Assembly (NCBI RefSeq): GCF_900199375.1
Contig: NZ_LT900217.1
Location: 2,666,001 to 2,730,000 of the forward strand
Reading direction: 5' to 3'
Source: Gordonibacter urolithinfaciens
GTDB lineage: Bacteria; Actinomycetota; Coriobacteriia; Coriobacteriales; Eggerthellaceae
DNA length: 64,000 nt
This document shows, piece by piece, positions 1-64,000 of this stretch. How positions within the stretch are numbered: position 1 is the first letter of the stretch; every line of letters begins with the position of its first letter. Made by a program: the position numbers and the translations under genes. The notes under the pieces are model-generated. The model made no database searches, was not told the DNA's origin, and saw only the letters and a program-made list of their open reading frames with translations.

Positions 1-698
1 ACCCCTCCAAGAAGCGCACCATCGTGATGCGCGTGAAGGAGACGGCCGACGACTACCGCCTGTTCCCGGACCCGGACCTCGCGCCCTACGACCTGACCGA
101 CGAGTGGATCGACTCGGTGCGCGCCAAGCTCCCCGAGCTGCCCGACCAGAAGGCGGCCCGCTTCGAGGACGCGTTCGGGCTCTCCGCCTACGACGCGCGC
201 CACCTGGTGGAGCATCGCGAGACGGCCGACTTCTTTGAGGCGTGCATGGAGCTTGCCGGCGGCGACGCGGCCAAGCTGGCCAAGCCGGTGGCGAACCTCG
301 TGATCAACGACGTGACCGCCTATCTGAACGCCGCAGACGGCGTGAAGCTCGCCGACACGGCGCTCTCGCCCGCGCGCGCGGTGGCGCTCGTGAAGCTTGT
401 GGCTGCCGACGCCATCTCGTCCAAGCAAGGCAAGGAGGTGTTCGCCGCCATCCTCGAGGAGGACAAGGACCCGGAGGCCATCGTGGCCGAGCGCGGCATG
501 GAGCAGGTGTCGGACACCGGCGCCATCGAGGCCGTCGTGGACGCGGTGCTGGCCGCGAACCCCGACAAGGTGGCCCAGTACCAAGGCGGCAAGACCGGCC
601 TCATCGGCTTTTTCGTGGGCCAGTGCATGAAGGAGATGCGCGGCCAGGGCAATCCGAAGGTCATCAACGAGCTGCTCGTGCGTCAGCTTAACAGCTGA
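1..698 (+). CDS. gatB: Asp/Glu-tRNA amidotransferase subunit B, C-terminal part
   Basis: This is the 3' part of gatB; the reading frame is open from the window edge (frame starting at base 3) and ends with TGA at 696-698. GatB is the ammonia-accepting, tRNA-binding subunit of the GatCAB complex, which converts Glu-tRNA(Gln) or Asp-tRNA(Asn) to the amide in the cytoplasm. The visible part carries the family motif around KETADDYRLFPDPDL followed by the helical GatB/YqeY-type tail that binds the tRNA elbow. GatC and GatA would be expected upstream, outside the window. No terminator is evident before the next gene 66 bases downstream. The identification is secure; only the 5' part is missing. Confidence 0.93.
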   Translation, partial: PSKKRTIVMRVKETADDYRLFPDPDLAPYDLTDEWIDSVRAKLPELPDQKAARFEDAFGLSAYDARHLVEHRETADFFEACMELAGGDAAKLAKPVANLVINDVTAYLNAADGVKLADTALSPARAVALVKLVAADAISSKQGKEVFAAILEEDKDPEAIVAERGMEQVSDTGAIEAVVDAVLAANPDKVAQYQGGKTGLIGFFVGQCMKEMRGQGNPKVINELLVRQLNS

Positions 699-764
699 CG
701 CACGCGCTCGGCGCCTCTCGCTGATGTTACGAACGACCCGTGGGTCGAGGGGAAGGGGATTCCA

Positions 765-2279
765 ATGGACTTCAACGAATGGCTCGTCGGGTTCACCGGG
801 GAGTTGAGCGGGTTTTTGTACACGTACATCCTGCTGTTGCTGCTCGTGGTGGTGGGCGTGTACTTCACCATCCGCACGAAGGCGGTGCAGCTGCGCTACC
901 TCAAGGACATGTTCTCGCAGCTGACCGAGAAGAAGCACGTCCAGGGCGAGCGGTCCATCTCGTCGTTCCAGGCGCTCATGGTGTCCACGGCCTCGCGCGT
1001 GGGCACGGGCAACATCGCCGGCGTGGCCACGGCCATAGCAACCGGCGGTCCGGGTGCCGTGTTCTGGATGGGGCTCATGGCCATCATCGGCGCGGCGTCG
1101 GCGTTCGTGGAGTCCACGCTCGCGCAGATCTGGAAGGTGCGCGGCAAGGAGGGCGAGTTCCGCGGCGGTCCGGCCTACTACATCGAGCAGGCGCTCGGGA
1201 AGCGCTGGCTGGGCGTTTTGTTCGCCGTGCTGCTCATCCTGTGCTTCGCGTTCGGGTTCAACGGGCTGCAGGCCTTCAACGCCACGTCATCGCTCGAGTA
1301 CTACATCCCCGACTACGCAACGAACGGCACGGCCATCGCCTGCGGTATCGTGCTGGCGGTGATGACGGCGTTCGTCATCTTCGGCGGGGCGAAGCGCATC
1401 AGCGTCATCACCTCCATCATCGTGCCCATCATGGCCGTCGGCTACATCGGCATTGCGGTATGGACCACCATCGCCAATATCGGCGAGCTGCCGAAGGTAT
1501 TCGGCATGGTGTTTGCCTCGGCGTTCGACTTCCAGGCGATCTTCGGCGGCTTCGCGGGCTCCGTCGTGATGCTGGGCATCAAGCGCGGCCTGTACTCCAA
1601 CGAGGCCGGCATGGGCTCCGCGCCGAACGCGGCCGCCACGGCGAGCGTGTCGCACCCCTGCAAGCAGGGCCTCGTGCAGAGCCTGTCCGTGTACATCGAC
1701 ACGTTGCTCATCTGCACGTGCTCGGCCATGATGGTGCTCGTGTTCTACGTGCAGGACCCCGAGGCCGCCGCCGCGCTCAACGGCATGCCGCTCGTGCAGA
1801 TGGCGGTGAACAACTCGGTGGGAGAGGTCGGCATCCACTTCATCACGTTCGCCATCTTCGCCTTTGCGTTCTCCAGCCTCATCGGCAACTACTTCTACGC
1901 TGAGAACAACCTGCGCTTCATCAAGGGCAACAGCAGGGCGCTCTTGTTCGTGTTCCGGATCGTGTGCCTGGGCGTCATCTTCTACGGCGCGGTGAACAGC
2001 TTCGACCTTGCGTGGAACCTCGCCGACATCTTCATGGGCTTCATGGCCATGGTGAACCTTGTGGCCATCCTGCTTCTGGGGAAGTGGGCGCTCAAGGTGC
2101 TCGACGACTACACGGCGCAGCGCAAGGCCGGCAAGGACCCGGTGTTCGTGGCTGACCGCATCCCCGGGCTGCCGAAGACCGAGTGCTGGCACACCGAGAC
2201 GGTAGAGGATTTCGGCAAGCCCCCGGTGCAGGAGTACCTCGACGAGCAGATAGAGGTGGAGTACGCGGGGCTGAACTGA
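765..2279 (+). CDS. Sodium:alanine/glycine symporter, AGCS family
   Basis: A 504-residue inner-membrane protein of the AGCS (Na_Ala_symp) family, which imports alanine or glycine with sodium. The ATG is preceded by a GAGGGGAAGG ribosome-binding region. The sequence shows about ten to eleven hydrophobic helices. Family-typical stretches are FWMGLMAIIGAASAFVEST after the first helices (about residue 103) and GLYSNEAGMGSAPNAAATA in the middle (about residue 276). Length is close to the usual 450-550. It stands alone between gatB and a small membrane protein. Whether the substrate is alanine, glycine or another small amino acid cannot be read from the sequence. Confidence 0.93.
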   Translation: MDFNEWLVGFTGELSGFLYTYILLLLLVVVGVYFTIRTKAVQLRYLKDMFSQLTEKKHVQGERSISSFQALMVSTASRVGTGNIAGVATAIATGGPGAVFWMGLMAIIGAASAFVESTLAQIWKVRGKEGEFRGGPAYYIEQALGKRWLGVLFAVLLILCFAFGFNGLQAFNATSSLEYYIPDYATNGTAIACGIVLAVMTAFVIFGGAKRISVITSIIVPIMAVGYIGIAVWTTIANIGELPKVFGMVFASAFDFQAIFGGFAGSVVMLGIKRGLYSNEAGMGSAPNAAATASVSHPCKQGLVQSLSVYIDTLLICTCSAMMVLVFYVQDPEAAAALNGMPLVQMAVNNSVGEVGIHFITFAIFAFAFSSLIGNYFYAENNLRFIKGNSRALLFVFRIVCLGVIFYGAVNSFDLAWNLADIFMGFMAMVNLVAILLLGKWALKVLDDYTAQRKAGKDPVFVADRIPGLPKTECWHTETVEDFGKPPVQEYLDEQIEVEYAGLN

Positions 2280-2355
2280 CGGCGGCGCGCGTGTCCGGCA
2301 CCGGTTGCGTTCAGCGGCGGACGCGGGCGGCGGCAGGCGCGCGAGCGGCGACCTA

Positions 2356-2375
2356 GCGTTCCGGTAACGGAACGC
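2356..2375. repeat. Short dyad downstream of the symporter
   Basis: GCGTTCCG and CGGAACGC form a perfect 8-bp inverted repeat around a GTAA loop. There is no T-run after it, so it is a poor intrinsic terminator. It could be a Rho-related 3' structure or an operator for the small gene that follows; neither is established. Confidence 0.3.
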
Positions 2376-2402
2376 CAACGCCCGGCGCTCGATGCGCCGA
2401 CG

Positions 2403-2411
2403 TGGTAGGAT
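2403..2411 (+). promoter_or_regulatory. Possible extended -10 promoter for the small membrane protein
   Basis: TGG followed by TAGGAT matches an extended -10 element, with no clear -35 box. It lies 55 bases before the ATG at 2466. The match is weak on its own. Confidence 0.3.
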
Positions 2412-2465
2412 GGCAGGAAACGCGGAAGAGCGCCAGGCAGTGTGTGCTCGAGGGAAGGGGACGGC

Positions 2466-2750
2466 ATGGCAGACGAGAACCGACGCGCGGGCGACTGGCA
2501 GCGCAAGGACCTGCGGCAGAACGCGAACGACCTGGTGGAGGACCCCAACCCGAAGAAGTGGCACCAGCAGACGTTCTGGATCGTGTTCTTCCTGCTCGTC
2601 TTCTGGCCGGTGGGCATCGTGCTGGTGTGGCGGAGCGGTTGGCACTTGGCGGCCAAGGTGCTCGCAAGCGTGTACGTGGTCGTGGCCGTGTACTTCTCCT
2701 ACAACATGTTCCTCACCGTGCAGGCGATGCAGGCTGCCGGCATGGCGTAG
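2466..2750 (+). CDS. Small two-helix membrane protein, unknown function
   Basis: A 94-residue protein. The ATG at 2466 was chosen over an upstream in-frame start because GAGGGAAGGGG lies just ahead of it. The N-terminal ~35 residues are hydrophilic and charged (about residues 5-33), then two hydrophobic helices follow at roughly 37-56 and 64-85, so it should sit in the cytoplasmic membrane with its N-terminal tail in the cytoplasm. No catalytic motif or known domain is recognised. It is followed by a strong terminator and faces the convergent exported-protein gene, so it is probably monocistronic. Confidence 0.75.
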   Translation: MADENRRAGDWQRKDLRQNANDLVEDPNPKKWHQQTFWIVFFLLVFWPVGIVLVWRSGWHLAAKVLASVYVVVAVYFSYNMFLTVQAMQAAGMA

Positions 2751-2840
2751 CGCCGCATTCGCTCCACATGCAGGCGGGCTCAAGGATTCGCTCGCTGGGA
2801 TTCGCTCGCTGCTCTGGCTAAAGCGAGCTTTGCGTGAGCG

Positions 2841-2880
2841 AAGGCGGGATCCGGCGTGCCGGATCCCGCCTTTCTGGGTT
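2841..2880. terminator. Strong intrinsic terminator between convergent genes
   Basis: AAGGCGGGATCCGGC (2841-2855) pairs perfectly with 2858-2872 across a two-base gap, giving a 15-bp GC-rich stem, followed on the plus strand by TTTCTGGGTTT. It lies between the ends of two convergent genes (2750 plus, 2891 minus) and probably serves the plus-strand gene best, since the T-rich side is on that strand. Confidence 0.8.
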
Positions 2881-2890
2881 TCGGCGCGTC

Positions 2891-5800
2891 CTAGACCATC
2901 CCCCTTCTCTCGTACTTCGTCTCCGAGGTGCACCAGGGCCAGACGTCATGGAGGTAGCCCCAGCCATAGCCCACCCAGTACACGCTTTCATGCCGTGCGG
3001 CTGTTACGCCGCGCAGTACCCGGGATGCTTTGATGTCGTACACGTCTACCGAAACGGTGCGCACGTGGCGAACGGCTAGCTGGTCGCTCACCTTGTTGTA
3101 GCTCGCATCGCTTACCACCACATGGGCGGGCGGCGCTTCCTTGCTCTTCCACTGCACGAGCGGTTTCGGACGCCCCTTGGGGGAGTCGCCGGTATGGGTG
3201 TTTTCGGTGCGGACCGCTAGCATGGTGAAGCCTAGCGCGCGCAGTTCGCTGAAGATGTTGCTTGCGTCGCTCATGTCCAGCCCGTAGTCGTGAAGGGGCT
3301 TTTGGCTGTACTTGATCTTTCGAACCTGGGGCAGGTTCGCTTCCATCTGCTGCCATTGAGCCAGATTGAGCTCGCCGGTGAACGAGTACATCAGAACATC
3401 GTCGCGCTCCACGCTCTTCCCGAACGAGGCGTTTCCGAAGTATGCATCGTCGTACATGCGGCCAGAAAGCGGGCCGGTGTGGTTGTCGAGCGAATACACA
3501 TGCTCGTTGATCAAGCAGCGTATTTTTTTGTTCGCAAGCGGCTCGGTGGCTTGGCGCAGCGGGGACTTCTGGAACTTTTCCTTATAGGTCATAGAGTCTT
3601 GGTCCCATACGCGCTCCCGTTGCCCAACAAGCTTCTTCAGCACCTGATCGGCCTGTTTCCTGAGGTCTTCTTTGGCGAGCGTGGCGTTGAGCTTCTCGGC
3701 GTCGGTGCCGGTGCCCTCGACGGTCGAAAGGTAGGCCATGGACGACAGGTAGCCGTACAGGTACGAGGTGATCATGCAGCCCAGGTACACGTCTTTGATC
3801 TCGAAGGTTTCCGGATCCCAGTTGTAGTACGTTTCGATCCAGTTATAGTAGTCGCTCACCACGTCTTTGGTGCCGGTTCCCGTGATCATGCTGCCCAGGT
3901 TCACCGTATCGGCGTACACGGTGGTGTTGAGCAGCCCGTTTTTGGCGTCGATGGCCTGCTTGAAGCTCGTCAGCGTCTTCTGGTTCTCTTCCGTCAACTC
4001 TTCGAACGTCGCCGCATCAAAGCCGCCGTTCGCCAGCTCTTCCTCTGTCATGGTGCCGATGGTGGCCGTGTACAGGGTTCCGTAGCTGTTCAGGTGGTCC
4101 ATGAGCCACTTCACCTGGTACCAGTCCGACTCGAAGCCGCCGCGCTTGTCGATGGCGCGCAGCTGGATAGCCAGGTTGTCAACGCTGGTTTCCATGCGCG
4201 TGAGCTGGCCCTTCATCTGATTCAGCTCGTCAAGCACGTCCTTGATGTCGTATTGGGGGCCGGTTTCCAGCAGCGCGGCGATGATACCCAGGATCTGCGA
4301 GATGCCCTGGCCGATGTTGGATGGGTCGGACGAGCAGAAGTAGCTGATAGCCGAAACCAGCTTCTCCAGCACCTCGAACACCGTTTTCGCGGTGCGCATG
4401 TCATCCTCTTGGCTGTAAAGCGCCGTTCCGCCCACGATGCTGGCCAGCGATTCGTCGGAGAGGTTGACGGCGCAAGGTCCCTGGGCGATGCCCAGCTTGT
4501 TGAGCACCACGCCGTCGGCCAGGTCGACCTCGTGACCGCACATGAGCTGCGTCATCTCTTCGAGGAACTGCTCGTTGGCCTGCTCTTTGGCAAGGCCGCT
4601 CTCAGTGTAGGCGCCGTACCAGCTTTTCACCGTTTCGGCGTCGATGCCGAAATCGAAGTCGAAGCCGTTCTCGCGCACGTCGGTGAACACCACGGCTCCG
4701 GGATTGCCTTCCAGGATGCCGGCGTCTCCGGTTTCGCCGAGGCCGTAATCCGGGGGAAGGGTGGGGGCCTGGCCCGGCAGGGTGATCTGGGAGTTGCCGG
4801 TCCGGTTGAAATCGGTGATCTTCACGCTGCCGTCCAGCGCGCTGAACTCAACCGTGTTGTGCACGGTCAAGGAGCCATCCTGGTTTTCCGTGACGCTTTT
4901 AGCCTTCACGGTGCCGTACGGAACGGCTGCTGCGGCACCGGCGGTGGAGACGGCGTCTTCGGTGGCCTCGTCTCCGTCGTAGTAAGAGGGGTGCGCGATG
5001 GCGACAGGTGCCTCCCCTTCAAGGGCGATTGGATCGACGGCAAGCTGGTCGTCGGCATCGAGGGCGGCGGACAGCGCCTTGAACTGGTTGAGCGGCGTGT
5101 CGGCGGTTGCCGCTACGGCAAGGGTGCCGCGCGTCGCGTCGTTCGCGTCGACGGCGAACGACGTTGCGGACAAAGACGGGTCGGCGAAGGAGAAGTGCCC
5201 AGCCTGCGCGTCGGAAGAGAATCGCCCGTTTTCGAGCGAGACGGGGAAGGTGAACGTGTCGTCCTCGTAGAAGCCTTCGGCAACGTGGAACGTGACGAGG
5301 GCTTCCTCGGCGGCCAGCGTGGCTTCGCCGCTTGCGGCGGCGTTGGAGAACGATCCCGGGCCGAAGACCATGACTCCTCGTGCGCCCGGTGCGCCAAGGT
5401 CGCCCCCAAGGGTGACGGCAAGGGCCGACCCTTCGGTGCCGTCGAGCATCGTCGCAGTGCCGACATGCTCAACGGCAGTGACGGACAAGCCCTGGAAATC
5501 ACCGTCGAGCGAGATGGCGTCGAGCGGCAGCTCGTCGGCGAAGGGCAGGTCGGACACCAGGTTGATCCGAGCGCGTTTCGCGTTTGCCGAGGCTGCTGCC
5601 CCGCCGATCACTTCCACGTTCGCCTGGGAGAACGCGGCTTCCTGGTCGGTGGACCCCACCGTGAGCATGGCGGCTACGGTGGCGCCCGGCGCGGTGCAGG
5701 TTGCAGAACCTTCGAGCGTGAACGAGGTCACCGCGGCCTGCTCGCCCTCCTCGTCGGCGTGGGCTTCGCGCGGCACCAGGGGCGCCAGGCCCGCTACGAG

Positions 5801-6346
5801 CACGACGCCCATGAGCGCACCCATGGTCCCCTTTGCCCGGCGGCTGCGCGCCTGCTTGCGCGAGAACGTGGAGGCCGCCAGCGCGATGAAGCCCGCAGCC
5901 GCTGCGGCCGCCAGCGCGATGCCGACGGCGTTCCCCTTGTCGCCCGTGGGCGCAAGCCGCTTGAACAGGGAAGGTTCAAACAACACGTTCAGCTTCAGCT
6001 CGATCGTTTCGCCGGCTGCCAACGTGTCGGCCCCGCGAGCCGTGGCATCGCCGTCGCGAGCCAGTTTCACGCCCTGCGGCAGATGGGCTTCCAGTCGCAC
6101 CTTGTTCCAAGCGATGGGCGTGTCGTTCGTAACGGAGAATGCGACGACGGCCTGATCTCCGGGTTTGTATGCGTCCCTGTCGAAAGAGCCGACGATCTTC
6201 GGGATGGGAGGGTTGTCGGCCCCTGCTTCCTCGGCTTGCGCATGCGCGGGAAGGATGCAGGCGGCAGCGATCAGGAGCGCGGCTATCGCCAGGAGGCGGA
6301 CCGCTGCGAAGGGGGTCTTGGTACGGGATAGCGCTTGGCGTGCCAT
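2891..6346 (-). CDS. Large exported protein with internal LAPTG sorting-like signal and helical C-terminal region
   Basis: A predicted 1151-residue cell-surface protein. The ATG complement at 6344-6346 was chosen over a start 80 codons upstream because an ACGAGG ribosome-binding site precedes it and a clear signal peptide follows (residues 1-38, ending AHAQA). Residues 45-130 resemble an immunoglobulin-like adhesin or DUF11-type domain. Residues 131-170 read LAPTGD, a hydrophobic helix and a basic cluster ending SRKQARSRR, the layout of a cell-wall sorting signal. A second signal-like helix follows and ends AHA before DEEGEQ (about residue 197). About 950 more residues follow: beta-rich to ~570, then helical, with an apparent coiled coil near 697-735. 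No enzyme motif is recognised. It is flanked by a terminator and looks monocistronic. The function is unknown. Confidence 0.8.
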   Translation of the reverse strand: MARQALSRTKTPFAAVRLLAIAALLIAAACILPAHAQAEEAGADNPPIPKIVGSFDRDAYKPGDQAVVAFSVTNDTPIAWNKVRLEAHLPQGVKLARDGDATARGADTLAAGETIELKLNVLFEPSLFKRLAPTGDKGNAVGIALAAAAAAGFIALAASTFSRKQARSRRAKGTMGALMGVVLVAGLAPLVPREAHADEEGEQAAVTSFTLEGSATCTAPGATVAAMLTVGSTDQEAAFSQANVEVIGGAAASANAKRARINLVSDLPFADELPLDAISLDGDFQGLSVTAVEHVGTATMLDGTEGSALAVTLGGDLGAPGARGVMVFGPGSFSNAAASGEATLAAEEALVTFHVAEGFYEDDTFTFPVSLENGRFSSDAQAGHFSFADPSLSATSFAVDANDATRGTLAVAATADTPLNQFKALSAALDADDQLAVDPIALEGEAPVAIAHPSYYDGDEATEDAVSTAGAAAAVPYGTVKAKSVTENQDGSLTVHNTVEFSALDGSVKITDFNRTGNSQITLPGQAPTLPPDYGLGETGDAGILEGNPGAVVFTDVRENGFDFDFGIDAETVKSWYGAYTESGLAKEQANEQFLEEMTQLMCGHEVDLADGVVLNKLGIAQGPCAVNLSDESLASIVGGTALYSQEDDMRTAKTVFEVLEKLVSAISYFCSSDPSNIGQGISQILGIIAALLETGPQYDIKDVLDELNQMKGQLTRMETSVDNLAIQLRAIDKRGGFESDWYQVKWLMDHLNSYGTLYTATIGTMTEEELANGGFDAATFEELTEENQKTLTSFKQAIDAKNGLLNTTVYADTVNLGSMITGTGTKDVVSDYYNWIETYYNWDPETFEIKDVYLGCMITSYLYGYLSSMAYLSTVEGTGTDAEKLNATLAKEDLRKQADQVLKKLVGQRERVWDQDSMTYKEKFQKSPLRQATEPLANKKIRCLINEHVYSLDNHTGPLSGRMYDDAYFGNASFGKSVERDDVLMYSFTGELNLAQWQQMEANLPQVRKIKYSQKPLHDYGLDMSDASNIFSELRALGFTMLAVRTENTHTGDSPKGRPKPLVQWKSKEAPPAHVVVSDASYNKVSDQLAVRHVRTVSVDVYDIKASRVLRGVTAARHESVYWVGYGWGYLHDVWPWCTSETKYERRGMV

Positions 6347-6404
6347 GGTGCCTCGTTTCTGCGGGAGGGGACGGGTTGTTCCTCGGCTTGCACACGACGA
6401 TGCC

Positions 6405-6410
6405 AGTATA
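6405..6410 (-). promoter_or_regulatory. Possible -10 box of the exported-protein gene
   Basis: On the minus strand TATACT lies 59 bases upstream of the ATG at 6346. No convincing -35 box is seen at the right distance. The remainder of the 290-base divergent gap (6347-6636) shows no other element I can support. Confidence 0.3.
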
Positions 6411-6636
6411 GAGCGGTGCTCCCAGAGGGGGATACGGCCCTTCGAAGGCGGTCGCGCCCCCTGCGAAACCGGCTGCGCGGCAATCGCCGGCGGCTGGCGG
6501 TATTCGCCGCGTGCCGTCGGCTTCTGTGCGGATTCCGGCCCTTTCGCCGCATTCCCCCGCCGCCAATGCTCCTCGTGCGCTATCATTCTCCTCGAAACCT
6601 GACGGGATGCATAGCAGTTAACGCGAGGTCACTTAT

Positions 6637-7554
6637 ATGGACAACATCGAAACCGGCCGTGCGGCCGTGCTGGCTGGGCACGGCTGCGACGAGGACGGAC
6701 CCTACCTGCTGGTGAACGACCGCGTGCGCAACGTGCAGGTGCGCGTGGGCGTGCGGGGACGCACGTTCTCGCTGCGACGCCTGCCCGTGCGCCGCTGCGT
6801 GGGGCGCCACGACCTGGAGACCCACGCCAAGATGCCGTGCCCGCTGGACGTGGAGCTGCCGCCCGAGTCCAAGGTCACGGTGTGCCCGGCCTGCCAGGAG
6901 GCAACCGGGTTCAATCCCTCGTTCTACAACACGGACTTCGTCTCCCCGCAGCAGCGCGCCTACAACGCGGAACCGCATATCGCCTATCTGGCGTACTTCT
7001 CGCCGGCGCATGTGAAGGCGGGCATCACGGGCGCATCGCGCGGCGTCCGCCGCCTGCTGGAGCAGGGGGCGCGGGCAGGGCGCATCGTCGGGCGGTTCGA
7101 CGATGCCTACGCGGCGCGCGAGCTGGAGGCGGCGCTCTGCGCGCAGCCCGGCATCGCCGAGACCATGCGCGCGTCCAAGAAGGCCGACCTGCTGGCGAAC
7201 GAGCGCTTCGACGCCGCCGAGGCCGTCTCCGTGCTCGACCGCGAGACCGCGCGCCTCGCGCAGGTGGAGGCCGTGGTGCGCGCCGGGTTCGCGCCCGAGC
7301 CGGTACAGGACTTCTCGCCCTACTACTTCGGCGGGCCCTCGCCCTCATGCGACGACCTCCAGCAGCCGGATGGCGCGCGCGACGTGTGCGGCGGCCGCTG
7401 CATCGGCATGGTGGGCAGCGCCATCGTGTTCGAACAGGGCGGCGCGAGCTTCGTCGTGTGCCTGAAAGACTGGGAGTCGCACGAGGTGGAGCTCGTGGAG
7501 AACGAGGTGCTGTGCACCTACGATTTCGCTCCCCAGCAGATGTCGCTGCTGTAG
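6637..7554 (+). CDS. DUF2797 family protein
   Basis: A 305-residue cytoplasmic protein of the DUF2797 family, whose biochemical role is not established. Recognisable points are a basic N-terminal beta-rich region, a cysteine/histidine-rich part (CVGRHDLETHAKMPCPLD, then VCPACQE near residue 87) that could hold a metal, and the central segment AYLAYFSPAHVKAGITGASRG, where the family has a GIY-YIG-like look. The C-terminal third contains DVCGGRCIGMVGSAIVF. The ATG was taken because an ACGCGAGG stretch lies upstream. It stands alone, divergent from the exported-protein gene and separated from the histidine operon by 339 bases. Confidence 0.75.
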   Translation: MDNIETGRAAVLAGHGCDEDGPYLLVNDRVRNVQVRVGVRGRTFSLRRLPVRRCVGRHDLETHAKMPCPLDVELPPESKVTVCPACQEATGFNPSFYNTDFVSPQQRAYNAEPHIAYLAYFSPAHVKAGITGASRGVRRLLEQGARAGRIVGRFDDAYAARELEAALCAQPGIAETMRASKKADLLANERFDAAEAVSVLDRETARLAQVEAVVRAGFAPEPVQDFSPYYFGGPSPSCDDLQQPDGARDVCGGRCIGMVGSAIVFEQGGASFVVCLKDWESHEVELVENEVLCTYDFAPQQMSLL

Positions 7555-7893
7555 GGGAGCAGGGCCGCGCCCTCGATGGGTGGTGGCCGCACGCCGTTCG
7601 TCCATGCTCTCTTGCTCGGTGATTCTCGCTGCGGGCTTGATTTCCTATTGCTTTATCACTCTACTGTGCTAAAGTATAGCGACGCGATGCAGAACGGCCC
7701 GCTTGCTGCCGCAGGCGCATGAGTCGGTGGTATCATCGGGTCGAATCGCCGCGATGAAGGCCGCAGCGACGGATGCGGAACCGCTTCTCGCCCCCGAGCC
7801 CGCCCGGCGCTCGGCCGGCGAAGCCGAAGAGGTGGAGCCCGGCATCCTGGCTGCGTCGTATTGGAGAACCGCGAGGGAAAGAAGCGCGAACCT
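7555..7893 (+). promoter_or_regulatory. Leader region of the histidine operon
   Basis: This 339-base gap holds a good promoter (listed separately) and about 220 bases of leader. An ATG at 7754 opens a 47-codon frame that ends in TGA at 7895-7897, overlapping the hisZG start codon by ATGA. It has no histidine run and no visible ribosome-binding site, so it is not a classical his attenuator peptide and may be chance. I looked for a T-box (the GGTGGNACCGCG antiterminator element); only the loose TTGGAGAACCGCGAGG just before the start codon is there, which is not enough to call one. Confidence 0.3.
7648..7675 (+). promoter_or_regulatory. Probable promoter of the histidine operon
   Basis: TTGCTT (7648-7653), a 16-bp spacer, then TAAAGT (7670-7675) preceded by TGC, an extended -10. 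It lies in a locally AT-rich patch about 220 bases before hisZG. Confidence 0.5.
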
Positions 7894-9639
7894 ATGAATT
7901 ATGTGACACCGGCAGGATTCCGCGACGTGCTCACGGACGAGGCGCAGCAGCGCGAGCGCATCACGCGCGCCGTGCAGGAGCGTTTCGCGGCGCGCGGGTA
8001 CCTGCCCATCGAGACGCCCACGCTCGAGGTCATGGACGTCATGCGGGCGGGTGGCCGTCTGGCCGGGTCCCCGTTTCGCTTCTTCGACGCGCGCGGCGAC
8101 CTTTTGGCCATGCGCCCCGACGTCACCTTGCAGGTTGCGCGCATGACGGCAACGCGCCTGGCGGGCCAGCCGGGACCGTTCAGGTTCCGCTACCTGCAGC
8201 GCGTGTTCCGCGAGGCCGAGGCGGAGATGCAGGCGAAGGCGCGCGAGCTCACGCAGATGGGCATCGAGTGCATCGGGGAGGAGGGCCCCGAGGCCGACGC
8301 CGAGGTCGTGGGACTGCTCGCCGAGGCGCTCGACGTGGCGGGCGCGCGCGGCTACACGCTGGCGCTGGCCACGGTGGGCGTGCTGCGGGCGCTGCTCGAG
8401 GCGAGCGGGGCGCCCGCATGGTGGAAGGAGCAGGTGCTCGACGCCTACCATGCGTCGAACTTCGTGGAGCTCGACCGCCTGACGGCGCCTGCGGGCGCCG
8501 GTCCCGCTCCGGATGCGGAACCGGGTGCGCGCGCTTCGGTGCCGCCTGTGTTCGCGGCCGCCATCCGCGCGCTGCCGCGCATCCGCGGCGGGCGCGCGGC
8601 CATCGACGAGGTGCGCGCGCTCGTGGCGCCGCTCGGCTGCGAGGACGGCCTCGACGCGTTCGCCCGCACGTACGACCTGCTGGAGGAGGCGGGCCTGGGC
8701 GAGCGCATCCTCGTGGACTTCTCGGTCATGAGCTCGTTCGACTACTACACGGGCCTCGTGTTCGAGGCGTACGCCCCGGGGCTCGGCACCCCGCTCGGCA
8801 GCGGCGGCCGCTACGACAACATGATAGCCGCCTACGGCGAGAGCCGCCCCGCCGCCGGCTTCGCGTTCTTCTTGGAACAAGCCATGGCTGCCGCCGCCCC
8901 GGTTCCGGCGGGCTGCGAGAACGCGCCCAGCGTACCTGCGGCTCCCAACCCCTGCCCGCTGCGCATCGCGGTGCCCAAAGGCTCGCTCAACGGCGACACC
9001 ATCGCGGCGCTCGCCGCGGCGGGGCTCGACGTCGCGGGGCTCGCGAACCCCGGCCGCCAGCTCATCATCAAGAACCCGGGCGTGGAGTACGTCATCGTGC
9101 GGCCCACCGACGCGCCCACGTTCGTGGCGCTGGGTGCGGCGGACTGCGGCATCTGCGGCAAGGACTCGCTCCTGGAAGCCGATTCGGACGTCGTGGAGTT
9201 GGTGGACCTGGCATTCGGCGCATGCCGCTTCGTGGTGGCCGAGCCGGCCGCCGCGGCGGGAGCGGCCGACGAGCGCTACCGCGAGCTCGGTTCCATCCGC
9301 GTGGCCACGAAGTACCCCGGCATCACGGCCGCCCACTTCGCCCGCCAGGGCAGGGAGGTGGAGATCGTGAAGCTGCACGGCAACATCGAACTGGCGCCGC
9401 TCACCGGCATGGCCGAGCGCATCGTGGACATAACGGCCACCGGTACCACGCTCGCCGAGAACGACCTCGTGGTGGTTGAAGAGGTGCTGTCATCGACTGC
9501 TCGGTTCTTCGCGAACGCATGCGCGTTCCGCACCGATGAGCGTATCGTACAATTGACCCAGGCGCTCGCGCAGGCCGTCCAGGCCGCCCCGCAGGCGCAG
9601 GACGACCCTGCGCCGCAGGCGCCGACGAAGCAAGGATAA
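7894..9639 (+). CDS. hisZ-hisG: Fused ATP phosphoribosyltransferase: HisZ regulatory half and HisG catalytic half
   Basis: A 581-residue protein that carries both halves of the first histidine enzyme, ATP + PRPP to phosphoribosyl-ATP. The N-terminal ~350 residues are HisZ, a class II histidyl-tRNA-synthetase-like regulatory domain (DVTLQVARM, and GGRYDNMIAAYG near residue 308). From about residue 354 (CPLRIAVPKGSL) comes a short-form HisG with GADKxx-type CGICGKDSLLE, KLHGNIELAPL and DITATGTTLAEN. Short HisG lacks the C-terminal ACT domain and normally needs HisZ as a separate protein; here they are covalently joined. Starts at ATG with GAGGGAAAGAAG upstream. First gene of the operon; hisD follows after 11 bases. 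Confidence 0.93.
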   Translation: MNYVTPAGFRDVLTDEAQQRERITRAVQERFAARGYLPIETPTLEVMDVMRAGGRLAGSPFRFFDARGDLLAMRPDVTLQVARMTATRLAGQPGPFRFRYLQRVFREAEAEMQAKARELTQMGIECIGEEGPEADAEVVGLLAEALDVAGARGYTLALATVGVLRALLEASGAPAWWKEQVLDAYHASNFVELDRLTAPAGAGPAPDAEPGARASVPPVFAAAIRALPRIRGGRAAIDEVRALVAPLGCEDGLDAFARTYDLLEEAGLGERILVDFSVMSSFDYYTGLVFEAYAPGLGTPLGSGGRYDNMIAAYGESRPAAGFAFFLEQAMAAAAPVPAGCENAPSVPAAPNPCPLRIAVPKGSLNGDTIAALAAAGLDVAGLANPGRQLIIKNPGVEYVIVRPTDAPTFVALGAADCGICGKDSLLEADSDVVELVDLAFGACRFVVAEPAAAAGAADERYRELGSIRVATKYPGITAAHFARQGREVEIVKLHGNIELAPLTGMAERIVDITATGTTLAENDLVVVEEVLSSTARFFANACAFRTDERIVQLTQALAQAVQAAPQAQDDPAPQAPTKQG

Positions 9640-9650
9640 GGAGCAGCCCC

Positions 9651-11021
9651 ATGCGTCGTGTGATACTCGAACCCGGCGAGGTTTTCTCGAACAAGCACCT
9701 CAAGCGCACCGGCGCGTTCAACGCCGCCGCGCTCACGGCGGCCACCGCCATCATCGAGGACGTGCGCGAGCGGGGCGACGCCGCCCTGCGCGACTACACG
9801 GAGCGCTTCGACGGCGTGCGCCTGGAGGATTTCCGCGTGCCGCAGCTGGCCGTCGACGAGGCCGCAGCCTACGTGGACGACGACACGGCGCGCGCGCTGC
9901 GCCAGGCCGCAAGCCAGATCCGCGACTTTCACGAGCGCCAGCGCCAGCAGAGCTGGTTCACCGTGCGCGAGGACGGCGCGCTCGTGGGCTCGAAGGTGGA
10001 GCCGCTGGAATCCGTGGGCATCTACGTGCCGGGCGGACGCGCGCTCTACCCCTCCACCGTGCTCATGAACGCCCTGCCCGCCGCCGTGGCCGGCGTGCCG
10101 CGCATCGTGTGCGTGACGCCGCCCGCGAAGTCGGGCAAGCTCGACCCGGCCATCCTCTACGCCTGCCGCCTGGCGGGCGTCACGGAGATCTACGCGGTGG
10201 GCGGCGCGCAGGCCGTGGCCGCGCTCGCGTACGGCACGGAGTCCATCGAGCCGGTGGCGAAGATCACCGGCCCCGGCAACGCCTACGTGGCGGCAGCGAA
10301 GAAGGTCGTGTCGGGCGATGTCGGGATAGACATGATCGCGGGCCCGTCCGAGGTGTGCGTGGTGGCCGATGCCACGGCCGACCCGGCGCTCGTGGCCATC
10401 GACCTCATGGCCCAGGCCGAGCACGACCCGTTGGCCGCATGCTACCTGGTGACGTTCGACGAGGCCTACGCCGACGAGGTGGAGCGCGCCGTGGAGCGCC
10501 ACCTGGAATCGTCCACGCGTGCCGAGATCACCGCGGCGTCGCTGGCCGACCAGGGGCTCGTCGTGGTGTGCCGCGACATCCCGCAGGCGCTCGCGGCCGT
10601 GAACGTCATCGCGCCGGAGCACCTGGAGCTGCATCTCGACCACGCCTTCGACCTTCTGGGCGCCATCCGCAACGCGGGCGCCATCTTCCTGGGCGCGTGG
10701 ACGCCCGAGGCCGTGGGCGACTACGTGGCCGGGCCGAACCACACGCTGCCCACCGGCGGCACGGCCCGCTATGCCTCTCCGCTCTCGGTGGACGAGTTCG
10801 TGAAGAAGTCGAGCGTCATCCAGTACTCGCCGGCCGCGCTCGCCCGCGACGCCGACGCCGTCACCACCATCGCGCGCCACGAGGGCCTGTGGGCCCACGC
10901 CATGAGCGTGGAGATGCGCCAGAACCTGCTGCGCACGGGCAACGTGTTCGGCGAGGAGGGCGGCCCCATGGGCGCGGCCTCGGGTGCCGGCGCCGTGGGA
11001 AGCGGGGGCGCCGATGCGTAG
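9651..11021 (+). CDS. hisD: Histidinol dehydrogenase
   Basis: A 456-residue cytoplasmic zinc enzyme that oxidises L-histidinol to L-histidine with two NAD+, the last step of the pathway. Family-typical segments are GIYVPGGRALYPSTVLMNALPA near residue 124, TEIYAVGGAQAVAALAYGTE, GPGNAYVAAAKK and the GPSEVCVVAD region; zinc-site AEHDP and GPNHTLPTGGTAR are present. Length is a little over the usual 430 because of a short glycine/alanine-rich tail. GGATAAGGAG precedes the ATG. Its stop overlaps the hisC start codon region by eight bases, which implies translational coupling. Confidence 0.95.
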   Translation: MRRVILEPGEVFSNKHLKRTGAFNAAALTAATAIIEDVRERGDAALRDYTERFDGVRLEDFRVPQLAVDEAAAYVDDDTARALRQAASQIRDFHERQRQQSWFTVREDGALVGSKVEPLESVGIYVPGGRALYPSTVLMNALPAAVAGVPRIVCVTPPAKSGKLDPAILYACRLAGVTEIYAVGGAQAVAALAYGTESIEPVAKITGPGNAYVAAAKKVVSGDVGIDMIAGPSEVCVVADATADPALVAIDLMAQAEHDPLAACYLVTFDEAYADEVERAVERHLESSTRAEITAASLADQGLVVVCRDIPQALAAVNVIAPEHLELHLDHAFDLLGAIRNAGAIFLGAWTPEAVGDYVAGPNHTLPTGGTARYASPLSVDEFVKKSSVIQYSPAALARDADAVTTIARHEGLWAHAMSVEMRQNLLRTGNVFGEEGGPMGAASGAGAVGSGGADA

Positions 11022-12105
11022 CGTGTGCTGCTCGGCCCCGCAGCTCGCAGGGCTCGAGCCCTACGATCCGAAGTACCTGCCCGCCGAGGCCGTCCTCTCG
11101 GCGAACGAGAACCCGCATGACGTGGAGCAGGAGGTGCGCCACGAGATCATGCGCGAGGTGAAGCGCGTGGCCCTGAACCGCTATCCGGACCCGTTGGCCA
11201 ACGACCTGCGCGACATGATCGCCGAGGCGAACGGGCTCGACCGCGACCAGGTGCTCGTGGGCAACGGCGGCGACGAGCTGCTGTTCAACCTGGCGCTCGC
11301 GTGGGGAGGTCCGGGGCGCACGTTCCTCAACCTGCCGCCCACGTTCTCGGTGTACGACGCCAACGCGCGCCTCACGAACACGACGGTGGCGAACGTGCCG
11401 CGGCGCGCCGACTTCTCCATCGACGAGGAGGCCGTGCTCGCGCGCGTCGCCGAGGGCGGCATCGATTATCTCGTGGTCACGAGCCCGAACAACCCCACGG
11501 GCGAGCTGGCAAGCGAAACGTTCGTCTGCCGGCTGCTCGACGCCACCGACGCGCTCGTCATGGTGGACGAGGCGTACTTCGAGTTCTCGCGCCAGACGAT
11601 GCGCCCCTACCTGGCACAGCACAAGAACCTCGTGATCCTGCGCACGTTCTCGAAGGCGTTCTCCCTGGCCGGCGTGCGCATGGGCTACCTTCTGGGCGAT
11701 GCCGAGGTCATCCGCGAGTTCGTGAAGGTGCGCCAGCCGTATTCGGTGGACGCCGTGTCGCAGGCCATCGCGCGCGTCGTGTACGCGAACCGTGCGAAGT
11801 TCGAGCCGGGCATCCGCGCCATCATCGAGGAGCGCGCCCGCGTCGTCGACGGACTCAAGCGCATACCCGGCGTGAAGCCGTACCCGTCGGACGCGAACTA
11901 CGTGCTGTTCCGCCTGGAGAACGCCGGCACTGTTTGGGAGATGCTCTACGGCCGCGGCGTGCTCGTACGCGATTTCTCGCGTGCGCCGGGCCTCGAGGAC
12001 TGCCTGCGCGTGAGCATCGGCTCGCCCGGGGAGAACGACGCGTTTTTGCGCGCCCTGCGCGATGCCGTGATGGGGAAGTGCGACTTGAGGGTTCCTTCGG
12101 CCTGA
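11014..12105 (+). CDS. hisC: Histidinol-phosphate aminotransferase
   Basis: A 363-residue PLP enzyme of fold type I converting imidazole-acetol phosphate and glutamate to histidinol phosphate. The ATG at 11014 was chosen because it overlaps the hisD stop and has GCGGGGGCG just upstream; an in-frame ATG at 10984 exists but would add ten residues of no family similarity. Visible motifs are SANENP, the PNNPTGE loop, VDEAYFEF, and the PLP lysine in FSKAFSLAGVRMGY. Length and motif order are typical. The gap to hisB is 35 bases. Confidence 0.94.
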   Translation: MRSVCCSAPQLAGLEPYDPKYLPAEAVLSANENPHDVEQEVRHEIMREVKRVALNRYPDPLANDLRDMIAEANGLDRDQVLVGNGGDELLFNLALAWGGPGRTFLNLPPTFSVYDANARLTNTTVANVPRRADFSIDEEAVLARVAEGGIDYLVVTSPNNPTGELASETFVCRLLDATDALVMVDEAYFEFSRQTMRPYLAQHKNLVILRTFSKAFSLAGVRMGYLLGDAEVIREFVKVRQPYSVDAVSQAIARVVYANRAKFEPGIRAIIEERARVVDGLKRIPGVKPYPSDANYVLFRLENAGTVWEMLYGRGVLVRDFSRAPGLEDCLRVSIGSPGENDAFLRALRDAVMGKCDLRVPSA

Positions 12106-12140
12106 CGGCTGGACCAGCGAGCTTAGAGAAAGAGACGAAC

Positions 12141-12734
12141 ATGAACCAACGAACCGCCACCGTCGAGCGCACGACGAACGAGACGGACATCCGCATCGTC
12201 GTGAACCTCGACGGCACGGGCGCCGTCGACGTCGAGACGGGCGTTCCGTTCTTCGACCACATGCTCACGGCGTTCGGGCGGCACAGCCTGATAGACCTGG
12301 CCGTGCGCGCGAAGGGCGACATCGAGGTGGACGCGCACCACACGGTTGAGGACGCGGGCATCGTGCTGGGCCAGGCCGTCGACCGCGCGCTCGGCGACAA
12401 GCGCGGGATCGCGCGGTTCGGCTCGCTCGCGCTGCCGATGGACGAGGCGCTCGTGCTGGCGGCCGTGGACCTCTCCGGCCGCGGCCAGCTGCATTGGGCC
12501 GTGGACGTGCCGTGCGTCATGCTGGGCTCGTTCGATGCGTCGCTCGCCAAGGAGTTCTTCATCGCCTTCGCGGCGAACGCGGGTCTCACGCTGCACGTGC
12601 GCAGCCTGGCGGGCGAGAACGCGCACCATCTGGTGGAGGCGTCGTTCAAGGCCGCCGCGCGCGCGTTGCGCCAGGCTGTCGAGCGCGACCCGCGCATCGG
12701 CGACGCGCTGCCTTCCACGAAGGGCGCGTTGTGA
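12141..12734 (+). CDS. hisB: Imidazoleglycerol-phosphate dehydratase
   Basis: A 197-residue manganese-dependent dehydratase that makes imidazole-acetol phosphate. The two metal-binding repeats are seen as DAHHTVEDAG (near residue 69) and HHLVEASFKA (near 165), together with TGVPFFDHML. It is the monofunctional form without the histidinol-phosphatase domain of enterobacterial HisB, so that activity must come from another gene. Start ATG with an AGAGAAAGAGA upstream region. Its stop overlaps the hisH GTG start (GTGA). Confidence 0.95.
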   Translation: MNQRTATVERTTNETDIRIVVNLDGTGAVDVETGVPFFDHMLTAFGRHSLIDLAVRAKGDIEVDAHHTVEDAGIVLGQAVDRALGDKRGIARFGSLALPMDEALVLAAVDLSGRGQLHWAVDVPCVMLGSFDASLAKEFFIAFAANAGLTLHVRSLAGENAHHLVEASFKAAARALRQAVERDPRIGDALPSTKGAL

Positions 12735-13450
12735 CGGCCCCGCGCATCGCGGTCGTCGACTACCGCAAGGGCAACCTGAAGAGCGTCGAGCGCGGCATCG
12801 ACGCGGCGGGCGGCGACGCGTTCATCGCGTCCGACCCCGCGGCCATCGTCCGCGCCGACGCCGTCGTGCTGCCGGGCGTGGGCGCGTTCGCCGACGCGGC
12901 CGCCACGATGGAGGAGCTCGGGCAGATCGGCGCCATCCGCGAGCGCATCGCCGCCGGCGCGCCCTTCCTCGGCATCTGCTTGGGGATGCACCTCATGTTC
13001 GAGGAGGGCGTCGAGGGCGCCCCGCAGGAGGACGACGAGGCCTCCACCCACAACGCCCGCGGCCTCGCCGTGCTGCCCGGCGTTGTGGCGAAGATGCCCA
13101 AGCAGGACGAGCAAGGCCTCTCCTACAAGGTACCCCATGTGGGTTGGAACACGGTGCACTTGCGATGCACGCAGCAGACGGACTGGGCGTTGCCCCGCCC
13201 GTCTGCGGACGGTTCCGAAACCTGCCCCTTGTTCGACGGAATACCGACGGGCACCTACTTCTACTTCACGCACGGCTTCGTGGCGCCGTCGGGCCCGTTC
13301 GTCGTCGGGGAGACGACGCACAGCGTGACGTTCCCGAGCGCCGTCCAGTACGGCGACGTCGCGTTCGGCGTGCAGTTCCATCCCGAGAAGAGCTCGGACG
13401 CCGGCGCGCGTCTGCTGCGCAACTTCGTGTCCATCGTGAAAGGGGCGTGA
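12731..13450 (+). CDS. hisH: Imidazole glycerol phosphate synthase, glutaminase subunit
   Basis: A 239-residue class I glutamine amidotransferase that supplies ammonia to HisF. The nucleophilic cysteine is in [11 protein letters not shown] and the His/Glu pair in VQFHPEKS. The GTG at 12731 was chosen because it overlaps the hisB stop and starts directly before [13 protein letters not shown]. There is an insertion of about 25 residues ([20 protein letters not shown] and, later, [18 protein letters not shown]) compared with ~200-residue relatives. Stop overlaps the hisA start by GTGA. Confidence 0.94.
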
Positions 13451-14237
13451 GCGCCGTGTACCTGCTTCCGGCCATCGACATCCTGGGCGGCAAGGCCGTC
13501 CGCCTCGCCAAGGGCGATTACGACCGCGTGACCGTGTACCACGACGACCCCGCCGCCCAGGCGCAGCTGTTCGAGGAGCAGGGCGCGACGTGGCTGCACG
13601 TGGTGGACCTCGACGGTGCGCGGTCGGGGAGCCCCGAGAACATCGCCATCATCGAGCGCATCATGCGCAAGACCCTGCTCAAGGTGGAGGTGGGCGGGGG
13701 CGTGCGCTCGCTCGACACCATCGCGCGCCTGGCCGACGCGGGCGTGTCGCGCGTGGTGCTGGGCACGTCGCTCGTGGCCGACCCCGCCTTCGCCGAGGAA
13801 GCCATCGCGCAGTACGGCAGGCTTCTTTGCGCGGGCATCGACGCGAAGGGCGGCGAGGTGGCCGTGGCCGGCTGGCGCGAGGGCGCGGGCGTGGCGGCCG
13901 AGGAGCTGGCGCGCGACGTGGCGGCGCTCGGCTTCAGACATCTTGTGTACACCGACATCGCGCGCGACGGCATGCAGACCGGCGTCGACCCGGCCGCCTA
14001 CGTGCGCATGGCCGAGGCGTTCGGCCATCCGGTGATCGCTTCGGGCGGCGTGGCCGGCGTGGACGACCTCGCGCGCCTGGGCGAGGTGGCCGGCTGCATC
14101 GAGGGGGTCATCGCAGGGCGCGCCGTGTACGAGGGCGCGCTGTCGGTGGCCGACGGCGTGCGCGCCTGCGCCGAGGCCACGCGCCGCGCCGAGGCCGCCG
14201 CCATCGCGTCCGACCCGTGCGGGATGGGAGGTGCGCG

Positions 14238-14244
<7 letters not shown>
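13447..14244 (+). CDS. hisA: ProFAR isomerase
   Basis: A 265-residue (beta-alpha)8 barrel that opens the ribose ring of ProFAR by an Amadori rearrangement. The paired catalytic aspartates are in [19 protein letters not shown] and [12 protein letters not shown]; the phosphate loops are GGGVRS and [13 protein letters not shown] at 13447 overlaps the hisH stop; a second GTG three codons on is possible. There is no PriA-specific feature I can point to, so a dual HisA/TrpF role as in some actinobacteria is open. Its stop lies inside the first codons of hisF. Confidence 0.93.
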
Positions 14245-15002
<758 letters not shown>

Positions 15003-15012
15003 CGCATTCCAC

Positions 15013-15041
15013 TTGAAATAAGAACAAGTGTTTGCTACACT
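15013..15041 (+). promoter_or_regulatory. Promoter directly after hisF, reading into yhcG
   Basis: TTGAAA (15013-15018), 17-bp spacer, TACACT (15036-15041): close to the vegetative consensus. It starts ten bases after the hisF stop and gives yhcG, and possibly hisI, their own transcript. Confidence 0.55.
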
Positions 15042-15144
15042 GCTTTTTGGTTGGCAAGCCGCCTAACCCAAGCCCGGCGTTCTGGCTGTGGCTCTCGGGA
15101 CAGCCTGCTGAATACTCGAATCAGGGGAAAGAGGAGGCTGCGCC

Positions 15145-16140
15145 ATGCTCGCCAACAACGATGACTACTTGAACGCTCTCGGTCGGATCAAGAGCGAGAT
15201 AGCAGAGGCGCAGAACCGCGCCGTCCAAAGCGCCAACGCGGAGGTGATCCGGCTGTATTGGCGCGTGGGGCGCTTGATAGACGAACGGTCTCTGTGGGGA
15301 AGCAAGTATCTTGAAAGCCTTTCGCAGGATATACGCACCGCGTTCCCGGGCATCAAGGGGTTTTCCGTGAGAAGCATGAAGTACATGGTCAAATTCGCGC
15401 GCGAAGTAGATGGCCAATTGTGCAGCAGCTGCTGCACAATTCCTTGGGGGCACATTATGTTTCTTCTCGACAAAACGGATCCGGGCACTGAGCGCGAGTG
15501 GTACGTGCAAGCAACCATCGAAAACGGGTGGAGTCGTGCGGTGCTGTCCCATCAGGTTGAAACCAAGCTGTACGAACGTCAGGCTCTGGCTGGAAAAGTG
15601 AGCAATTTCGAGCGGACGCTTCCGGCACCTGAAAGCGAGCTCGCCCAGCAGGCGCTCAAAGACCCCTACATCTTCGACTTCATCACGGCGAGGCAGGGGG
15701 CGGTCGAGCACGAGGTGGAAGACCGCATGATGGAGAACATCACCCGGCTCCTGCTCGAGCTCGGCACAGGGTTCGCATTCGTCGGGAGGCAGTACCACCT
15801 TTCGGTTGGAGAGCAGGACTTTTACATCGATCTGCTCTTTTACAACATCAGATTGCGGAGCTACGTGGTCGTGGAATTGAGGAACGCCGCGTTCAAACCC
15901 GAGTTCGCCGGCAAGCTGAACTTCTATCTCTCGGCGGTGGACGACCTGCTGCGCACCGAGCATGACAACCACAGCATCGGGCTTCTTCTGTGCAAGACGA
16001 AGGACAACGTGGTGGCCGAGTACGCGCTGCGCGACATCGGCAAGCCGATGGGCGTGAGCGAGTACCGGCTCGCCGAGGTGCTGCCGGAGGGGTTCGCCGA
16101 GTTGCTGCCGTCGACGGAGGATATCGAGAAGCGGATGTGA
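15145..16140 (+). CDS. YhcG/DUF1016 family PDDEXK-type protein, catalytic lysine replaced
   Basis: A 331-residue protein of the DUF1016/YhcG family: an N-terminal winged-helix-like DUF1016_N region (about residues 1-165, with the family motif IPWGH at 99-103 and ENGWSRAVL) and a C-terminal PDDEXK nuclease-like fold (about 170-325). The presumed active site reads D229 in FYIDLLFY and E244-x-R246 in [10 protein letters not shown]; relatives have E-x-K, so arginine replaces the lysine and activity is doubtful. Codons 91-99 are supplied by a 26-bp palindrome. The start ATG follows AAAGAGGAGG. The gene is less GC-rich than its neighbours and splits hisF from hisI, which suggests insertion. The role of the family (phage defence or DNA repair) is not settled. 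Confidence 0.85.
15416..15441. repeat. 26-bp perfect palindrome inside yhcG
   Basis: AATTGTGCAGCAG followed directly by its exact reverse complement. It is read as QLCSSCCTI (residues 91-99), immediately before the conserved PWGH motif. A near-identical palindrome lies 731 bp downstream, just after the gene. Confidence 0.9.
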
Positions 16141-16147
16141 GAAGGCG

Positions 16148-16171
16148 ATTGTGCAACAGCTGTTGCACAAT
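16148..16171. repeat. 24-bp perfect palindrome between yhcG and hisI
   Basis: ATTGTGCAACAG followed by its exact reverse complement, starting eight bases after the yhcG stop and ending 22 bases before hisI. It differs from the copy inside yhcG only by one symmetric pair of changes, so both remain perfect palindromes. As RNA it would fold into a hairpin without a T-run. Confidence 0.9.
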
Positions 16172-16193
16172 TTGCGAGCGAGGAGAAAGAATC

Positions 16194-16511
16194 ATGGACG
16201 TCCCCGAACTGACTTACAACACCGACGGGCTGATCCCCTGCATCGTGCAGGACGCGGACACGCGCGAGGTACTCATGATGGCGTGGATGAACGAGGAGTC
16301 GCTCGCGCTCACGATGGAGTGCGGCGAGACGGTGTTCTGGAGCCGCAGCAGGCGTGAGCTGTGGCACAAGGGAGCTACCAGCGGAAACACCCAGAAGCTT
16401 GTGGAGCTGCGCTATGACTGCGACGCCGACACGCTGCTTGCGCTCGTTCGTCCGGCGGGTCCCGCCTGCCACACGGGGGAGAGGAGCTGCTTCTTTCGCA
16501 CGATGGGCTAG
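16194..16511 (+). CDS. hisI: Phosphoribosyl-AMP cyclohydrolase
   Basis: A 105-residue zinc enzyme that opens the purine ring of PR-AMP to ProFAR. Typical segments are [45 protein letters not shown], and the metal-binding DCDADTLL and [13 protein letters not shown]. It is the HisI-only form: there is no HisE domain, so phosphoribosyl-ATP pyrophosphatase must be encoded elsewhere. The ATG follows GAGGAGAAAGAA. It is parted from the main his operon by yhcG and the palindrome and may depend on read-through or the promoter at 15013. Confidence 0.95.
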
Positions 16512-16609
16512 GCCCGCCTCGCGCCGAGGGGCTTTCCCGCACCGCCTTGCTTGATGACGAAGCGTGCCCCAACCTCCATCGCAATTCCACGATATGCGGC
16601 CTGATGTGC

Positions 16610-16638
16610 TTGAACGATCGCGGATCATGCGCTAACAT
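16610..16638 (+). promoter_or_regulatory. Probable promoter of the fsa-rho-sppA-metRS unit
   Basis: TTGAAC (16610-16615), 17-bp spacer, TAACAT (16633-16638), about 125 bases before the fsa start. The rest of the hisI-fsa gap (16512-16763) shows nothing else I can name. Confidence 0.45.
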
Positions 16639-16763
16639 GATCGAAGTTCTGAATATCCCACCGTTGGAAAGCCATCTAACATCCAATATTCCACTTCAGG
16701 CATGCACGCGTGCGCTTGCGCGCGTTTCCAAGCAGATATACCCATAAGCATAAGGAGGACTAG

Positions 16764-17426
16764 GTGAAATTCTTTCTGGACACCGCCGATCTCGCGGAGA
16801 TCGAGGAGGCGGCCAGCTGGGGCGTGCTCGCGGGCGTGACCACGAACCCGACGCTCTACGCGCGCACGGGCGGCAAGCTCGCCGATTTCCACAACCACAT
16901 CAAGCGCATCTGCGAGATCGTGGACGGCCCCGTGTCCGCCGAGAGCGTGGCCATGACGCGCGACGAGATGATCCGCGACGGTCGCGAGCTCGCTGCGCTC
17001 GCCGACAACGTGGTGGTGAAGCTGCCCACGATGATCGAGGGCCTGGCCGCCACGAAGCAGCTGGCCGCCGAGGGCATCCCGGTGAACATGACGCTGTGCT
17101 TCACCGTGCCGCAGGCCATCATGGCCGCCCGCGCCGGCGCCCGCTACATCAGCCCGTTCGTGGGCCGCTTCGACGACATCTCCGAGAACGGCCTCGCGCA
17201 GCTCGAGGACGTGGTGGCCGCCGTGAACAACTACGACTTCGGCCACGATGTGGAGATCATCGCCGCGTCCGTGCGCAGTGCGAACCACGTGGCGCAGGCG
17301 GCCCTCATGGGCGCCGACATCGCCACCGTGCCCTTCGCCGCGCTCAAGAAGTGCGTGCAGCATCCGCTGACCGACCGAGGCCTCGAGGCGTTCCTCAAGG
17401 ACTGGGAGAAAGTGCAGAACGCATGA
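16764..17426 (+). CDS. Transaldolase / fructose-6-phosphate aldolase, small type
   Basis: A 220-residue TalC/FSA-type enzyme. It starts at GTG with a perfect AAGGAGG six bases upstream. The Schiff-base lysine lies in NVVVKLPTMIEGLAA (near residue 85), and FFLDTADLAEIEE and GVTTNPTLYARTG are typical of the family. Members act either as transaldolase in the pentose phosphate pathway or as fructose-6-phosphate aldolase; sequence alone does not decide. Its last codon overlaps the rho start by ATGA, so fsa and rho are one transcript. Confidence 0.92.
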   Translation: MKFFLDTADLAEIEEAASWGVLAGVTTNPTLYARTGGKLADFHNHIKRICEIVDGPVSAESVAMTRDEMIRDGRELAALADNVVVKLPTMIEGLAATKQLAAEGIPVNMTLCFTVPQAIMAARAGARYISPFVGRFDDISENGLAQLEDVVAAVNNYDFGHDVEIIAASVRSANHVAQAALMGADIATVPFAALKKCVQHPLTDRGLEAFLKDWEKVQNA

Positions 17427-19117
17427 GCGAGAACGAATCAGCAACCGTGGCGCCCGAGGCGCCCGCCCCGGCAGCCAAGCCCACGCGCCGCCGTTCCACG
17501 AGCGTGAACGCCGGAGCCGCCGCCGCGAAGGCGCCGGCCGCCAAGGCTGCGGAGCCGCAGGCCGAGGCCGCAGCCCCCGCACCGCGCGCGGCCAAGACGC
17601 CGCGCAAGTCCGTGAAGGCCGGCGGCCAGGCCACGTCCCAGCAGGGTTCCGGCACCGCCAAGCGCCCGGGTCAGAACTCCAGCGGCAACAAGGGCGGCCA
17701 AGGCCAGAACCAGGGCAACCGTCCGAAGCAGAACAACCAGCGCCAAAACGCTTCGGGGGGCAAGCAGGGCAACAATAACAACCGCCGCCAGCGCCGCCCG
17801 CACGACAACAACCGCGGCCCGCGCGAGGTGCAGCCCAGCGTGTCGCGCGACGATCTGGCGAAGCTCAAGGTGGCCGAGCTGCGCGAGAAGGCCGCCGAGC
17901 TGGGAGTGGACGCCACCGGCCTCAAGAAGGCCGAGCTCGTGGAGGCCGTGTTCGGAGCCAGCGTGAAGGCCGAGGGCTTCATCGAGGTGTCCGGCATCTT
18001 GGATATCCTGGCCGACGGCTACGGCTTCTTGCGCACGCAGGGCTACCTGCCCAGCGAGACGGACTGCTACGTGGGCCTCTCCACCATCCGCCGCAACGGC
18101 CTGCGCAAGGGCGATATGGTGTCCGGCCAGACGCGCCCGGCGCGCGAGAACGAGAAGTACGCCGCCATCCAGAAGGTCACGGCCATCAACGGAACGCCCA
18201 TCGAGGAGTGCGGCAACCGCGTGCGCTTCGGCGACCTCACGCCGGTCTACCCCGACGAGTGCTTCCATATGGAGCACGGCAAGAACACCGTCACAGCTCG
18301 CGTCATCGACCTCGTGAGCCCCATCGGCAAGGGCCAGCGCGGCCTGATCGTCAGCCCGCCGAAGGCCGGCAAGACCACGGTGCTGAAGAACATCGCGGCC
18401 GCCATCACCGCGAACAACCCTGACGTGCACCTCATGTGCCTGCTCGTGGACGAGCGCCCCGAGGAAGTCACCGACATGGAACGCTCCATCAAGGGCGAGG
18501 TCGTGTCCTCCACGTTCGATATGCCCACAGAGAACCATATCGCCGTGTCCGAGCTGGTCATCGAGCGCGCCAAGCGCCTCGTGGAGTGCGGCAAGGACGT
18601 CGTCGTTCTGCTGGACTCGCTCACGCGCCTCGCGCGCGCCTACAACCTGGCGCAGCCGGCATCGGGCCGCATCCTCTCCGGCGGCGTGGATTCCACGGCG
18701 CTCTATCCGCCCAAGCGCTTCCTGGGCGCCGCCCGCAACATCGAGGGGGGCGGCAGCCTCACCATCCTGGCCTCGGCGCTCATCGACACCGGCTCCAAGA
18801 TGGACGAGGTCATCTTCGAGGAGTTCAAGGGCACGGGCAACATGGAGCTCAAGCTCGACCGCAACCTGGCCGACCGCCGCATCTTCCCGGCCATCGACCC
18901 TGTCGCCTCGGGCACCCGCAAGGAGGAGCTGCTGCTCGACCCGCAGGAGGCGCCGCTCATCTGGGCCGTGCGCCGCATCCTGTCGAACACGAACAGCACC
19001 GAGCGCGCCATGGACATGCTCATCAAGTCGCTCAAGCAGACCGAGACCAACCAGGAGTTCCTGCTGCGCACGGCCAAGAAGGCCCAGCACACCAAGGGCG
19101 ACGCCATCGAGATATAG
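17423..19117 (+). CDS. rho: Transcription termination factor Rho with long disordered N-terminal extension
   Basis: A 564-residue Rho, the hexameric RNA helicase that ends transcription. The usual core starts near residue 140: the Rho_N SAP-like helix pair (DLAKLKVAELREKAAELG), the RNA-binding cold-shock domain (ILADGYGFLRTQGYLP), and the RecA-type ATPase with P-loop PPKAGKTT, VLLDSLTRLARAYN and the secondary-channel Q/R loops. The first ~140 residues are low-complexity: alanine/proline-rich to ~75, then rich in G, N, Q and R, ending in NNNNRRQRRPHDNNRGPR. Actinobacterial and some gut-bacterial Rho proteins carry such inserts. The ATG overlaps the fsa stop. Confidence 0.95.
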   Translation: MSENESATVAPEAPAPAAKPTRRRSTSVNAGAAAAKAPAAKAAEPQAEAAAPAPRAAKTPRKSVKAGGQATSQQGSGTAKRPGQNSSGNKGGQGQNQGNRPKQNNQRQNASGGKQGNNNNRRQRRPHDNNRGPREVQPSVSRDDLAKLKVAELREKAAELGVDATGLKKAELVEAVFGASVKAEGFIEVSGILDILADGYGFLRTQGYLPSETDCYVGLSTIRRNGLRKGDMVSGQTRPARENEKYAAIQKVTAINGTPIEECGNRVRFGDLTPVYPDECFHMEHGKNTVTARVIDLVSPIGKGQRGLIVSPPKAGKTTVLKNIAAAITANNPDVHLMCLLVDERPEEVTDMERSIKGEVVSSTFDMPTENHIAVSELVIERAKRLVECGKDVVVLLDSLTRLARAYNLAQPASGRILSGGVDSTALYPPKRFLGAARNIEGGGSLTILASALIDTGSKMDEVIFEEFKGTGNMELKLDRNLADRRIFPAIDPVASGTRKEELLLDPQEAPLIWAVRRILSNTNSTERAMDMLIKSLKQTETNQEFLLRTAKKAQHTKGDAIEI

Positions 19118-19132
19118 CAACGGAGGACCACT

Positions 19133-20203
19133 ATGCCCCAGGACAACAACTGGCAGCAGCAGGTGTGGCAGCAGCCCGCCGCCCCACAGGGCGCCCCGGC
19201 TCCCCGGCCGCAAGGCTTCCCGCCGTACTACCAGCCCGAGCCGCCGAAGAAGAGCCGCGGCTGGATCGTAGCGCTCGTGGCGGTGCTGTGCGTGTTCGGC
19301 GTCATAGCGCTGGGAATGTGGTCGTGCACGTCGGCCGTGTCCTCGTCGTTCGGCACGCTGGGCGCGCTGGGGTCCACGGCGGCCACGTCGGACGTGGACT
19401 ACCTGACCTCGGACGCGGTGGGCGTCATCGACATCGACGGCACCATCCAGTACGATGGCACGACGTGCAGTCCCGAGGGCTTGAAGGCGCAGCTCGACGT
19501 GGCCGCGGAGAACAAGCACATCAAGGCCGTGGTCCTGCGCGTGAACTCCGGCGGTGGCACGGCGACGGCCGGCGAGGAGATGGCCGCCTACGTGCGCGAG
19601 TTCTCCGAGGATTCCGGCAAGCCCGTCGTGGTTTCGAGCGCGTCCATGAACGCGAGCGCCGCCTACGAGATCTCGAGCCAGGCCGACTACATCTACACGG
19701 CCAAGACCACGGCCATCGGCGCCATCGGCACGGCGCTGCAGGTCACGGACTTGTCGGGCCTGCTCGACAAGCTGGGCATCTCCATCGAGAACGTCACGTC
19801 GTCCGACTCCAAGGACTCCAGCTACGGCACGCGCCCGCTGACCGAGGAGGAGCGCGCCTACTACCAGAACATGGTGAACCAAATCAACGAGACGTTCATC
19901 CAGACGGTCGCCGAGGGCCGCGACATGACGGTCGAGGAGGTGCGCGCGCTGGCCACCGGCCTCACGTTCACCGGTATGGAGGCCGTGGAGAACGGCTTGG
20001 CCGACGAGATAGGCACGCGCGAGGACGCCGTGGCCAAGGCAGCCGAGCTGGCCGGCTCGTCCACGGCCAAGACCGTGATGCTCGACAATCCGAGCTCGAG
20101 CCTGTCCGAACTGCTGAACCTGATGTCGGAGAGCCGCCTTTCGGCCGACGACCTGACCCAGGTCTTGAAGGAGCTGGAAAACGATGGCAGCCTTGCCCGA
20201 TAA
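19133..20203 (+). CDS. sppA: Signal peptide peptidase SppA, S49 family
   Basis: A 356-residue membrane-anchored serine peptidase that degrades remnant signal peptides. Residues 1-40 are a proline/glutamine-rich cytoplasmic tail, residues ~43-63 a single transmembrane helix, and the rest the extracytoplasmic S49 domain. The Ser/Lys dyad is probably Ser175 (SMNASAAY) and Lys227 (SSDSKDSS), with the substrate-binding RVNSGGGT near 136. It is the short SppA type of Gram-positives. GGAGGACC precedes the ATG. The metRS-like gene starts 20 bases before its end. Confidence 0.92.
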   Translation: MPQDNNWQQQVWQQPAAPQGAPAPRPQGFPPYYQPEPPKKSRGWIVALVAVLCVFGVIALGMWSCTSAVSSSFGTLGALGSTAATSDVDYLTSDAVGVIDIDGTIQYDGTTCSPEGLKAQLDVAAENKHIKAVVLRVNSGGGTATAGEEMAAYVREFSEDSGKPVVVSSASMNASAAYEISSQADYIYTAKTTAIGAIGTALQVTDLSGLLDKLGISIENVTSSDSKDSSYGTRPLTEEERAYYQNMVNQINETFIQTVAEGRDMTVEEVRALATGLTFTGMEAVENGLADEIGTREDAVAKAAELAGSSTAKTVMLDNPSSSLSELLNLMSESRLSADDLTQVLKELENDGSLAR

Positions 20204-22238
20204 CGCACCAACTTTGAGCGCCGCTCCCGCCGAGGAGCGCGTCGTGTGGCCGAAGCGCGCCGTGGTCACGGCGGGCATGCCCTATGGCAACAAGCCGCTG
20301 CACTTCGGGCATATCGCCGGCGTGTTCGTGCCCGCTGACGCCTTCGCGCGCTTCCTGCGCGACCGCATAGGGCCCGAGAACGTGCGCTTCATCAGCGGCA
20401 CGGACTGCTTCGGCTCGCCCATCAACGAGGGCTACCGGAAGCTGGTGGAGGCCGGCGAGTTCGACGGCACCATCGAGGAGTACGTGCAGAGAAACCACGA
20501 CGCCCAGAAGGCCACGCTCGACGCCTACGGCATCAGCCTGTCCATCTACGAGGGGTCCGGCATGGGCCACTCGGGCGACGTTCACCAGCTCATCAGCGAG
20601 AAGTTCATCGAGAAGCTGCACGAGAACGGGCACTTGCACAAGCGTGTCACGCTGCAGTTCTACGACGCCGAGGCGCACACGTTCCTGAACGGCCGCCAGG
20701 TGACGGGCCGCTGCCCCGTGCAGGGTTGCAAGTCGGAGCACGCCTACGCCGACGAGTGCGACCTGGGGCACAGCTACGCGCCCGAGGACCTCATCGCGCC
20801 GAAGTCGTCCCTCACCGGCACCGTCCCCGAGATGCGCCCGGTGGAGAACTGGTACTTCGACCTGCCCGCCTTCGGCGACTTCCTGCGCGAGCGGGTGGCC
20901 GCGATGGAGGCCGACCCGAACATCCGCGCCATCGTGCCCCAGGCTGTAAAGGAGTTCCTGGCGCCGCCGGTCGTCTACATCAAGAACGACGCGCGCGAGG
21001 CCTACGAGGCCGTGGCCGCCGAGCTTCCTGCCCACGAGCTGCGAGAGCCCGAGCGCGGCAAGCAGAGCTTCGAGATAGAGTTCAAGGACATCGACGCCCG
21101 CGACGCGGCGCGCGATGCGCTGGGGCGGGCGGGCATCCGCTTCCGCACCGGCAAGGCGCTCGTGCCGTTCCGCATCACGGGCAACATCGAATGGGGCGTG
21201 AAAGCCCCGGTCATCGACGGGCTTGAGGGGCTCACCGTGTGGTGCTGGCCCGAGAGCCTGTGGGCGCCGATGTCGTTCACCATGGCAGTGAACGACCAGA
21301 TGGGCCTGCCGCGCGGCAGCTGGCGCGACTGGTGGTGCTCGGACGATGCCGAGGTCTACCAGTTCATCGGCCAGGACAACCTGTACTTCTACGGCGTGGC
21401 CCAGCCTGCGCTCATCGAGGCCATCCGTCCGGGCGACCTCATCATGCCGGGCGTGGCCGAGCATCCGCTGCACCAGACGCGGCTCGTGGCGAACCACCAC
21501 ATCCTGTTCGGCGACAAGAAGGCGTCGTCGTCGGGGTCGGTGAAGCCTCCCACGGCCGATGAGCTTCTGGACTTCTACACGGTGGAGCAGCTGCGCGCGC
21601 ACTTCCTGGCACTCGGGCTCGATCAGAAGTCGGTGGGCTTCAAGCCCAAGCCGTTCCTGGCCACCGAGGAGGAGCTTGCCGACCCGCGCGTGGCAGACCC
21701 GGTGCTCAAGGAGGGCGCGCTGCTCACGAACGTGTTCAACCGCCTGGCCCGCAGCTGCTTTTACGAGGCGCAGAAGAACTTCGAGGGCTACCTGCCGCTC
21801 GGCCGCCCCACGGACGCCGCGCTCGCGCGCGCGAACGAGACGCTTGCGGCCTACGACCGCCTCATGCTGAAGGTGGAGCTGCACTCCGTCATGTCGCTGA
21901 TGGACGACTTCATCCGGTTCGCGAACAAGCACTGGTCGGACGGCATCAGGGCCGCCGAGCTGGAGGGAGACGACGAGGCGCGCCGCCAGGTGCTCGTGGA
22001 CTCGTTCTACCTGCTGCGCGTGGCCACGCTGCTCATGCACCCCATCGTGCCCGCGGGCACCGAGAAGATCTGCGACTACCTGAGCTTCGAGTTCGACGAC
22101 TTCTTCAGCTGGAACTACGACCTGGAGGACATGGGCGAGCTGTGCAGCGCCGGCGAGATCGACGAGGGCCGCCACCGCATCCGCGAGCTGCCGCCCCGCT
22201 TCGACTTCTTCGAGAAGCATCCGTCCCAATACAAGTAA
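20184..22238 (+). CDS. Divergent methionyl-tRNA-synthetase-like class I tRNA ligase
   Basis: A 684-residue class I aminoacyl-tRNA synthetase closest by eye to MetRS, which charges tRNA(Met). The HIGH motif is HFGH at residues 40-43 after GMPYGNKPL. The zinc-knuckle region is [20 protein letters not shown] (three Cys, His). An anticodon-binding helical domain follows residue ~465. Odd points: the KMSKS loop reads KASSS (446-450), without the second lysine, and the usual VWLDAPIGY segment reads [14 protein letters not shown]. It may be the only MetRS of the lineage or a paralogue; the window cannot tell. It overlaps sppA by 20 bases. Confidence 0.78.
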
Positions 22239-22241
22239 CCC

Positions 22242-22267
22242 GAAGGCGCCGCTCATGCGGCGCCTTC
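22242..22267 (+). terminator. Hairpin after metRS, no T-run
   Basis: GAAGGCGCCGC and GCGGCGCCTTC form a perfect 11-bp stem around TCAT, three bases after the metRS stop and ending 18 bases before rnhA. There is no following T-run, so it may stabilise the metRS 3' end or weaken read-through rather than terminate fully. Confidence 0.5.
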
Positions 22268-22285
22268 CATCGCGAAAGGGCATTC

Positions 22286-22762
22286 ATGCAGGTAGAGATC
22301 TTCACCGACGGCTCGGCGCGGGGCAATCCGGGACCGGGAGGGTACGGCGCGGTGATGCGCTTCGTGGACAGCTCCGGCAAGGTGCACGAGAAGGAGCTCT
22401 CGCAGGGATTCGAGCACACCACGAACAACCGCATGGAGCTCATGGCCGTGATAGCAGGTCTCGAGGCGCTGAAGCGCCCGTGCGCCGTCACGTTGTATTC
22501 CGACTCGCAGTACGTGGTGAACGCGTTCAACCAGCATTGGGTGGACGGATGGCTCAAGCGGGGTTGGAAGAACTCGCAGAAGCAGCCCGTGAAGAACGAC
22601 GATCTGTGGAAACGCCTGCTGGCCGCCAAGAAGCCCCATCGGGTGGAGTTCGTATGGGTGAAGGGCCATGCCGGCCATCCCGAGAACGAGCGCTGCGACG
22701 AGCTGGCCACCGCTGCCGCCGACGGGGAAGGGCGCATCGCTGACGAGGGGTTCGCCGGGTAG
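22286..22762 (+). CDS. rnhA: Ribonuclease HI
   Basis: A 158-residue RNase H type 1 that removes RNA from RNA-DNA hybrids in the cytoplasm. The four metal-binding acids are visible: Asp8 in [11 protein letters not shown], Glu in NNRMELMAV, Asp in [12 protein letters not shown] and Asp in ENERCDELA. The WVKGHAGH segment before the last acid is intact. Length matches the classic 150-160. The ATG is preceded by CGCGAAAGGG. It follows metRS after 47 bases containing a hairpin. Confidence 0.95.
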
Positions 22763-22826
22763 GGGCCCTGTTCGTTCATAGGCGCGCGCCTCGACCTATC
22801 CCGTACCCGCTTGCGCTGTGATGTTC

Positions 22827-22840
22827 CTGTATCGATACAG
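22827..22840. promoter_or_regulatory. 14-bp palindrome, possible operator upstream of the NlpC gene
   Basis: CTGTATCGATACAG is a perfect palindrome, eight bases ahead of the proposed -35 box of the wall-hydrolase gene and about 80 bases before its ATG. No regulator gene is adjacent. Confidence 0.4.
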
Positions 22841-22847
22841 TTGTGTC

Positions 22848-22878
22848 TTGGGAACGGAGGGGCAGGGTCTGTTAGACT
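22848..22878 (+). promoter_or_regulatory. Possible promoter of the NlpC/P60 gene
   Basis: TTGGGA (22848-22853) and TTAGACT (22872-22878) with 18-19 bp between them. The match is modest, but it sits 45 bases ahead of the start codon in the expected place. Confidence 0.35.
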
Positions 22879-22922
22879 ATTGCTCAACGTATCAGAGCTA
22901 ACGAAGCAGGTGGAGGCCCCAC

Positions 22923-24029
22923 ATGCAGCATAGTGCAACGAAGGCGCGCGCCAAGGGCGCGCTGGCCGGATTCGTCGCGGCATCGCTCGCCGCATCCCTC
23001 ATGATCCCCTCGCTCGCCTTCGCCGAGCCGACGTCTGCCGAGAAACAGGCCGAGGCCCAGTCCGCCCTCGCCTCGCTGAACGCGATGCAGGAGAAGCTGG
23101 AGCAGACGGCTATCGCCTACGACGAGGCGGTGGCAGCCCAGGAAGAAGCCGAGGCCAACCGCAACGAAGCGCAGGCGCGCATCGACGAGGCCACCGGCCA
23201 GATAGCCGACTTGCAGGATCACCTGGGGACCCGTGCCCGCAGCATGTACCGCACCGGCAACAGCACCCTGCTCGACCTGCTGTTCGGCTCCACCACGTTC
23301 GCGGCGTTCGCCACGAACTGGGATCTGCTCAATACCCTGAATCAGAACGACGCCGACCTCGTGCAGCAGACGAAGGACCTGCGTGCCGAGGTGCAGGAGC
23401 AGGAGGCCGTGCTCGCCGAGCAGGAGCGCATCGCCAAGGAGAAGGCCGACGAGGCGAAGCGCAGCAAAGACGAGACGGCGGGAACCATAGCCTCCATGCA
23501 GGCCACCTACGACAGCCTGAGCGCCGAGGCCGCCGCCCTGCTCGAGCAGGAGCGCGCCGCCCAGCAGGCCGCCGAGGCCGCCAAGGCCCAAGATGTGGTG
23601 GACGCCTCGATCCAGCAGGCGACGGGCGGCAACACGGGCAACACGGGCGGCAATCCGGGCTACACGCCCTCGCCGTCGCCTGGGCCCTCCTATGACGAGG
23701 CTATCGCCGATACCGTGGTCGGACGCGCGTACAGCCAGATCGGGAAGGCGTACGGATACGGCGACCCGAGCTACGGCGCAGGTCCGAACGAGTACGACTG
23801 CTCCGGTTTCGTGTCGTTCTGCCTGTCGGGCAGCTACTCGCGCATGGGCAGCACCTCGACGTTCATGGGATGGCCCACCGTAAGCGACCCCCAGCCGGGC
23901 GACGTGTGCGTCAATTCGGGCCACTGCGGCATCTATATCGGCAACAACCAGATGATCCACGCGGCCACCTACGGCGTGGGCGTTGTCGTCGGCCCCGTGC
24001 AGGCGGGCATGAAGATCGTCCGTCCGTAA
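22923..24029 (+). CDS. Secreted coiled-coil NlpC/P60 peptidoglycan endopeptidase
   Basis: A 368-residue exported wall hydrolase of the RipA/CwlO type. A signal peptide covers residues 1-36 (ending LAFAE). Residues ~37-235 are a long charged coiled coil rich in A, E, Q and K. A Gly/Asn/Pro linker (about 237-260) leads to a C-terminal NlpC/P60 domain, whose catalytic cysteine is in NEYDCSGFVSF, the histidine in NSGHCGIYIG, with NNQMIHAAT last. Such proteins cleave D-Glu to diamino-acid bonds in peptide stems, and the coiled coil usually tethers or inhibits the catalytic part. GGTGGAGG precedes the ATG. A strong terminator follows. Confidence 0.92.
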   Translation: MQHSATKARAKGALAGFVAASLAASLMIPSLAFAEPTSAEKQAEAQSALASLNAMQEKLEQTAIAYDEAVAAQEEAEANRNEAQARIDEATGQIADLQDHLGTRARSMYRTGNSTLLDLLFGSTTFAAFATNWDLLNTLNQNDADLVQQTKDLRAEVQEQEAVLAEQERIAKEKADEAKRSKDETAGTIASMQATYDSLSAEAAALLEQERAAQQAAEAAKAQDVVDASIQQATGGNTGNTGGNPGYTPSPSPGPSYDEAIADTVVGRAYSQIGKAYGYGDPSYGAGPNEYDCSGFVSFCLSGSYSRMGSTSTFMGWPTVSDPQPGDVCVNSGHCGIYIGNNQMIHAATYGVGVVVGPVQAGMKIVRP

Positions 24030-24042
24030 CGCTATCTGAATA

Positions 24043-24092
24043 CAAACGCAAGGAGGGGCGGCCGTTCAGTTGGCCGCCCCTCCTTGCGTTTG
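24043..24092. terminator. Strong bidirectional terminator between NlpC gene and engB
   Basis: A perfect 21-bp stem (24043-24063 with 24072-24092) around an eight-base loop. The arms begin CAAACGCAAGG, giving A-rich and T-rich flanks on both strands (TTGCGTTTG), so it should stop transcripts from both convergent genes. Confidence 0.85.
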
Positions 24093-24132
24093 CGATCGGC
24101 GCGAGCGAACGTGCGCCGATCGATGGCCGCGC

Positions 24133-24714
24133 CTACGCCACCGCATCCCTGATGATCTTCCGCAGCTCCTCGATGCCGTCGCCCTTCGCGGACGACGTCA
24201 CCACCATAGAGGCGTCGTCGCCCAGCGCGAGCTGGCGCTTGAGGGCGGCCTTCTGCTTCATCTGCTGCTGGCGGGACAGCTTGTCGGCCTTCGTGAGCGC
24301 CACGACGAAGGGGAGGTCGGCCTCGCGCAGGAAGCGGATCATGTTCTCGTCCAGCTCGGACGCCTCGTGACGGATGTCAACGAGGGCCACCACGAGCGCG
24401 AAGGAGCGGTCTTGGTTGAAGTAGCCCTCGATGAGCTCCGACCAGCGCGCCTTCTCGGACTTCGACACCTTGGCGTAGCCGTATCCCGGCAGGTCCACGA
24501 ACGTCACGCCGTCGCCGTCGAAGAAGTTGATGGTGGCCGTCTTGCCGGGCGTCTGCGACACCTTCGCCAGGCCCTTGCGGTTGAACAGCTTGTTCAGCAA
24601 CGACGACTTGCCCACGTTGGACCGCCCCGAGAACGCGACCTCGGGAGCCGTCGAAGGCGTAAGCTGCGCCGACGTGCCGAACGACCGCTCGAATCGCACG
24701 TTGTTGAAGTTCAT
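24133..24714 (-). CDS. engB: Ribosome biogenesis GTPase EngB/YsxC
   Basis: A 193-residue TrmE-Era-EngA-like GTPase needed for 50S subunit assembly. All G motifs are present: GRSNVGKSS (G1), SQTPGKT (G2), DLPGYG (G3), TKAD (G4) and SSAKGDG (G5). The ATG complement at 24712-24714 was chosen because GGAAGGAGCGCAGC precedes it and the family starts with a short strand before RSFG; a longer frame upstream adds 63 low-complexity residues. It is convergent with the NlpC gene and divergent from the DUF454-cydDC unit. Confidence 0.94.
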   Translation of the reverse strand: MNFNNVRFERSFGTSAQLTPSTAPEVAFSGRSNVGKSSLLNKLFNRKGLAKVSQTPGKTATINFFDGDGVTFVDLPGYGYAKVSKSEKARWSELIEGYFNQDRSFALVVALVDIRHEASELDENMIRFLREADLPFVVALTKADKLSRQQQMKQKAALKRQLALGDDASMVVTSSAKGDGIEELRKIIRDAVA

Positions 24715-24916
24715 GCTGCGCTCCTTCCCATCGGATGCGAGCGTCGGCGGGAAGCGGCTCGCCCGTCCATGGTAGCGCAGCGTTGACGGGGAAACCGCGG
24801 GAACCGCGTCCCTGCCCGGTATTTCCATGCGTCCGCTGCGACCGCTCGACGGGTGGTGTCGAATGGGGGGGCGTTTGGGAAGGGGGCTGTGGCTTTCACT
24901 CAATAATTACCCATGG

Positions 24917-24945
24917 TTTACTTTTTATCGCGACTTCGCTATCAT
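24917..24945 (+). promoter_or_regulatory. Promoter of the DUF454-cydDC unit
   Basis: TTTACT (24917-24922), 17-bp spacer, TATCAT (24940-24945), in an AT-rich patch. A dyad immediately downstream (24958-24975) covers the expected start of transcription. Confidence 0.55.
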
Positions 24946-24957
24946 GCAAGTGAAATA

Positions 24958-24975
24958 AGTTAGCTATAGCAAACT
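24958..24975. promoter_or_regulatory. 18-bp dyad at the transcription start, possible operator
   Basis: AGTTAGCTATAGCAAACT matches its reverse complement at 16 of 18 positions around GCTATAGC. It sits 12 bases past the -10 box, where a repressor would block initiation. Confidence 0.4.
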
Positions 24976-25052
24976 ATGAACGGAGCCAAGGAGATGGAAA
25001 ACCAGATGCAGGAAGCCGAAGGGAGCAGCGAGCACGCAGCGGCCGGAGGGCC

Positions 25053-25613
25053 GTGCACTACGCTTGGGCGGCGGCCGGGTTCGCCGCATTTGGGCTCGGC
25101 GCCCTCGGTGCTGTGATGCCTGTTTTACCGACGACGCCCTTTTTGCTGGTGGCCGCCTTCTGCTTTGCCCGCAGCTCCGAGCGCCTCAACGCCTGGTTTC
25201 GCTCCACGAAACTGTACCGCACGGTGCTTGAGGGCTACGTGGCCAAGCGCTCGATGACCGTGAAGGCCAAGGTCACGCTGCTTATACCCACCACGATCAT
25301 GCTTTCCCTGTCGTTCGCGCTCATGGGCTCTATACCGGTCGGCCGCGTGGTGGTCGCCGTTATCTGGGTGGCCCACGTGGTGTACTTCGGCTTCGTGGTG
25401 AAGACCGAGCGCGTGGGTGCGGCTCATGGCAACGGCGCAGGTGCGGGTGAGGGTGCTGTGCTGGTTGCTGCCGTCGAGGCTGCGGGTGTCGCGAGCGCTG
25501 CCGGCGCTGGCAGCGCCGTTGCGGAGCCCGTCCGCAAGTCCGCAACTGCAAGCGAGGCCCTGCGCCACGCGCCGGTTGCAGCGCGCCTGCGCGCCGATGG
25601 GGAAGGGGCCTAA
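25053..25613 (+). CDS. DUF454 (YbaN-like) membrane protein
   Basis: A 186-residue membrane protein. The DUF454 signature LGALGAVMPVLPTTPFLLVAAFCFARSSERLNAWF is split over residues 15-50 and followed by two more hydrophobic helices (about 70-112). After residue ~120 comes an alanine/glycine-rich cytoplasmic tail not typical of the family. The start is uncertain. GTG at 25053 has GGAGG close by (four bases), but a better leader with ATGs at 24976, 24994 and 25006 lies one frame away and would read MENQMQEAEGSSEHAAAGG before running out of frame. A single-base shift near 25040-25055 would join the two. Function unknown; it is five bases from cydDC. Confidence 0.75.
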   Translation: MHYAWAAAGFAAFGLGALGAVMPVLPTTPFLLVAAFCFARSSERLNAWFRSTKLYRTVLEGYVAKRSMTVKAKVTLLIPTTIMLSLSFALMGSIPVGRVVVAVIWVAHVVYFGFVVKTERVGAAHGNGAGAGEGAVLVAAVEAAGVASAAGAGSAVAEPVRKSATASEALRHAPVAARLRADGEGA

Positions 25614-25618
25614 CCGCC

Positions 25619-28600
25619 GTGTTCGACAAACGCCTGCTCGCCCTCGTTCCGTCGGCGCGGAAGTTTATCGCTGCCGATGTCGTGTTCCAGTGGATCGCCC
25701 TTCTTGCCAATATCGCCCTGTTCTTCATGGTCGGCTCGTTTTCGCAGACGCTGCTCGCCGATGCGGTCACCGTGCAGGCGGCGGCGAACCTCGCTGTTTT
25801 CGCCGCGCTGGCCGTGGTCGTGCGCATGGCGTGCCAGACGCTCGCGCAGCGTATGGGACTGGCTGCAAGCGAGGTTGCCAAGCGCGCTGTGCGCCAAGAG
25901 GTGTACGACAAGCTCGTGCGCCTGGGGCCGTCGTATCGCGAGCGTGTCTCCACGAGTGAGGCCGTTCAGATCAGCGTGGAGGGCACCGAGCAGCTGGAAA
26001 GCTACTTCGGCTCGTACCTGCCGCAGCTGTTCTACGCGGTGCTGGCCCCGCTCACGCTGTTCGCCTGCCTGGCGCCGATCTCGTTGCCGTCGGCTGCGGC
26101 GCTCGTCGTGTGCGTGCCGTTCATCCCCGCATCCATCATGGCGGTGCAGAAATTCGCCAAGCGCACCATGCGCAACTACTGGGGTTCCTACACCGACCTC
26201 GGCGGCATGTTCCTCGAGAATATCCAAGGACTGACCACGCTCAAGATGTACCGCGCCGACGAGCAGGCGCACGAGCAGATGAACGGCCAGGCCGAGGGAT
26301 TCCGCCGCCAGACCATGCGCCTTCTGCGCATGCAGCTCAACTCCATCACCATCATGGACTTGTTCGCGTTCGGCGGCGCCGCGGTAGGCATTGCCGTGGT
26401 GCTCGGGCAGTATGCGGCAGGCGCCGTGGCGTTCGGCGCCGCGTTCGCCATCGTGTTCTTGTCGGCCGAGTTCTTCCTGCCGCTGCGCACGCTGGGGTCG
26501 TTTTTCCACACGGCCATGAACGGCATGGCCGCCGCCGAGAAGATGTTCGCCATTTTGGACACGCCGGAGGACCGCGACGGCGCGCGCTCGGTGGACCCGG
26601 CGGGCGCTGATATTTCGTGCTGCGGCGTGGGCTACTCGTTCGACGGCGAGCGGACGGTGCTCCAAAACATCGACTTCGAGGCTCCTGCCGGCAGCTTCAT
26701 CGGTGTGGCGGGGGAGAGCGGATCGGGCAAGTCCACGCTTGCCGGCATTCTGACCGGGGCGAATGCCTCCTATAGCGGCACGGTTGAAGTGGGCGGGATC
26801 GACCTGCGCGACGTCTCGCGCGCCTCGCTGCGCGAGACGATCACGGCTGTGTCGTTCCAAAGCTACCTGTTCAAGGGAACGCTGCGCTCGAATCTCGCGC
26901 TGGCGAAACCCACGGCGACCGACGACGAACTGTGGCACGTGCTGACCCGCTGCCGCCTTGATGGCTTCGCGCACGAGGCCGGAGGCTTGGATGCCCCCGT
27001 GGCCGAGGCCGGCCGCAACCTTTCGGGCGGCCAGCGCCAGCGCCTGGCCATGGCCCGAGCGCTGCTGCACGACGCCCCGGTGTACCTGCTGGACGAGGCC
27101 ACCTCGAACATCGATGCAGAGAGCGAGAGCGCCATCATCGAGCTTGTGCACGAGCTGGCGCGCACGAAGACCGTCATCATGATCTCGCACCGACTCGCAG
27201 CCCTGCGCGGCGCCGATTGCATCTACGTGCTCGAGGACGGCCGCGTGGTCGAGTCGGGCCCGCATGATGCCCTTGTCGAAGCCTCGGGCGCCTTCGCCCG
27301 CCTCTGGGGGCAGCAAGCCGAGCTGGAAGCCTTCGCCCGCGGCGAAACAAAGGAACCTGCCAATGTCGCCGCCGCCGCGACCCCTTGCGGCAACCCTGCA
27401 CCCGAAGCTCCATTGAGCGGCTCCGCCCCCATGGCCTCCCACGACTCCGCCCCCTGCCATTCCGCCGCCGTTGACTCCGGGAGCGCTTTCGACGAGTCGG
27501 CGGTCCCGGGAGGTCTCGCCGGGTCATCCTCTTGCGCAGACTCCGCAAACGCCACAGCCTCCGCTCCCCATCGCTCTCATCTCTCCGTCATGCTGCGCCT
27601 CGTGAAGCTCACGCGGCCGCTTTTGCCGGTCATGGCGCTTGCCGTGGTGCTGGGCGTCATGGGCTTTGCGGCGGCCATCTTCCTCACCGTGTTCGCCGCC
27701 TACGCGCTGCTCGGCCTTGCGGGGCTGCCGCAGCCTGTCGCCGCCGGTGCCGCTATCGTGGCGCTCGGCGTATGCGGCGTAGTGCGTGGCCCCCTGCGCT
27801 ACGGCGAGCAGCTGTGCAACCACTACCTGGCCTTCCGCATCCTCGCGCTCGTGCGCGACCGGGTGTTTGCGGCGCTGAGGCGCCTGGCGCCCGCCAAGTT
27901 GGAGGGCCGCGACAAGGGCGACCTCGTGTCGCTCGTCACCTCCGACGTGGAGCTGTTGGAGGTGTTCTACGCCCACACCCTCTCCCCGGCGCTCATCGCG
28001 CTCATCGTGTCGGTAGGCATGACGGCGTTCGTCGGCTTCCAGTCGCCGGTGCTCGGCGCGCTTGCGCTCGCCTCGTACGTGCTCGTGGGCGTGGCGGTGC
28101 CGCTCGTGTCCTCCAGGGCCAGCGGAAGTGCGGGGCGTGCCGTGCGCGACCGCATCGGCGACATGAACGCGTTCGTGCTCGACAGCCTGCGGGGCCTCGC
28201 CGAGACGCTGCAGTACGGCCGGGCGGCCGACCGTGCGCACGAGCTCTCGGCGCGCATGGCGAACCTGGCCGGCGTCGAGCGCCGCCTCAAAGGCCGCACG
28301 GCGCTGTTCATGGCGCTCGTCGGCGCCGTCGTGATTGTCTGCGACGTGGCGATGCTGCTCGTTTCCGCCGCGCTTGCGATGCAGGGGGATATCGGCGTGG
28401 GTGCCGCCGTGCTGGCCACCACGGCGCTCATGTCGTCGTTCGGCCCGGTCATCGCCGTGGCGAACCTGGGCTCCACCTTGCAGCAGACCCTGGCGTCGGG
28501 CGCGCGCGTGCTCGACCTTCTGGACGAGCGCCCGCAGACCGAGGAGGTGGCCGACGGGGTGGACCTGGACGGCTTCGAGGGCGCGGCCGCACGGCGCGTG

Positions 28601-29224
28601 GACTTCTCCTACGGTGGCGCGCGCGTGCTCGAGCAGGTGGACGTGCGCATCGAGCCGGGCGAGATCGTGCGCGTGGCGGGCCGCAGCGGCGCGGGCAAGT
28701 CCACGCTGCTCAAGCTGTTCATGCGCTTCTGGGATGCCGAGAAGGGCGTCGTGGAGGTGTCGGGCCGCGACGTGCGTCGCGTCAATACCGCCAGCCTGCG
28801 CGAGGTGGAAGGGTTCATGACGCAGGACACGCACCTGTTCGAGGGCACCATCCGCGACAACCTCGTGCTCGCGCGCCCCGATGCCGCCGAGGCCGAGCTT
28901 GCCGACGCCGTGCGCAAGGCATCGCTCGCAGATCTGGTGGAGCGCCTGCCGCAGGGCCTCGACACGCCGGTGGGGGAGCTTGGCGACACGCTCTCGGGCG
29001 GCGAGCGCCAGCGCATCGGGCTTGCCCGCGTCTTTTTGCACGACGCCCCGCTCGTGCTGCTCGACGAGCCCACGAGCAACCTCGACAGCCTGAACGAGGC
29101 CGCCGTGCTGCGCGCACTCGCCGAGAACCGCGACGGCAAGACCGTGCTCATCGTCAGCCATCGCGCCTCGGCCGCCGCCATCGCCGACCGCACGTTCTCC
29201 GTCGAGCACGGCCGCGTGTCGTAG
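25619..29224 (+). CDS. cydDC: Single-chain CydDC-type ABC exporter (two TMD-NBD halves)
   Basis: A 1201-residue protein with two complete ABC half-exporters. Half one has a six-helix domain (about 15-310), then an NBD with Walker A GESGSGKST, signature LSGGQRQRLAMARAL and Walker B YLLDEATS. A disordered Ser/Ala/Pro linker (about 565-655) joins it to half two: six helices, GRSGAGKST, LSGGERQRIGLARVF and VLLDEPTS. The N-terminal half resembles CydD and the second CydC, which export cysteine/glutathione for cytochrome bd assembly; normally they are separate subunits. Starts at GTG. No cydAB is in the window, so the substrate is inferred from family likeness only. Confidence 0.8.
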   Translation: MFDKRLLALVPSARKFIAADVVFQWIALLANIALFFMVGSFSQTLLADAVTVQAAANLAVFAALAVVVRMACQTLAQRMGLAASEVAKRAVRQEVYDKLVRLGPSYRERVSTSEAVQISVEGTEQLESYFGSYLPQLFYAVLAPLTLFACLAPISLPSAAALVVCVPFIPASIMAVQKFAKRTMRNYWGSYTDLGGMFLENIQGLTTLKMYRADEQAHEQMNGQAEGFRRQTMRLLRMQLNSITIMDLFAFGGAAVGIAVVLGQYAAGAVAFGAAFAIVFLSAEFFLPLRTLGSFFHTAMNGMAAAEKMFAILDTPEDRDGARSVDPAGADISCCGVGYSFDGERTVLQNIDFEAPAGSFIGVAGESGSGKSTLAGILTGANASYSGTVEVGGIDLRDVSRASLRETITAVSFQSYLFKGTLRSNLALAKPTATDDELWHVLTRCRLDGFAHEAGGLDAPVAEAGRNLSGGQRQRLAMARALLHDAPVYLLDEATSNIDAESESAIIELVHELARTKTVIMISHRLAALRGADCIYVLEDGRVVESGPHDALVEASGAFARLWGQQAELEAFARGETKEPANVAAAATPCGNPAPEAPLSGSAPMASHDSAPCHSAAVDSGSAFDESAVPGGLAGSSSCADSANATASAPHRSHLSVMLRLVKLTRPLLPVMALAVVLGVMGFAAAIFLTVFAAYALLGLAGLPQPVAAGAAIVALGVCGVVRGPLRYGEQLCNHYLAFRILALVRDRVFAALRRLAPAKLEGRDKGDLVSLVTSDVELLEVFYAHTLSPALIALIVSVGMTAFVGFQSPVLGALALASYVLVGVAVPLVSSRASGSAGRAVRDRIGDMNAFVLDSLRGLAETLQYGRAADRAHELSARMANLAGVERRLKGRTALFMALVGAVVIVCDVAMLLVSAALAMQGDIGVGAAVLATTALMSSFGPVIAVANLGSTLQQTLASGARVLDLLDERPQTEEVADGVDLDGFEGAAARRVDFSYGGARVLEQVDVRIEPGEIVRVAGRSGAGKSTLLKLFMRFWDAEKGVVEVSGRDVRRVNTASLREVEGFMTQDTHLFEGTIRDNLVLARPDAAEAELADAVRKASLADLVERLPQGLDTPVGELGDTLSGGERQRIGLARVFLHDAPLVLLDEPTSNLDSLNEAAVLRALAENRDGKTVLIVSHRASAAAIADRTFSVEHGRVS

Positions 29225-29330
29225 GCGTCACCTGGCTGGCCGAGCGCTCCGCCAGCTGCTCGCCCCCGCTGTCTCGGAGGAGGAGGGGTCGGCCGGCATG
29301 CAGTTTTTTCGCAACACCGTGAACGGGGGG

Positions 29331-29358
29331 TTGCAATCAGAAGGCGCTGTGGTAAACT
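29331..29358 (+). promoter_or_regulatory. Promoter of rpsB-tsf
   Basis: TTGCAA (29331-29336), 16-bp spacer, TAAACT (29353-29358), about 115 bases ahead of rpsB. The remaining gap from 29225 holds no other element I can support. Confidence 0.55.
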
Positions 29359-29472
29359 TTCGAAGTTTCTAATTACGCATGCTCGTGCGACCCGCTCCGC
29401 CAGTGGCCAACCGGAAAAGGCTGCGGAGGCAGGGGATGACCTCGGGCAGAGGACTAACGAATGGAGAGAGCA

Positions 29473-30282
29473 ATGACGAAAGTCAGCATTCAGACGCTGC
29501 TCGACGCGGGCAGCCACTTCGGCCATCAGACGCGCCGTTGGAACCCCAAGATGAAGCCCTACATCTTCGGCAGCCGCGGCGACATCTACATCATCGACCT
29601 CAAACAGACGCTCTACGGCCTGGACGCGGCTTACACGTTCGTGTCCGAGATCGCCCGCAAGGGCGGCACCGTGCTGTTCGTGGGCACGAAGAAGCAGGCC
29701 CAGGAGGCCGTGGCCGACGCTGCCAACAAGTGCGGCATGCCCTACGTGAACGCCCGCTGGCTCGGCGGCATGCTCACGAACTTCGTTACCATCCGCTCCC
29801 GCGTGACCCGCATGGAGGAGCTGGAGGCCATGGAGGCCGACGGCCGCATGGCGGTGCTGCCGAAGAAGGAGCAGATCCTGCTGCGCAAGGAGCTTGGCAA
29901 GCTGCAGACGAACCTCAACGGCATCCGCAACATGAAGCGCGTGCCCGACGCCATCTTCGTCATCGACACGAACCGCGAGGCCATCGCCATCCATGAGGCC
30001 CGCCGCCTGGACATTCCCGTCGTGGGCACGCTCGACACGAACTGCGACCCGGACGACGTCGATTTCGGCATCCCGGCCAACGACGACGCCATCCGCTCCG
30101 TGCGCCTGCTCGCCGACTTCGTGGCCGACGCCGTGATCGCCGGCGTGGGCGTGCCGGTGACGGCCGCCGAGATCGCTCCGGCCGACGCCGAGGCCGCCCC
30201 TGCCGCCGAGGCTCCGGCTGCCGTGGAGGCCGCCCCTGCCGAGGCTGCCCCCGAGGCTGCGGCCGCCCCTGCCGCCGAGTAG
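29473..30282 (+). CDS. rpsB: 30S ribosomal protein S2
   Basis: A 269-residue S2 (uS2). The ATG at 29473 was preferred to one four codons upstream because GGAGAGAG lies in front of it. Signatures are [42 protein letters not shown] and the [27 protein letters not shown] segment. The last ~40 residues form an Ala/Pro/Glu-rich tail, longer than usual, which is a common look for this high-GC lineage. It is followed by tsf in the conserved order. Confidence 0.96.
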
Positions 30283-30297
30283 GCTGCGCGCGGCGAA

Positions 30298-30326
30298 CCC
30301 GCCCCGCTTCTGCGGGAGCGGGCTTT
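30298..30326 (+). terminator. Bulged hairpin between rpsB and tsf
   Basis: CCCGCCCCGC and GCGGGAGCGGG pair with one bulged A around TTCT and are followed by CTTTACG. It probably acts as a partial terminator or processing site that adjusts tsf relative to rpsB. Confidence 0.45.
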
Positions 30327-30420
30327 ACGAGAGAAGAGTCGCGCCCTCCCCGCCTATGCGGCCCGAGGGCGCTTCCACCCCGGCACCGCGCATGCGGCGC
30401 CGTAGAGAGAAAGGAACAAC

Positions 30421-31287
30421 GTGGCTGAGATCACCGCTTCCCTGGTCAAGGAGCTCCGCGAGATGACTGGCGCCGGCATGATGGAGTGCAAGAAGGCGCT
30501 CGTCGAGGCCGAGGCCGACTTGGAAAAGGCCGTCGACGTCCTGCGCACCCGCGGCCTGGCCGCCGTTGCCAAGAAGGCCGGCCGCGCCACCAACGAGGGC
30601 ACGGTCATGGCCATCGTCTCCGACGACGCCACGACGGGCGCCGTCGTGGAGCTCAACTGCGAGACCGACTTCGTGGGCATGAACGACAAGTTCAAGGCCT
30701 ACGCCGAGAAGATCGCCAAGGCCGCCCTGGCCGCCAAGCCCGCCGACCTGGAGGCCCTCAAGGCCGCCGACGCCGAGGGCGAGACGGTGGAGGCCGTGGT
30801 GACCGACGCCATCCACACGCTGGGCGAGAACATCCAGCTGTCCCGCTTCGCGCTCGTTGAGGGCGGCGCCGTGTCGTCCTACATCCACGGCGGCGGCAAG
30901 ATCGGCGTGCTCGTGCAGTTCGACGTGGAGGGCATCGACCCCGCGTCCGACGGCTTCAAGGCCTACGGCCGCGACATCGCCATGCAGGTGGCCGCCGCGT
31001 CCCCGGTCGCCGCGAACCGCGATGCCGTCGACCCGGCCATCGTCGAGCACGAGAAGGCCATCTACATGGCCCAGGCCGCCGAGTCCGGCAAGCCCGAGGC
31101 TATCCAGGAGAAGATGGCCACCGGCCGCCTGGAGAAGTTCTTCAAGGAGAGCACCCTCACCGAGCAGGCCTTCGTGAAGAACCCGGATCAGAGCGTGTCC
31201 GAGTACACCGACGAGGTCGCAAAGAACCTCGGCGGCACGATCGGCATCGTCGACTTCAAGCGCTTCGTGCTGGGCGAAGAGGCGTAA
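30421..31287 (+). CDS. tsf: Elongation factor Ts
   Basis: A 288-residue guanine-nucleotide exchange factor for EF-Tu. It starts at GTG with GAGAGAAAGGAA upstream. The N-terminal UBA-like domain has LVKELREMTGAGMMECKKAL; next come RTRGLAAVAKKAGRATNEG and VVELNCETDFVGMND, the segments that insert into EF-Tu. Length is normal. It is the second gene of rpsB-tsf and ends at a strong terminator. Confidence 0.96.
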   Translation: MAEITASLVKELREMTGAGMMECKKALVEAEADLEKAVDVLRTRGLAAVAKKAGRATNEGTVMAIVSDDATTGAVVELNCETDFVGMNDKFKAYAEKIAKAALAAKPADLEALKAADAEGETVEAVVTDAIHTLGENIQLSRFALVEGGAVSSYIHGGGKIGVLVQFDVEGIDPASDGFKAYGRDIAMQVAAASPVAANRDAVDPAIVEHEKAIYMAQAAESGKPEAIQEKMATGRLEKFFKESTLTEQAFVKNPDQSVSEYTDEVAKNLGGTIGIVDFKRFVLGEEA

Positions 31288-31332
31288 GGCCCCGCATCGA
31301 CCGCGGCCCATCTGCTCTTCTGCTTTCGCTGT

Positions 31333-31363
31333 GAAGGCCCGCTTCGTGCGGGCCTTCGCTTTC
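31333..31363 (+). terminator. Intrinsic terminator after tsf
   Basis: GAAGGCCCGC and GCGGGCCTTC form a perfect 10-bp stem around TTCGT, followed by GCTTTCT. Confidence 0.75.
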
Positions 31364-31369
31364 TATAAT
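31364..31369 (+). promoter_or_regulatory. Consensus -10 box for murA
   Basis: TATAAT directly after the tsf terminator, 94 bases before the murA start. The region 17 bases upstream lies inside the terminator stem and gives only a poor -35 (CTTCGT), so the promoter and terminator overlap. Confidence 0.5.
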
Positions 31370-31462
31370 GGCAGGGTGCTGCAAACGGCGCCGGGGCAAC
31401 GGCGCGTGGACGATAGACGAGCGATGCCCGGCCGCCTTCGAGCCGGGTGCGAAGGACAATCC

Positions 31463-32752
31463 ATGGCTGAAGAAATCATCATCGTGCAGGGCACGGGCGT
31501 GCTGACCGGCGAGGTTCCCGTGTCGGGCGCAAAGAACTCGGCGCTCAAGCTCATGGCCGCCGCCTTGCTGGGGGGTGGAACCACCGCCATCCACAACGTG
31601 CCGCTCATCTCGGACATCGCCATCATGTCCGAGGTGCTGCGATGCCTGAACGCGCGCGTTGAGCGCGAGGGCCACACGCTCGTGGTGGACACCGGCCCCG
31701 TGGACAAGTGGGAGACCCCCTACGAGCTGGTGTCGAAGATGCGCGCGAGCATCGCCGTGCTGGGCCCGCTCATCGGGCGGTTCGGCCAGGCGCGCGTCGC
31801 CATGCCGGGCGGCTGCCAGATCGGCGCCCGCAAGATCGACATGCACCTCGTGGGGCTGGAGGCGCTGGGCGTGGAATTCGTGGTGGACCACGGCTTCCTG
31901 GAGGCCACCACGCCGCACGGCCTGACCGGCGCGCACGTCGTGCTGGACTTCCCCAGCGTGGGCGCCACGGAGAACCTGCTCATGGCCGCCGTGGCAGCCG
32001 AGGGCACCACCACCGTGGAGAACGCGGCGCGCGAACCGGAGATCGTCGACTTGGCGAACATGCTGAACGCCATGGGGGCGCGCGTGTCCGGCGGCGGCTC
32101 GTCGCTCATCGAGGTGGAGGGCGTGCCCGTCGAGAGCCTGCATCCCTGCGAGCACACCACGGTGGGCGACCGCATAGAGGCCGGCACGTTCCTCACCGGC
32201 GGCGCGCTCATGGGCGGCCCGGTGACGGTGCGCGGCATCGACCCGTCGTACCTGCGCATGGCGCTCATGAAGCTGGAGGCCATGGGCTGCGACGTGCAGG
32301 CCGGCGCCGACTGGATCACCGTGCGGCGCGAGGGGCCGCTCGCGCCCATCGATTTGCAGACGCTGCCGCACCCCGGCTTCCCGACCGACCTGCAGGCGCA
32401 GTTCATGCTGCTGGCGGCCCGCGCCGTGGGGACATCCGTCATCACGGAGAACGTGTTCGAGAACCGCTTCATGTTCGCCAGCGAGCTCATGCGCATGGGC
32501 GCCGACATCGTCATCGAGGACCATCATGCCCTCGTGCGCGGCGTGGATGGGCTGCAGGGTGCCGACGTGTCCTCCACCGACCTGCGTGCCGGCGCGGCGC
32601 TCGTGCTGGCGGGCGTCTCGGCCGAGGGGGAGACGCGCGTGCACGACATCCGCCATATCGACCGCGGCTACGAGGACTACGTGGGCAAGCTGGGCCTGCT
32701 CGGCGCCGACATCGAGCGCGTGACGATAGACGACGCGCTGCCGGCGTGCTAG
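31463..32752 (+). CDS. murA: UDP-N-acetylglucosamine 1-carboxyvinyltransferase
   Basis: A 429-residue enzyme that adds enolpyruvate from PEP to UDP-GlcNAc, the first committed step of peptidoglycan synthesis. The ATG at 31463 was chosen over an upstream in-frame start because the family begins within a few residues of the sugar-binding VSGAKNSALK. The nucleophile is Cys118 in AMPGGCQIGARK, so the enzyme belongs to the fosfomycin-susceptible type (relatives with Asp there are resistant). The C-terminal FPTDLQAQFMLLAA is intact. GAAGGAC precedes the start. The LCP gene follows after 12 bases. Confidence 0.95.
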   Translation: MAEEIIIVQGTGVLTGEVPVSGAKNSALKLMAAALLGGGTTAIHNVPLISDIAIMSEVLRCLNARVEREGHTLVVDTGPVDKWETPYELVSKMRASIAVLGPLIGRFGQARVAMPGGCQIGARKIDMHLVGLEALGVEFVVDHGFLEATTPHGLTGAHVVLDFPSVGATENLLMAAVAAEGTTTVENAAREPEIVDLANMLNAMGARVSGGGSSLIEVEGVPVESLHPCEHTTVGDRIEAGTFLTGGALMGGPVTVRGIDPSYLRMALMKLEAMGCDVQAGADWITVRREGPLAPIDLQTLPHPGFPTDLQAQFMLLAARAVGTSVITENVFENRFMFASELMRMGADIVIEDHHALVRGVDGLQGADVSSTDLRAGAALVLAGVSAEGETRVHDIRHIDRGYEDYVGKLGLLGADIERVTIDDALPAC

Positions 32753-32764
32753 CGGGGCCGTTGC

Positions 32765-34261
32765 ATGGCTAGGCGCAAGAAGGGCTTCACCGCAGCCCAA
32801 TCGAAGCTCACGTCGCACCGCATGAGGTCGGCGATGCTCGGCACGCACGTGCCGCGGCGCATCCGCCCGGCATCGGTCCGCATGAACGCCGATGCCGTGG
32901 GCTTCTCCAGCACGCGCAAGAAGAAGCGCGCCGCGCGCGGCGTGGTGGACACGTTGCTGCCCTCCACGGCCACGCGCGAGACCTCGTCGGACTACAGCCG
33001 CCGCGTGGGGCGCCGCGACATCGCCCAAGAGCTGCAGCGCAAGGCGCGCGTCCGCCGCATCGTGGCCGCCGTCATCGCCGTCGCGGTGGTGGCCGCAGTC
33101 GCCGGCGGCGTGGGGCTGGCCACGTTCTTCGGCTCGGTGGACGGGAAGATGGGGCTGGGCGACTCCGACGCGAAGGCCGCCCTCACGGCGCCGAAAGAGG
33201 GCGCCTGGTACGCCCTGCTCGCGGCCGACCTGGGCGCCGCCACGGCCACGCAGGAGCAGGAGGGCCCCGACGCGCTCGTGCTCGCGCGCGTGGACGCTTC
33301 CTCCCGTGCGGTCACGCTCGTCTCGATTCCGGCGAACTTGCAGGTCACGCTCAAGGACGGCAAGGTGCATCCCCTGCGAGAGGCCGCGGCGCAGGGCGAT
33401 GCGGCGCTCGTGTCGGCGGTGGCCGGTTTCGCGGGAGTGGACATCGCGCACTACGCGAAGACCGATGCGGCGGGCATCGCCTCCCTGGTGGATCATTTGG
33501 GGGGCATAGAGGTCGACGTGGCGCAGGAGGTGGACGACCCTGCGGCAGGCGACGTCTACCTGGCCCCCGGCGTGCAGACGCTCGACGGCAATGCGGCCGT
33601 CACGTTCCTGCGTGCGCGGAACTTCTCGAACGGGATCGACGATCAGGCGCGGAACCAGCGTGAGTTCCTGGCGTCCTTGGCCGCGCGCATGCTCGAGGAC
33701 GGCGGCGCTTTGGCGTTCGCCACGCAGCTGGACGCTGTGGGCGGCTCGTTCCATACCGACGTTGCGGCTGTGGACGCCCTCAAGCTGGCTGGCGCGCTGG
33801 GCGGCATCGATGCCGCGAGCGTGCAGGGGGCGCTCGTGCCCGGTTACGAGGCCACACGCGACGGCGCGACCCGCTACGTGGCTTCGAGCGACGCGTGGGC
33901 GGGCATGATGGAGCTGGTTGACGCAGGTCAGCCGCCCGTTGTGGACGAGGGCGCGTATGCGCAGGTCGACCGCGGCAGCTTCAAGCTGGAAGTTCGCAAC
34001 GGCGCGGGCATAACGGGCGGGGCGGCCCAGGTGGGAGAGATCCTGGCGGCCGACGGGTTCAACGTGGCCGGCACGGGCAACGCCGACAGCTCCGAGTTCC
34101 CCGAGACGCTCGTGGTGTATGACGGCGAGGAGCACAAGGAGCAGGCCGAGGAAGTGGTGCGCGCTCTGGGCACAGGCCGGGCTATCGTGGGCGCGGGCTA
34201 TTACGAGTACGAGACCGATGTGCTCGTGATCATCGGCAGGGACTGGAAGCCCGTGGCGTAG
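32765..34261 (+). CDS. LytR-CpsA-Psr-like protein with LytR_C domain, divergent active site
   Basis: A 498-residue membrane protein. Residues 1-95 are an unusually long basic cytoplasmic tail, ~98-121 one transmembrane helix, ~150-370 an LCP-type domain, and ~400-495 a LytR_C domain (KLEVRNGAGITGGAAQVGEIL). LCP proteins attach wall polymers from polyprenyl phosphate to peptidoglycan outside the membrane. Here the usual SIPRD segment reads SIPANL and the RxD before it reads GPDALVLARVD, so conserved phosphate-binding arginines are missing; FLRARNFSNGIDDQARNQREFL is kept. It may be an inactive or altered member. It is cotranscribed with murA. Confidence 0.78.
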   Translation: MARRKKGFTAAQSKLTSHRMRSAMLGTHVPRRIRPASVRMNADAVGFSSTRKKKRAARGVVDTLLPSTATRETSSDYSRRVGRRDIAQELQRKARVRRIVAAVIAVAVVAAVAGGVGLATFFGSVDGKMGLGDSDAKAALTAPKEGAWYALLAADLGAATATQEQEGPDALVLARVDASSRAVTLVSIPANLQVTLKDGKVHPLREAAAQGDAALVSAVAGFAGVDIAHYAKTDAAGIASLVDHLGGIEVDVAQEVDDPAAGDVYLAPGVQTLDGNAAVTFLRARNFSNGIDDQARNQREFLASLAARMLEDGGALAFATQLDAVGGSFHTDVAAVDALKLAGALGGIDAASVQGALVPGYEATRDGATRYVASSDAWAGMMELVDAGQPPVVDEGAYAQVDRGSFKLEVRNGAGITGGAAQVGEILAADGFNVAGTGNADSSEFPETLVVYDGEEHKEQAEEVVRALGTGRAIVGAGYYEYETDVLVIIGRDWKPVA

Positions 34262-34445
34262 GCGGGGCGCGACGCGGCTGGCTCCGGTGCCTGCGACTTG
34301 CTCCCAGCGACGGCCCCGCCGCCTTTCGGGCCGCTCGATGCGTTGCTCCCGCATGCCTTGCAGCCACCCGTCCCGGAACGCGGCCGGCCGGTCGGTGTCG
34401 CCCGCGTGCATTTACGGCACCGAGCGCGTCGCGCCCGCCGCGCTA

Positions 34446-34454
34446 TGGTAGAAT
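34446..34454 (+). promoter_or_regulatory. Extended -10 promoter of the NifU-like gene
   Basis: TGG followed by TAGAAT (34449-34454), 40 bases before the start codon. No -35 box is evident, as is usual for extended -10 promoters. Confidence 0.45.
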
Positions 34455-34493
34455 CGGCACCCGAGAAACATCATTTCGACGAAGGAGCTTTTC

Positions 34494-34730
34494 ATGGTAG
34501 ACAAGAACGACGTGGCGGCGGTGCTCGAGCTCATCCGCCCCAGCCTGCAGGCCGACGGCGGCGACGTGAGGTTCGTCGATGTGGACGAGGACGGCGTGGT
34601 GTCGGTGGAGCTGCAGGGTGCCTGCAAGGGCTGCCCCATGTCCGAGATGACGCTGGCGAACGGCGTGGAGCGCATCCTGAAGGAGCGCGTGCCCGGCGTG
34701 ACGAAGGTCGTCGCCGTCCACGAAGGCTAG
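34494..34730 (+). CDS. NifU C-terminal-domain (NFU) iron-sulfur scaffold
   Basis: A 78-residue stand-alone NFU domain that carries Fe-S clusters to apoproteins. The paired cysteines are in GACKGCPMS, in the usual place after the VELQGAC strand, with RPSLQADGGDVRFVDV upstream. GAAGGAG precedes the ATG. No suf or isc genes are adjacent. The next gene, a cysteine-rich small protein, follows after 18 bases, so the two are probably one unit. Confidence 0.92.
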   Translation: MVDKNDVAAVLELIRPSLQADGGDVRFVDVDEDGVVSVELQGACKGCPMSEMTLANGVERILKERVPGVTKVVAVHEG

Positions 34731-34748
34731 AACGGAGGGACCGGGGCC

Positions 34749-35039
34749 ATGGCGAACTGTTGGGAGCGGCGCGGGTGCGACGAAGAGATGATGTCGCGCT
34801 GCCCGCACAACACGCCCGGCGAGCCGTGCCCGGCCGACTGCCACTACGCCGCCTGCGACCGGCCGACGCACGTGGTGGCGACCGACTTCGCGGTGCTGCT
34901 CAACCCCGAGCGGTACTACGATGCGGCCGTGAAGGAGGTGTGCCGCTTCTGCGAGCACTTCCTGGAGCACGGCCCGGACATCGCCGACGCGCCCGAGGAC
35001 GGGCCGCGCGCCGGCAACCCGAACCGCTTCCTGCTGTAA
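34749..35039 (+). CDS. Small cysteine-rich protein of unknown function
   Basis: A 96-residue cytoplasmic protein with nine cysteines. It begins ANCWERRGCDEE, resembling the small two-CW proteins, then RCPHNTPGEPCPADCHYAACDRPTH and, later, VCRFCEHFLEHG. The spacing suggests one or two metal or Fe-S sites, but no characterised family is certain. AACGGAGGG precedes the ATG. It is probably cotranscribed with the NFU scaffold gene, which would fit a cluster-holding role; that is inference only. Confidence 0.7.
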   Translation: MANCWERRGCDEEMMSRCPHNTPGEPCPADCHYAACDRPTHVVATDFAVLLNPERYYDAAVKEVCRFCEHFLEHGPDIADAPEDGPRAGNPNRFLL

Positions 35040-35189
35040 GGCGGGCCGCGGCTGCCGCTTGCACGGCGGGACGCCGTTCCCGCTGTCCGCATGCGGCGTT
35101 TGGGGTATCATGAGCAAGGCAGGAACGCGCGGCCGCCCGGGAGGGCGGCCGCGTTGCACGCAGGGCCAACGATGGAAACAGGAGGAAGC

Positions 35190-36080
35190 ATGACCGAGCA
35201 GGTGCAGGGCACGCTGAAGGTTAAGACCGGGTTCGCGGAGATGATGAAGGGCGGCGTCATCATGGACGTCGTGAACCCCGAGCAGGCGAAGATCGCCGAG
35301 GATGCGGGAGCGGTGGCCGTTATGGCCCTCGAGCGCGTCCCGGCCGACATCCGCGCCCACGGCGGCGTGGCGCGCATGAGCGACCCCACCATGATCGAGG
35401 GCATCGTGGAAGCCGTGTCCATCCCCGTCATGGCGAAGTGCCGCATCGGGCACTTCGTGGAAGCCCAGGTGCTGCAGAGCCTCGGCGTCGACTTCATCGA
35501 CGAGAGCGAGGTGCTCACGCCGGCCGACGACGAGTACCATGTGAACAAGTGGGACTTCGACGTGCCGTTCGTGTGCGGCGCCCGCAACCTGGGCGAGGCC
35601 CTGCGCCGCATCGCCGAGGGCGCGGCCATGATCCGCACGAAGGGCGAGCCGGGCACGGGCAACGTGGTGGAGGCCGTGCGCCACATGCGCACCGTGACCA
35701 CCGACATCGCCCGCATCAAGGGCCTGCGCGACGAGCAGCTGTTCACCGCCGCAAAGGACTTGCAGGCGCCCTACGAGCTGGTGAAGTGGGTGGCCGAGCA
35801 CGGGTGCCTTCCCGTGGTGAACTTCTCCGCCGGCGGCATCGCCACGCCCGCCGACGCGGCGCTCATGATGCAGCTGGGCTGCGACGGCGTGTTCGTGGGC
35901 AGCGGCATCTTCAAGTCGGGCGACCCGGCCAAGCGCGCCCGCGCCATCGTGGAGGCCACGACGAACTACGACGACCCCGACACCATCGCGCGCGTCTCGC
36001 GCAACCTGGGCGAGGCCATGGTGGGCATCGAGATCTCGGACATCCCCGAGAACGAGCTCATGGCCGGACGCGGCTGGTAA
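35190..36080 (+). CDS. pdxS: Pyridoxal 5'-phosphate synthase, PdxS subunit
   Basis: A 296-residue (beta-alpha)8 barrel that makes PLP from ribose 5-phosphate, glyceraldehyde 3-phosphate and ammonia. Typical segments are [20 protein letters not shown], the lysine of [33 protein letters not shown], and the phosphate-binding [13 protein letters not shown] and [10 protein letters not shown]. The ATG at 35190 was chosen because GGAGGA precedes it. PdxT, its glutaminase partner, follows after seven bases. Confidence 0.96.
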
Positions 36081-36087
36081 GGCTCGC

Positions 36088-36678
36088 ATGACGACGAAGC
36101 GCATCGGCGTCCTGGCTCTGCAGGGCGCCTTCCGCGAGCATCGGCGCATGCTCGAAGGGCTGGGGGCCGACACGCGCCTCGTGCGCTGGCCGGCCGAGCT
36201 GGATGGGCTGGACGGCCTCGTGATACCGGGGGGCGAGTCCACGGCCATCGCGAAGCTCCTGGCCATCCACGGCTTGTACGAGCCGCTGCGCGCCGCGCAT
36301 GCGGCCGGCATGGCCGTGTTCGGCACGTGCGCCGGCGCCATCCTCATGGCGCGCGACATAGAAGGCGCGCGCCCCGACCAGGAGCCGCTCGCCCTCATGG
36401 ACGTGCGCATCCGGCGCAACGCCTACGGCCGGCAGATCGACTCGTTCGAGACGGCGGTGCCGTTCGACGGGGTGGCGGGAGGCCCGGTGAAGGCCGTTTT
36501 CATCCGCGCACCCCGCTTCGCCGATTTGGGGCCGGGCGTGCAGGTGCTCGCCGCCGGCGACGACGGCGAGCCGCTTGCCGTGCGCGAAGGTCGCGCGCTG
36601 GCCGTGGCGTTCCACCCCGAGCTCACCGACGACGACCGCGTGCATGCCTATTTCCTCGAAAGCGTGGTCGGCGCGTGA
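36088..36678 (+). CDS. pdxT: Pyridoxal 5'-phosphate synthase, glutaminase PdxT subunit
   Basis: A 196-residue class I amidotransferase that feeds ammonia to PdxS. It has GVLALQGAFREHRRML, PGGESTAI, the nucleophilic cysteine in FGTCAGAILMA, RRNAYGRQIDSFE and the His/Glu dyad in AFHPELTDDDRVHAYF. The length is normal. It is in operon with pdxS. Confidence 0.95.
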   Translation: MTTKRIGVLALQGAFREHRRMLEGLGADTRLVRWPAELDGLDGLVIPGGESTAIAKLLAIHGLYEPLRAAHAAGMAVFGTCAGAILMARDIEGARPDQEPLALMDVRIRRNAYGRQIDSFETAVPFDGVAGGPVKAVFIRAPRFADLGPGVQVLAAGDDGEPLAVREGRALAVAFHPELTDDDRVHAYFLESVVGA

Positions 36679-36698
36679 CGTTCGGCCTCGGGGAAGTC

Positions 36699-36707
36699 TG
36701 CTACAAT
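36699..36707 (+). promoter_or_regulatory. Extended -10 promoter upstream of the zinc-ribbon gene
   Basis: TGC followed by TACAAT (36702-36707), 45 bases before the ATG at 36752. No good -35 box. Confidence 0.45.
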
Positions 36708-36751
36708 GGGTTTCATTGGCGGACCCGGCAAGGCGAAGGAGCGTGAGGCGC

Positions 36752-36970
36752 ATGAGTCAGACGATTACCTGCCCGGCGTGCGGCGCGTCCGATCTGGACG
36801 TGTGCTGCTACGACTCCATGATGGTCGTGCGCGCGGACCTCGCCATGTTCACGTTGCGCTGCCCCTCGTGCGGCGCCAAGGTGTCCAGCATGCAGACCAT
36901 CCCCTCCCAGCTGCGCGAAGAGGTGCGGTTCGCCGCCATCGAGGTGGGCGCGGGCATGGGCCGCGAGTAA
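36752..36970 (+). CDS. Small zinc-ribbon protein
   Basis: A 72-residue protein. Two CxxC pairs (TCPACGASD near the start and RCPSCGAKV near residue 37) frame a beta-rich middle and form a probable zinc ribbon; a further CC pair lies between them. The C-terminal ~20 residues look helical. GGCGAAGGAG precedes the ATG. No function can be given. It has its own promoter and precedes lgt by 96 bases. Confidence 0.75.
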   Translation: MSQTITCPACGASDLDVCCYDSMMVVRADLAMFTLRCPSCGAKVSSMQTIPSQLREEVRFAAIEVGAGMGRE

Positions 36971-37066
36971 CGTCACGCGCCCGGCTGCGCGTCGGGGCGG
37001 GCCCGCACGCGGCGGAGCCTTCCGCCGGCGCCGCAGGGCCGGCGATCGGCAAGGCAAAGGAATCCT

Positions 37067-37906
37067 ATGCTCAACGACCTTTACTGGAATCTCGACCCCG
37101 TCCTGTTCTCGGCGGGGCCGTTCACCGTGCGGTGGTACGGCATCGCCTACGTGGCGGGGTTCGTGTGCGCCGCCCTGCTCATCTGGCGGCTGGCCAAGCG
37201 CTGGCGCATTCGCGTGGACGCCGACGCGCTGCTCACCATCATGTTCTGCGTCATCATCGGCGTCGTGGCGGGCGGTAGGCTGGGATACGTGCTGTTCTAC
37301 GGCAACGGCCTGGAGTTCTACCTGCAGAACCCCCTCGAGGTGCTCGCGTTCAACCATGGCGGCATGAGCTTCCACGGCGGGCTCGTGGGAGCGCTCCTCG
37401 CCGGCATAGCGGCCGCGAAGATGACGGGCATCCCGTACCTCACGTTGGCCGACCTGGGCTGCGTGGCGGCTCCCATCGGGCTCTTCTTCGGCCGCCTGGC
37501 GAACTTCGTGAACGGCGAGCTGTGGGGCGGCCCCACCGACCTGCCATGGGGCGTCGTGTTCGGCGGGGCCGCGGGCCCCATGCCGCGCCACCCCTCCCAG
37601 CTCTACGAGGCGCTGCTGGAGGGAGTGCTCATCTTCGCCGTGCTGTTCCTGCTCTCGCGCAGGCTCCCGCCGCGTCCGCGCGGCACGTTCCTGGGCGTGT
37701 TCCTTATTATGTACGGTTGTTGTCGGTTCGCCATCGAATTCGTGCGCCAGCCCGATGTGCAGCTAGGATACCTGTGGGGCGGTTGGCTGACCATGGGCCA
37801 GCTTTTGTCCGTCCCGCTCGTGCTCGTGGGAATCGGCGTGCTCGTTTATGCGCTTCGGATGAAGAAGCCGCAACAGGGTCTTCCTGAATTGCCACAAGGC
37901 GAGTAA
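37067..37906 (+). CDS. lgt: Prolipoprotein diacylglyceryl transferase
   Basis: A 279-residue integral membrane enzyme with about seven helices that attaches diacylglycerol to the lipobox cysteine of prolipoproteins. The family signature GRLANFVNGELWG is near residue 145, with NHGGMSFHGGLVGA before it and the essential RWYGIAYVAGF near the N-terminus. Length is normal. GGCAAAGGA precedes the ATG. Likely substrates in this window are the FecB-type and GlnH-type binding proteins with lipoboxes. Confidence 0.95.
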   Translation: MLNDLYWNLDPVLFSAGPFTVRWYGIAYVAGFVCAALLIWRLAKRWRIRVDADALLTIMFCVIIGVVAGGRLGYVLFYGNGLEFYLQNPLEVLAFNHGGMSFHGGLVGALLAGIAAAKMTGIPYLTLADLGCVAAPIGLFFGRLANFVNGELWGGPTDLPWGVVFGGAAGPMPRHPSQLYEALLEGVLIFAVLFLLSRRLPPRPRGTFLGVFLIMYGCCRFAIEFVRQPDVQLGYLWGGWLTMGQLLSVPLVLVGIGVLVYALRMKKPQQGLPELPQGE

Positions 37907-38000
37907 CATATAAGGCGTGCCATCAAGGAACGAACCTGAAGCCCGGTCGGGCCCCGCGCAGGCGGTGGTTGCGGTCGGGAACGACCTCGAAGGGGGAACC

Positions 38001-38381
38001 ATGGAGCTCAAATTCTACCATTGCCGCCACTGCGGCAACATCGCCGTCAAGCCGTTCGACTCCGGCGTGCCGCTGGTATGCTGCGGCGAGCAGATGGAGG
38101 AGCTTGTCGCCAACACGACCGACGCCGCGCTCGAGAAGCACGTGCCCGACGTGAAGGTGGACGGCTCGAACGTCCACGTGCAGGTGGGCAGCACGCTGCA
38201 TCCCATGACGCCGGAGCACTACATCACGTTCGTGTGCCTGCAGACGAAGAACGGCTACCAGTTCGTGCAGCTCACGCCCGAGGACGCTCCCGTGGCCGAT
38301 TTCGCCGTGGCCGAGGGCGACGAGCCGGTGAAGGTGTACGAGTACTGCAACATCCACGGCCTGTGGGTGGCCGAGGTCTAG
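38001..38381 (+). CDS. dfx: Desulfoferrodoxin (superoxide reductase)
   Basis: A 126-residue two-iron superoxide reductase that reduces superoxide to peroxide without making oxygen, typical of anaerobes. The N-terminal desulforedoxin site is HCRHCG plus the CC pair in LVCCGEQM. The C-terminal catalytic iron is bound by histidines in EKHVP, LHPM and EHYITF and by the C-x-x-H of YCNIHGLW. The ATG at 38001 was chosen because AAGGGGG precedes it. Its electron donor could be a rubredoxin such as the one fused in the gene at 47474. Confidence 0.94.
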   Translation: MELKFYHCRHCGNIAVKPFDSGVPLVCCGEQMEELVANTTDAALEKHVPDVKVDGSNVHVQVGSTLHPMTPEHYITFVCLQTKNGYQFVQLTPEDAPVADFAVAEGDEPVKVYEYCNIHGLWVAEV

Positions 38382-38402
38382 GCCCCGCTTCCCAAGCCGC
38401 AT

Positions 38403-38451
38403 CGAGCGCCCGTCCCGCACCGCGCGGGGCGGGCGCTCGCGCTTTCCCTTT
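38403..38451 (+). terminator. Intrinsic terminator after desulfoferrodoxin
   Basis: A 16-bp stem (38403-38418 with 38424-38439, one T-G pair) around a five-base loop, followed by CGCTTTCCCTTT. Confidence 0.75.
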
Positions 38452-38558
38452 GTGAAACTCCGCTTCCGATTCGGCCGCCGCCCGGACGCGCGGCGGGGTT
38501 CGCGGTATCATGCAACGTGCAGGGTCCGGTCCGGGCACCGCATGGCGGAAGGAGCAGC

Positions 38559-40016
38559 ATGGCAAGGCGCACGAAGATCGTTTGCACGCTGGGTCCGTCG
38601 GTGGACGACGAGGCGTCGCTGCGCGCCCTGATGGGGGCGGGCATGGACGTCGCGCGCTTCAACTTCTCGCACGGATCGCACGACGAGCACCGCGCGCGCA
38701 TGGAGCGTTTGCGCAAGGTGCGCGGCGAGCTGGACTCGCCCTGCGCCATGCTGCTGGACACGCGCGGGCCGGAGATCCGCACCGGCCGCCTGGCGGAAGG
38801 CCGCCCGGTGGAGCTTGCGGCCGGCAGCCGGATCGTGCTCACCGAGCGCGCGGTGGAGGGCACGCCCCAGCTGGTCTCGCAGAGCTGCCCGGGCTTGGCC
38901 GCGGCCGTGGGGGCGGGCACGTCCATCCTCGTGGACGACGGGCTCTTGGAGCTCGAGGTGGAGGACGTGGACGGCACCGACATCCGCTGCATCGTGAGGA
39001 ACGCGGGCATGCTCGGCGAGCGCAAGTCCGTGAACGTGCCGGGCGCGGCGCTTCCCCTGCCGGCGCTCACTGACCAGGACCGCGCCGACCTGCTGTTCGG
39101 CATCGGGCAGGACATCGACTTCGTGGCCGCGTCGTTCGTGCGCGACGCCGACGGCGTGCGGGCCGTGCGCCGGTTCTTGGACGGGCACGGCGGCGAGGGC
39201 ATCAGGATCGTCGCGAAGATCGAATGCTCTGAGGCCGTGGAGAACTTCGACGCCATTCTGGAGGCCGCCGACGGCGTCATGGTGGCGCGCGGCGACCTGG
39301 GCGTGGAAGTGCCCGCCTGGCGCGTGCCCCATATCCAGAAGAACATCATCCGCGCGTGCAACCGCGCGTCGAAGCCCGTGATCACGGCCACCCAGATGCT
39401 GGAGTCCATGGTGCGTAACCCGCGCCCCACGCGCGCCGAGGTGGGCGACGTGGCCAACGCCGTGTATGACGGCACCGATGCCGTCATGCTGTCGGGCGAG
39501 ACGGCGTCGGGATGCTACCCGGTGGAGGCCGTGCGCATGATGGCGCAGGTGGCGGAGGCGAGCGAGCCGTACCTGCACGACGAGGCCGCGCCCGACCGCA
39601 GCCGCGAGCATGCGCGCGTGGCCTTGGCCGTGGGCATGGCGGCCGTGCAGGCCGCCGAGACGCTGGGAGCCTCGTGCATCGTGGCGCCCACGATGTCGGG
39701 GCGCACGGCGCGGCTCATGTCGAACCTGCGCCCGCGCGTGCCCATCTACGCGGTCACGCCGTTTCCGCGCGTCATGCGCCAGCAGCAGCTGAGCTGGGGC
39801 GTCACGCCCATGCTGGGCGACGTGCAGGGCGACATGCAGCATGTGGTGGAGAACGCGCGGGCCAAGGTGCTGGAGCGCGGCCTGGTGGCGCCCGGCGACA
39901 TCGCCGTGTTCACGGCGGGCGACCGCGCCACGAGCCCGCTGGAGGACGTGGGCTGCGGGCGCACCGACGTGGCGGCCACGAATGCCATGTACGTGGTGCA
40001 GATCCGGGAGGACTAG
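38559..40016 (+). CDS. pyk: Pyruvate kinase
   Basis: A 485-residue glycolytic enzyme making ATP and pyruvate from PEP. It has the N-terminal KIVCTLGPSVDD, MDVARFNFSHGSHDEH, LLDTRGPEIRTG, the catalytic lysine in IVAKIECSEAVENFD, the metal site in DGVMVARGDLGVEVP, and ITATQMLESM. The C-terminal effector domain ends normally. The ATG at 38559 has GGAAGGAGC upstream. Confidence 0.95.
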   Translation: MARRTKIVCTLGPSVDDEASLRALMGAGMDVARFNFSHGSHDEHRARMERLRKVRGELDSPCAMLLDTRGPEIRTGRLAEGRPVELAAGSRIVLTERAVEGTPQLVSQSCPGLAAAVGAGTSILVDDGLLELEVEDVDGTDIRCIVRNAGMLGERKSVNVPGAALPLPALTDQDRADLLFGIGQDIDFVAASFVRDADGVRAVRRFLDGHGGEGIRIVAKIECSEAVENFDAILEAADGVMVARGDLGVEVPAWRVPHIQKNIIRACNRASKPVITATQMLESMVRNPRPTRAEVGDVANAVYDGTDAVMLSGETASGCYPVEAVRMMAQVAEASEPYLHDEAAPDRSREHARVALAVGMAAVQAAETLGASCIVAPTMSGRTARLMSNLRPRVPIYAVTPFPRVMRQQQLSWGVTPMLGDVQGDMQHVVENARAKVLERGLVAPGDIAVFTAGDRATSPLEDVGCGRTDVAATNAMYVVQIRED

Positions 40017-40109
40017 GACGCGCGGGCGGCCCGGTTCGCGCCGAGGGCGCGGGCTGCGGGCGCGCCTGCAGACGAGGGCCGCCGCGGGCGGCCGGACAAG
40101 GAGCAGGAC

Positions 40110-41018
40110 ATGGGCTTTTTCGACAATGCGCAAGAAGTGATCGACCGCGGCGTCTCGGTGGCGAAGGGCGCCGTGTCGGGCGTGGCCGTGGAGCAGCAGG
40201 GCTTCGTGAAGGGCTTCGTGCGGCTGTGCAACGACGGCTGGGAGCAAGGCTGGCACGAGCGCAACGGCGGCAACGCGACGTACCGCCTCACGCCGGAGGA
40301 CGTGGCGTCCTGCCGCTCGTTCTTCTACGACACGGCCAGCTCGTGGGTGCCGCTGGGGCTTGCCGCGCCGGGCATGCGCCGCTCGTTCTTCCTGGTCACA
40401 CGCGCCGGCGCGTTCATGCGCAACGTGGCGCTCGACCCGGACGCCACGCTCGGCATCGTGGAGCTGAACGACGAGGGCGACGCCTGGCGCATCGTGTGGG
40501 GCTTCAAGGAGGGCGGCATGCCCACGAGCGAGCTGGCCAGCCATGTGCTCATCCACGAGAAGCGCGCCGCCGCCACGGCGGGCGCGGCCCGGGTGCTCTA
40601 CCATGCGCACCCGGTGAACGTGGTGGCCTTGTCGGCTGTGATGCCGCTCGACGCGCGCACGTTCACGCGCGCGCTCTGGAAGGCCATGACCGAGTGCGTG
40701 ATCGCCTGCCCCGAGGGCCTGGGCGTCGTGCCGTGGATGGTGCCGGGCGGCGCGGACATAGCGCAGGCCACCGCCGAGCTCATGGGGCGCTACCCGGCCT
40801 GCGTGTGGGCGCAGCACGGCCTGTTCTGCTCGGGCGCGGACTTCGACGCCACGTTCGGCCTCATGCACACGGTGGAGAAGGCCGCCGCCGTGTACGCGCA
40901 GGCGCGCCTGCTCAACGGCGGCAGCGATGCCTTCCCGAACACGATCCCCGACGCCGGCCTGCGCGCCATTGCGGAAACGTACCACCTGCCGATCAACGGG
41001 GAGTTCCTGGAGGGGTAG
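40110..41018 (+). CDS. Rhamnulose-1-phosphate aldolase-like class II aldolase
   Basis: A 302-residue zinc-dependent aldolase of the class II aldolase/adducin family, most like RhaD, which splits rhamnulose 1-phosphate to DHAP and lactaldehyde. Zinc ligands are H-x-H in LYHAHPVNVV and a third His in WAQHGLFCSG; NGGNATYRL binds the substrate phosphate. The first ~30 residues (FFDNAQEVIDRGVSVAKGAV) are an amphipathic extension not usual in RhaD. No rhamnose isomerase, kinase or regulator is nearby, so the real substrate may differ. GACAAGGAGC precedes the ATG. Confidence 0.82.
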   Translation: MGFFDNAQEVIDRGVSVAKGAVSGVAVEQQGFVKGFVRLCNDGWEQGWHERNGGNATYRLTPEDVASCRSFFYDTASSWVPLGLAAPGMRRSFFLVTRAGAFMRNVALDPDATLGIVELNDEGDAWRIVWGFKEGGMPTSELASHVLIHEKRAAATAGAARVLYHAHPVNVVALSAVMPLDARTFTRALWKAMTECVIACPEGLGVVPWMVPGGADIAQATAELMGRYPACVWAQHGLFCSGADFDATFGLMHTVEKAAAVYAQARLLNGGSDAFPNTIPDAGLRAIAETYHLPINGEFLEG

Positions 41019-41068
41019 GATTCCGCTGTGCGCGTTGCCTGTTTTCCCTCGCGTGAGCGTTCCGACTG

Positions 41069-41077
41069 TGCTATCAT
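41069..41077 (+). promoter_or_regulatory. Extended -10 promoter of rpmE
   Basis: TGC followed by TATCAT (41072-41077), 56 bases before the rpmE ATG; no clear -35 box. Confidence 0.5.
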
Positions 41078-41132
41078 GCAAAGGCTTGTCTTCGCCTTGG
41101 TCGGAAACCAAGGCCTGTCTAAGGAGAACCAA

Positions 41133-41612
41133 ATGAAACAGGGAATTCATCCGGAATACGTCGAGTGCACGGTGAAGTGCAGCTGCGGCAACACGTTCAC
41201 CACCATGTCGACGAAGCCGGAGCTGAAGATCGACATCTGCAACGTGTGCCACCCGTTCTACACCGGCCAGCAGCGCTTCGTTGACACCGGCGGACGCGTG
41301 CAGCGCTTCGCCGACAAGTTCGGTGCCGCCAAGGAGACCGTGGCCGAGCGCGAGGCTGCGAAGAAGGCCGCCAAGGCCGCAGCCGTCGCCGAGGCCGAGG
41401 CAAAGCGCAAGGCCGAGCGCGAGGCGAAGGCTGCCGAGAAGGCCAAGCGCGCCGAGGAGTTCGCCAAGAAGGCCGAGCGCGATGCCGCCAAGGCCGCCGA
41501 GGCCGAGGCTGCCGCCCCTGCCGAGGATGCCGCCCCCGAGGCCACGGCCGAGGAAGTCGCCGCCGTGGACGCGCTCGTGGAGGCTCCGGCCGAGGAGAAG
41601 GCTGCCGAGTAG
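41133..41612 (+). CDS. rpmE: 50S ribosomal protein L31 with long charged C-terminal tail
   Basis: A 159-residue bL31 of the zinc-binding type. The first ~70 residues are a normal L31: [21 protein letters not shown], then [26 protein letters not shown], with zinc cysteines in CSCG and CNVC. The remaining ~85 residues are a lysine/alanine/glutamate-rich helix that turns acidic at the end, doubling the usual length. TAAGGAGAACC precedes the ATG. It is monocistronic, between its own promoter and a terminator. Confidence 0.93.
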
Positions 41613-41645
41613 CGCGCGCCTCCGCACGAGACATCGCACCGAACG

Positions 41646-41681
41646 GAAGCGCCCGGCCATCGGCCGGGCGCTTCTGCTTCC
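41646..41681. terminator. Terminator between rpmE and the convergent metal-ABC operon
   Basis: GAAGCGCCCGGCC (41646-41658) pairs perfectly with 41662-41674 around ATC; TGCTTCC follows. It probably serves both converging transcripts. Confidence 0.75.
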
Positions 41682-41702
41682 GAAGGAGGGGAGGGAAGCC
41701 GT

Positions 41703-42842
41703 TTACTTCGTCTGCGCGTGCGCGGCGATCTCGTCGAACTCGGCCTGCGAGAGGTCGTAGCCGTAGAACGTCTTGAAGTAGCCCGCCACGGTGTCGTACA
41801 TATCGTCGTCGTACTGGTCGGGATACAGCAGGCGGGGCAGCCACTGCATGCCCAGCACCTGGTTCACGGTCGGCGGGTTGTTGAGCCAGCACCACGGCGC
41901 GCCGGGCACCTCGTAGTAGTTCCCGTCCTTTACCGCCGTGAGGTCGGCCCAGGCCGGGTCGCTGCCCACGGTGTCGTAGATGCTGCCCTCCTGGAACAGG
42001 ATGAGCTCGGGGTCCCAGAGGGAGAGCTGCTCGAGGCTGATCTCGGTGCCGCTGCCGCTGCCCGACACCTTGCCGAGGTCGGCCACGTTGCTCGCCACAA
42101 GGTCGACGACCTGGCCCTGGTAGGAGTCCTTGGCGATGGTGTTCGTGCCCTTGTCGCCCAGCAGGTAGGCCACGCGCACCCGCTGGTCGTCGGGGATGCC
42201 CGCCATCACGGACACGGTCTCGTCGTACGCCTTCTTGCAATAATCGGACAGCTCCGCGCCGCGATCCTCCATGCCCAGGAGCTCGCCGAGCATCTCGTAG
42301 GCATCGCCGTAGGTGTCCATGGTGGTCTCCACGAACACGACGGGGATGCCCAGCTGCTCCTGCAGCGTGTCGAGGTCCTCCTTGATGCCGTCCTTGGCCT
42401 CGCCGGTGTCGATGAGGATCTGCGCGCCGGCCGCGGCCACGGCCTCCTTGTTGAGGTCGCCCTTGGCGCCGAACGCGGCCCCGGTGACGGGCAGGTCGGC
42501 GTAGTTGCTGCCCAGGTACTTCACCTGGTCGTCGGTGAGCTCCTGCGAGAGCGTGACCAGCTTCTCGGGGGCCATCGTCAGCAGGACCTGCGTGGCGGTG
42601 TGGCCGGCCGGGGCGATGCGGTCGAGCTGCGCAGGCACCTCGACCGTGCGTCCGGCCGAGTCGGTGAACGTGCGCGTGGCGTCCACAGCCGCCTGGTCGC
42701 TCTTGGCGTCGCCGCCTCCCGATGTGCTCCCATTGCCGCCGCTGGAACAGCCGGCGAATGCGAACGCCAGCCCCAGGCAGAGCGCGCAAGCGGCCAGCAG
42801 CCGCACGAGCCGTGCGTGTTTGGATATCCTCGTTCCTTCCAT
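41703..42842 (-). CDS. FecB-type substrate-binding lipoprotein
   Basis: A 379-residue ABC binding lipoprotein of the periplasmic-binding family 2 (FecB/BtuF). The signal peptide ends LAFAFAGC, with the lipobox cysteine near residue 31, followed by a Ser/Gly/Asn linker. The mature part starts TRTFTDSAGRTVEVPAQLDRIAP, standard for this family. The ATG complement at 42840-42842 was chosen for its AAGGAAGGCAC ribosome-binding site and the basic start EGTRISKHARLVR. It is the last gene of permease-ATPase-binding protein. The ligand could be a siderophore, heme or cobalamin; the DUF364 neighbour favours a metal chelate. Confidence 0.9.
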   Translation of the reverse strand: MEGTRISKHARLVRLLAACALCLGLAFAFAGCSSGGNGSTSGGGDAKSDQAAVDATRTFTDSAGRTVEVPAQLDRIAPAGHTATQVLLTMAPEKLVTLSQELTDDQVKYLGSNYADLPVTGAAFGAKGDLNKEAVAAAGAQILIDTGEAKDGIKEDLDTLQEQLGIPVVFVETTMDTYGDAYEMLGELLGMEDRGAELSDYCKKAYDETVSVMAGIPDDQRVRVAYLLGDKGTNTIAKDSYQGQVVDLVASNVADLGKVSGSGSGTEISLEQLSLWDPELILFQEGSIYDTVGSDPAWADLTAVKDGNYYEVPGAPWCWLNNPPTVNQVLGMQWLPRLLYPDQYDDDMYDTVAGYFKTFYGYDLSQAEFDEIAAHAQTK

Positions 42843-42879
42843 GTGCCTTCCTTTCCCTTTCGTTCCCTTTTCCTGGAAT

Positions 42880-43662
42880 CTATCGTTGTATCTCGCGCAC
42901 GGGCACGCAGACGCGCACCTTGTCGCCATAGAGGGAGTTGACCTCCACGTCCACGCCGTAGATGGTGCTCACCAGCTCGCGCGTGATGACGTCCTTCGGG
43001 TCGCCGTGCGCGAAGACGCGGCCCTCGTGGATGACGAGGGTTTGGTCGGCGTAGAGGAACGCCTGGTCGGGCTGGTGCGTGGACTGCACGATGCTCAGGC
43101 CCTCGCGGGCCAGCTGCCGCACGCACGACAGCACCCGCACGGTGTTGCCGTAGTCGAGCGCGCTCGTGGGCTCGTCCATGATGATGGTGCGCGCGTTCTG
43201 CGCGATGGCGCGTGCGATGAGCACGAGCTGCTGCTCGCCGCCGGAGATCTGCGTGTAGGGGCGGTGGCCCAGGTGCGCGATGCCGATGCGCTCGAGCGCG
43301 TTCCACGCCTGGTCCACCTGGCCGCGCTTCGGCGTGCCGAACAGGCCCACGCGGCCGCCGGCGCTCATGAGCACCACGTCGAGCACCTCGTAGTTGTACA
43401 CGGGGGCGTGCGACTGGGGGATGTAGGCTATCTCGGAGGCGCGGTCGCGGATGGACAGGGCGCGCAGGTCCTTGCCGTTCACCGTGATGCCGCCCTCCCA
43501 GTTCCTGTTCAGGCACAGGATGCAGCGGAACAGGGTGGACTTGCCCACGCCGTTCGGACCCAGCACGTTCACCAGCGTGTTGTCGGGGATGGAGAACGTC
43601 AGGTCGTGCAGCACCTCGCGGCGCCCGTACGAGAAGCTCAAGTGCTCGACGTCGATGCTCAT
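42880..43662 (-). CDS. FecE-type ABC transporter ATPase
   Basis: A 260-residue ATPase that powers the FecCD-type permease next to it. Motifs are Walker A GPNGVGKST, the Q-loop YIPQSHAP, signature ISGGEQQLVLIARAIAQ, Walker B TIIMDEPTSALD and the switch histidine in VQSTHQPDQ. The ATG complement at 43660-43662 overlaps the permease stop by four bases, which implies coupling. 37 bases separate it from the binding-protein start. Confidence 0.92.
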   Translation of the reverse strand: MSIDVEHLSFSYGRREVLHDLTFSIPDNTLVNVLGPNGVGKSTLFRCILCLNRNWEGGITVNGKDLRALSIRDRASEIAYIPQSHAPVYNYEVLDVVLMSAGGRVGLFGTPKRGQVDQAWNALERIGIAHLGHRPYTQISGGEQQLVLIARAIAQNARTIIMDEPTSALDYGNTVRVLSCVRQLAREGLSIVQSTHQPDQAFLYADQTLVIHEGRVFAHGDPKDVITRELVSTIYGVDVEVNSLYGDKVRVCVPVREIQR

Positions 43663-44636
43663 AGCTGCTTCTTCCTCGTGATGAGGTACAGGAAGAACGG
43701 CGCGCCGATAAAGGCGGTGAGGATGCCGATGGGTATCTCGGAGGTGGTGGCAAGGCGCGCCACATCGTCCACGACGAGCAGGAAGCTGGCGCCCATGAGC
43801 ATGCTGGCCGGCAGGAGCTTGCGGTAGTCGCAGCCGATGACCATGCGGGCGAAATGGGGGATGACGAGGCCCACCCAGCCGATCATGCCCGTGACCGCCA
43901 CGCTGGCGGCCGTCACGAGGGTGGCCGCGAAGATGACCACGATGCGCACGCGCTGCGCGTTCACGCCCATGGTGGACGCCTCGTCGTCGCCCATGGTGAG
44001 GATGTTGATGCGCCACCGGAGGGCGAACAGGACCAGGAGGCCGGCTGCCATGGGCGCTGCGGCCATGGCCAGGTCGGCGGGCTTCGCGCCGGTGAGGCTG
44101 CCCATGAGCCAGTAGGTGATGGCCGCCAGCTGATCGGTGGGGTCGGCGATGAGCTTGGTGTAGGACACGGCCGCCTGCAGAAGCGAGCTCATCATCACGC
44201 CGGCCAGCACCACCACCATCATGTGGTTGCCCTTGGCGCGGCTGCTTACCAAGAGCACCAGCATCACGGTGACGATGGCCGCCGCGAACGCGAACGCGGA
44301 GATGCCGAAGGCCCCGAGTCCCAGGAGGATGGCCACGGCCGCGCCGAACGCCGCGCCCTGCGAGGCGCCCAGGATGTCCGGTGACACGAGCGGGTTCTGG
44401 AACGTGCCCTGGAACGCCGCGCCGGCGGCCGCGAGCGAGCAGCCCACGAGCAGCGCGAGCGCGATGCGCGGCAGGCGCACCTGGAAGAACAGCGTTTCCT
44501 GCTGGGCGGTCCAGAACGGCTCGATGGGCACTACCAGGTTCGCCAGCATGCCCCCGGCCTCGGCCGGCGTGATGGGAAAGCGGCCGAGCATGAGCGAGGC
44601 GAGCGTGGACGCGACCACGAGCACGCCGAGCGCCAC
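43659..44636 (-). CDS. FecCD-type ABC permease, uncertain start
   Basis: A 325-residue permease of the FecCD/BtuC family with about ten helices. Typical stretches are VRLPRIALALLVGCSLAAAGAAFQG, FQNPLVSPDILGASQGAAFGA and GMIGWVGLVIPHFARM. The only in-frame start is GTG at 44636, which lacks a ribosome-binding site and begins inside the first helix. Upstream the frame stays open and reads ASRNQRRRAAIVLV, a proper basic flank, but without a start codon. An ATG at 44695 one frame away (MPTQPDAPR) would join it by a single-base shift near 44675. Either a frameshift or a sequencing error is likely. First gene of the operon. Confidence 0.8.
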   Translation of the reverse strand: MALGVLVVASTLASLMLGRFPITPAEAGGMLANLVVPIEPFWTAQQETLFFQVRLPRIALALLVGCSLAAAGAAFQGTFQNPLVSPDILGASQGAAFGAAVAILLGLGAFGISAFAFAAAIVTVMLVLLVSSRAKGNHMMVVVLAGVMMSSLLQAAVSYTKLIADPTDQLAAITYWLMGSLTGAKPADLAMAAAPMAAGLLVLFALRWRINILTMGDDEASTMGVNAQRVRIVVIFAATLVTAASVAVTGMIGWVGLVIPHFARMVIGCDYRKLLPASMLMGASFLLVVDDVARLATTSEIPIGILTAFIGAPFFLYLITRKKQL

Positions 44637-44756
44637 GAGGACGATGGCCGCGCGCCGCCGCTGGTTGCGCGAGGCGCATCGGGCTGCGTGGGCATCGTCG
44701 CGGGAGGTTTCGCGAGATGCGTCGCACGTGGCGTGGCGGGCGGTTTCGTCCGCGCG

Positions 44757-44807
44757 CCGAGGGGGTACCCCCTCGGCGCCTCTGATGCTTCCAGCATCAG
44801 AGGCGCC
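44757..44807 (-). promoter_or_regulatory. Two stacked palindromes in the leader of the metal-ABC operon
   Basis: Between promoter and permease the leader holds a perfect 15-bp hairpin with a three-base loop (44775-44807, arm GGCGCCTCTGATGCT) abutting a perfect 20-bp palindrome (44757-44776, half CCGAGGGGGT); they share two bases, so the two stems exclude each other at their base. There is no T-run. This could be an attenuator or a translational switch. No cobalamin-riboswitch B12 box is seen. Confidence 0.5.
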
Positions 44808-44887
44808 CTCGTCTCCCCTGAAGGTATGCTCAAGAGCCCCGATCGTCCCCGCCCCCTATAGACTGAAATAAGAATAATACCATAACC

Positions 44888-44916
44888 AATATATCCTAAA
44901 AAATGAATATTATCAA
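44888..44916 (-). promoter_or_regulatory. Strong promoter of the metal-ABC operon
   Basis: On the minus strand TTGATA (44911-44916), exactly 17 bp, then TATATT (44888-44893): the best -35/-10 pair in the window. TGATAAT overlapping the -35 matches one half of the Fur consensus, but the second half is poor. The leader to the permease is about 245 bases. Confidence 0.6.
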
Positions 44917-45010
44917 TTGGGAATATATAAATCGGGAATTGGAAGACGATGGAAAATGGCGGGAAGGGGGTCGATGCGAAAGGGGCGCTATATTCAAAAC
45001 ACCCGCTCTT

Positions 45011-45352
45011 ACTGCCCCTTTGACGCACAATCAGTGATTAGCGCAATCTGCCGACCTTCGCGCGCAGTGGCCCTCGAAACAGCTGCCTAACGCGCGGGGT
45101 ACGCGGTGCCGTGGACAAAAAGGGGCAGTTTTCGTTATTCTGGATAAAAGATAGTTAAAACACCGGGCTTGCTACCAGGTGTTTCGCAAACGCCGCATTC
45201 ACCACTCCTTGATTCCCGCCCAGAATCTATAGATTACCGAGCCTTTTTGTCCATTACCCTTTCGATCATATATTGAGTCGCCGCATGCGCGAGCAAAGCG
45301 CTTTGCGCATGCGGTACGACCGCGATCATCGACTATGCGTCAAAGGGGGAGT
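45011..45352. repeat. AT-rich block with nested inverted repeats, possible MITE-like element
   Basis: ACTGCCCCTTTGACGCA (45011-45027) recurs inverted at 45336-45352 with one mismatch in 17. Inside lies a second, perfect 12-bp inverted pair, TGGACAAAAAGG (45112-45123) and its complement (45242-45253). Further palindromes are AATCTATAGATT (45224-45235) and a 10-bp stem at 45281-45290/45305-45314 overlapping GCAAAGCGCTTTGC (45293-45306). No open frame of any likeness to a protein is seen. The block is much richer in A+T than its surroundings. The rest of the gap (44917-45010 and 45353-45463) shows nothing I can name. Confidence 0.55.
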
Positions 45353-45463
45353 CGGAGCATTCGTTTGAAATAATGAACGAACTTTCCTTTGTCCGGCGGG
45401 AGGGTTCGCCGATGGGCGGCTTGCAAGGCCGGTACGCCCGCGCTGGGAGCGCGCGGGCCCCGC

Positions 45464-46357
45464 CTACGCCCCTGGCCGGGTGATGGACATCATCTGCAGC
45501 GCCTCGCCGAAGAACTGGCCGGCTCCGTTCTGGACGGCGAAGCGGGCCTTGTCGGGGTCGGCCACCACGCTGCCGGCCAGCATCTCCACGCCCCAGTCGA
45601 ACAGGAACGGCGACATGACCACGCTCGGGCCCACCATGACGGTGGTGCCGTTCCTCGTGAGGTCGAGCAGGCGCGGGGCCGTCTTGTTGATGATGGTGAC
45701 GCCGGTGATGAACGTGTAGTCGCTTTTCGGCAGCACGTACTCGCAGGCGGGGTCGGGCGTGTCGAGGGCCTGCGTGCAGTTGCGCTCAAGCACGGTGAGG
45801 TCGGCGTACTCGGCGATGCGGTCGACGTGCGGGAAATGGCCGACCACGGTGACGCGGGCGCGGCCGTCCCCGCCGCGGGCCTCCCCGGCGGCCTCGATGC
45901 GCGGGCGGTACTGCTCGAAGGCGTCGCGCGGCGGCACGCCTCCGCGCGAGCCGCGCTCGGAGCGCTCGACGGGCGGGTCGTACACGGCGCCCAGCGGGTC
46001 GAGCAGGGGCTTCTGCGCGTAGTAGGCGTTGAGGGCCGCCACGCCGAGCGTGGCCTCTTCGAAGCACCACGACTTCGCCAGCTCCGCCACGGCGCGCAGC
46101 GGCAGGCCGCGCAGGTCCATCGTGTGCTTGCGCTTGGCGCCGCCCTTGCAGGTGAAGCTGATGCCCATGCCGCAGTCCGCCTCCACGTAGGACCAGTGCG
46201 TGCCCAAACAGTAGTCGCGGACGACCAGGTCCTTGGGAACGTGCCCTATCAGGTGGTTGTAGAACTTCCACGGCGTGTCGTGGCCGTGCGTGCCGGGGAA
46301 GCTTATAACGTCGTTGCCGGGGTTGTTCGCGCAGCAGTCTTTCTCGGGGCATCCCAT
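45464..46357 (-). CDS. DUF364 family putative metal-chelation protein
   Basis: A 297-residue protein. The C-terminal half has the DUF364 pattern: VTVVGHFPHVDRIAEYADLTVLERN, CEYVLPKSDYTFITGVTIINKTAPRLLDLTRNGTTVMVGPSVVMSPFLFDWGVEMLAGSVV is the core region (split here around residues 205-275). The N-terminal part resembles the DUF4213 domain usually paired with it, preceded by a cysteine-rich start (MGCPEKDCCANN). Relatives sit beside iron, molybdate or other metal ABC transporters and are thought to handle a metal or chelate; the reaction is unknown. The ATG complement at 46355-46357 has AGAGGGACGG upstream. Confidence 0.8.
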   Translation of the reverse strand: MGCPEKDCCANNPGNDVISFPGTHGHDTPWKFYNHLIGHVPKDLVVRDYCLGTHWSYVEADCGMGISFTCKGGAKRKHTMDLRGLPLRAVAELAKSWCFEEATLGVAALNAYYAQKPLLDPLGAVYDPPVERSERGSRGGVPPRDAFEQYRPRIEAAGEARGGDGRARVTVVGHFPHVDRIAEYADLTVLERNCTQALDTPDPACEYVLPKSDYTFITGVTIINKTAPRLLDLTRNGTTVMVGPSVVMSPFLFDWGVEMLAGSVVADPDKARFAVQNGAGQFFGEALQMMSITRPGA

Positions 46358-46449
46358 GGTCGTACCGTCCCTCTCTCTCGTGCGGAGCCGCCGGACGGGC
46401 GTCTCCTTCGGGGCCGTTCACGGCGGCCCTGTCCGTATCTTCAATAGAG

Positions 46450-46455
46450 TATAAT
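46450..46455 (+). promoter_or_regulatory. Consensus -10 box for the THEP1-like gene
   Basis: TATAAT in an AT-rich patch, 56 bases before the ATG at 46511. No good -35 on either strand at the right distance; the divergent DUF364 gene may share this region. Confidence 0.4.
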
Positions 46456-46510
46456 ACAGAATCAAGGAGAAATAAATGCAGGGCGAGGGCGACGCGAGGA
46501 AGGGGATGCG

Positions 46511-47404
46511 ATGCTGTTCATCTTGACGGGGGGCGTGCAGTCGGGCAAGACGCGCTGGCTCGAGCGTCTGGTTGCCGAGCTGGCGGCCGACGGCGTGGAG
46601 AGCCGCGGCGTGCTGGCGCCCGGCGTGTGGCGCCCGCGCGCGGACGGGGACGATGGCGGCCTGCGTCCGCCCGGGTCGGGAGAGGGGGCCTACGAGAAGC
46701 TGGGCATCGACAACGTGCTGCTGCCCCAGGGCGAGCGCCTGCGCTTCGCCCGCCGCCGCGACCTGGCCGAGCGCGACGGCCAGCTGAACCCGGCCAGCCA
46801 GAGCGCGGCGGCGCAGCTGGCATGGGAGATACCCGGGGAATCCCTCGCACGTGTGAACGCGCACTTCGAGATGCTGGCGAAATCAACCCTTCCCGAGCAA
46901 TGGACGTCCGATGGCGCTGCGGTTTCCACGCGCTCCGGACAACGGGCGCCCAACGCTGCCGTGAATTTTCCGCATTCCGAAAAACGGCCGCCGGATGGAC
47001 GGTCGTTCGAGGAAGCGGCACATGTTTCACGTGAAACATTTGTTCGTAAGGAAGGCGAGGGAGGAGCGGCTGCGCCCGCGGCAGGGGAAAACGCATGCAT
47101 TCCTGCGGTGGGGAGAACCGTGGCTGCCGCGCGCCCTTGGCTGCTCGTGGTGGATGAGCTCGGGCGCTTGGAGCTGGAGCGCGGATGTGGGCTGACCGCC
47201 GCGCTGGACCTGGTGGAACGGGGGCCGGTCCCCGGGTGCCCGCATGCGCTCGTCGTGGTGCGCGCGCGGCTGCGCGATCGCGCCGAGGAGCGCTTCGCCG
47301 CGGCATGGGGCGGCTGCGAGGCGCTCGCGCCCGGCGACGGGGCGCGCAAGGCCGTCCGCCGCGCGTTCGGCCTTGCTTCCCTTATCGATAACGAGTATCA
47401 TTAG
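46511..47404 (+). CDS. THEP1-like nucleoside-triphosphatase with ~80-residue insertion
   Basis: A 297-residue P-loop protein. The ends match THEP1-type NTPases: Walker A GGVQSGKT (7-14), LAWEIPGESLARVNAHFEMLA (104-124) and Walker B PWLLVVDELGRLEL (209-222). THEP1 proteins are about 180 residues; here ~80 residues (about 125-207) of low-complexity, probably disordered sequence separate helix and Walker B. A perfect parS palindrome is read within it as HVSRETF (171-177). Relatives often sit in metal or cofactor loci, in keeping with the divergent DUF364 gene. Function is not proven. An AAGGAAGGGG-like stretch precedes the ATG. Confidence 0.75.
   Translation: MLFILTGGVQSGKTRWLERLVAELAADGVESRGVLAPGVWRPRADGDDGGLRPPGSGEGAYEKLGIDNVLLPQGERLRFARRRDLAERDGQLNPASQSAAAQLAWEIPGESLARVNAHFEMLAKSTLPEQWTSDGAAVSTRSGQRAPNAAVNFPHSEKRPPDGRSFEEAAHVSRETFVRKEGEGGAAAPAAGENACIPAVGRTVAAARPWLLVVDELGRLELERGCGLTAALDLVERGPVPGCPHALVVVRARLRDRAEERFAAAWGGCEALAPGDGARKAVRRAFGLASLIDNEYH
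47022..47039. other. parS, ParB-binding centromere-like site
   Basis: TGTTTCACGTGAAACA (47023-47038) is a perfect match to the bacterial parS consensus bound by ParB/Spo0J; flanking A and T extend the palindrome to 18 bp. It lies inside the coding sequence, in the variable insert of the NTPase. A 16-bp exact match is very unlikely by chance in this window. Confidence 0.8.
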
Positions 47405-47473
47405 GTTTCAGAGAGGCATCCGAAGGTCTTATCGCAAGCCGGGCGCGAGTGCGCCGCGGCGGAAAGGCGCACC

Positions 47474-48166
47474 ATGATCGATCAAACCGCGTTCTTCAGC
47501 CTGAGCTACGGGCTCTATGTGATCTCGTCGAAGGACGCAGACCGCGCGGCCGGCTGCGTGGCCAACACGTTCCAGCAGGTAACCTCGTCGCCTCTGCAGG
47601 TGAGCGTGGCGCTGAACAAGGGGAACGCCACCACCGGCGTCATCCGCGCTGCGGGCCGCTTCTCGGCCACGTGCCTGGCACAGGATGCGCCCATGGAGCT
47701 CATCGGCACGTTCGGCTTCCACTGCAGTGACGACTTGGACAAGTTCGCCGCCTGCGAGCACGCCTTCGACGCCGCCGGCCTGCCCTACGTGGCCGAGCAT
47801 GCGTGCGCGCACTACTCGGCGCGCGTGGTGCAGGAGATCGACCTGGGCACGCATGTCCTGTTCGTGGGCGAGGTGGAGGAGGCTGAGAAGCTGCTTTCCT
47901 GCGAGCCCATGACCTATGCCTACTACCACCAGGTGAAGGGCGGCAAGACCCCGCCGAAGGCCTCGAGCTTCCTGCCCGACGCCGTAGGCGCCCCCCTGCC
48001 GGCCGACGCCTCTGCCGAGGCGGCCGCCGCCGAACCGGGTCAGCCGAAGATAGCCTGGCGCTGCACCGTGTGCGGCCATATGGAGTACGTCGAGGAGCTG
48101 CCCGACGATTTCGTGTGCCCCGTGTGCGGTGTGGGAAAGGATATGTTCGAGCGGGTGGAGCTGTAA
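47474..48166 (+). CDS. hrb: Flavin reductase-rubredoxin fusion (high-molecular-weight rubredoxin)
   Basis: A 230-residue redox protein. Residues ~1-160 are an FMN-binding flavin-reductase-like domain ([46 protein letters not shown]). After an Ala/Pro linker the C-terminal ~40 residues are a rubredoxin-like site: [24 protein letters not shown], split here at residues 193-216, with both CxxC pairs. In anaerobes Hrb passes electrons from NAD(P)H to flavodiiron proteins for oxygen or NO reduction. No flavodiiron gene is adjacent. GCGGCGGAAAGGCG precedes the ATG. Confidence 0.9.
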
Positions 48167-48220
48167 GGAACCCCCTGCAGAGACGTATTGCGGATCGCCC
48201 GCGCGGAGGGCGCTGTTGAG

Positions 48221-48262
48221 GCAATGCGGCGAGCGCACCGTTCGCTCGCCGCATTGCTTTCT
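48221..48262 (+). terminator. Intrinsic terminator after hrb
   Basis: GCAATGCGGCGAGCG and its exact complement (48243-48257) form a 15-bp stem around a seven-base loop, followed by TTTCT. The convergent methyltransferase gene ends at 48316. Confidence 0.8.
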
Positions 48263-48315
48263 GCCCGATGGGGAAGCCGTGCGGCTGGTCGGCGATTTTC
48301 CTGAGCAGGTTTCCG

Positions 48316-49260
48316 CTACTTGTCCCAGGCGATGAACGCCCAGGTGACTTTGCGGGGCTCGCGCAGGGCGAGGCGCTTCTCGGGCTCGCCCTTCCGGCCG
48401 GGCTGGCCGGCGCGGGGGTTCTCCACGAGGTTGTCGGCGAGCCAGGGGCGCAGGCGCGCGAGGGCGGCGTCCCGCTCCGCGGTGGTGACGAGGGATCCCA
48501 CGGTGTCGTCCACCATGCGTGAGAACGTCTCGTAGGCCTCCTCGGGCGTGTCGAACGTGTCGGGGCGCGCGCTCTCTATGTAGGACACCTCGGGCTTCAG
48601 GCCCTCCTCTGCAAGGATGGCGAACGCGTAGAGGTAGTCGCGGCCCAGCTGGTTCTGCAGGCCGAGGGCGGTGAGCACGCGCTCGTCGGTCCGCGGTGAG
48701 CCGCCGGTGGGCAGCGTGATGCACACGCGACGGCGTGCCGCGTCGGTCAGGCGCATGAGCGAGTCCTTCAGGTCGGCGGTGGCTATGGAGCGCGAGGCCA
48801 CGGCCACGTCGGCCGAGCCGGGGAGCACGCCGTGGGCGGCCCAATCGTCCTCCCAGCTCATGAGCTTGGGCGTAACGGACACGATGCCGCGCTCGGCGAG
48901 CTCGCCCTCCAAGACGCCCAGCATGCCCTGCGAGAAGTCGGCGGCCACCACGGGGTGTCCCGCCGCGCCCAGCGGCACCGACAGCGCTCCGGTCCCGCAG
49001 CCCATGTCGAGCACCGACTCGCCCGGCCGGATGCCCGCCAGGTCCAGGAACCGCTCCACGTAGGGGTTCGGGGCGTCCTTCGAGCCGAACGTGGCCGCGC
49101 GCTTGTCCCAGTGCGAGGCGTCGTCCGCGGCGCGGCGGGCCTTCTGCAGCTCCTTCCATTCCTCGTTCCAGTCGTGCGTGGTGAGCAGCGGCGTGAAGGC
49201 GGTTGCGGGCTTGTCGGGGTGGGAGCCGTCGGGCGTTTCGTGGATGGAGTTTTCGACCAT
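48316..49260 (-). CDS. Class I SAM-dependent methyltransferase
   Basis: A 314-residue cytoplasmic methyltransferase. The SAM-binding motif I is SVLDMGCGTGALSVPLGAAGHPVVAADFS near residue 83-110, followed by VAVASRSIATADLKDSLMRL. The N-terminal part (NEEWKELQKARRAADDASHWDKRA) is a common lead-in for this subgroup. The ATG complement at 49258-49260 was chosen for its GCGAAAGG ribosome-binding site over an in-frame ATG eleven codons upstream. Substrate unknown; small-molecule or metal-related methylation is possible. It is divergent from thyX. Confidence 0.85.
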   Translation of the reverse strand: MVENSIHETPDGSHPDKPATAFTPLLTTHDWNEEWKELQKARRAADDASHWDKRAATFGSKDAPNPYVERFLDLAGIRPGESVLDMGCGTGALSVPLGAAGHPVVAADFSQGMLGVLEGELAERGIVSVTPKLMSWEDDWAAHGVLPGSADVAVASRSIATADLKDSLMRLTDAARRRVCITLPTGGSPRTDERVLTALGLQNQLGRDYLYAFAILAEEGLKPEVSYIESARPDTFDTPEEAYETFSRMVDDTVGSLVTTAERDAALARLRPWLADNLVENPRAGQPGRKGEPEKRLALREPRKVTWAFIAWDK

Positions 49261-49372
49261 AGGGAAGCCTTTCGCATCGCGGGTTCTCGGCATCGGTTAC
49301 CATACTAGCGAAAGACAGCGCCGAAACGAGCCGTATCGTCAAAATTATCCCGAATTGAGGAGTATCCGACCC

Positions 49373-50053
49373 ATGCACGTCGAACTTCTGTACCACACTC
49401 CCGACCCCGAGCGCGCCATAGCCACGGCGGCGCGCCTGTGCTACGCGCCCGTGGGCGCCGCCGAGCTCATGGAGACCATGCCCGAGGAGCGCGTGCGCAG
49501 CGTGCTCTCCACCATCATGGGCAGCGGCCACTTCTCCACGCTCGAGCACGCCAGCTACACCTTCGCGGTGGACGGCGTGTCGCGCGCGCTCACGCACCAG
49601 CTGGTGCGGCACCGTATTGCCAGCTTCAACCAGCAGAGCCAGCGCTATGTGAGGTTCGCGGACGGCGTGGCCACGGTGAAGCCCGAGAGCGTCGCGGCGA
49701 GCGAGGAGGCGAGCTCGGTGTTCGACCAGGCCATCGCCGCCGCCGTCGAGGCGTACGGGAAGCTGCTGGATGCGGGCGTGCCGGCCGAGGATGCGCGCTA
49801 CCTCTTGCCGAACGCGGCCGAGACGAAGATCGTCATCACCATGAACGTGCGCGAGCTGCTGCACTTCTTCTCCCTGCGCTGCTGCAACCGCGCCCAGTGG
49901 GAGATCCGCGACATGGCGCACCGCATGCTTGAGCTGGCGCGTCCCACGGCGCCGTTCATCTTCCTGGACGCCGGCGCCCCCTGTGTGGGCGGCACCTGCC
50001 CCGAGGGGAAGATGACCTGCGGAAACCCGTATCCGCGCGTGAAGAGGGGCTAG
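49373..50053 (+). CDS. thyX: FAD-dependent thymidylate synthase
   Basis: A 226-residue flavin-dependent enzyme that methylates dUMP to dTMP with methylene-THF and NADPH. The ThyX motif is intact: RHRIASFNQQS near residue 80, plus STLEHASYTF, RYLLPNAAETKIVITMNVRELLHFF (split) and RCCNRAQWEIRDMA. The ATG at 49373 has a TTGAGGAG upstream. Its stop abuts the YqhQ start, so they form one transcript. Confidence 0.95.
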   Translation: MHVELLYHTPDPERAIATAARLCYAPVGAAELMETMPEERVRSVLSTIMGSGHFSTLEHASYTFAVDGVSRALTHQLVRHRIASFNQQSQRYVRFADGVATVKPESVAASEEASSVFDQAIAAAVEAYGKLLDAGVPAEDARYLLPNAAETKIVITMNVRELLHFFSLRCCNRAQWEIRDMAHRMLELARPTAPFIFLDAGAPCVGGTCPEGKMTCGNPYPRVKRG

Positions 50054-50054
50054 C

Positions 50055-51518
50055 ATGGGCGAAGAGAAGAGCGACCTCTCGCGCGCATTCTCCGAGGACG
50101 GCGCGCGCAAGACGCACGTGGGCGGGCAGGCCCTCATCGAGGGCATCATGATGCGCGGCAAGTACAACTGGTCGGTGGCCGTGCGCGAGCCGGCGGGCGG
50201 AATCTACGTGGAGGAGCATGACCTGGCGAGCGGGCGCGCGAAGAACGGCTGGCTGCACTGGCCGCTCGTGCGCGGCTGCAGGGCGCTCGTTGAGTCGCTC
50301 GTGCTGGGGTTCAAGGCGCTCGAGATCGCGGCGGAGCATGCGTTTGCGGAAGATGATTCTGGCGAGGCGGCCGCTCCTACCTGCGAGACCGCGGAGGGAA
50401 CGGGAGGGGCCTGTGGCTCGGGCAGTCCTGCTCGCACGGACAGCCCGCTGGGCTGTCCGGCTCGTGCGGAACTCGCCCCAGGCCCCTCCCGCTCCCTCCG
50501 CCCCGAGGCGGTCGAGGGGGTGCATGCTGGCGGCGAGCCTTCCGATGCGGATGCTGCGGTATCGGACGTCGAAGGGGGCACGGGCGGCTCCCTCGCCGAT
50601 GAGGGGAAGGGCTTTTCTTGGAAGGACGACTTCGGGCGGCCGGGCACGATGATGGACGCCCTCGGGGCGCAGACGTCGCTCGAGGTTGTCGGCGGGCCTG
50701 ACGCTGAGGGCAGCGGCGATGCCGATGCCTTGGACGGCGGACGCCCCTGCGCCGCGGAGCCCGAGAAGAAGTCCTTCCTCGACGAGGAGGCGGAGTTCGG
50801 CAAGGGGGCCATGGCGGTGTCCATGGTGCTCGGGCTCGTGCTGGGCGTGGTGCTGTTCATCGTGGCGCCCGCCTTCGTCACGAACCTCATCGTGGGGGAG
50901 TACGACCAGAACACCGTGCTCTGGAACGTCGTGGACGGCCTCCTTCGCGTGGCGGTGTTCGTGTTCTACCTGTGGCTCATCGGGCGCATGGCCGAGATCA
51001 AGCGCATGTTCGGCTATCACGGCGCCGAGCACAAGACCATCCACTGCTACGAGCACGGCCTGCCCCTCACCCCCGAGAACGCGCGCAGCTTCCCGCGCCT
51101 GCACGTGCGCTGCGGCACGGCGTTCCTCATCATGGTCATGATCATCGCCATCCTGGTGTACACGGTCACGCCCATCAACGGGCTCATCGCGGCCTGGGGC
51201 GTGCCCGACGGCGCGCCGAAGCTCGCGCTGGTCATACTCGTGCGCATCCTGCTCATGCCGGTCATCGCCGGCATCTCCTACGAGATCACCGTGCGCTGGG
51301 CGGGCAGCCACCCCGAGAACCCGCTGGTGAAGGTGGTGCTGTGGCCCGGCATGCAGATGCAGTACCTCACCACTAACGAGCCCGACGACGGCCAGATCGA
51401 ATGCGCCATCGCGGCCATGCAGCGCGTGCTGGAGCGCGAGGAGGCCGAGGCGGCGGGTGCCGCCGACGCCCGGAAGGGCGAGGAGGGCGATCCTGGCACG
51501 GCGGTGTCGGCTGCCTGA
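50055..51518 (+). CDS. DUF1385 (YqhQ-like) membrane protein with large insert
   Basis: A 487-residue membrane protein of the DUF1385/YqhQ family. The conserved parts are VGGQALIEGIMMRGKYNWSVAVR (near 22-44), then FGYHGAEHKTIHCYEHG and LHVRCGTAFLIMVM, with about five helices between residues 250 and 430. The family is usually ~300 residues; here residues ~99-245 are a low-complexity insert rich in G, A, S, E and P, part of which is encoded by a 109-bp inverted repeat. Function is unknown; it neighbours ribosomal or lipid genes in other bacteria. One base separates it from thyX. Confidence 0.85.
   Translation: MGEEKSDLSRAFSEDGARKTHVGGQALIEGIMMRGKYNWSVAVREPAGGIYVEEHDLASGRAKNGWLHWPLVRGCRALVESLVLGFKALEIAAEHAFAEDDSGEAAAPTCETAEGTGGACGSGSPARTDSPLGCPARAELAPGPSRSLRPEAVEGVHAGGEPSDADAAVSDVEGGTGGSLADEGKGFSWKDDFGRPGTMMDALGAQTSLEVVGGPDAEGSGDADALDGGRPCAAEPEKKSFLDEEAEFGKGAMAVSMVLGLVLGVVLFIVAPAFVTNLIVGEYDQNTVLWNVVDGLLRVAVFVFYLWLIGRMAEIKRMFGYHGAEHKTIHCYEHGLPLTPENARSFPRLHVRCGTAFLIMVMIIAILVYTVTPINGLIAAWGVPDGAPKLALVILVRILLMPVIAGISYEITVRWAGSHPENPLVKVVLWPGMQMQYLTTNEPDDGQIECAIAAMQRVLEREEAEAAGAADARKGEEGDPGTAVSAA
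50392..50500. repeat. Composite 109-bp inverted repeat within the DUF1385 gene
   Basis: Outer arms of 22 bp (50392-50413 and 50479-50500) match at 21 positions. At the centre CGGACAGCCC (50437-50446) pairs perfectly with 50450-50459 around GCT. It lies wholly inside the non-conserved insert (about residues 113-149). Confidence 0.75.
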
Positions 51519-51543
51519 CGGCACGGCTGCCCGAATGCTCCTG

Positions 51544-53685
51544 CTACGCCACGACCGAGCGTCCCTTGCCGGAGCGCTTGGCCTGGTACATAACCTGGTC
51601 GGCGCGGTCGTATAGGTCCTGGTAGCGCTCGCTGCCCGCGGCCTTCACCGCTCCGACGCTCACGGTGTAGGGGCAGCCCGCCGCGCGCGATGCGGCGGCT
51701 GCCGAGCGCACGAGCTTTGCGCAGCGCTCCTCGAGCCGTGCGGCATCCACGGGGCCGACGAGGCACACGGCGAACTCGTCGCCCCCGAAGCGGCAGATCA
51801 GGTCGTCTTCGCCGAACGTCTTGCGCAGCTCGTCCGCCAGCGTGCGCAGCGCCTTGTCGCCGGTCTGGTGGCCATAAGTGTCGTTCACGCCCTTGAAGTC
51901 GTCCACGTCGATCACCGCGAACCCGCCCACCTCGCCGCGCGAGGCCAGCGTCTCCACGGCCTTGCGGAAGGCGCCCATGGCGAGCAGGTTCGTCAGGCCG
52001 TCCCGGTCGGCCACCGCCTTGAGGCGGTCCTTCTCGGCGCGGATGATCTTGAGCGCCTTCGAGCTGTTGCGCACGTAGAGTACCGACAGCGCCACGACGA
52101 CCAGCATCACGCCCAGTCCGACGAGGGCGAGCTCCTTGGCGTACGCCTCGACGAAACGGGCGAGGGTCGGCTCGTCTTCCTCCCGCACGGCGTCGTAGAT
52201 GCTCTCGTTCACGGCGCCGCGGGGCATCTCGCGCACCGCCTCGTTGAACATGCGGATAAGCTCCAGGTCGCTCGACGGCGCGAACGCGAAGCAGGTGTCG
52301 TTTGCCTGGTCCGAGTTGGCGAGCGAGGTGATGTTGCGGTAGCGGTTCTCGTTGGCGTAGTAGGGGGCCGAGTAGCCGTCGGTGTACGTATAGTCGGCCC
52401 TGCCGGAGTCGACGGCCTCGATGCAGTCCTGCAGCGTGTTGCACACGACGGCGTCCCCGATTTCGGGGACGTAGGCGTCCTTCGTCACGGCGATCCGCTT
52501 TGTCGATAGGTCGGCGACGTCCAAGCCGTCGCGGACCACCGTCCACCGCCGCGACGTGAGATAGGATGTGCTCAAGGACAGTCCATGCCGCTGTGCGAAG
52601 TCGAAGTTGTGGAGGACGCCCGCCACCGCATCGAGGTCGAGGCGGGCCATGTCGTCGACCCAGCTGCTGTTCCCCGTCAGGGGGACGAGCTCTACCGAGA
52701 GTCCCGTGTAGTCGGCGATGAAGTCGATCACGGCCTGCGACGCCCCGACGAGCTGCCCGGTCTTCTCGTCGACATCCTGGACGGGCGCGGCGCCGGGAAG
52801 GTAGCCTATTCGGACGGAGCCCTTGCGCGATGCGTACTCCCGCATGTCCCTCGAAAGGCCGGTGGAATCCTCGTAGCTGTTGAAGTACTTGTCGTACAGA
52901 TCCTGCTCGAGCGTGGGCTCGGCCTTCCGCGTCTGGACGATGGCCTCGTTGAGGGCGGCGACTACGTCCGGGCTCCCCTTCGTGGCGGCGAAGTAGAAGG
53001 GCGTCTGCGTGAGCGTGGCCACGACATGAGCGCCCCCGATGAGATTGATGTCCACGCCCGTGAGGACGTCGACATCGCCCGATTCCAGAGCCTTGAGAAA
53101 CTCGTCCGCGCTCTCGTAGGTCACGGCTTCGAGCTCGATGCCGTTCATATCGCAGAACGTCTGCACTGCGGCGCGCGTTTTGGGGGAGGGCCCGTTGAAC
53201 GCCGCACGCAGCTTGTCTTTCGTGTAGATGTTGGTGAAGGACAGATCCTCGTTCTCGTTCGAGGCGAACAGCGCCGTGTGCGCCGACCCGTAGGCGTTGA
53301 TGGCGAAATCGTACTGCTCGGCGAGCTGGTCGGAGTAGTTCATGGCCCCGATGATGTCGACCTCGCCGTTCGCCACCATGTCGAGCAGCATGGTGAGCTG
53401 CTCGTTGAGGTCGCCTTCCACATGAACGTACTCGTAGTCCCAGCCGGTGTACTGGGCGATCTGCTGGAGGTAGTCGTACGTGTACCCCGAGTGCGTGCCG
53501 TCCTCCGCGGTTTCGGTGAGGCCCGGTTGGTCGGGCCAGGCCACGCGTATCGTCGTGCGGCCGCCCTCGGCGGCGTTCGCGGAGGCGAGGGCGCCGACTC
53601 CGGCTCCCGGTATTCCGCAGGCGAGGGCTGCTGCGACCAGCAGCGATGCGAGTACCGATACCGCCCTACGACCTTTCATGCCCAT
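51544..53685 (-). CDS. Transmembrane receptor with two SBP domains and a GGDEF domain
   Basis: A 713-residue sensory diguanylate cyclase. A signal sequence (1-38) leads to two bacterial solute-binding family 3 domains in tandem (about 45-265, TIRVAWPDQPGL onward, and 290-505, VRIGYLPGAAPVQD onward). A transmembrane helix near 527-548 is followed by a cytoplasmic GGDEF domain (570-710) with DRDGLTNL and an intact CRFGGDEFAV, so c-di-GMP synthesis is expected. The position for the inhibitory RxxD I-site reads GEDD, so product inhibition is likely absent. The ligand is probably an amino acid. ATG at 53685 has AGAAGGGCGGG upstream. Confidence 0.9.
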   Translation of the reverse strand: MGMKGRRAVSVLASLLVAAALACGIPGAGVGALASANAAEGGRTTIRVAWPDQPGLTETAEDGTHSGYTYDYLQQIAQYTGWDYEYVHVEGDLNEQLTMLLDMVANGEVDIIGAMNYSDQLAEQYDFAINAYGSAHTALFASNENEDLSFTNIYTKDKLRAAFNGPSPKTRAAVQTFCDMNGIELEAVTYESADEFLKALESGDVDVLTGVDINLIGGAHVVATLTQTPFYFAATKGSPDVVAALNEAIVQTRKAEPTLEQDLYDKYFNSYEDSTGLSRDMREYASRKGSVRIGYLPGAAPVQDVDEKTGQLVGASQAVIDFIADYTGLSVELVPLTGNSSWVDDMARLDLDAVAGVLHNFDFAQRHGLSLSTSYLTSRRWTVVRDGLDVADLSTKRIAVTKDAYVPEIGDAVVCNTLQDCIEAVDSGRADYTYTDGYSAPYYANENRYRNITSLANSDQANDTCFAFAPSSDLELIRMFNEAVREMPRGAVNESIYDAVREEDEPTLARFVEAYAKELALVGLGVMLVVVALSVLYVRNSSKALKIIRAEKDRLKAVADRDGLTNLLAMGAFRKAVETLASRGEVGGFAVIDVDDFKGVNDTYGHQTGDKALRTLADELRKTFGEDDLICRFGGDEFAVCLVGPVDAARLEERCAKLVRSAAAASRAAGCPYTVSVGAVKAAGSERYQDLYDRADQVMYQAKRSGKGRSVVA

Positions 53686-53717
53686 CCCGCCCTTCTTGAC
53701 AGCCTCCCTATGCGGCC

Positions 53718-53726
53718 AGTATAGCA
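53718..53726 (-). promoter_or_regulatory. Extended -10 promoter of the GGDEF receptor gene
   Basis: On the minus strand TGC followed by TATACT, a perfect extended -10, 33 bases before the start codon. Confidence 0.6.
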
Positions 53727-53872
53727 GACCGGTCGGGAGCCGCGGCGGCGGTCGAAATACGCTCGCCCCACTAGAGCTTGGACCAGGCTTTGCCGGGTTT
53801 TCTTTCCGGCCCGGAACCGGGTTATGATGAAAAGGAGCCTGCGGGGTTGCTGGCCGATCCCTTCCCCTCGAC

Positions 53873-53881
53873 TGCTATACT
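53873..53881 (+). promoter_or_regulatory. Extended -10 promoter of the NatAB-type exporter
   Basis: TGC followed by TATACT (53876-53881), 134 bases before the ATPase start. A second candidate, TATGAT at 53823-53828, lies upstream. The 329-base divergent gap (53686-54014) shows nothing else. Confidence 0.5.
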
Positions 53882-54014
53882 GATCCGGATGCGAGGGCGA
53901 GATGGGGGCGGGTTGCTTTCGCTCCACGGTGCGAGGCGCCTTCGTGTTGCCTTGCGGGAGGAGACGTCGCCCTTCCCGCCTCCGTCTCCCGATGCGACAC
54001 CGAAAGGCTTGCCG

Positions 54015-54791
54015 ATGGAACCAGCCATCACCGTTACGAACCTGCGGAAGACCTTCAGGCTCTCCGCCAAGCAGCGCAAGCTCGAGCGCACCGACGCGAG
54101 GACGAAGACGGCCGTCGACGGCCTCTCGTTCGAGGTGCGGTGCGGCGAGATCTACGGCCTCTTGGGCCCGAACGGCGCCGGCAAGACCACCACGCTGCGC
54201 ATGCTGGCGGCGCTTGTGAAACCGGACGAGGGCAGCGCGTTCGTGGAGGGCGTCTCGGTGGTGGACGACCCCATGAGGGTGCGCGGCATCATCGGGTTCC
54301 TGACGAGCGAGCTCAAGCTGGAGGATACGTTCTCGCCGGACTACCTCTTCGACTTCTTCTCCGAGCTGCACCACGTGGAGCCGGCCGTGCGCGACGCGCG
54401 CAAAAGGGCGTTGTTCGGGCGCTTCGGCATCGACCGTTTCGCGCAGACGAAAGTGGCCGACCTGTCCACCGGCATGAAGCAGAAGACGTCGCTTGCGGTG
54501 TCGCTCGTGCACGACCCCGACGTCATCATCTTCGACGAGCCCACGAACGGCCTCGACGTGCTCACGGCGAAGGTCGTGACCGACTTCTTGGTGGAGCTGA
54601 AGGGCCAGGGCAAGACCATCCTCTTGTCCACGCACATATTCAGCCTGGTGGAGAAGGTGTGCGACCGTGCCGGCATCGTTATCGGCGGGCGCATGGCGGC
54701 CAGCGGCACCCTGCCGGAGCTCACGGGAGGGCGCTCCCTCGAGGACGCGTTCTTCGACCTGTACGCCGCGAGCGCGGGGGAGGCCTCATGA
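54015..54791 (+). CDS. NatA-type ABC exporter ATPase
   Basis: A 258-residue ATPase. It has Walker A GPNGAGKTT, signature LSTGMKQKTSLAVSLVHDP, Walker B VIIFDEPTNGLD and the switch His in LLSTHIFSLVEK. The signature begins LSTGM instead of LSGGQ, as is usual in the NatA subgroup. The ATG at 54015 has CGAAAGGC upstream. It overlaps the permease start by four bases. With the downstream permease it should form an exporter of the Na+/multidrug type; the substrate is unknown. Confidence 0.9.
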   Translation: MEPAITVTNLRKTFRLSAKQRKLERTDARTKTAVDGLSFEVRCGEIYGLLGPNGAGKTTTLRMLAALVKPDEGSAFVEGVSVVDDPMRVRGIIGFLTSELKLEDTFSPDYLFDFFSELHHVEPAVRDARKRALFGRFGIDRFAQTKVADLSTGMKQKTSLAVSLVHDPDVIIFDEPTNGLDVLTAKVVTDFLVELKGQGKTILLSTHIFSLVEKVCDRAGIVIGGRMAASGTLPELTGGRSLEDAFFDLYAASAGEAS

Positions 54792-55963
54792 GAAGCAACG
54801 TGCTCACGATAGCCAAGAAGGAGCTGGCGAGGTTCTTCAGCAACAAGGCGTCGGCCATCGTCTCCATCGTGCTGCCCGGCCTGCTCATCTTCCTCATGTG
54901 GACCGTCATGGGCGACGCCATGGGCTCCCTGTTCTCGCCCGACGAGGGCAAGCGCCCCGTGGTGGCCGTGGTGAACGAGCCGGCGAGCATCGGGGCGCTG
55001 GCGCCCGAGGGCGGCATCGACATGGTGGGCGAGGAGGCCCTGCCCGGGGCCGAGGAGATGCGGGAGCGCATCGGTCAGGGCAGCGTGCAGGCGTTCGCCG
55101 TGTTCCCCGCCGGGTTCGACGAGGCCGTGGCAGCCTACGACCCGGCATCGGGCGAGCCGGCTCCGCAGGTGGAGGTCTACTTTGACTCCACCGACCCCAA
55201 CTCGTCGCAGGCGTACGCGGCCCTCACCGGCCTGCTCGACGCCTACGAGTCGTCGCTGGCGAACCGTTTCGATGTGAACGCGGGGCAGGGCGCCTACGAC
55301 GTGGCCGCGGAACGCGACATCGCCGGCTCGCTCGTGGTGTCCATCGTGCCCATGCTGCTGCTCATCCTGCTGTTCACCAGCTGCATGAACATCGCGGCGG
55401 AGTCGGTGGCCGGCGAGAAGGAGCGCGGCACCATGGCCACGCTCCTGTCCACGCCCATCAAGCGGCGCGACATCGCGCTCGGCAAGGTGCTGGCCGTCAC
55501 GCTCATCGGGCTGGCCATCGCCGCGTCCAGCATGCTGGGCATCTTCGCGGGGCTGCCCGGCATCATGCAGGGCGCGGTGGACATGAACGTCTACGGCCCG
55601 GCGGACTACCTGCTGCTGGTGCTGGTGGTGGTGTCCACCACGCTGCTCGTGGTCATGCTCATCACCGTGGTGTCGGCGCTGGCCAAGACCACGAAGGAGG
55701 CGGGCATGTACCTGACGCCGCTCATGATCGCGGTCATGCTCGTGGGCGTCCTCGGCATGTTCGGCGGCGGCGCGAGGGAGGAGCTCTGGTTCTACCTCGT
55801 GCCGCTCTACAACTCGGTGCAGTGCATGATCGGCATCTTCACGTTCGACTTCCAGCCGCTGAACGTGGCCGCGTGCGTGCTGGGCAACCTGGCGTACACG
55901 GGGGCCGGCGTGCTCGTGCTGCAGCGCATGTTCAACAGCGAGCGGCTGATGTTCGCACGCTAG
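54788..55963 (+). CDS. NatB-type ABC-2 exporter permease
   Basis: A 391-residue ABC-2 permease. One helix near residues 20-42, then a ~130-residue extracytoplasmic domain (about 55-180), then five helices from ~183 on. AESVAGEKERGTMATLLSTPIKRRDIALGK is the typical coupling segment, split here around residue 215. It starts at ATG overlapping the ATPase stop (ATGA). Both genes are needed for the exporter. The end of the gene is followed by a long palindromic repeat. Confidence 0.88.
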   Translation: MRSNVLTIAKKELARFFSNKASAIVSIVLPGLLIFLMWTVMGDAMGSLFSPDEGKRPVVAVVNEPASIGALAPEGGIDMVGEEALPGAEEMRERIGQGSVQAFAVFPAGFDEAVAAYDPASGEPAPQVEVYFDSTDPNSSQAYAALTGLLDAYESSLANRFDVNAGQGAYDVAAERDIAGSLVVSIVPMLLLILLFTSCMNIAAESVAGEKERGTMATLLSTPIKRRDIALGKVLAVTLIGLAIAASSMLGIFAGLPGIMQGAVDMNVYGPADYLLLVLVVVSTTLLVVMLITVVSALAKTTKEAGMYLTPLMIAVMLVGVLGMFGGGAREELWFYLVPLYNSVQCMIGIFTFDFQPLNVAACVLGNLAYTGAGVLVLQRMFNSERLMFAR

Positions 55964-55984
55964 GCGGGGGCGAGACGCGGGGAG

Positions 55985-56083
55985 GGGCGAGACACGGGGA
56001 CGGGGATGACGTCTCGTCAGGGGCGGAGCACCGGGCCGCGCGTCGCCCCGCGGAATGAGACGTCATCCCCGTCCCCGTGTCTC
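55985..56083. repeat. Long REP-like inverted repeat, upstream copy
   Basis: A perfect 27-bp inverted repeat (55989-56015 and 56057-56083; arm starts GAGACACGGGGACGGGGATG) around a 41-base centre, with a looser GGGGC flank. A sister copy is at 60201-60304. The remaining bases to the glnQ start (56084-56240) show nothing I can support apart from a small palindrome at 56241. Confidence 0.9.
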
Positions 56084-56240
56084 CCCGCGTGTGCCGGTTT
56101 CGCTTCCATCTCCGTCGATTTCGCTATCGTCAGCCTCCCGTAACCTCCCTGCCATCTGGGGCGATGACGTGCATGCTAGACTGGTCGATGCACTTCGTCA
56201 TGAAATCTTGCAAGACCGCGGCGCACTGACGATCGCGGCC

Positions 56241-56254
56241 TTTCACGCGTGAAA
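56241..56254. promoter_or_regulatory. 14-bp palindrome at the start of the amino-acid ABC operon
   Basis: TTTCACGCGTGAAA is a perfect palindrome ending 15 bases ahead of the GTG at 56270. It looks like parS with two extra central bases, which ParB should not tolerate, so an operator for an unknown regulator is more likely. Confidence 0.4.
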
Positions 56255-56269
56255 CGGGAGGCTCCGACG

Positions 56270-57001
<732 letters not shown>

Positions 57002-57009
57002 GGCCGCCC

Positions 57010-57834
57010 ATGATCACGAGACGAACCTTCATCCGCACGTCGGCGCTGGCCGCGGCCGGCCTCGCGCTGGCCGGCGGTCCGATCGCCCTCGCGGGCTGCG
57101 CGCCCGACGGAGACGTGCTGCGCGTGGGCACGAAGATCGACGTGCCGGGCTTCGGCTTCCAGAACCCCGAGACGGGCAACATCGAGGGCATGGAGGTGGA
57201 CATCGCGCGCGAGCTGGCCAAGCGCATCAAGGGCGACCCGAACGCGCTCCAGGTGACCGGGGTGAACGTCACCACGCGCGGAGCGATGCTCGACAACGGC
57301 ACGCTCGACGCGACGCTGGCCACGTTCACCATCACCGAGGCGCGCAAGAAAAGCTACAACTTCTCGCGCCCGTACTATACCGACCACATCGGCGTGCTGG
57401 TGAAGAAGTCCTCCGGCATAACCGACCTGGCGGACCTCGACGGGAAGACCGTGGGCGTGGCGCTGTCGGCCACGACGCGCGACAAACTGACGGCCGCCGG
57501 CGACGAGATCGGCATCCATATGAAGTTCGCCGAGTACTCGACGTATCCCGAGATCAAGATCGCGCTCGTCACCGGGCGCGTCGACGCCTTCTCGGTGGAC
57601 CGCTCCATCCTGAACGGCTACGTGGACGACTCCACCATGCTGCTGGACGCGCAGTTCGCGCCGCAGGAGTACGGCGTGGCCACGAAGAAGTCGAACACCC
57701 AGCTAGCCGACCAGATCGATGCCGCCATCGGCGCCATGTCCGACGACGGCACGCTGCGCTCGCTCCAGGAGCGCTGGGGGCTCGTGGACGACGCGCCCGC
57801 CGGAGACGGGAAGGACGGTGGGCAGGATGCTTGA
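57010..57834 (+). CDS. Polar amino-acid binding lipoprotein
   Basis: A 274-residue SBP family 3 protein. The N-terminus has MITRRTFIRTSALAAAG, a twin-arginine-like start, then a lipobox IALAGC with Cys30. The mature part (LRVGTKIDVPGFGFQN, MEVDIARELAKRI, TFTITEARKKSYNFSRPYY) is typical of glutamate/glutamine or related binding proteins. Export by Tat or Sec cannot be decided from sequence. The stop overlaps the permease start by eight bases. Confidence 0.9.
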   Translation: MITRRTFIRTSALAAAGLALAGGPIALAGCAPDGDVLRVGTKIDVPGFGFQNPETGNIEGMEVDIARELAKRIKGDPNALQVTGVNVTTRGAMLDNGTLDATLATFTITEARKKSYNFSRPYYTDHIGVLVKKSSGITDLADLDGKTVGVALSATTRDKLTAAGDEIGIHMKFAEYSTYPEIKIALVTGRVDAFSVDRSILNGYVDDSTMLLDAQFAPQEYGVATKKSNTQLADQIDAAIGAMSDDGTLRSLQERWGLVDDAPAGDGKDGGQDA

Positions 57835-59542
57835 CATCTTCGCGCCCTACAAGTGGGAGGCGCTCTTCCAGCGCTGGCCCGACATCCTGGCCGCGTTCGG
57901 CACCACGGTGGGCATCTCCGTGCTCGCGCTCGTCATCGCGCTGGCGCTCGGCATCGTGTTCGGCGTGCTGTCGGTGTCGCGCATCGCGCCTTTGCGCTGG
58001 GTGACCCGCGTGTACGTGGAGGTGGTGCAGAACGTGCCGCTGCTTCTGCAGGTGTTCGTGTTCTACGCCATCTTCCCGCTGCTGGGGTTCTCCCTCGCCG
58101 CGTTCTGGATCGGGGTTCTGGCCATCGGCATCTACCACGGCGGCTATATCTCCGAGGTGGTGCGCAGCGGCATCGGCTCCATTCATCGCGGGCAGTTCGA
58201 GGCGGCGAAGAGCCAGGGCTTCTCGTACTGGCAGTCGATGTTCGTGATCATACTGCCCCAGGCCATCCGCATCATCATGCCGCCTTTGGCCGTGCAGGCG
58301 GCGAACCTCGTGAAGAACACCTCGGTGCTGGCGCTTATCGCGGGCGGCGAGCTCATGTACTTCTCGAACTCGTTCGCCGGCGCCACGAGCTACTACGGCC
58401 CCGTGTACGTGGTGGCGGCGCTGCTGTACTTCGTCATCTGCTTCCCGCTGTCGCGCCTGGCGCTGTACCTCGAGCGCCGCACCCGCGCGCACCGGCATCT
58501 GTCCACGGGCGACGCGACCGAGGAGCTGGCCGAGGACGCGCTCGAGGTCACGCCGGGCACGCACGACATCACCGGGCGCGCGGCGGCCGACGCGCTTGCC
58601 GGCGGCGTGGGCACCATGTTCGAGACGGTGGACATAGCCCCGGCCCGCCAGGCCCCCTCTCCGCGCCACCCGCTGCACGTGCTGGGGGACGAGGCGGACG
58701 GCCCGGGCGAGCGCGGGCCGATGGAGCAGGCGTACACCGGCCGTGTGGCCGCCGAGATCGCCGACGAGATAGGCCGCGAGATAGCGCAGGAGATAGCCGA
58801 GGAATGCGGCGACGACGAGGCCTGCGCAGCGCGCGTGATGCGCACGAAGGCCGGACGCGTGAAGGCTCACCGCCGCCTGGAGCGCCGCGCGGCCGCCCGC
58901 CGCGGGGTGGAGAGCACGGTTGCCGGCAAGGCCGAGGCCGGCGCCGCCGCGCCCGCGTCGCCGGATGCCGTGGCCGAGGGCGTGCGCGACCTGGGAGCGA
59001 GGCGCTCGCCGGAGGCCGACGAGGCCTTGGCCTCGCGGGCCGAGACGGCCACGAGCGACCGCATCACCCGCGACGTGCGCAAGCGCGTCGACGGCGGCGC
59101 CGCGTTGGAGGCCGATGCGCAACGCGCTCCCGTCGAGGCTGCCGGCGCGGAGGGCGGACGCACGGTGCATCGCCAACGTGCCGACGCGCACGACGAGGCC
59201 GAGCTGGGAGCGGAGGCCTTCCTCGACAACGACTACGTGCCCGGCGAGCTGGACGCGCCGGCAGAGCGGCCCGCCCACGTGCGCGCGCCGCACGACGAGG
59301 CCGACTTCGACGCCGAGAGCGAGGATGCGGCCGCGCGCCAAGCTCGCCGCGAACGCCGCAGCGGCGACGAGGAGGCAAGGGAGTCCAGCGGGCCGGAAAC
59401 GGTCGTGCCCGAGGACGTGGACATGGAGGCGCTTGCCGGCATGGCTGCGCGCGCGGCCGACGATGCCGCCGCGCGCATGGAGCGCCTGCGGCGCGAGGGC
59501 CTCGAGGGCCTTGGCAAGGACAAGCGAGGGGAGGGCAAATGA
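57827..59542 (+). CDS. Amino-acid ABC permease with ~350-residue charged C-terminal extension
   Basis: A 571-residue protein. Residues 1-221 are a complete HisM/GlnP-type permease with about five helices and the coupling EAA loop EAAKSQGFSYWQSMFVIILPQ (split at 125-145). Residues ~222-571 are a highly charged, Ala/Arg/Glu/Asp-rich cytoplasmic tail with no hydrophobic helix, partly helical (AAEIADEIGREIAQEIAEE) and partly disordered. Permeases of this family are ~220 residues, so the tail is extra. It could be a regulatory or scaffold segment or low-complexity growth of a high-GC frame. The frame is open to its stop and overlaps permease two by four bases, so it is translated. ATG at 57827. 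Confidence 0.85.
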   Translation: MLDIFAPYKWEALFQRWPDILAAFGTTVGISVLALVIALALGIVFGVLSVSRIAPLRWVTRVYVEVVQNVPLLLQVFVFYAIFPLLGFSLAAFWIGVLAIGIYHGGYISEVVRSGIGSIHRGQFEAAKSQGFSYWQSMFVIILPQAIRIIMPPLAVQAANLVKNTSVLALIAGGELMYFSNSFAGATSYYGPVYVVAALLYFVICFPLSRLALYLERRTRAHRHLSTGDATEELAEDALEVTPGTHDITGRAAADALAGGVGTMFETVDIAPARQAPSPRHPLHVLGDEADGPGERGPMEQAYTGRVAAEIADEIGREIAQEIAEECGDDEACAARVMRTKAGRVKAHRRLERRAAARRGVESTVAGKAEAGAAAPASPDAVAEGVRDLGARRSPEADEALASRAETATSDRITRDVRKRVDGGAALEADAQRAPVEAAGAEGGRTVHRQRADAHDEAELGAEAFLDNDYVPGELDAPAERPAHVRAPHDEADFDAESEDAAARQARRERRSGDEEARESSGPETVVPEDVDMEALAGMAARAADDAAARMERLRREGLEGLGKDKRGEGK

Positions 59543-60201
59543 GCGAGATAACCGCCCTTTTCACCTGGGTGAACATACGATTCCTGCTGCAGGGCCTGGG
59601 TATGACGCTGCTGATATCCGCGCTGGCCATCCTGTGCTCGGTGGTGCTCGGCACCGTCATCTCGGTCATGCGCACGTCGAGCAGCCGCGTGCTGCGCGGC
59701 GTGGCCACGGTCTACATCGAGATATTCAAGAACACCCCGCTGCTCCTGTGGATCATGTTCACGTTCTTCGTGGCGCAGCTGCCGCCCATCGGCGCAGCCG
59801 TGTTGGCGTTCACGCTGTTCACGAGCGCGAGCGTAGCCGAAATCGTGCGCGGCGGCCTGGCGAGCGTGCCGTTCGGCCAGTACGAGGCCGCGAAGTCGCA
59901 GGGCTTCTCCACCGTGCAGACGTACCTGCTGATCATCTTGCCGCAGGCGCTGCGCAACATGGTGCCCGCGCTGCTGTCGCAGTTCGTGACCACCATCAAG
60001 GACACGAGCTACCTCTGGGGCGCCATGGCGCTGCAGGAGCTCATGGGGCGCGGCATGATACTCATGAACAGCTACAACTCAACGGTGCAGATATTCGCCA
60101 TCTTCGGCATCATGGCGCTCATCTACTTCGTCGTGTGCTTCACGCTCTCGCAGATCGTGCGCGCCTACCAGCGCCGCCTGAAGGAGGCGCGCACGGCGTA
60201 G
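59539..60201 (+). CDS. Amino-acid ABC permease, second subunit
   Basis: A 220-residue permease of normal length with the coupling loop EAAKSQGFSTVQTYLLIILPQ (split near residue 115-135). It has about five helices, starting with ITALFTWVNIRFLLQGLGMTLLIS (about 3-26). It should form a heterodimer with the preceding permease, as in Glu/Asp importers. The ATG overlaps the previous stop. The second copy of the long palindromic repeat begins at its last base. Confidence 0.92.
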   Translation: MSEITALFTWVNIRFLLQGLGMTLLISALAILCSVVLGTVISVMRTSSSRVLRGVATVYIEIFKNTPLLLWIMFTFFVAQLPPIGAAVLAFTLFTSASVAEIVRGGLASVPFGQYEAAKSQGFSTVQTYLLIILPQALRNMVPALLSQFVTTIKDTSYLWGAMALQELMGRGMILMNSYNSTVQIFAIFGIMALIYFVVCFTLSQIVRAYQRRLKEARTA

Positions 60202-60304
60202 GGGCGAGACAGGGGGACGGGGATGATGTCTCATTCCCCGACGCGGTACGGCCTTGCGAACCTCCTGGGAATGAGACATCATCCCCGTCCCCCTGTCTCG
60301 CCCC
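60201..60304. repeat. Long REP-like inverted repeat, downstream copy
   Basis: A perfect 38-bp inverted repeat (60201-60238 and 60267-60304; arm starts GGGGCGAGACAGGGGGACGG) around a 28-base centre. It lies between the convergent ends of the permease and the small exported-protein gene and could act as a bidirectional terminator. A partial third arm (CCCCTGTCTCGC) follows at 60302-60313. Confidence 0.9.
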
Positions 60305-60328
60305 TGTCTCGCGGGCACCCAGAGGCAT

Positions 60329-60796
60329 CTACTGCGCGAGTGCCAGGTACGGCAGGTACGCCTGCGCGCTCTCGGGGACGGCGAGGGTGACGTTCTGGCC
60401 ATAGGCCGAGACGGTGACGTAGCCCGGGTCGTCGTAGGTGGTGATGGTGCCGTCGATGCCGGCGTACGACCCGTCCACGGTGCCGGTCTCCACGGCGTCC
60501 GCAGGCAACGCGGCGGCCTGCCAGCCGTCGATGTCCAGCTCGGCCACGAGCGCGTCCACCTGGTCGGCCGTGAGGCCGGTTGCGGCGGCTATGTCGTCCT
60601 TGCGCTCGTCGATGGCGTTCTTTACCTGGCCCTTGAGGTCGGTTGCGTCCATGGCGGCGTTCGCGACGGCCGCCTTGGCGCCCTGCGCCGCATCGCTCAC
60701 GGGGCCGAGCGAGGTGTTCGAGAACACGACGACGCCCACGCCGACGAGCACGACGACGGCGAGCAGGGCGAGAAGCGCTCCGAGGACTTTCTTCAT
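60329..60796 (-). CDS. Small membrane-anchored or exported protein, unknown function
   Basis: A 155-residue protein. Residues 1-26 are a hydrophobic N-terminal helix (KKVLGALLALLAVVVLVGVG) that could be a signal anchor; there is no lipobox. The rest is a helical stretch (about 40-85, LKGQVKNAIDERKDDIAAATG) and a beta-rich end (GSYAGIDGTITTYDDPGYVTVSAYGQNVTLAV, about 105-140). The ATG complement has a perfect AAGGAGG upstream. No family is recognised. Confidence 0.75.
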   Translation of the reverse strand: MKKVLGALLALLAVVVLVGVGVVVFSNTSLGPVSDAAQGAKAAVANAAMDATDLKGQVKNAIDERKDDIAAATGLTADQVDALVAELDIDGWQAAALPADAVETGTVDGSYAGIDGTITTYDDPGYVTVSAYGQNVTLAVPESAQAYLPYLALAQ

Positions 60797-61292
60797 GAGG
60801 TGCCTCCTTGCAGTTTGGATGGCCTGCGCGGCGTGCGGTGCGCCGTGCGGCGCTGCTGCGCGGTCGCGCGGCTGCGGGCGGTTCCGCCGCTGGTGCGTTT
60901 CGTGGTCGATGCGCGCGGCGGTGGGTGTCGTGGTTCGGCGGCCTACCCGAAGGATAGCCTACCCGAGAATCGCCCGGTTCACGAAACGCCCGCAGCTTCT
61001 CCAACGCGCGGTAACGAAATCCCCATCGCATTTCCCGAAGCGGTTCGGCTTCATTCCAGGGCAGGCAATGCGTCATCAGGGGTTTTCGTGCGAAGCGAAA
61101 AACTGCTAGGTTCATGCGGCAATCGTGCAAGGATTCGGCAAGGAACAGGCGGTCGCCGCGCAATAAGCGCACGGCCGACACGCTTGAGGCGCGCGAGGTT
61201 TTTGCGGTTTCGCAGCGGTCGGCCGACGACTGCCATGCAAGGTCGCGGCGCTATGATCGGCGGAAGCCTGCTGGTATGAGATGGGCGGATGC
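60797..61292. other. Non-coding gap upstream of the toxin-antitoxin pair
   Basis: About 500 bases between the divergent exported-protein gene and the toxin promoter. I see a direct repeat CCTACCCGA (60945 and 60959 area) and no open frame with protein-like features; nothing else can be supported. Confidence 0.4.
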
Positions 61293-61321
61293 TTGTGTAT
61301 ATAACATATATGTTATATACT
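61293..61321 (+). promoter_or_regulatory. Toxin-antitoxin promoter covered by a 24-bp palindromic operator
   Basis: TTGTGT (61293-61298), exactly 17 bp, TATACT (61316-61321). The spacer and most of both boxes form a perfect 24-bp palindrome (61297-61320; half GTATATAACATA). A dimer bound there would shut the promoter, the standard autoregulation by the antitoxin. Confidence 0.8.
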
Positions 61322-61346
61322 GTTTGCACCCCGCAAAGGGGGAGGA

Positions 61347-61703
61347 ATGGAAGACTTCGAGGTTGTTTTCTATCGTAAGTTGAACGGAACGGTACCCATG
61401 GACGAGTTCCTTGAGTCGCTTCCCCCGAAGCTGAACGCGAAGGTTCACCGCGACCTCGGTGCTTTGCGCGAGGAGGCCCATAAGCTGCGCGAGCCACAAT
61501 CGAAGTGCATGGGGGAGGGGCTGTCCGAGCTTCGCAGCAGGCAGGGCGACGACATTGCGCGGTCGTTCTACTTCTTCTTCTCGGGTAGCCGCATCGTCGT
61601 GACGAACGGGTTCGTGAAGAAGACGCGGAAGACGCCTCGCAGAGAACTCGCCCGCGCGCTTGCCTTCAAGGCCGATTGGGAAGAGAGGTTTGTCAATGGA
61701 TGA
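61347..61703 (+). CDS. higB: HigB/RelE-type (phage Gp49-like) toxin
   Basis: A 118-residue probable mRNA interferase of the RelE/HigB superfamily, Gp49-like branch. Points seen: FEVVFYRKLNGTVPMDEFLESLPPK, LRSRQGDDIARSFYFFFSGSRIVVTNGFVKKTRKTPRREL (about residues 61-101); the basic patch with KKTRKTP matches the presumed RNA-binding end. Toxins of this group cut mRNA on the ribosome. GGGGGAGG precedes the ATG. Its stop overlaps the antitoxin start by eight bases, so toxin comes first, the usual order in HigBA. Confidence 0.88.
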   Translation: MEDFEVVFYRKLNGTVPMDEFLESLPPKLNAKVHRDLGALREEAHKLREPQSKCMGEGLSELRSRQGDDIARSFYFFFSGSRIVVTNGFVKKTRKTPRRELARALAFKADWEERFVNG

Positions 61704-61968
61704 TCTGGACAGGAGCCATCAGAGGTACATGCAGGACCCCGAGTACGCCGCCGAGTACGAGCGCCTGGAGCCGGTGTACGACATCATCAGCGCCATCACG
61801 ATGGCGCGCGCCGAGCAGAACCTCACCCAGCGCGAGCTGGCCGAGCGCTGCGGCATGAGGCAGAGCGCGTTCGCGCGCCTCGAGTCCGGCAACGCGAACC
61901 CCACGCTCAAGACGCTGCAGCAGGTGGCAAAGGGCCTCGGCAAGAAGCTGCGCATCAGCTTCGTGTGA
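61696..61968 (+). CDS. higA: HigA-type XRE-family antitoxin
   Basis: A 90-residue antitoxin with a helix-turn-helix of the XRE/Cro type (about residues 30-85: RAEQNLTQRELAERCGMRQSAFARLESGNANPTL). The N-terminal ~30 residues may contact the toxin. It should repress the operon through the palindrome at 61297-61320. An AGAGAGG stretch precedes the ATG. Confidence 0.9.
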   Translation: MDDLDRSHQRYMQDPEYAAEYERLEPVYDIISAITMARAEQNLTQRELAERCGMRQSAFARLESGNANPTLKTLQQVAKGLGKKLRISFV

Positions 61969-62183
61969 GCGCCCTACCGCCGCGTCACCTCCGCCGCGGT
62001 GCGGCCCGCCGGTTCCGCGCTCGCTTCAAGATGCGTATTTTTCGCCGCAACCGCCGCAAATCGTGTATGCTAGCGTCTGCTGCGCGCCCAAGCGCGCCAT
62101 CCCCGCACACGTTAATAAACGAATGGGGCATCGTGTGAACGACCGAGCCGCGGGAGGCGGCCCAGAAGACGAGGAGGAACCGC

Positions 62184-64000
62184 GTGAAGCTGGTGGTAAC
62201 CGAGAAGAACGACGCGGCTCAGAAAATCGCCGACTTGCTCGGCGTCAAGAAACCCAAGGCGGACAAGGTGTATTCCACGCCGGTGTACCGCTTCGACGTG
62301 GACGGCGAGGAGTGGGTGACCATCGGCCTGCGCGGCCACATCCTGGAGCCCGACTTCACCCCGACCATGGTGTACAAGAAGCGCGGCGGCTGGCAGGGCG
62401 TCACGGAGGAAGGCGAGACCTTCCCGGCGCAGCTGCCCGCGACGCTGCCCAAGCCCCCCTTCAAAAAGAAAAAGCCCTTCACTGAGGATGGCGTGGAGCT
62501 CAAGACCTGGAAGATGGACGCGCTGCCGTACCTGGTGTACGCGCCCATCAAGAAGCTCCCCAAGGAGAAGGAGATCATCCGCTCGCTGAAGAACCTGGCG
62601 AAGAAGGCGGACTCCATCATCATCGCCACCGACTTCGACCGCGAGGGCGAGCTCATCGGAAGCGACGCGCTCTCCTGCATTCAGGAGGTGAACCCCGACG
62701 CGCCCGTGCAGCGCGCCCGCTACTCGGCCTTCACGAAAGAGGAGATCACGCACGCGTTCGACAACCTGGTGGAGCTGGACGTGAACCTGGCGTCCGCCGG
62801 CGCGTCGCGCCAGGACATCGACCTCATCTGGGGCGCGGTGCTCACGCGCTACCTGACGCTCGTGAAGTTCGCCGGCTACGGCAACGTGCGCTCGTCGGGC
62901 CGCGTGCAGACGCCCACGCTCGCCCTCATCGTGGCGAAGGAGCGCGAGCGCCTGGCGTTCGTGCCCGAGGACTACTGGGTGATCCGCGGCGCGTTCGGCG
63001 CCGACCCCGACGCGTTCGAGGCTCCGCACGCCACGGCCCGCTTCAAGGCGGAGGCCGAGGCGAGCGCCGTCATGGCGCACGTGGAGGGCGCGACCACCGC
63101 CCGCGTGTCGGGCGTCGAGAAGAAGAAGCGCACGGTCCAGCCGCCCGCGCCGTTCAACACCACCTCGCTCATGGCCGCCGCGTCCGCCGAGGGCCTCTCG
63201 CCCGCGCGCACCATGCGCATCGCCGAGAGCCTCTACATGGACGGCTACATCTCCTACCCCCGCGTGGACAACACCGTGTACCCCTCGTCGCTCGACCTCG
63301 CCGACACGGTGCGCGCCATCTCCGGCAACCCCGCCTACGCGCCGTACTGCAAGGAGCTGCTGGCGAAGGGCGAGCTCAAGGCCACGCGCGGCAAGAAGGA
63401 GACGACGGACCACCCGCCCATCTACCCCACGGCCAAGGCCACGCCCGACGACCTCGCGCCGGCCGACTACAAGCTGTACAACCTCATCGCGCGGCGCTTC
63501 CTGGCCACGCTCTCCGAGGCGGCCGTCGTCGAGGGCACGAAGGTGTCGCTCGACGTGAACGGCGAGCCGTTCGTGGCCAAGGGCGACGTGCTGGTGCGTC
63601 CGGGCTTCCGCGCCATCTACCCCTACGGCCTGAAGAAGGACGAGCAGCTGCCCGCGCTCGCGGAGGGCGAGACGATCGCGTTCAACGGCGCCACCTGCAC
63701 GAAGAAGCAGACCGAGCCGCCCGCGCGCTACAGCCAGGGCAAGCTCATCCAGGAGATGGAGAAGCTGGGCCTGGGCACGAAGTCCACGCGCCACTCCATC
63801 ATCGAGCGCCTCTACGCGGTGAAGTACATCGTGAACGACCCCATCGAGCCCTCGCAGCTGGGCATGGCCGTGTGCGACGCGCTCGACAAGTTCGCGCCGC
63901 ACATCACGCATCCCGAGATGACGGCCGAGCTGGAAGAGGAGATGGACAACATCGCCGAGGGCCGCACCACGCGCGTGAAGGTGGTGGACACGAGCCGCGA
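62184..64000 (+). CDS. topA: DNA topoisomerase I (type IA), 5' part
   Basis: At least 605 residues, cut by the window end. It relaxes negative supercoils. GTG at 62184 has GAGGAGGA upstream; an early KLVVTEKNDAAQKIADLLG is the start of the Toprim domain, with the acidic ATDFDREGELIG near residue 150. The catalytic tyrosine is probably Tyr358 in MDGYISYPRVDNT. The motif GRVQTPTLALIVAKE and STRHSIIERLYAVKYI are also present. This subgroup has SYPR rather than the TYMR of E. coli TopA, so it is closer to the archaeal/short bacterial type. The 215-base gap upstream shows no clear promoter. Confidence 0.94.
   Translation, partial: MKLVVTEKNDAAQKIADLLGVKKPKADKVYSTPVYRFDVDGEEWVTIGLRGHILEPDFTPTMVYKKRGGWQGVTEEGETFPAQLPATLPKPPFKKKKPFTEDGVELKTWKMDALPYLVYAPIKKLPKEKEIIRSLKNLAKKADSIIIATDFDREGELIGSDALSCIQEVNPDAPVQRARYSAFTKEEITHAFDNLVELDVNLASAGASRQDIDLIWGAVLTRYLTLVKFAGYGNVRSSGRVQTPTLALIVAKERERLAFVPEDYWVIRGAFGADPDAFEAPHATARFKAEAEASAVMAHVEGATTARVSGVEKKKRTVQPPAPFNTTSLMAAASAEGLSPARTMRIAESLYMDGYISYPRVDNTVYPSSLDLADTVRAISGNPAYAPYCKELLAKGELKATRGKKETTDHPPIYPTAKATPDDLAPADYKLYNLIARRFLATLSEAAVVEGTKVSLDVNGEPFVAKGDVLVRPGFRAIYPYGLKKDEQLPALAEGETIAFNGATCTKKQTEPPARYSQGKLIQEMEKLGLGTKSTRHSIIERLYAVKYIVNDPIEPSQLGMAVCDALDKFAPHITHPEMTAELEEEMDNIAEGRTTRVKVVDTSR

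Follow-up and report, generated by a model that had tools for sequence, protein, structure and literature searches.

How does an exact centromere site come to lie inside a protein-coding gene of Gordonibacter urolithinfaciens? parS is the 'centromere' of the bacterial chromosome, and as a rule only a few copies of it lie close to the replication origin. The window, by which we mean the whole 64-kb stretch of DNA analysed here (positions 2,666,001-2,730,000 of the genome, called G000 below), contains the palindrome TGTTTCACGTGAAACA, an exact match to the parS consensus bound by ParB, at 47023-47038. The enclosing 18-mer, ATGTTTCACGTGAAACAT at 47022-47039, is also exact, so that the first-pass annotation of a perfect parS at 47022-47039 was correct for the 16-mer and the 18-mer alike. 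This is the sole match with three mismatches or fewer across the 64 kb; when the window was shuffled 100 times, such matches occurred at a mean of 0.11. The site is read in frame as A-H-V-S-R-E-T-F within an ORF of 297 aa (46511-47404), and it is followed on one side by an extension, TTTGTTCG, of the type that we find at sites distal to the origin (see below). The features of the locus are as follows.

46511-47404, plus strand: gene for an NTPase_1/THEP1-like P-loop protein of 297 aa, carrying an insert (ORF, Pfam, sibling alignment)
46511-46885, plus strand: N-terminal part of the NTPase (73-74% identity to siblings G074 and G150)
46886-47125, plus strand: lineage-specific in-frame insert, residues 126-205 (low GC3, predicted disordered)
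47126-47401, plus strand: C-terminal part of the NTPase (75-76% identity to siblings G074 and G150)
47023-47038, no strand: exact parS, palindrome (consensus match)
47023-47046, plus strand: extended distal-type element, parS followed by TTT, GTTC and G (motif common to distal sites of G000, G070, G136 and G074)
47042-47045, within the element 47023-47046: one-sided GTTC tetranucleotide

The host protein is a weak match to Pfam NTPase_1 (PF03266; 22.5 bits for a cut-off of 23.9), while two of its orthologues, at 24.1 and 30.4 bits, exceed the cut-off, the first of them narrowly; an NCBIfam search gave no match. Comparison of the gene with its relatives, as proposed in the first-pass annotation, showed that the orthologues in two sibling Gordonibacter genomes, G074 and G150 (their coordinates match those of L011, Gordonibacter sp. 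Marseille-P2775, and L010, Gordonibacter sp. 28C, respectively), align in two blocks 12 nt apart, one to residues 1-125 and one to residues 206-297, leaving 228 bp extra in the window gene. The orthologue in a third sibling, G151, likewise lacks the insert (matches to residues 1-124 and 203-297). The insert has a GC3 of 0.54, vs. 0.90 and 0.85 in the flanking NTPase parts, and AlphaFold2 gives a pLDDT below 50 at residues 130-204, almost its whole length. The earlier description of an in-frame, non-conserved and disordered insert of about 80 residues in a THEP1-like NTPase thus holds, the disorder as a prediction, and the insert is young-looking. The same linker of the orthologous gene carries one exact in-frame parS in G054 and, according to placement from coordinates, two in G030, so that this linker tolerates parS. 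Of 43 homologue loci inspected, a set that includes the window's own locus and some genomes twice, the remaining 40 have no parS with three mismatches or fewer. Beside the NTPase gene, on the minus strand, 42880-46357 encodes a FecCD permease, an ABC ATPase and a DUF364/DUF4213 protein (putative heavy-metal chelation), likely a metal-uptake cluster.

The first-pass annotation had also supposed that the locus may be origin-proximal, and had proposed mapping all parS sites relative to dnaA. In G000, dnaA lies at 1,637,161-1,638,720 and parB at 1,645,170-1,646,225. The window parS, at 2,713,023, is separated from the origin region by 1,071,023 bp out of a possible 1,647,434 (65% down the arm), and so lacks the near-origin location that is usual, though not strict, for chromosomal parS. 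An origin-proximal reading is ruled out by this map; distance from the origin (1.07 Mb) was one half of what the annotation had itself named as speaking against it, a lack of ParB occupancy being the other. The map further revealed 51 exact copies of parS across the 3,294,868 bp of the genome, plus 15 with one or two mismatches (66 in all), where the base composition of the window predicts 6e-5 exact copies; a reversed control pattern had no match in G000. These counts, together with the shuffles, exclude a chance match in the window. They also leave next to no weight for a lone, origin-proximal centromere site brought into, or tolerated in, one gene by insertion: the insert and its parS are real and missing in the siblings, but 50 further exact copies and a distance of 1.07 Mb already refute this idea at the level of the genome map.

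The expansion is a property of part of the family. Among 138 genomes of Eggerthellaceae, incomplete ones included, at least 20 exact parS occur in 28 and at least 100 in 10, with a maximum of 148. The 28 parS-rich genomes belong to 11 of the 48 genera of the family; genomes of the other genera have 0-14 sites, and a few genomes within the 11 genera are low too (6-15). In a sample of 396 genomes from the phylum, the maximum among the 381 outside Eggerthellaceae was 21. The relevant passages of published work put the number of parS per genome at one to 20 (PMC10197239), or its upper end at 20-23 (PMC7333895) or 22 (PMC5815017), to be compared with 51 here and up to 148 in relatives. We found no report of a parS expansion in Gordonibacter-, Eggerthella- or Coriobacter-type bacteria, or of a union of parS with REP elements, among the papers listed from the open-licence PMC literature, most of them judged by title and the opening of the abstract. 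Both parS and REP are known kinds of sequence; their union and its scale appear to be new. Four exact parS with a regular spacing of 76 bp lie at G199 C1:98884-99127 (genus g90 of the family), as if in a tandem array; pairs of parS spaced 69-75 bp occur at other loci of G199 and in G163; and the IMG/VR viral contig L227 has two exact parS (7176 and 9380), one of them with a distal-type extension.

In several respects the system resembles the chromosomal ParABS systems of Streptomyces, Listeria and Bacillus: the 16-bp consensus is exact, the densest cluster surrounds dnaA and parB, and the main ParB has the key residues for reading the site. The ParB of the window genome matches ParB_N and HTH_ParB. 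Equivalents of R173 and G201, the two key residues for reading parS, and of N178 and R204 (all from PMC7383237) are kept in the ParB proteins of both expanded (10) and canonical (8) genomes, as placed by motif and not by alignment to Caulobacter ParB itself. At positions 170 and 172, the Eggerthellaceae proteins differ from the conserved residues given there, in expanded and canonical genomes alike; no shift in ParB specificity between the two groups is seen at the positions examined. Since the key residues are kept, each exact site should load ParB, to judge from the protein sequences. Sites for a ParB-family protein across the chromosome recall the Noc/NBS system of Firmicutes; here, however, the sites are parS and not NBS, and Noc has Q and R where the main ParB has R and G (PMC7383237, in the same part). 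Second, weaker ParB-like proteins are present in several genomes, expanded and canonical (in G000, at C1:796539).

A few scattered parS have a precedent in B. subtilis, for which PMC8357415 describes eight sites spread across about 0.75 Mb, with a further, weak site at +1058 kb. The sites described here differ in reaching the terminus region and in the form of the distal copies, which have hairpin arms and a one-sided GTTC. We examined the flanks of 50 of 51 sites in G000, 85 of 130 in G070, 15 of 125 in G136 and 10 of 25 in G074. At positions +4 to +7, distal sites have GTTC or, in a looser form, GTNC, usually to one side and rarely to both. In G000, GTNC was found at 28 of the 34 sites more than 20 kb from the origin and at none of the 16 closer ones (Fisher p 1.5e-8), and in G070 at 65 of 79 distal vs. 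1 of 6 near sites (p 0.002). The bases between the parS and the tetranucleotide tend to pair across the palindrome. Among 113 distal sites of G000 and G070, with related and duplicated sites kept in, pairs at +1, +2 and +3 numbered 102, 79 and 63, vs. 87, 52 and 51 in shuffles (P <0.0005, <0.0005 and 0.0035, respectively). Pairing at +4 was not above shuffles, and at +5 to +8 it was below them, the pattern that a tetranucleotide on one side should leave. The pair at +1 is also frequent among sites near the origin (20 of 22 vs. 12.4), so that a hairpin is not confined to distal sites.

Past the motif, flanks resemble one another more than column shuffles do, for the most part owing to doublets and local duplications. 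These excepted, similarity between sites mostly ends at a motif of 30-33 bp, ruling out a long mobile segment around each site. The doublets, 64-67 bp long, consist of two parS spaced 48-49 bp apart, and the spacer that they share includes TTTGTTC-nn-TTRTCGCA. G070 has five such loci, G136 two and G000 one (L046), to which BLAST added a second in G000 (L033); the single doublet of G227 is orthologous to one of the G070 loci and one of the G136 loci.

According to our own crude codon-score gene finder, 43 of 50 sites in G000 and 70 of 85 in G070 are intergenic. Two of the seven non-intergenic sites of G000 overlap a gene's 3' end alone. Other sites fall in protein linkers or tails, where parS is translated as VSRET or FHVKH. 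The peptide (T/A)NVSRET apparently also occurs in frame in other genes, at G000 C1:1801688 (L044) and at G070 C1:72603 and 73179, and would be a site-derived peptide common to unrelated proteins. In G070 a parS at C1:5491 lies in a C-terminal extension, absent in G136 and G227, of a gene close to the origin, possibly recF from its position.

This form brings to mind the REP/BIME elements, which are dispersed, mostly extragenic palindromes with a one-sided tetranucleotide, single or paired, and associated with RAYT; classical REPs are moved by these Y1 transposases. The distal parS share with REPs, as these are generally described, the dispersed and mostly extragenic palindrome, the one-sided tetranucleotide and the occurrence as singles and pairs, the window's own copy being intragenic. 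They differ from them in that the core of the palindrome is the host's own centromere site, in that some copies lie in coding linkers and in that several of the richest genomes have no Y1 transposase. From their form, the distal sites may be copies of a REP-like hairpin. That these are classical REP/BIME elements which have captured parS and are moved by a RAYT is nevertheless a very remote prospect. Y1_Tnp was detected in 4 of 9 expanded vs. 1 of 9 canonical genomes (18 searched), which, along with the architecture, speaks for a RAYT; but it is absent from the expanded genomes G070, G054, G132, G110 and G074, the first three of which have more than 100 parS sites each, and no parS with three mismatches or fewer lies within about 1.5 kb of any of 7 Y1 loci. 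Transposition by a Y1/RAYT enzyme leaves the richest genomes unaccounted for.

A hairpin with covarying arms could also act in RNA, as an intrinsic terminator or another RNA hairpin that happens to share the parS core. The bases past the GTTC side are T-rich, and in G070 the GTNC side is oriented with transcription at 21 of 31 one-sided co-directional sites, with 18 sites in convergent vs. 9 in divergent spacers. In G000, by contrast, direction is even (10 of 20) and convergent and divergent spacers are equally represented (3 and 3). Some sites lie within open frames, and the exact 16-bp ParB site would have to be a coincidence. None of 10 loci had an Rfam match at gathering score, which argues against a known RNA family. 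We consider an element acting at the RNA level highly improbable.

The distribution of sites along the chromosome and between species bears on how the copies arise and persist. The 35 G000 sites more than 20 kb from the origin are non-uniform and origin-biased (KS D 0.41, p 6.6e-6); counting all 51, 40 lie within 500 kb, 1 at 500-1000 kb and 10 beyond, reaching the terminus region. Among the 91 of 130 G070 sites whose positions are listed, 67 fall in the first 800 kb and 24 between 1.34 and 2.93 Mb; the other 39 should lie beyond 2.93 Mb. In Caulobacter, a second parS cluster is best tolerated within about 500 kb of the native one and less so at mid-arm, and in P. aeruginosa parS must be within about 650 kb around the origin, according to the pertinent passages of PMC7333895 and PMC5815017, where experiments are reported to show that extra parS away from the native cluster can reduce fitness. 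The sparse mid-arm of G000, together with some sites at the terminus, recalls the Caulobacter pattern described in that portion of PMC5815017, and a fitness cost of displaced parS could produce the distribution seen. The 10 of 51 G000 sites beyond 1 Mb count against amplification followed by such filtering, and show that distance from the origin does not by itself remove sites.

To follow individual sites, we compared the 26 exact sites at 1-120 kb of G070 with G136: 13 have an exact orthologous partner (two pairs of G070 sites sharing one partner each), 6 have a partner with one or two mismatches and 7 have none. The 7 sites particular to G070 are also missing in G227, where the spacers are similarly short. 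As the aligned parts of G227 are 87% identical to G070 and 90% to G136, the sites turn over between species, gain and loss being indistinguishable with these three taxa. At the G070-only sites the spacer or linker is about 93-388 bp longer, and one pair of sites belongs to a 7-kb island; the window gene, for comparison, is longer by 228 bp. The extra DNA has in most cases no common similarity past the 30-33 bp motif, and no clean insertion of the element alone was seen in the comparisons of G070 with G136 and G227. The longer G070 spacers could also reflect losses on the other branch. The 7-kb segment (G070 C1:38371-45380), absent in G136 and G227, has an exact parS near each end (38530 and 44972), in addition to two near-matches (45007 and 45078).

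These data have to be weighed against a serious rival to copying, namely selection in place: ParB/SMC loading sites would be kept, or mutated into being, because these chromosomes need many of them, the arms and GTTC then belonging to a longer site bound by ParB or a partner and being no trace of copying. The exact G136 partners of 13 of 26 G070 sites, several of them in poorly alignable spacers, fit selection in place as well as they fit copying; the sites also stay exact (51, vs. 15 with one or two mismatches) and are concentrated towards the origin. Three observations weigh on the other side. Covariation of the arm bases is unexpected if a fixed sequence is recognized in double-stranded DNA; doublets with a common spacer of 32-33 bp are found at five non-orthologous places in G070; and the sites clustered at the origin of G000, where ParB activity should be greatest, lack the extension. 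On balance we regard selection in place as unlikely.

The reading that we prefer, with a probability of about 0.6, is an amplification of parS as REP-like, ParB-binding elements, subsequently filtered by selection. The window site would be one copy in a chromosome-wide amplification of ParB sites that has taken place in several Eggerthellaceae genera, here in Gordonibacter. Sites near the origin are mostly plain parS, and those elsewhere mostly have a form of their own, REP-like and asymmetric. In this form the exact 16-bp parS is the core of a hairpin of some 22 bp, and GTTC (GTNC) stands on one side, three bases away from the parS; in some cases two such elements make up a 64-67 bp doublet. 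The copies are found in spacers and in permissive protein linkers, here in a young insert of the NTPase that is predicted to be disordered. From the form of the distal sites we infer that they arose by copying and not by repeated selection in place. Each copy would be occupied by ParB and, through ParB, also load SMC. If this loading is best tolerated near the origin, selection would shape where copies survive, and it may be the cause of the distribution of the distal ones.

A stronger form of this proposal, which we put forward tentatively as a possibility, is a self-spreading centromere: a REP-like family that has the chromosome's own ParB-loading site as its mobile palindrome, spreading ParB/SMC loading in a holocentric-like manner, with selection deciding which copies survive. 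If true, ParB and SMC would load over much of a circular bacterial chromosome. The growth of centromere regions in bacteria and the variation in parS number are open questions, as put in the relevant passages of PMC7333895 and PMC5815017. The hairpin with its one-sided tetranucleotide suggests a concrete way for centromere sites to multiply, and a family whose genera have from a few to 148 exact parS, many of them outside a zone of the kind tolerated in Caulobacter or P. aeruginosa, offers a natural experiment in how SMC is loaded, how collisions occur and how chromosomes fold.
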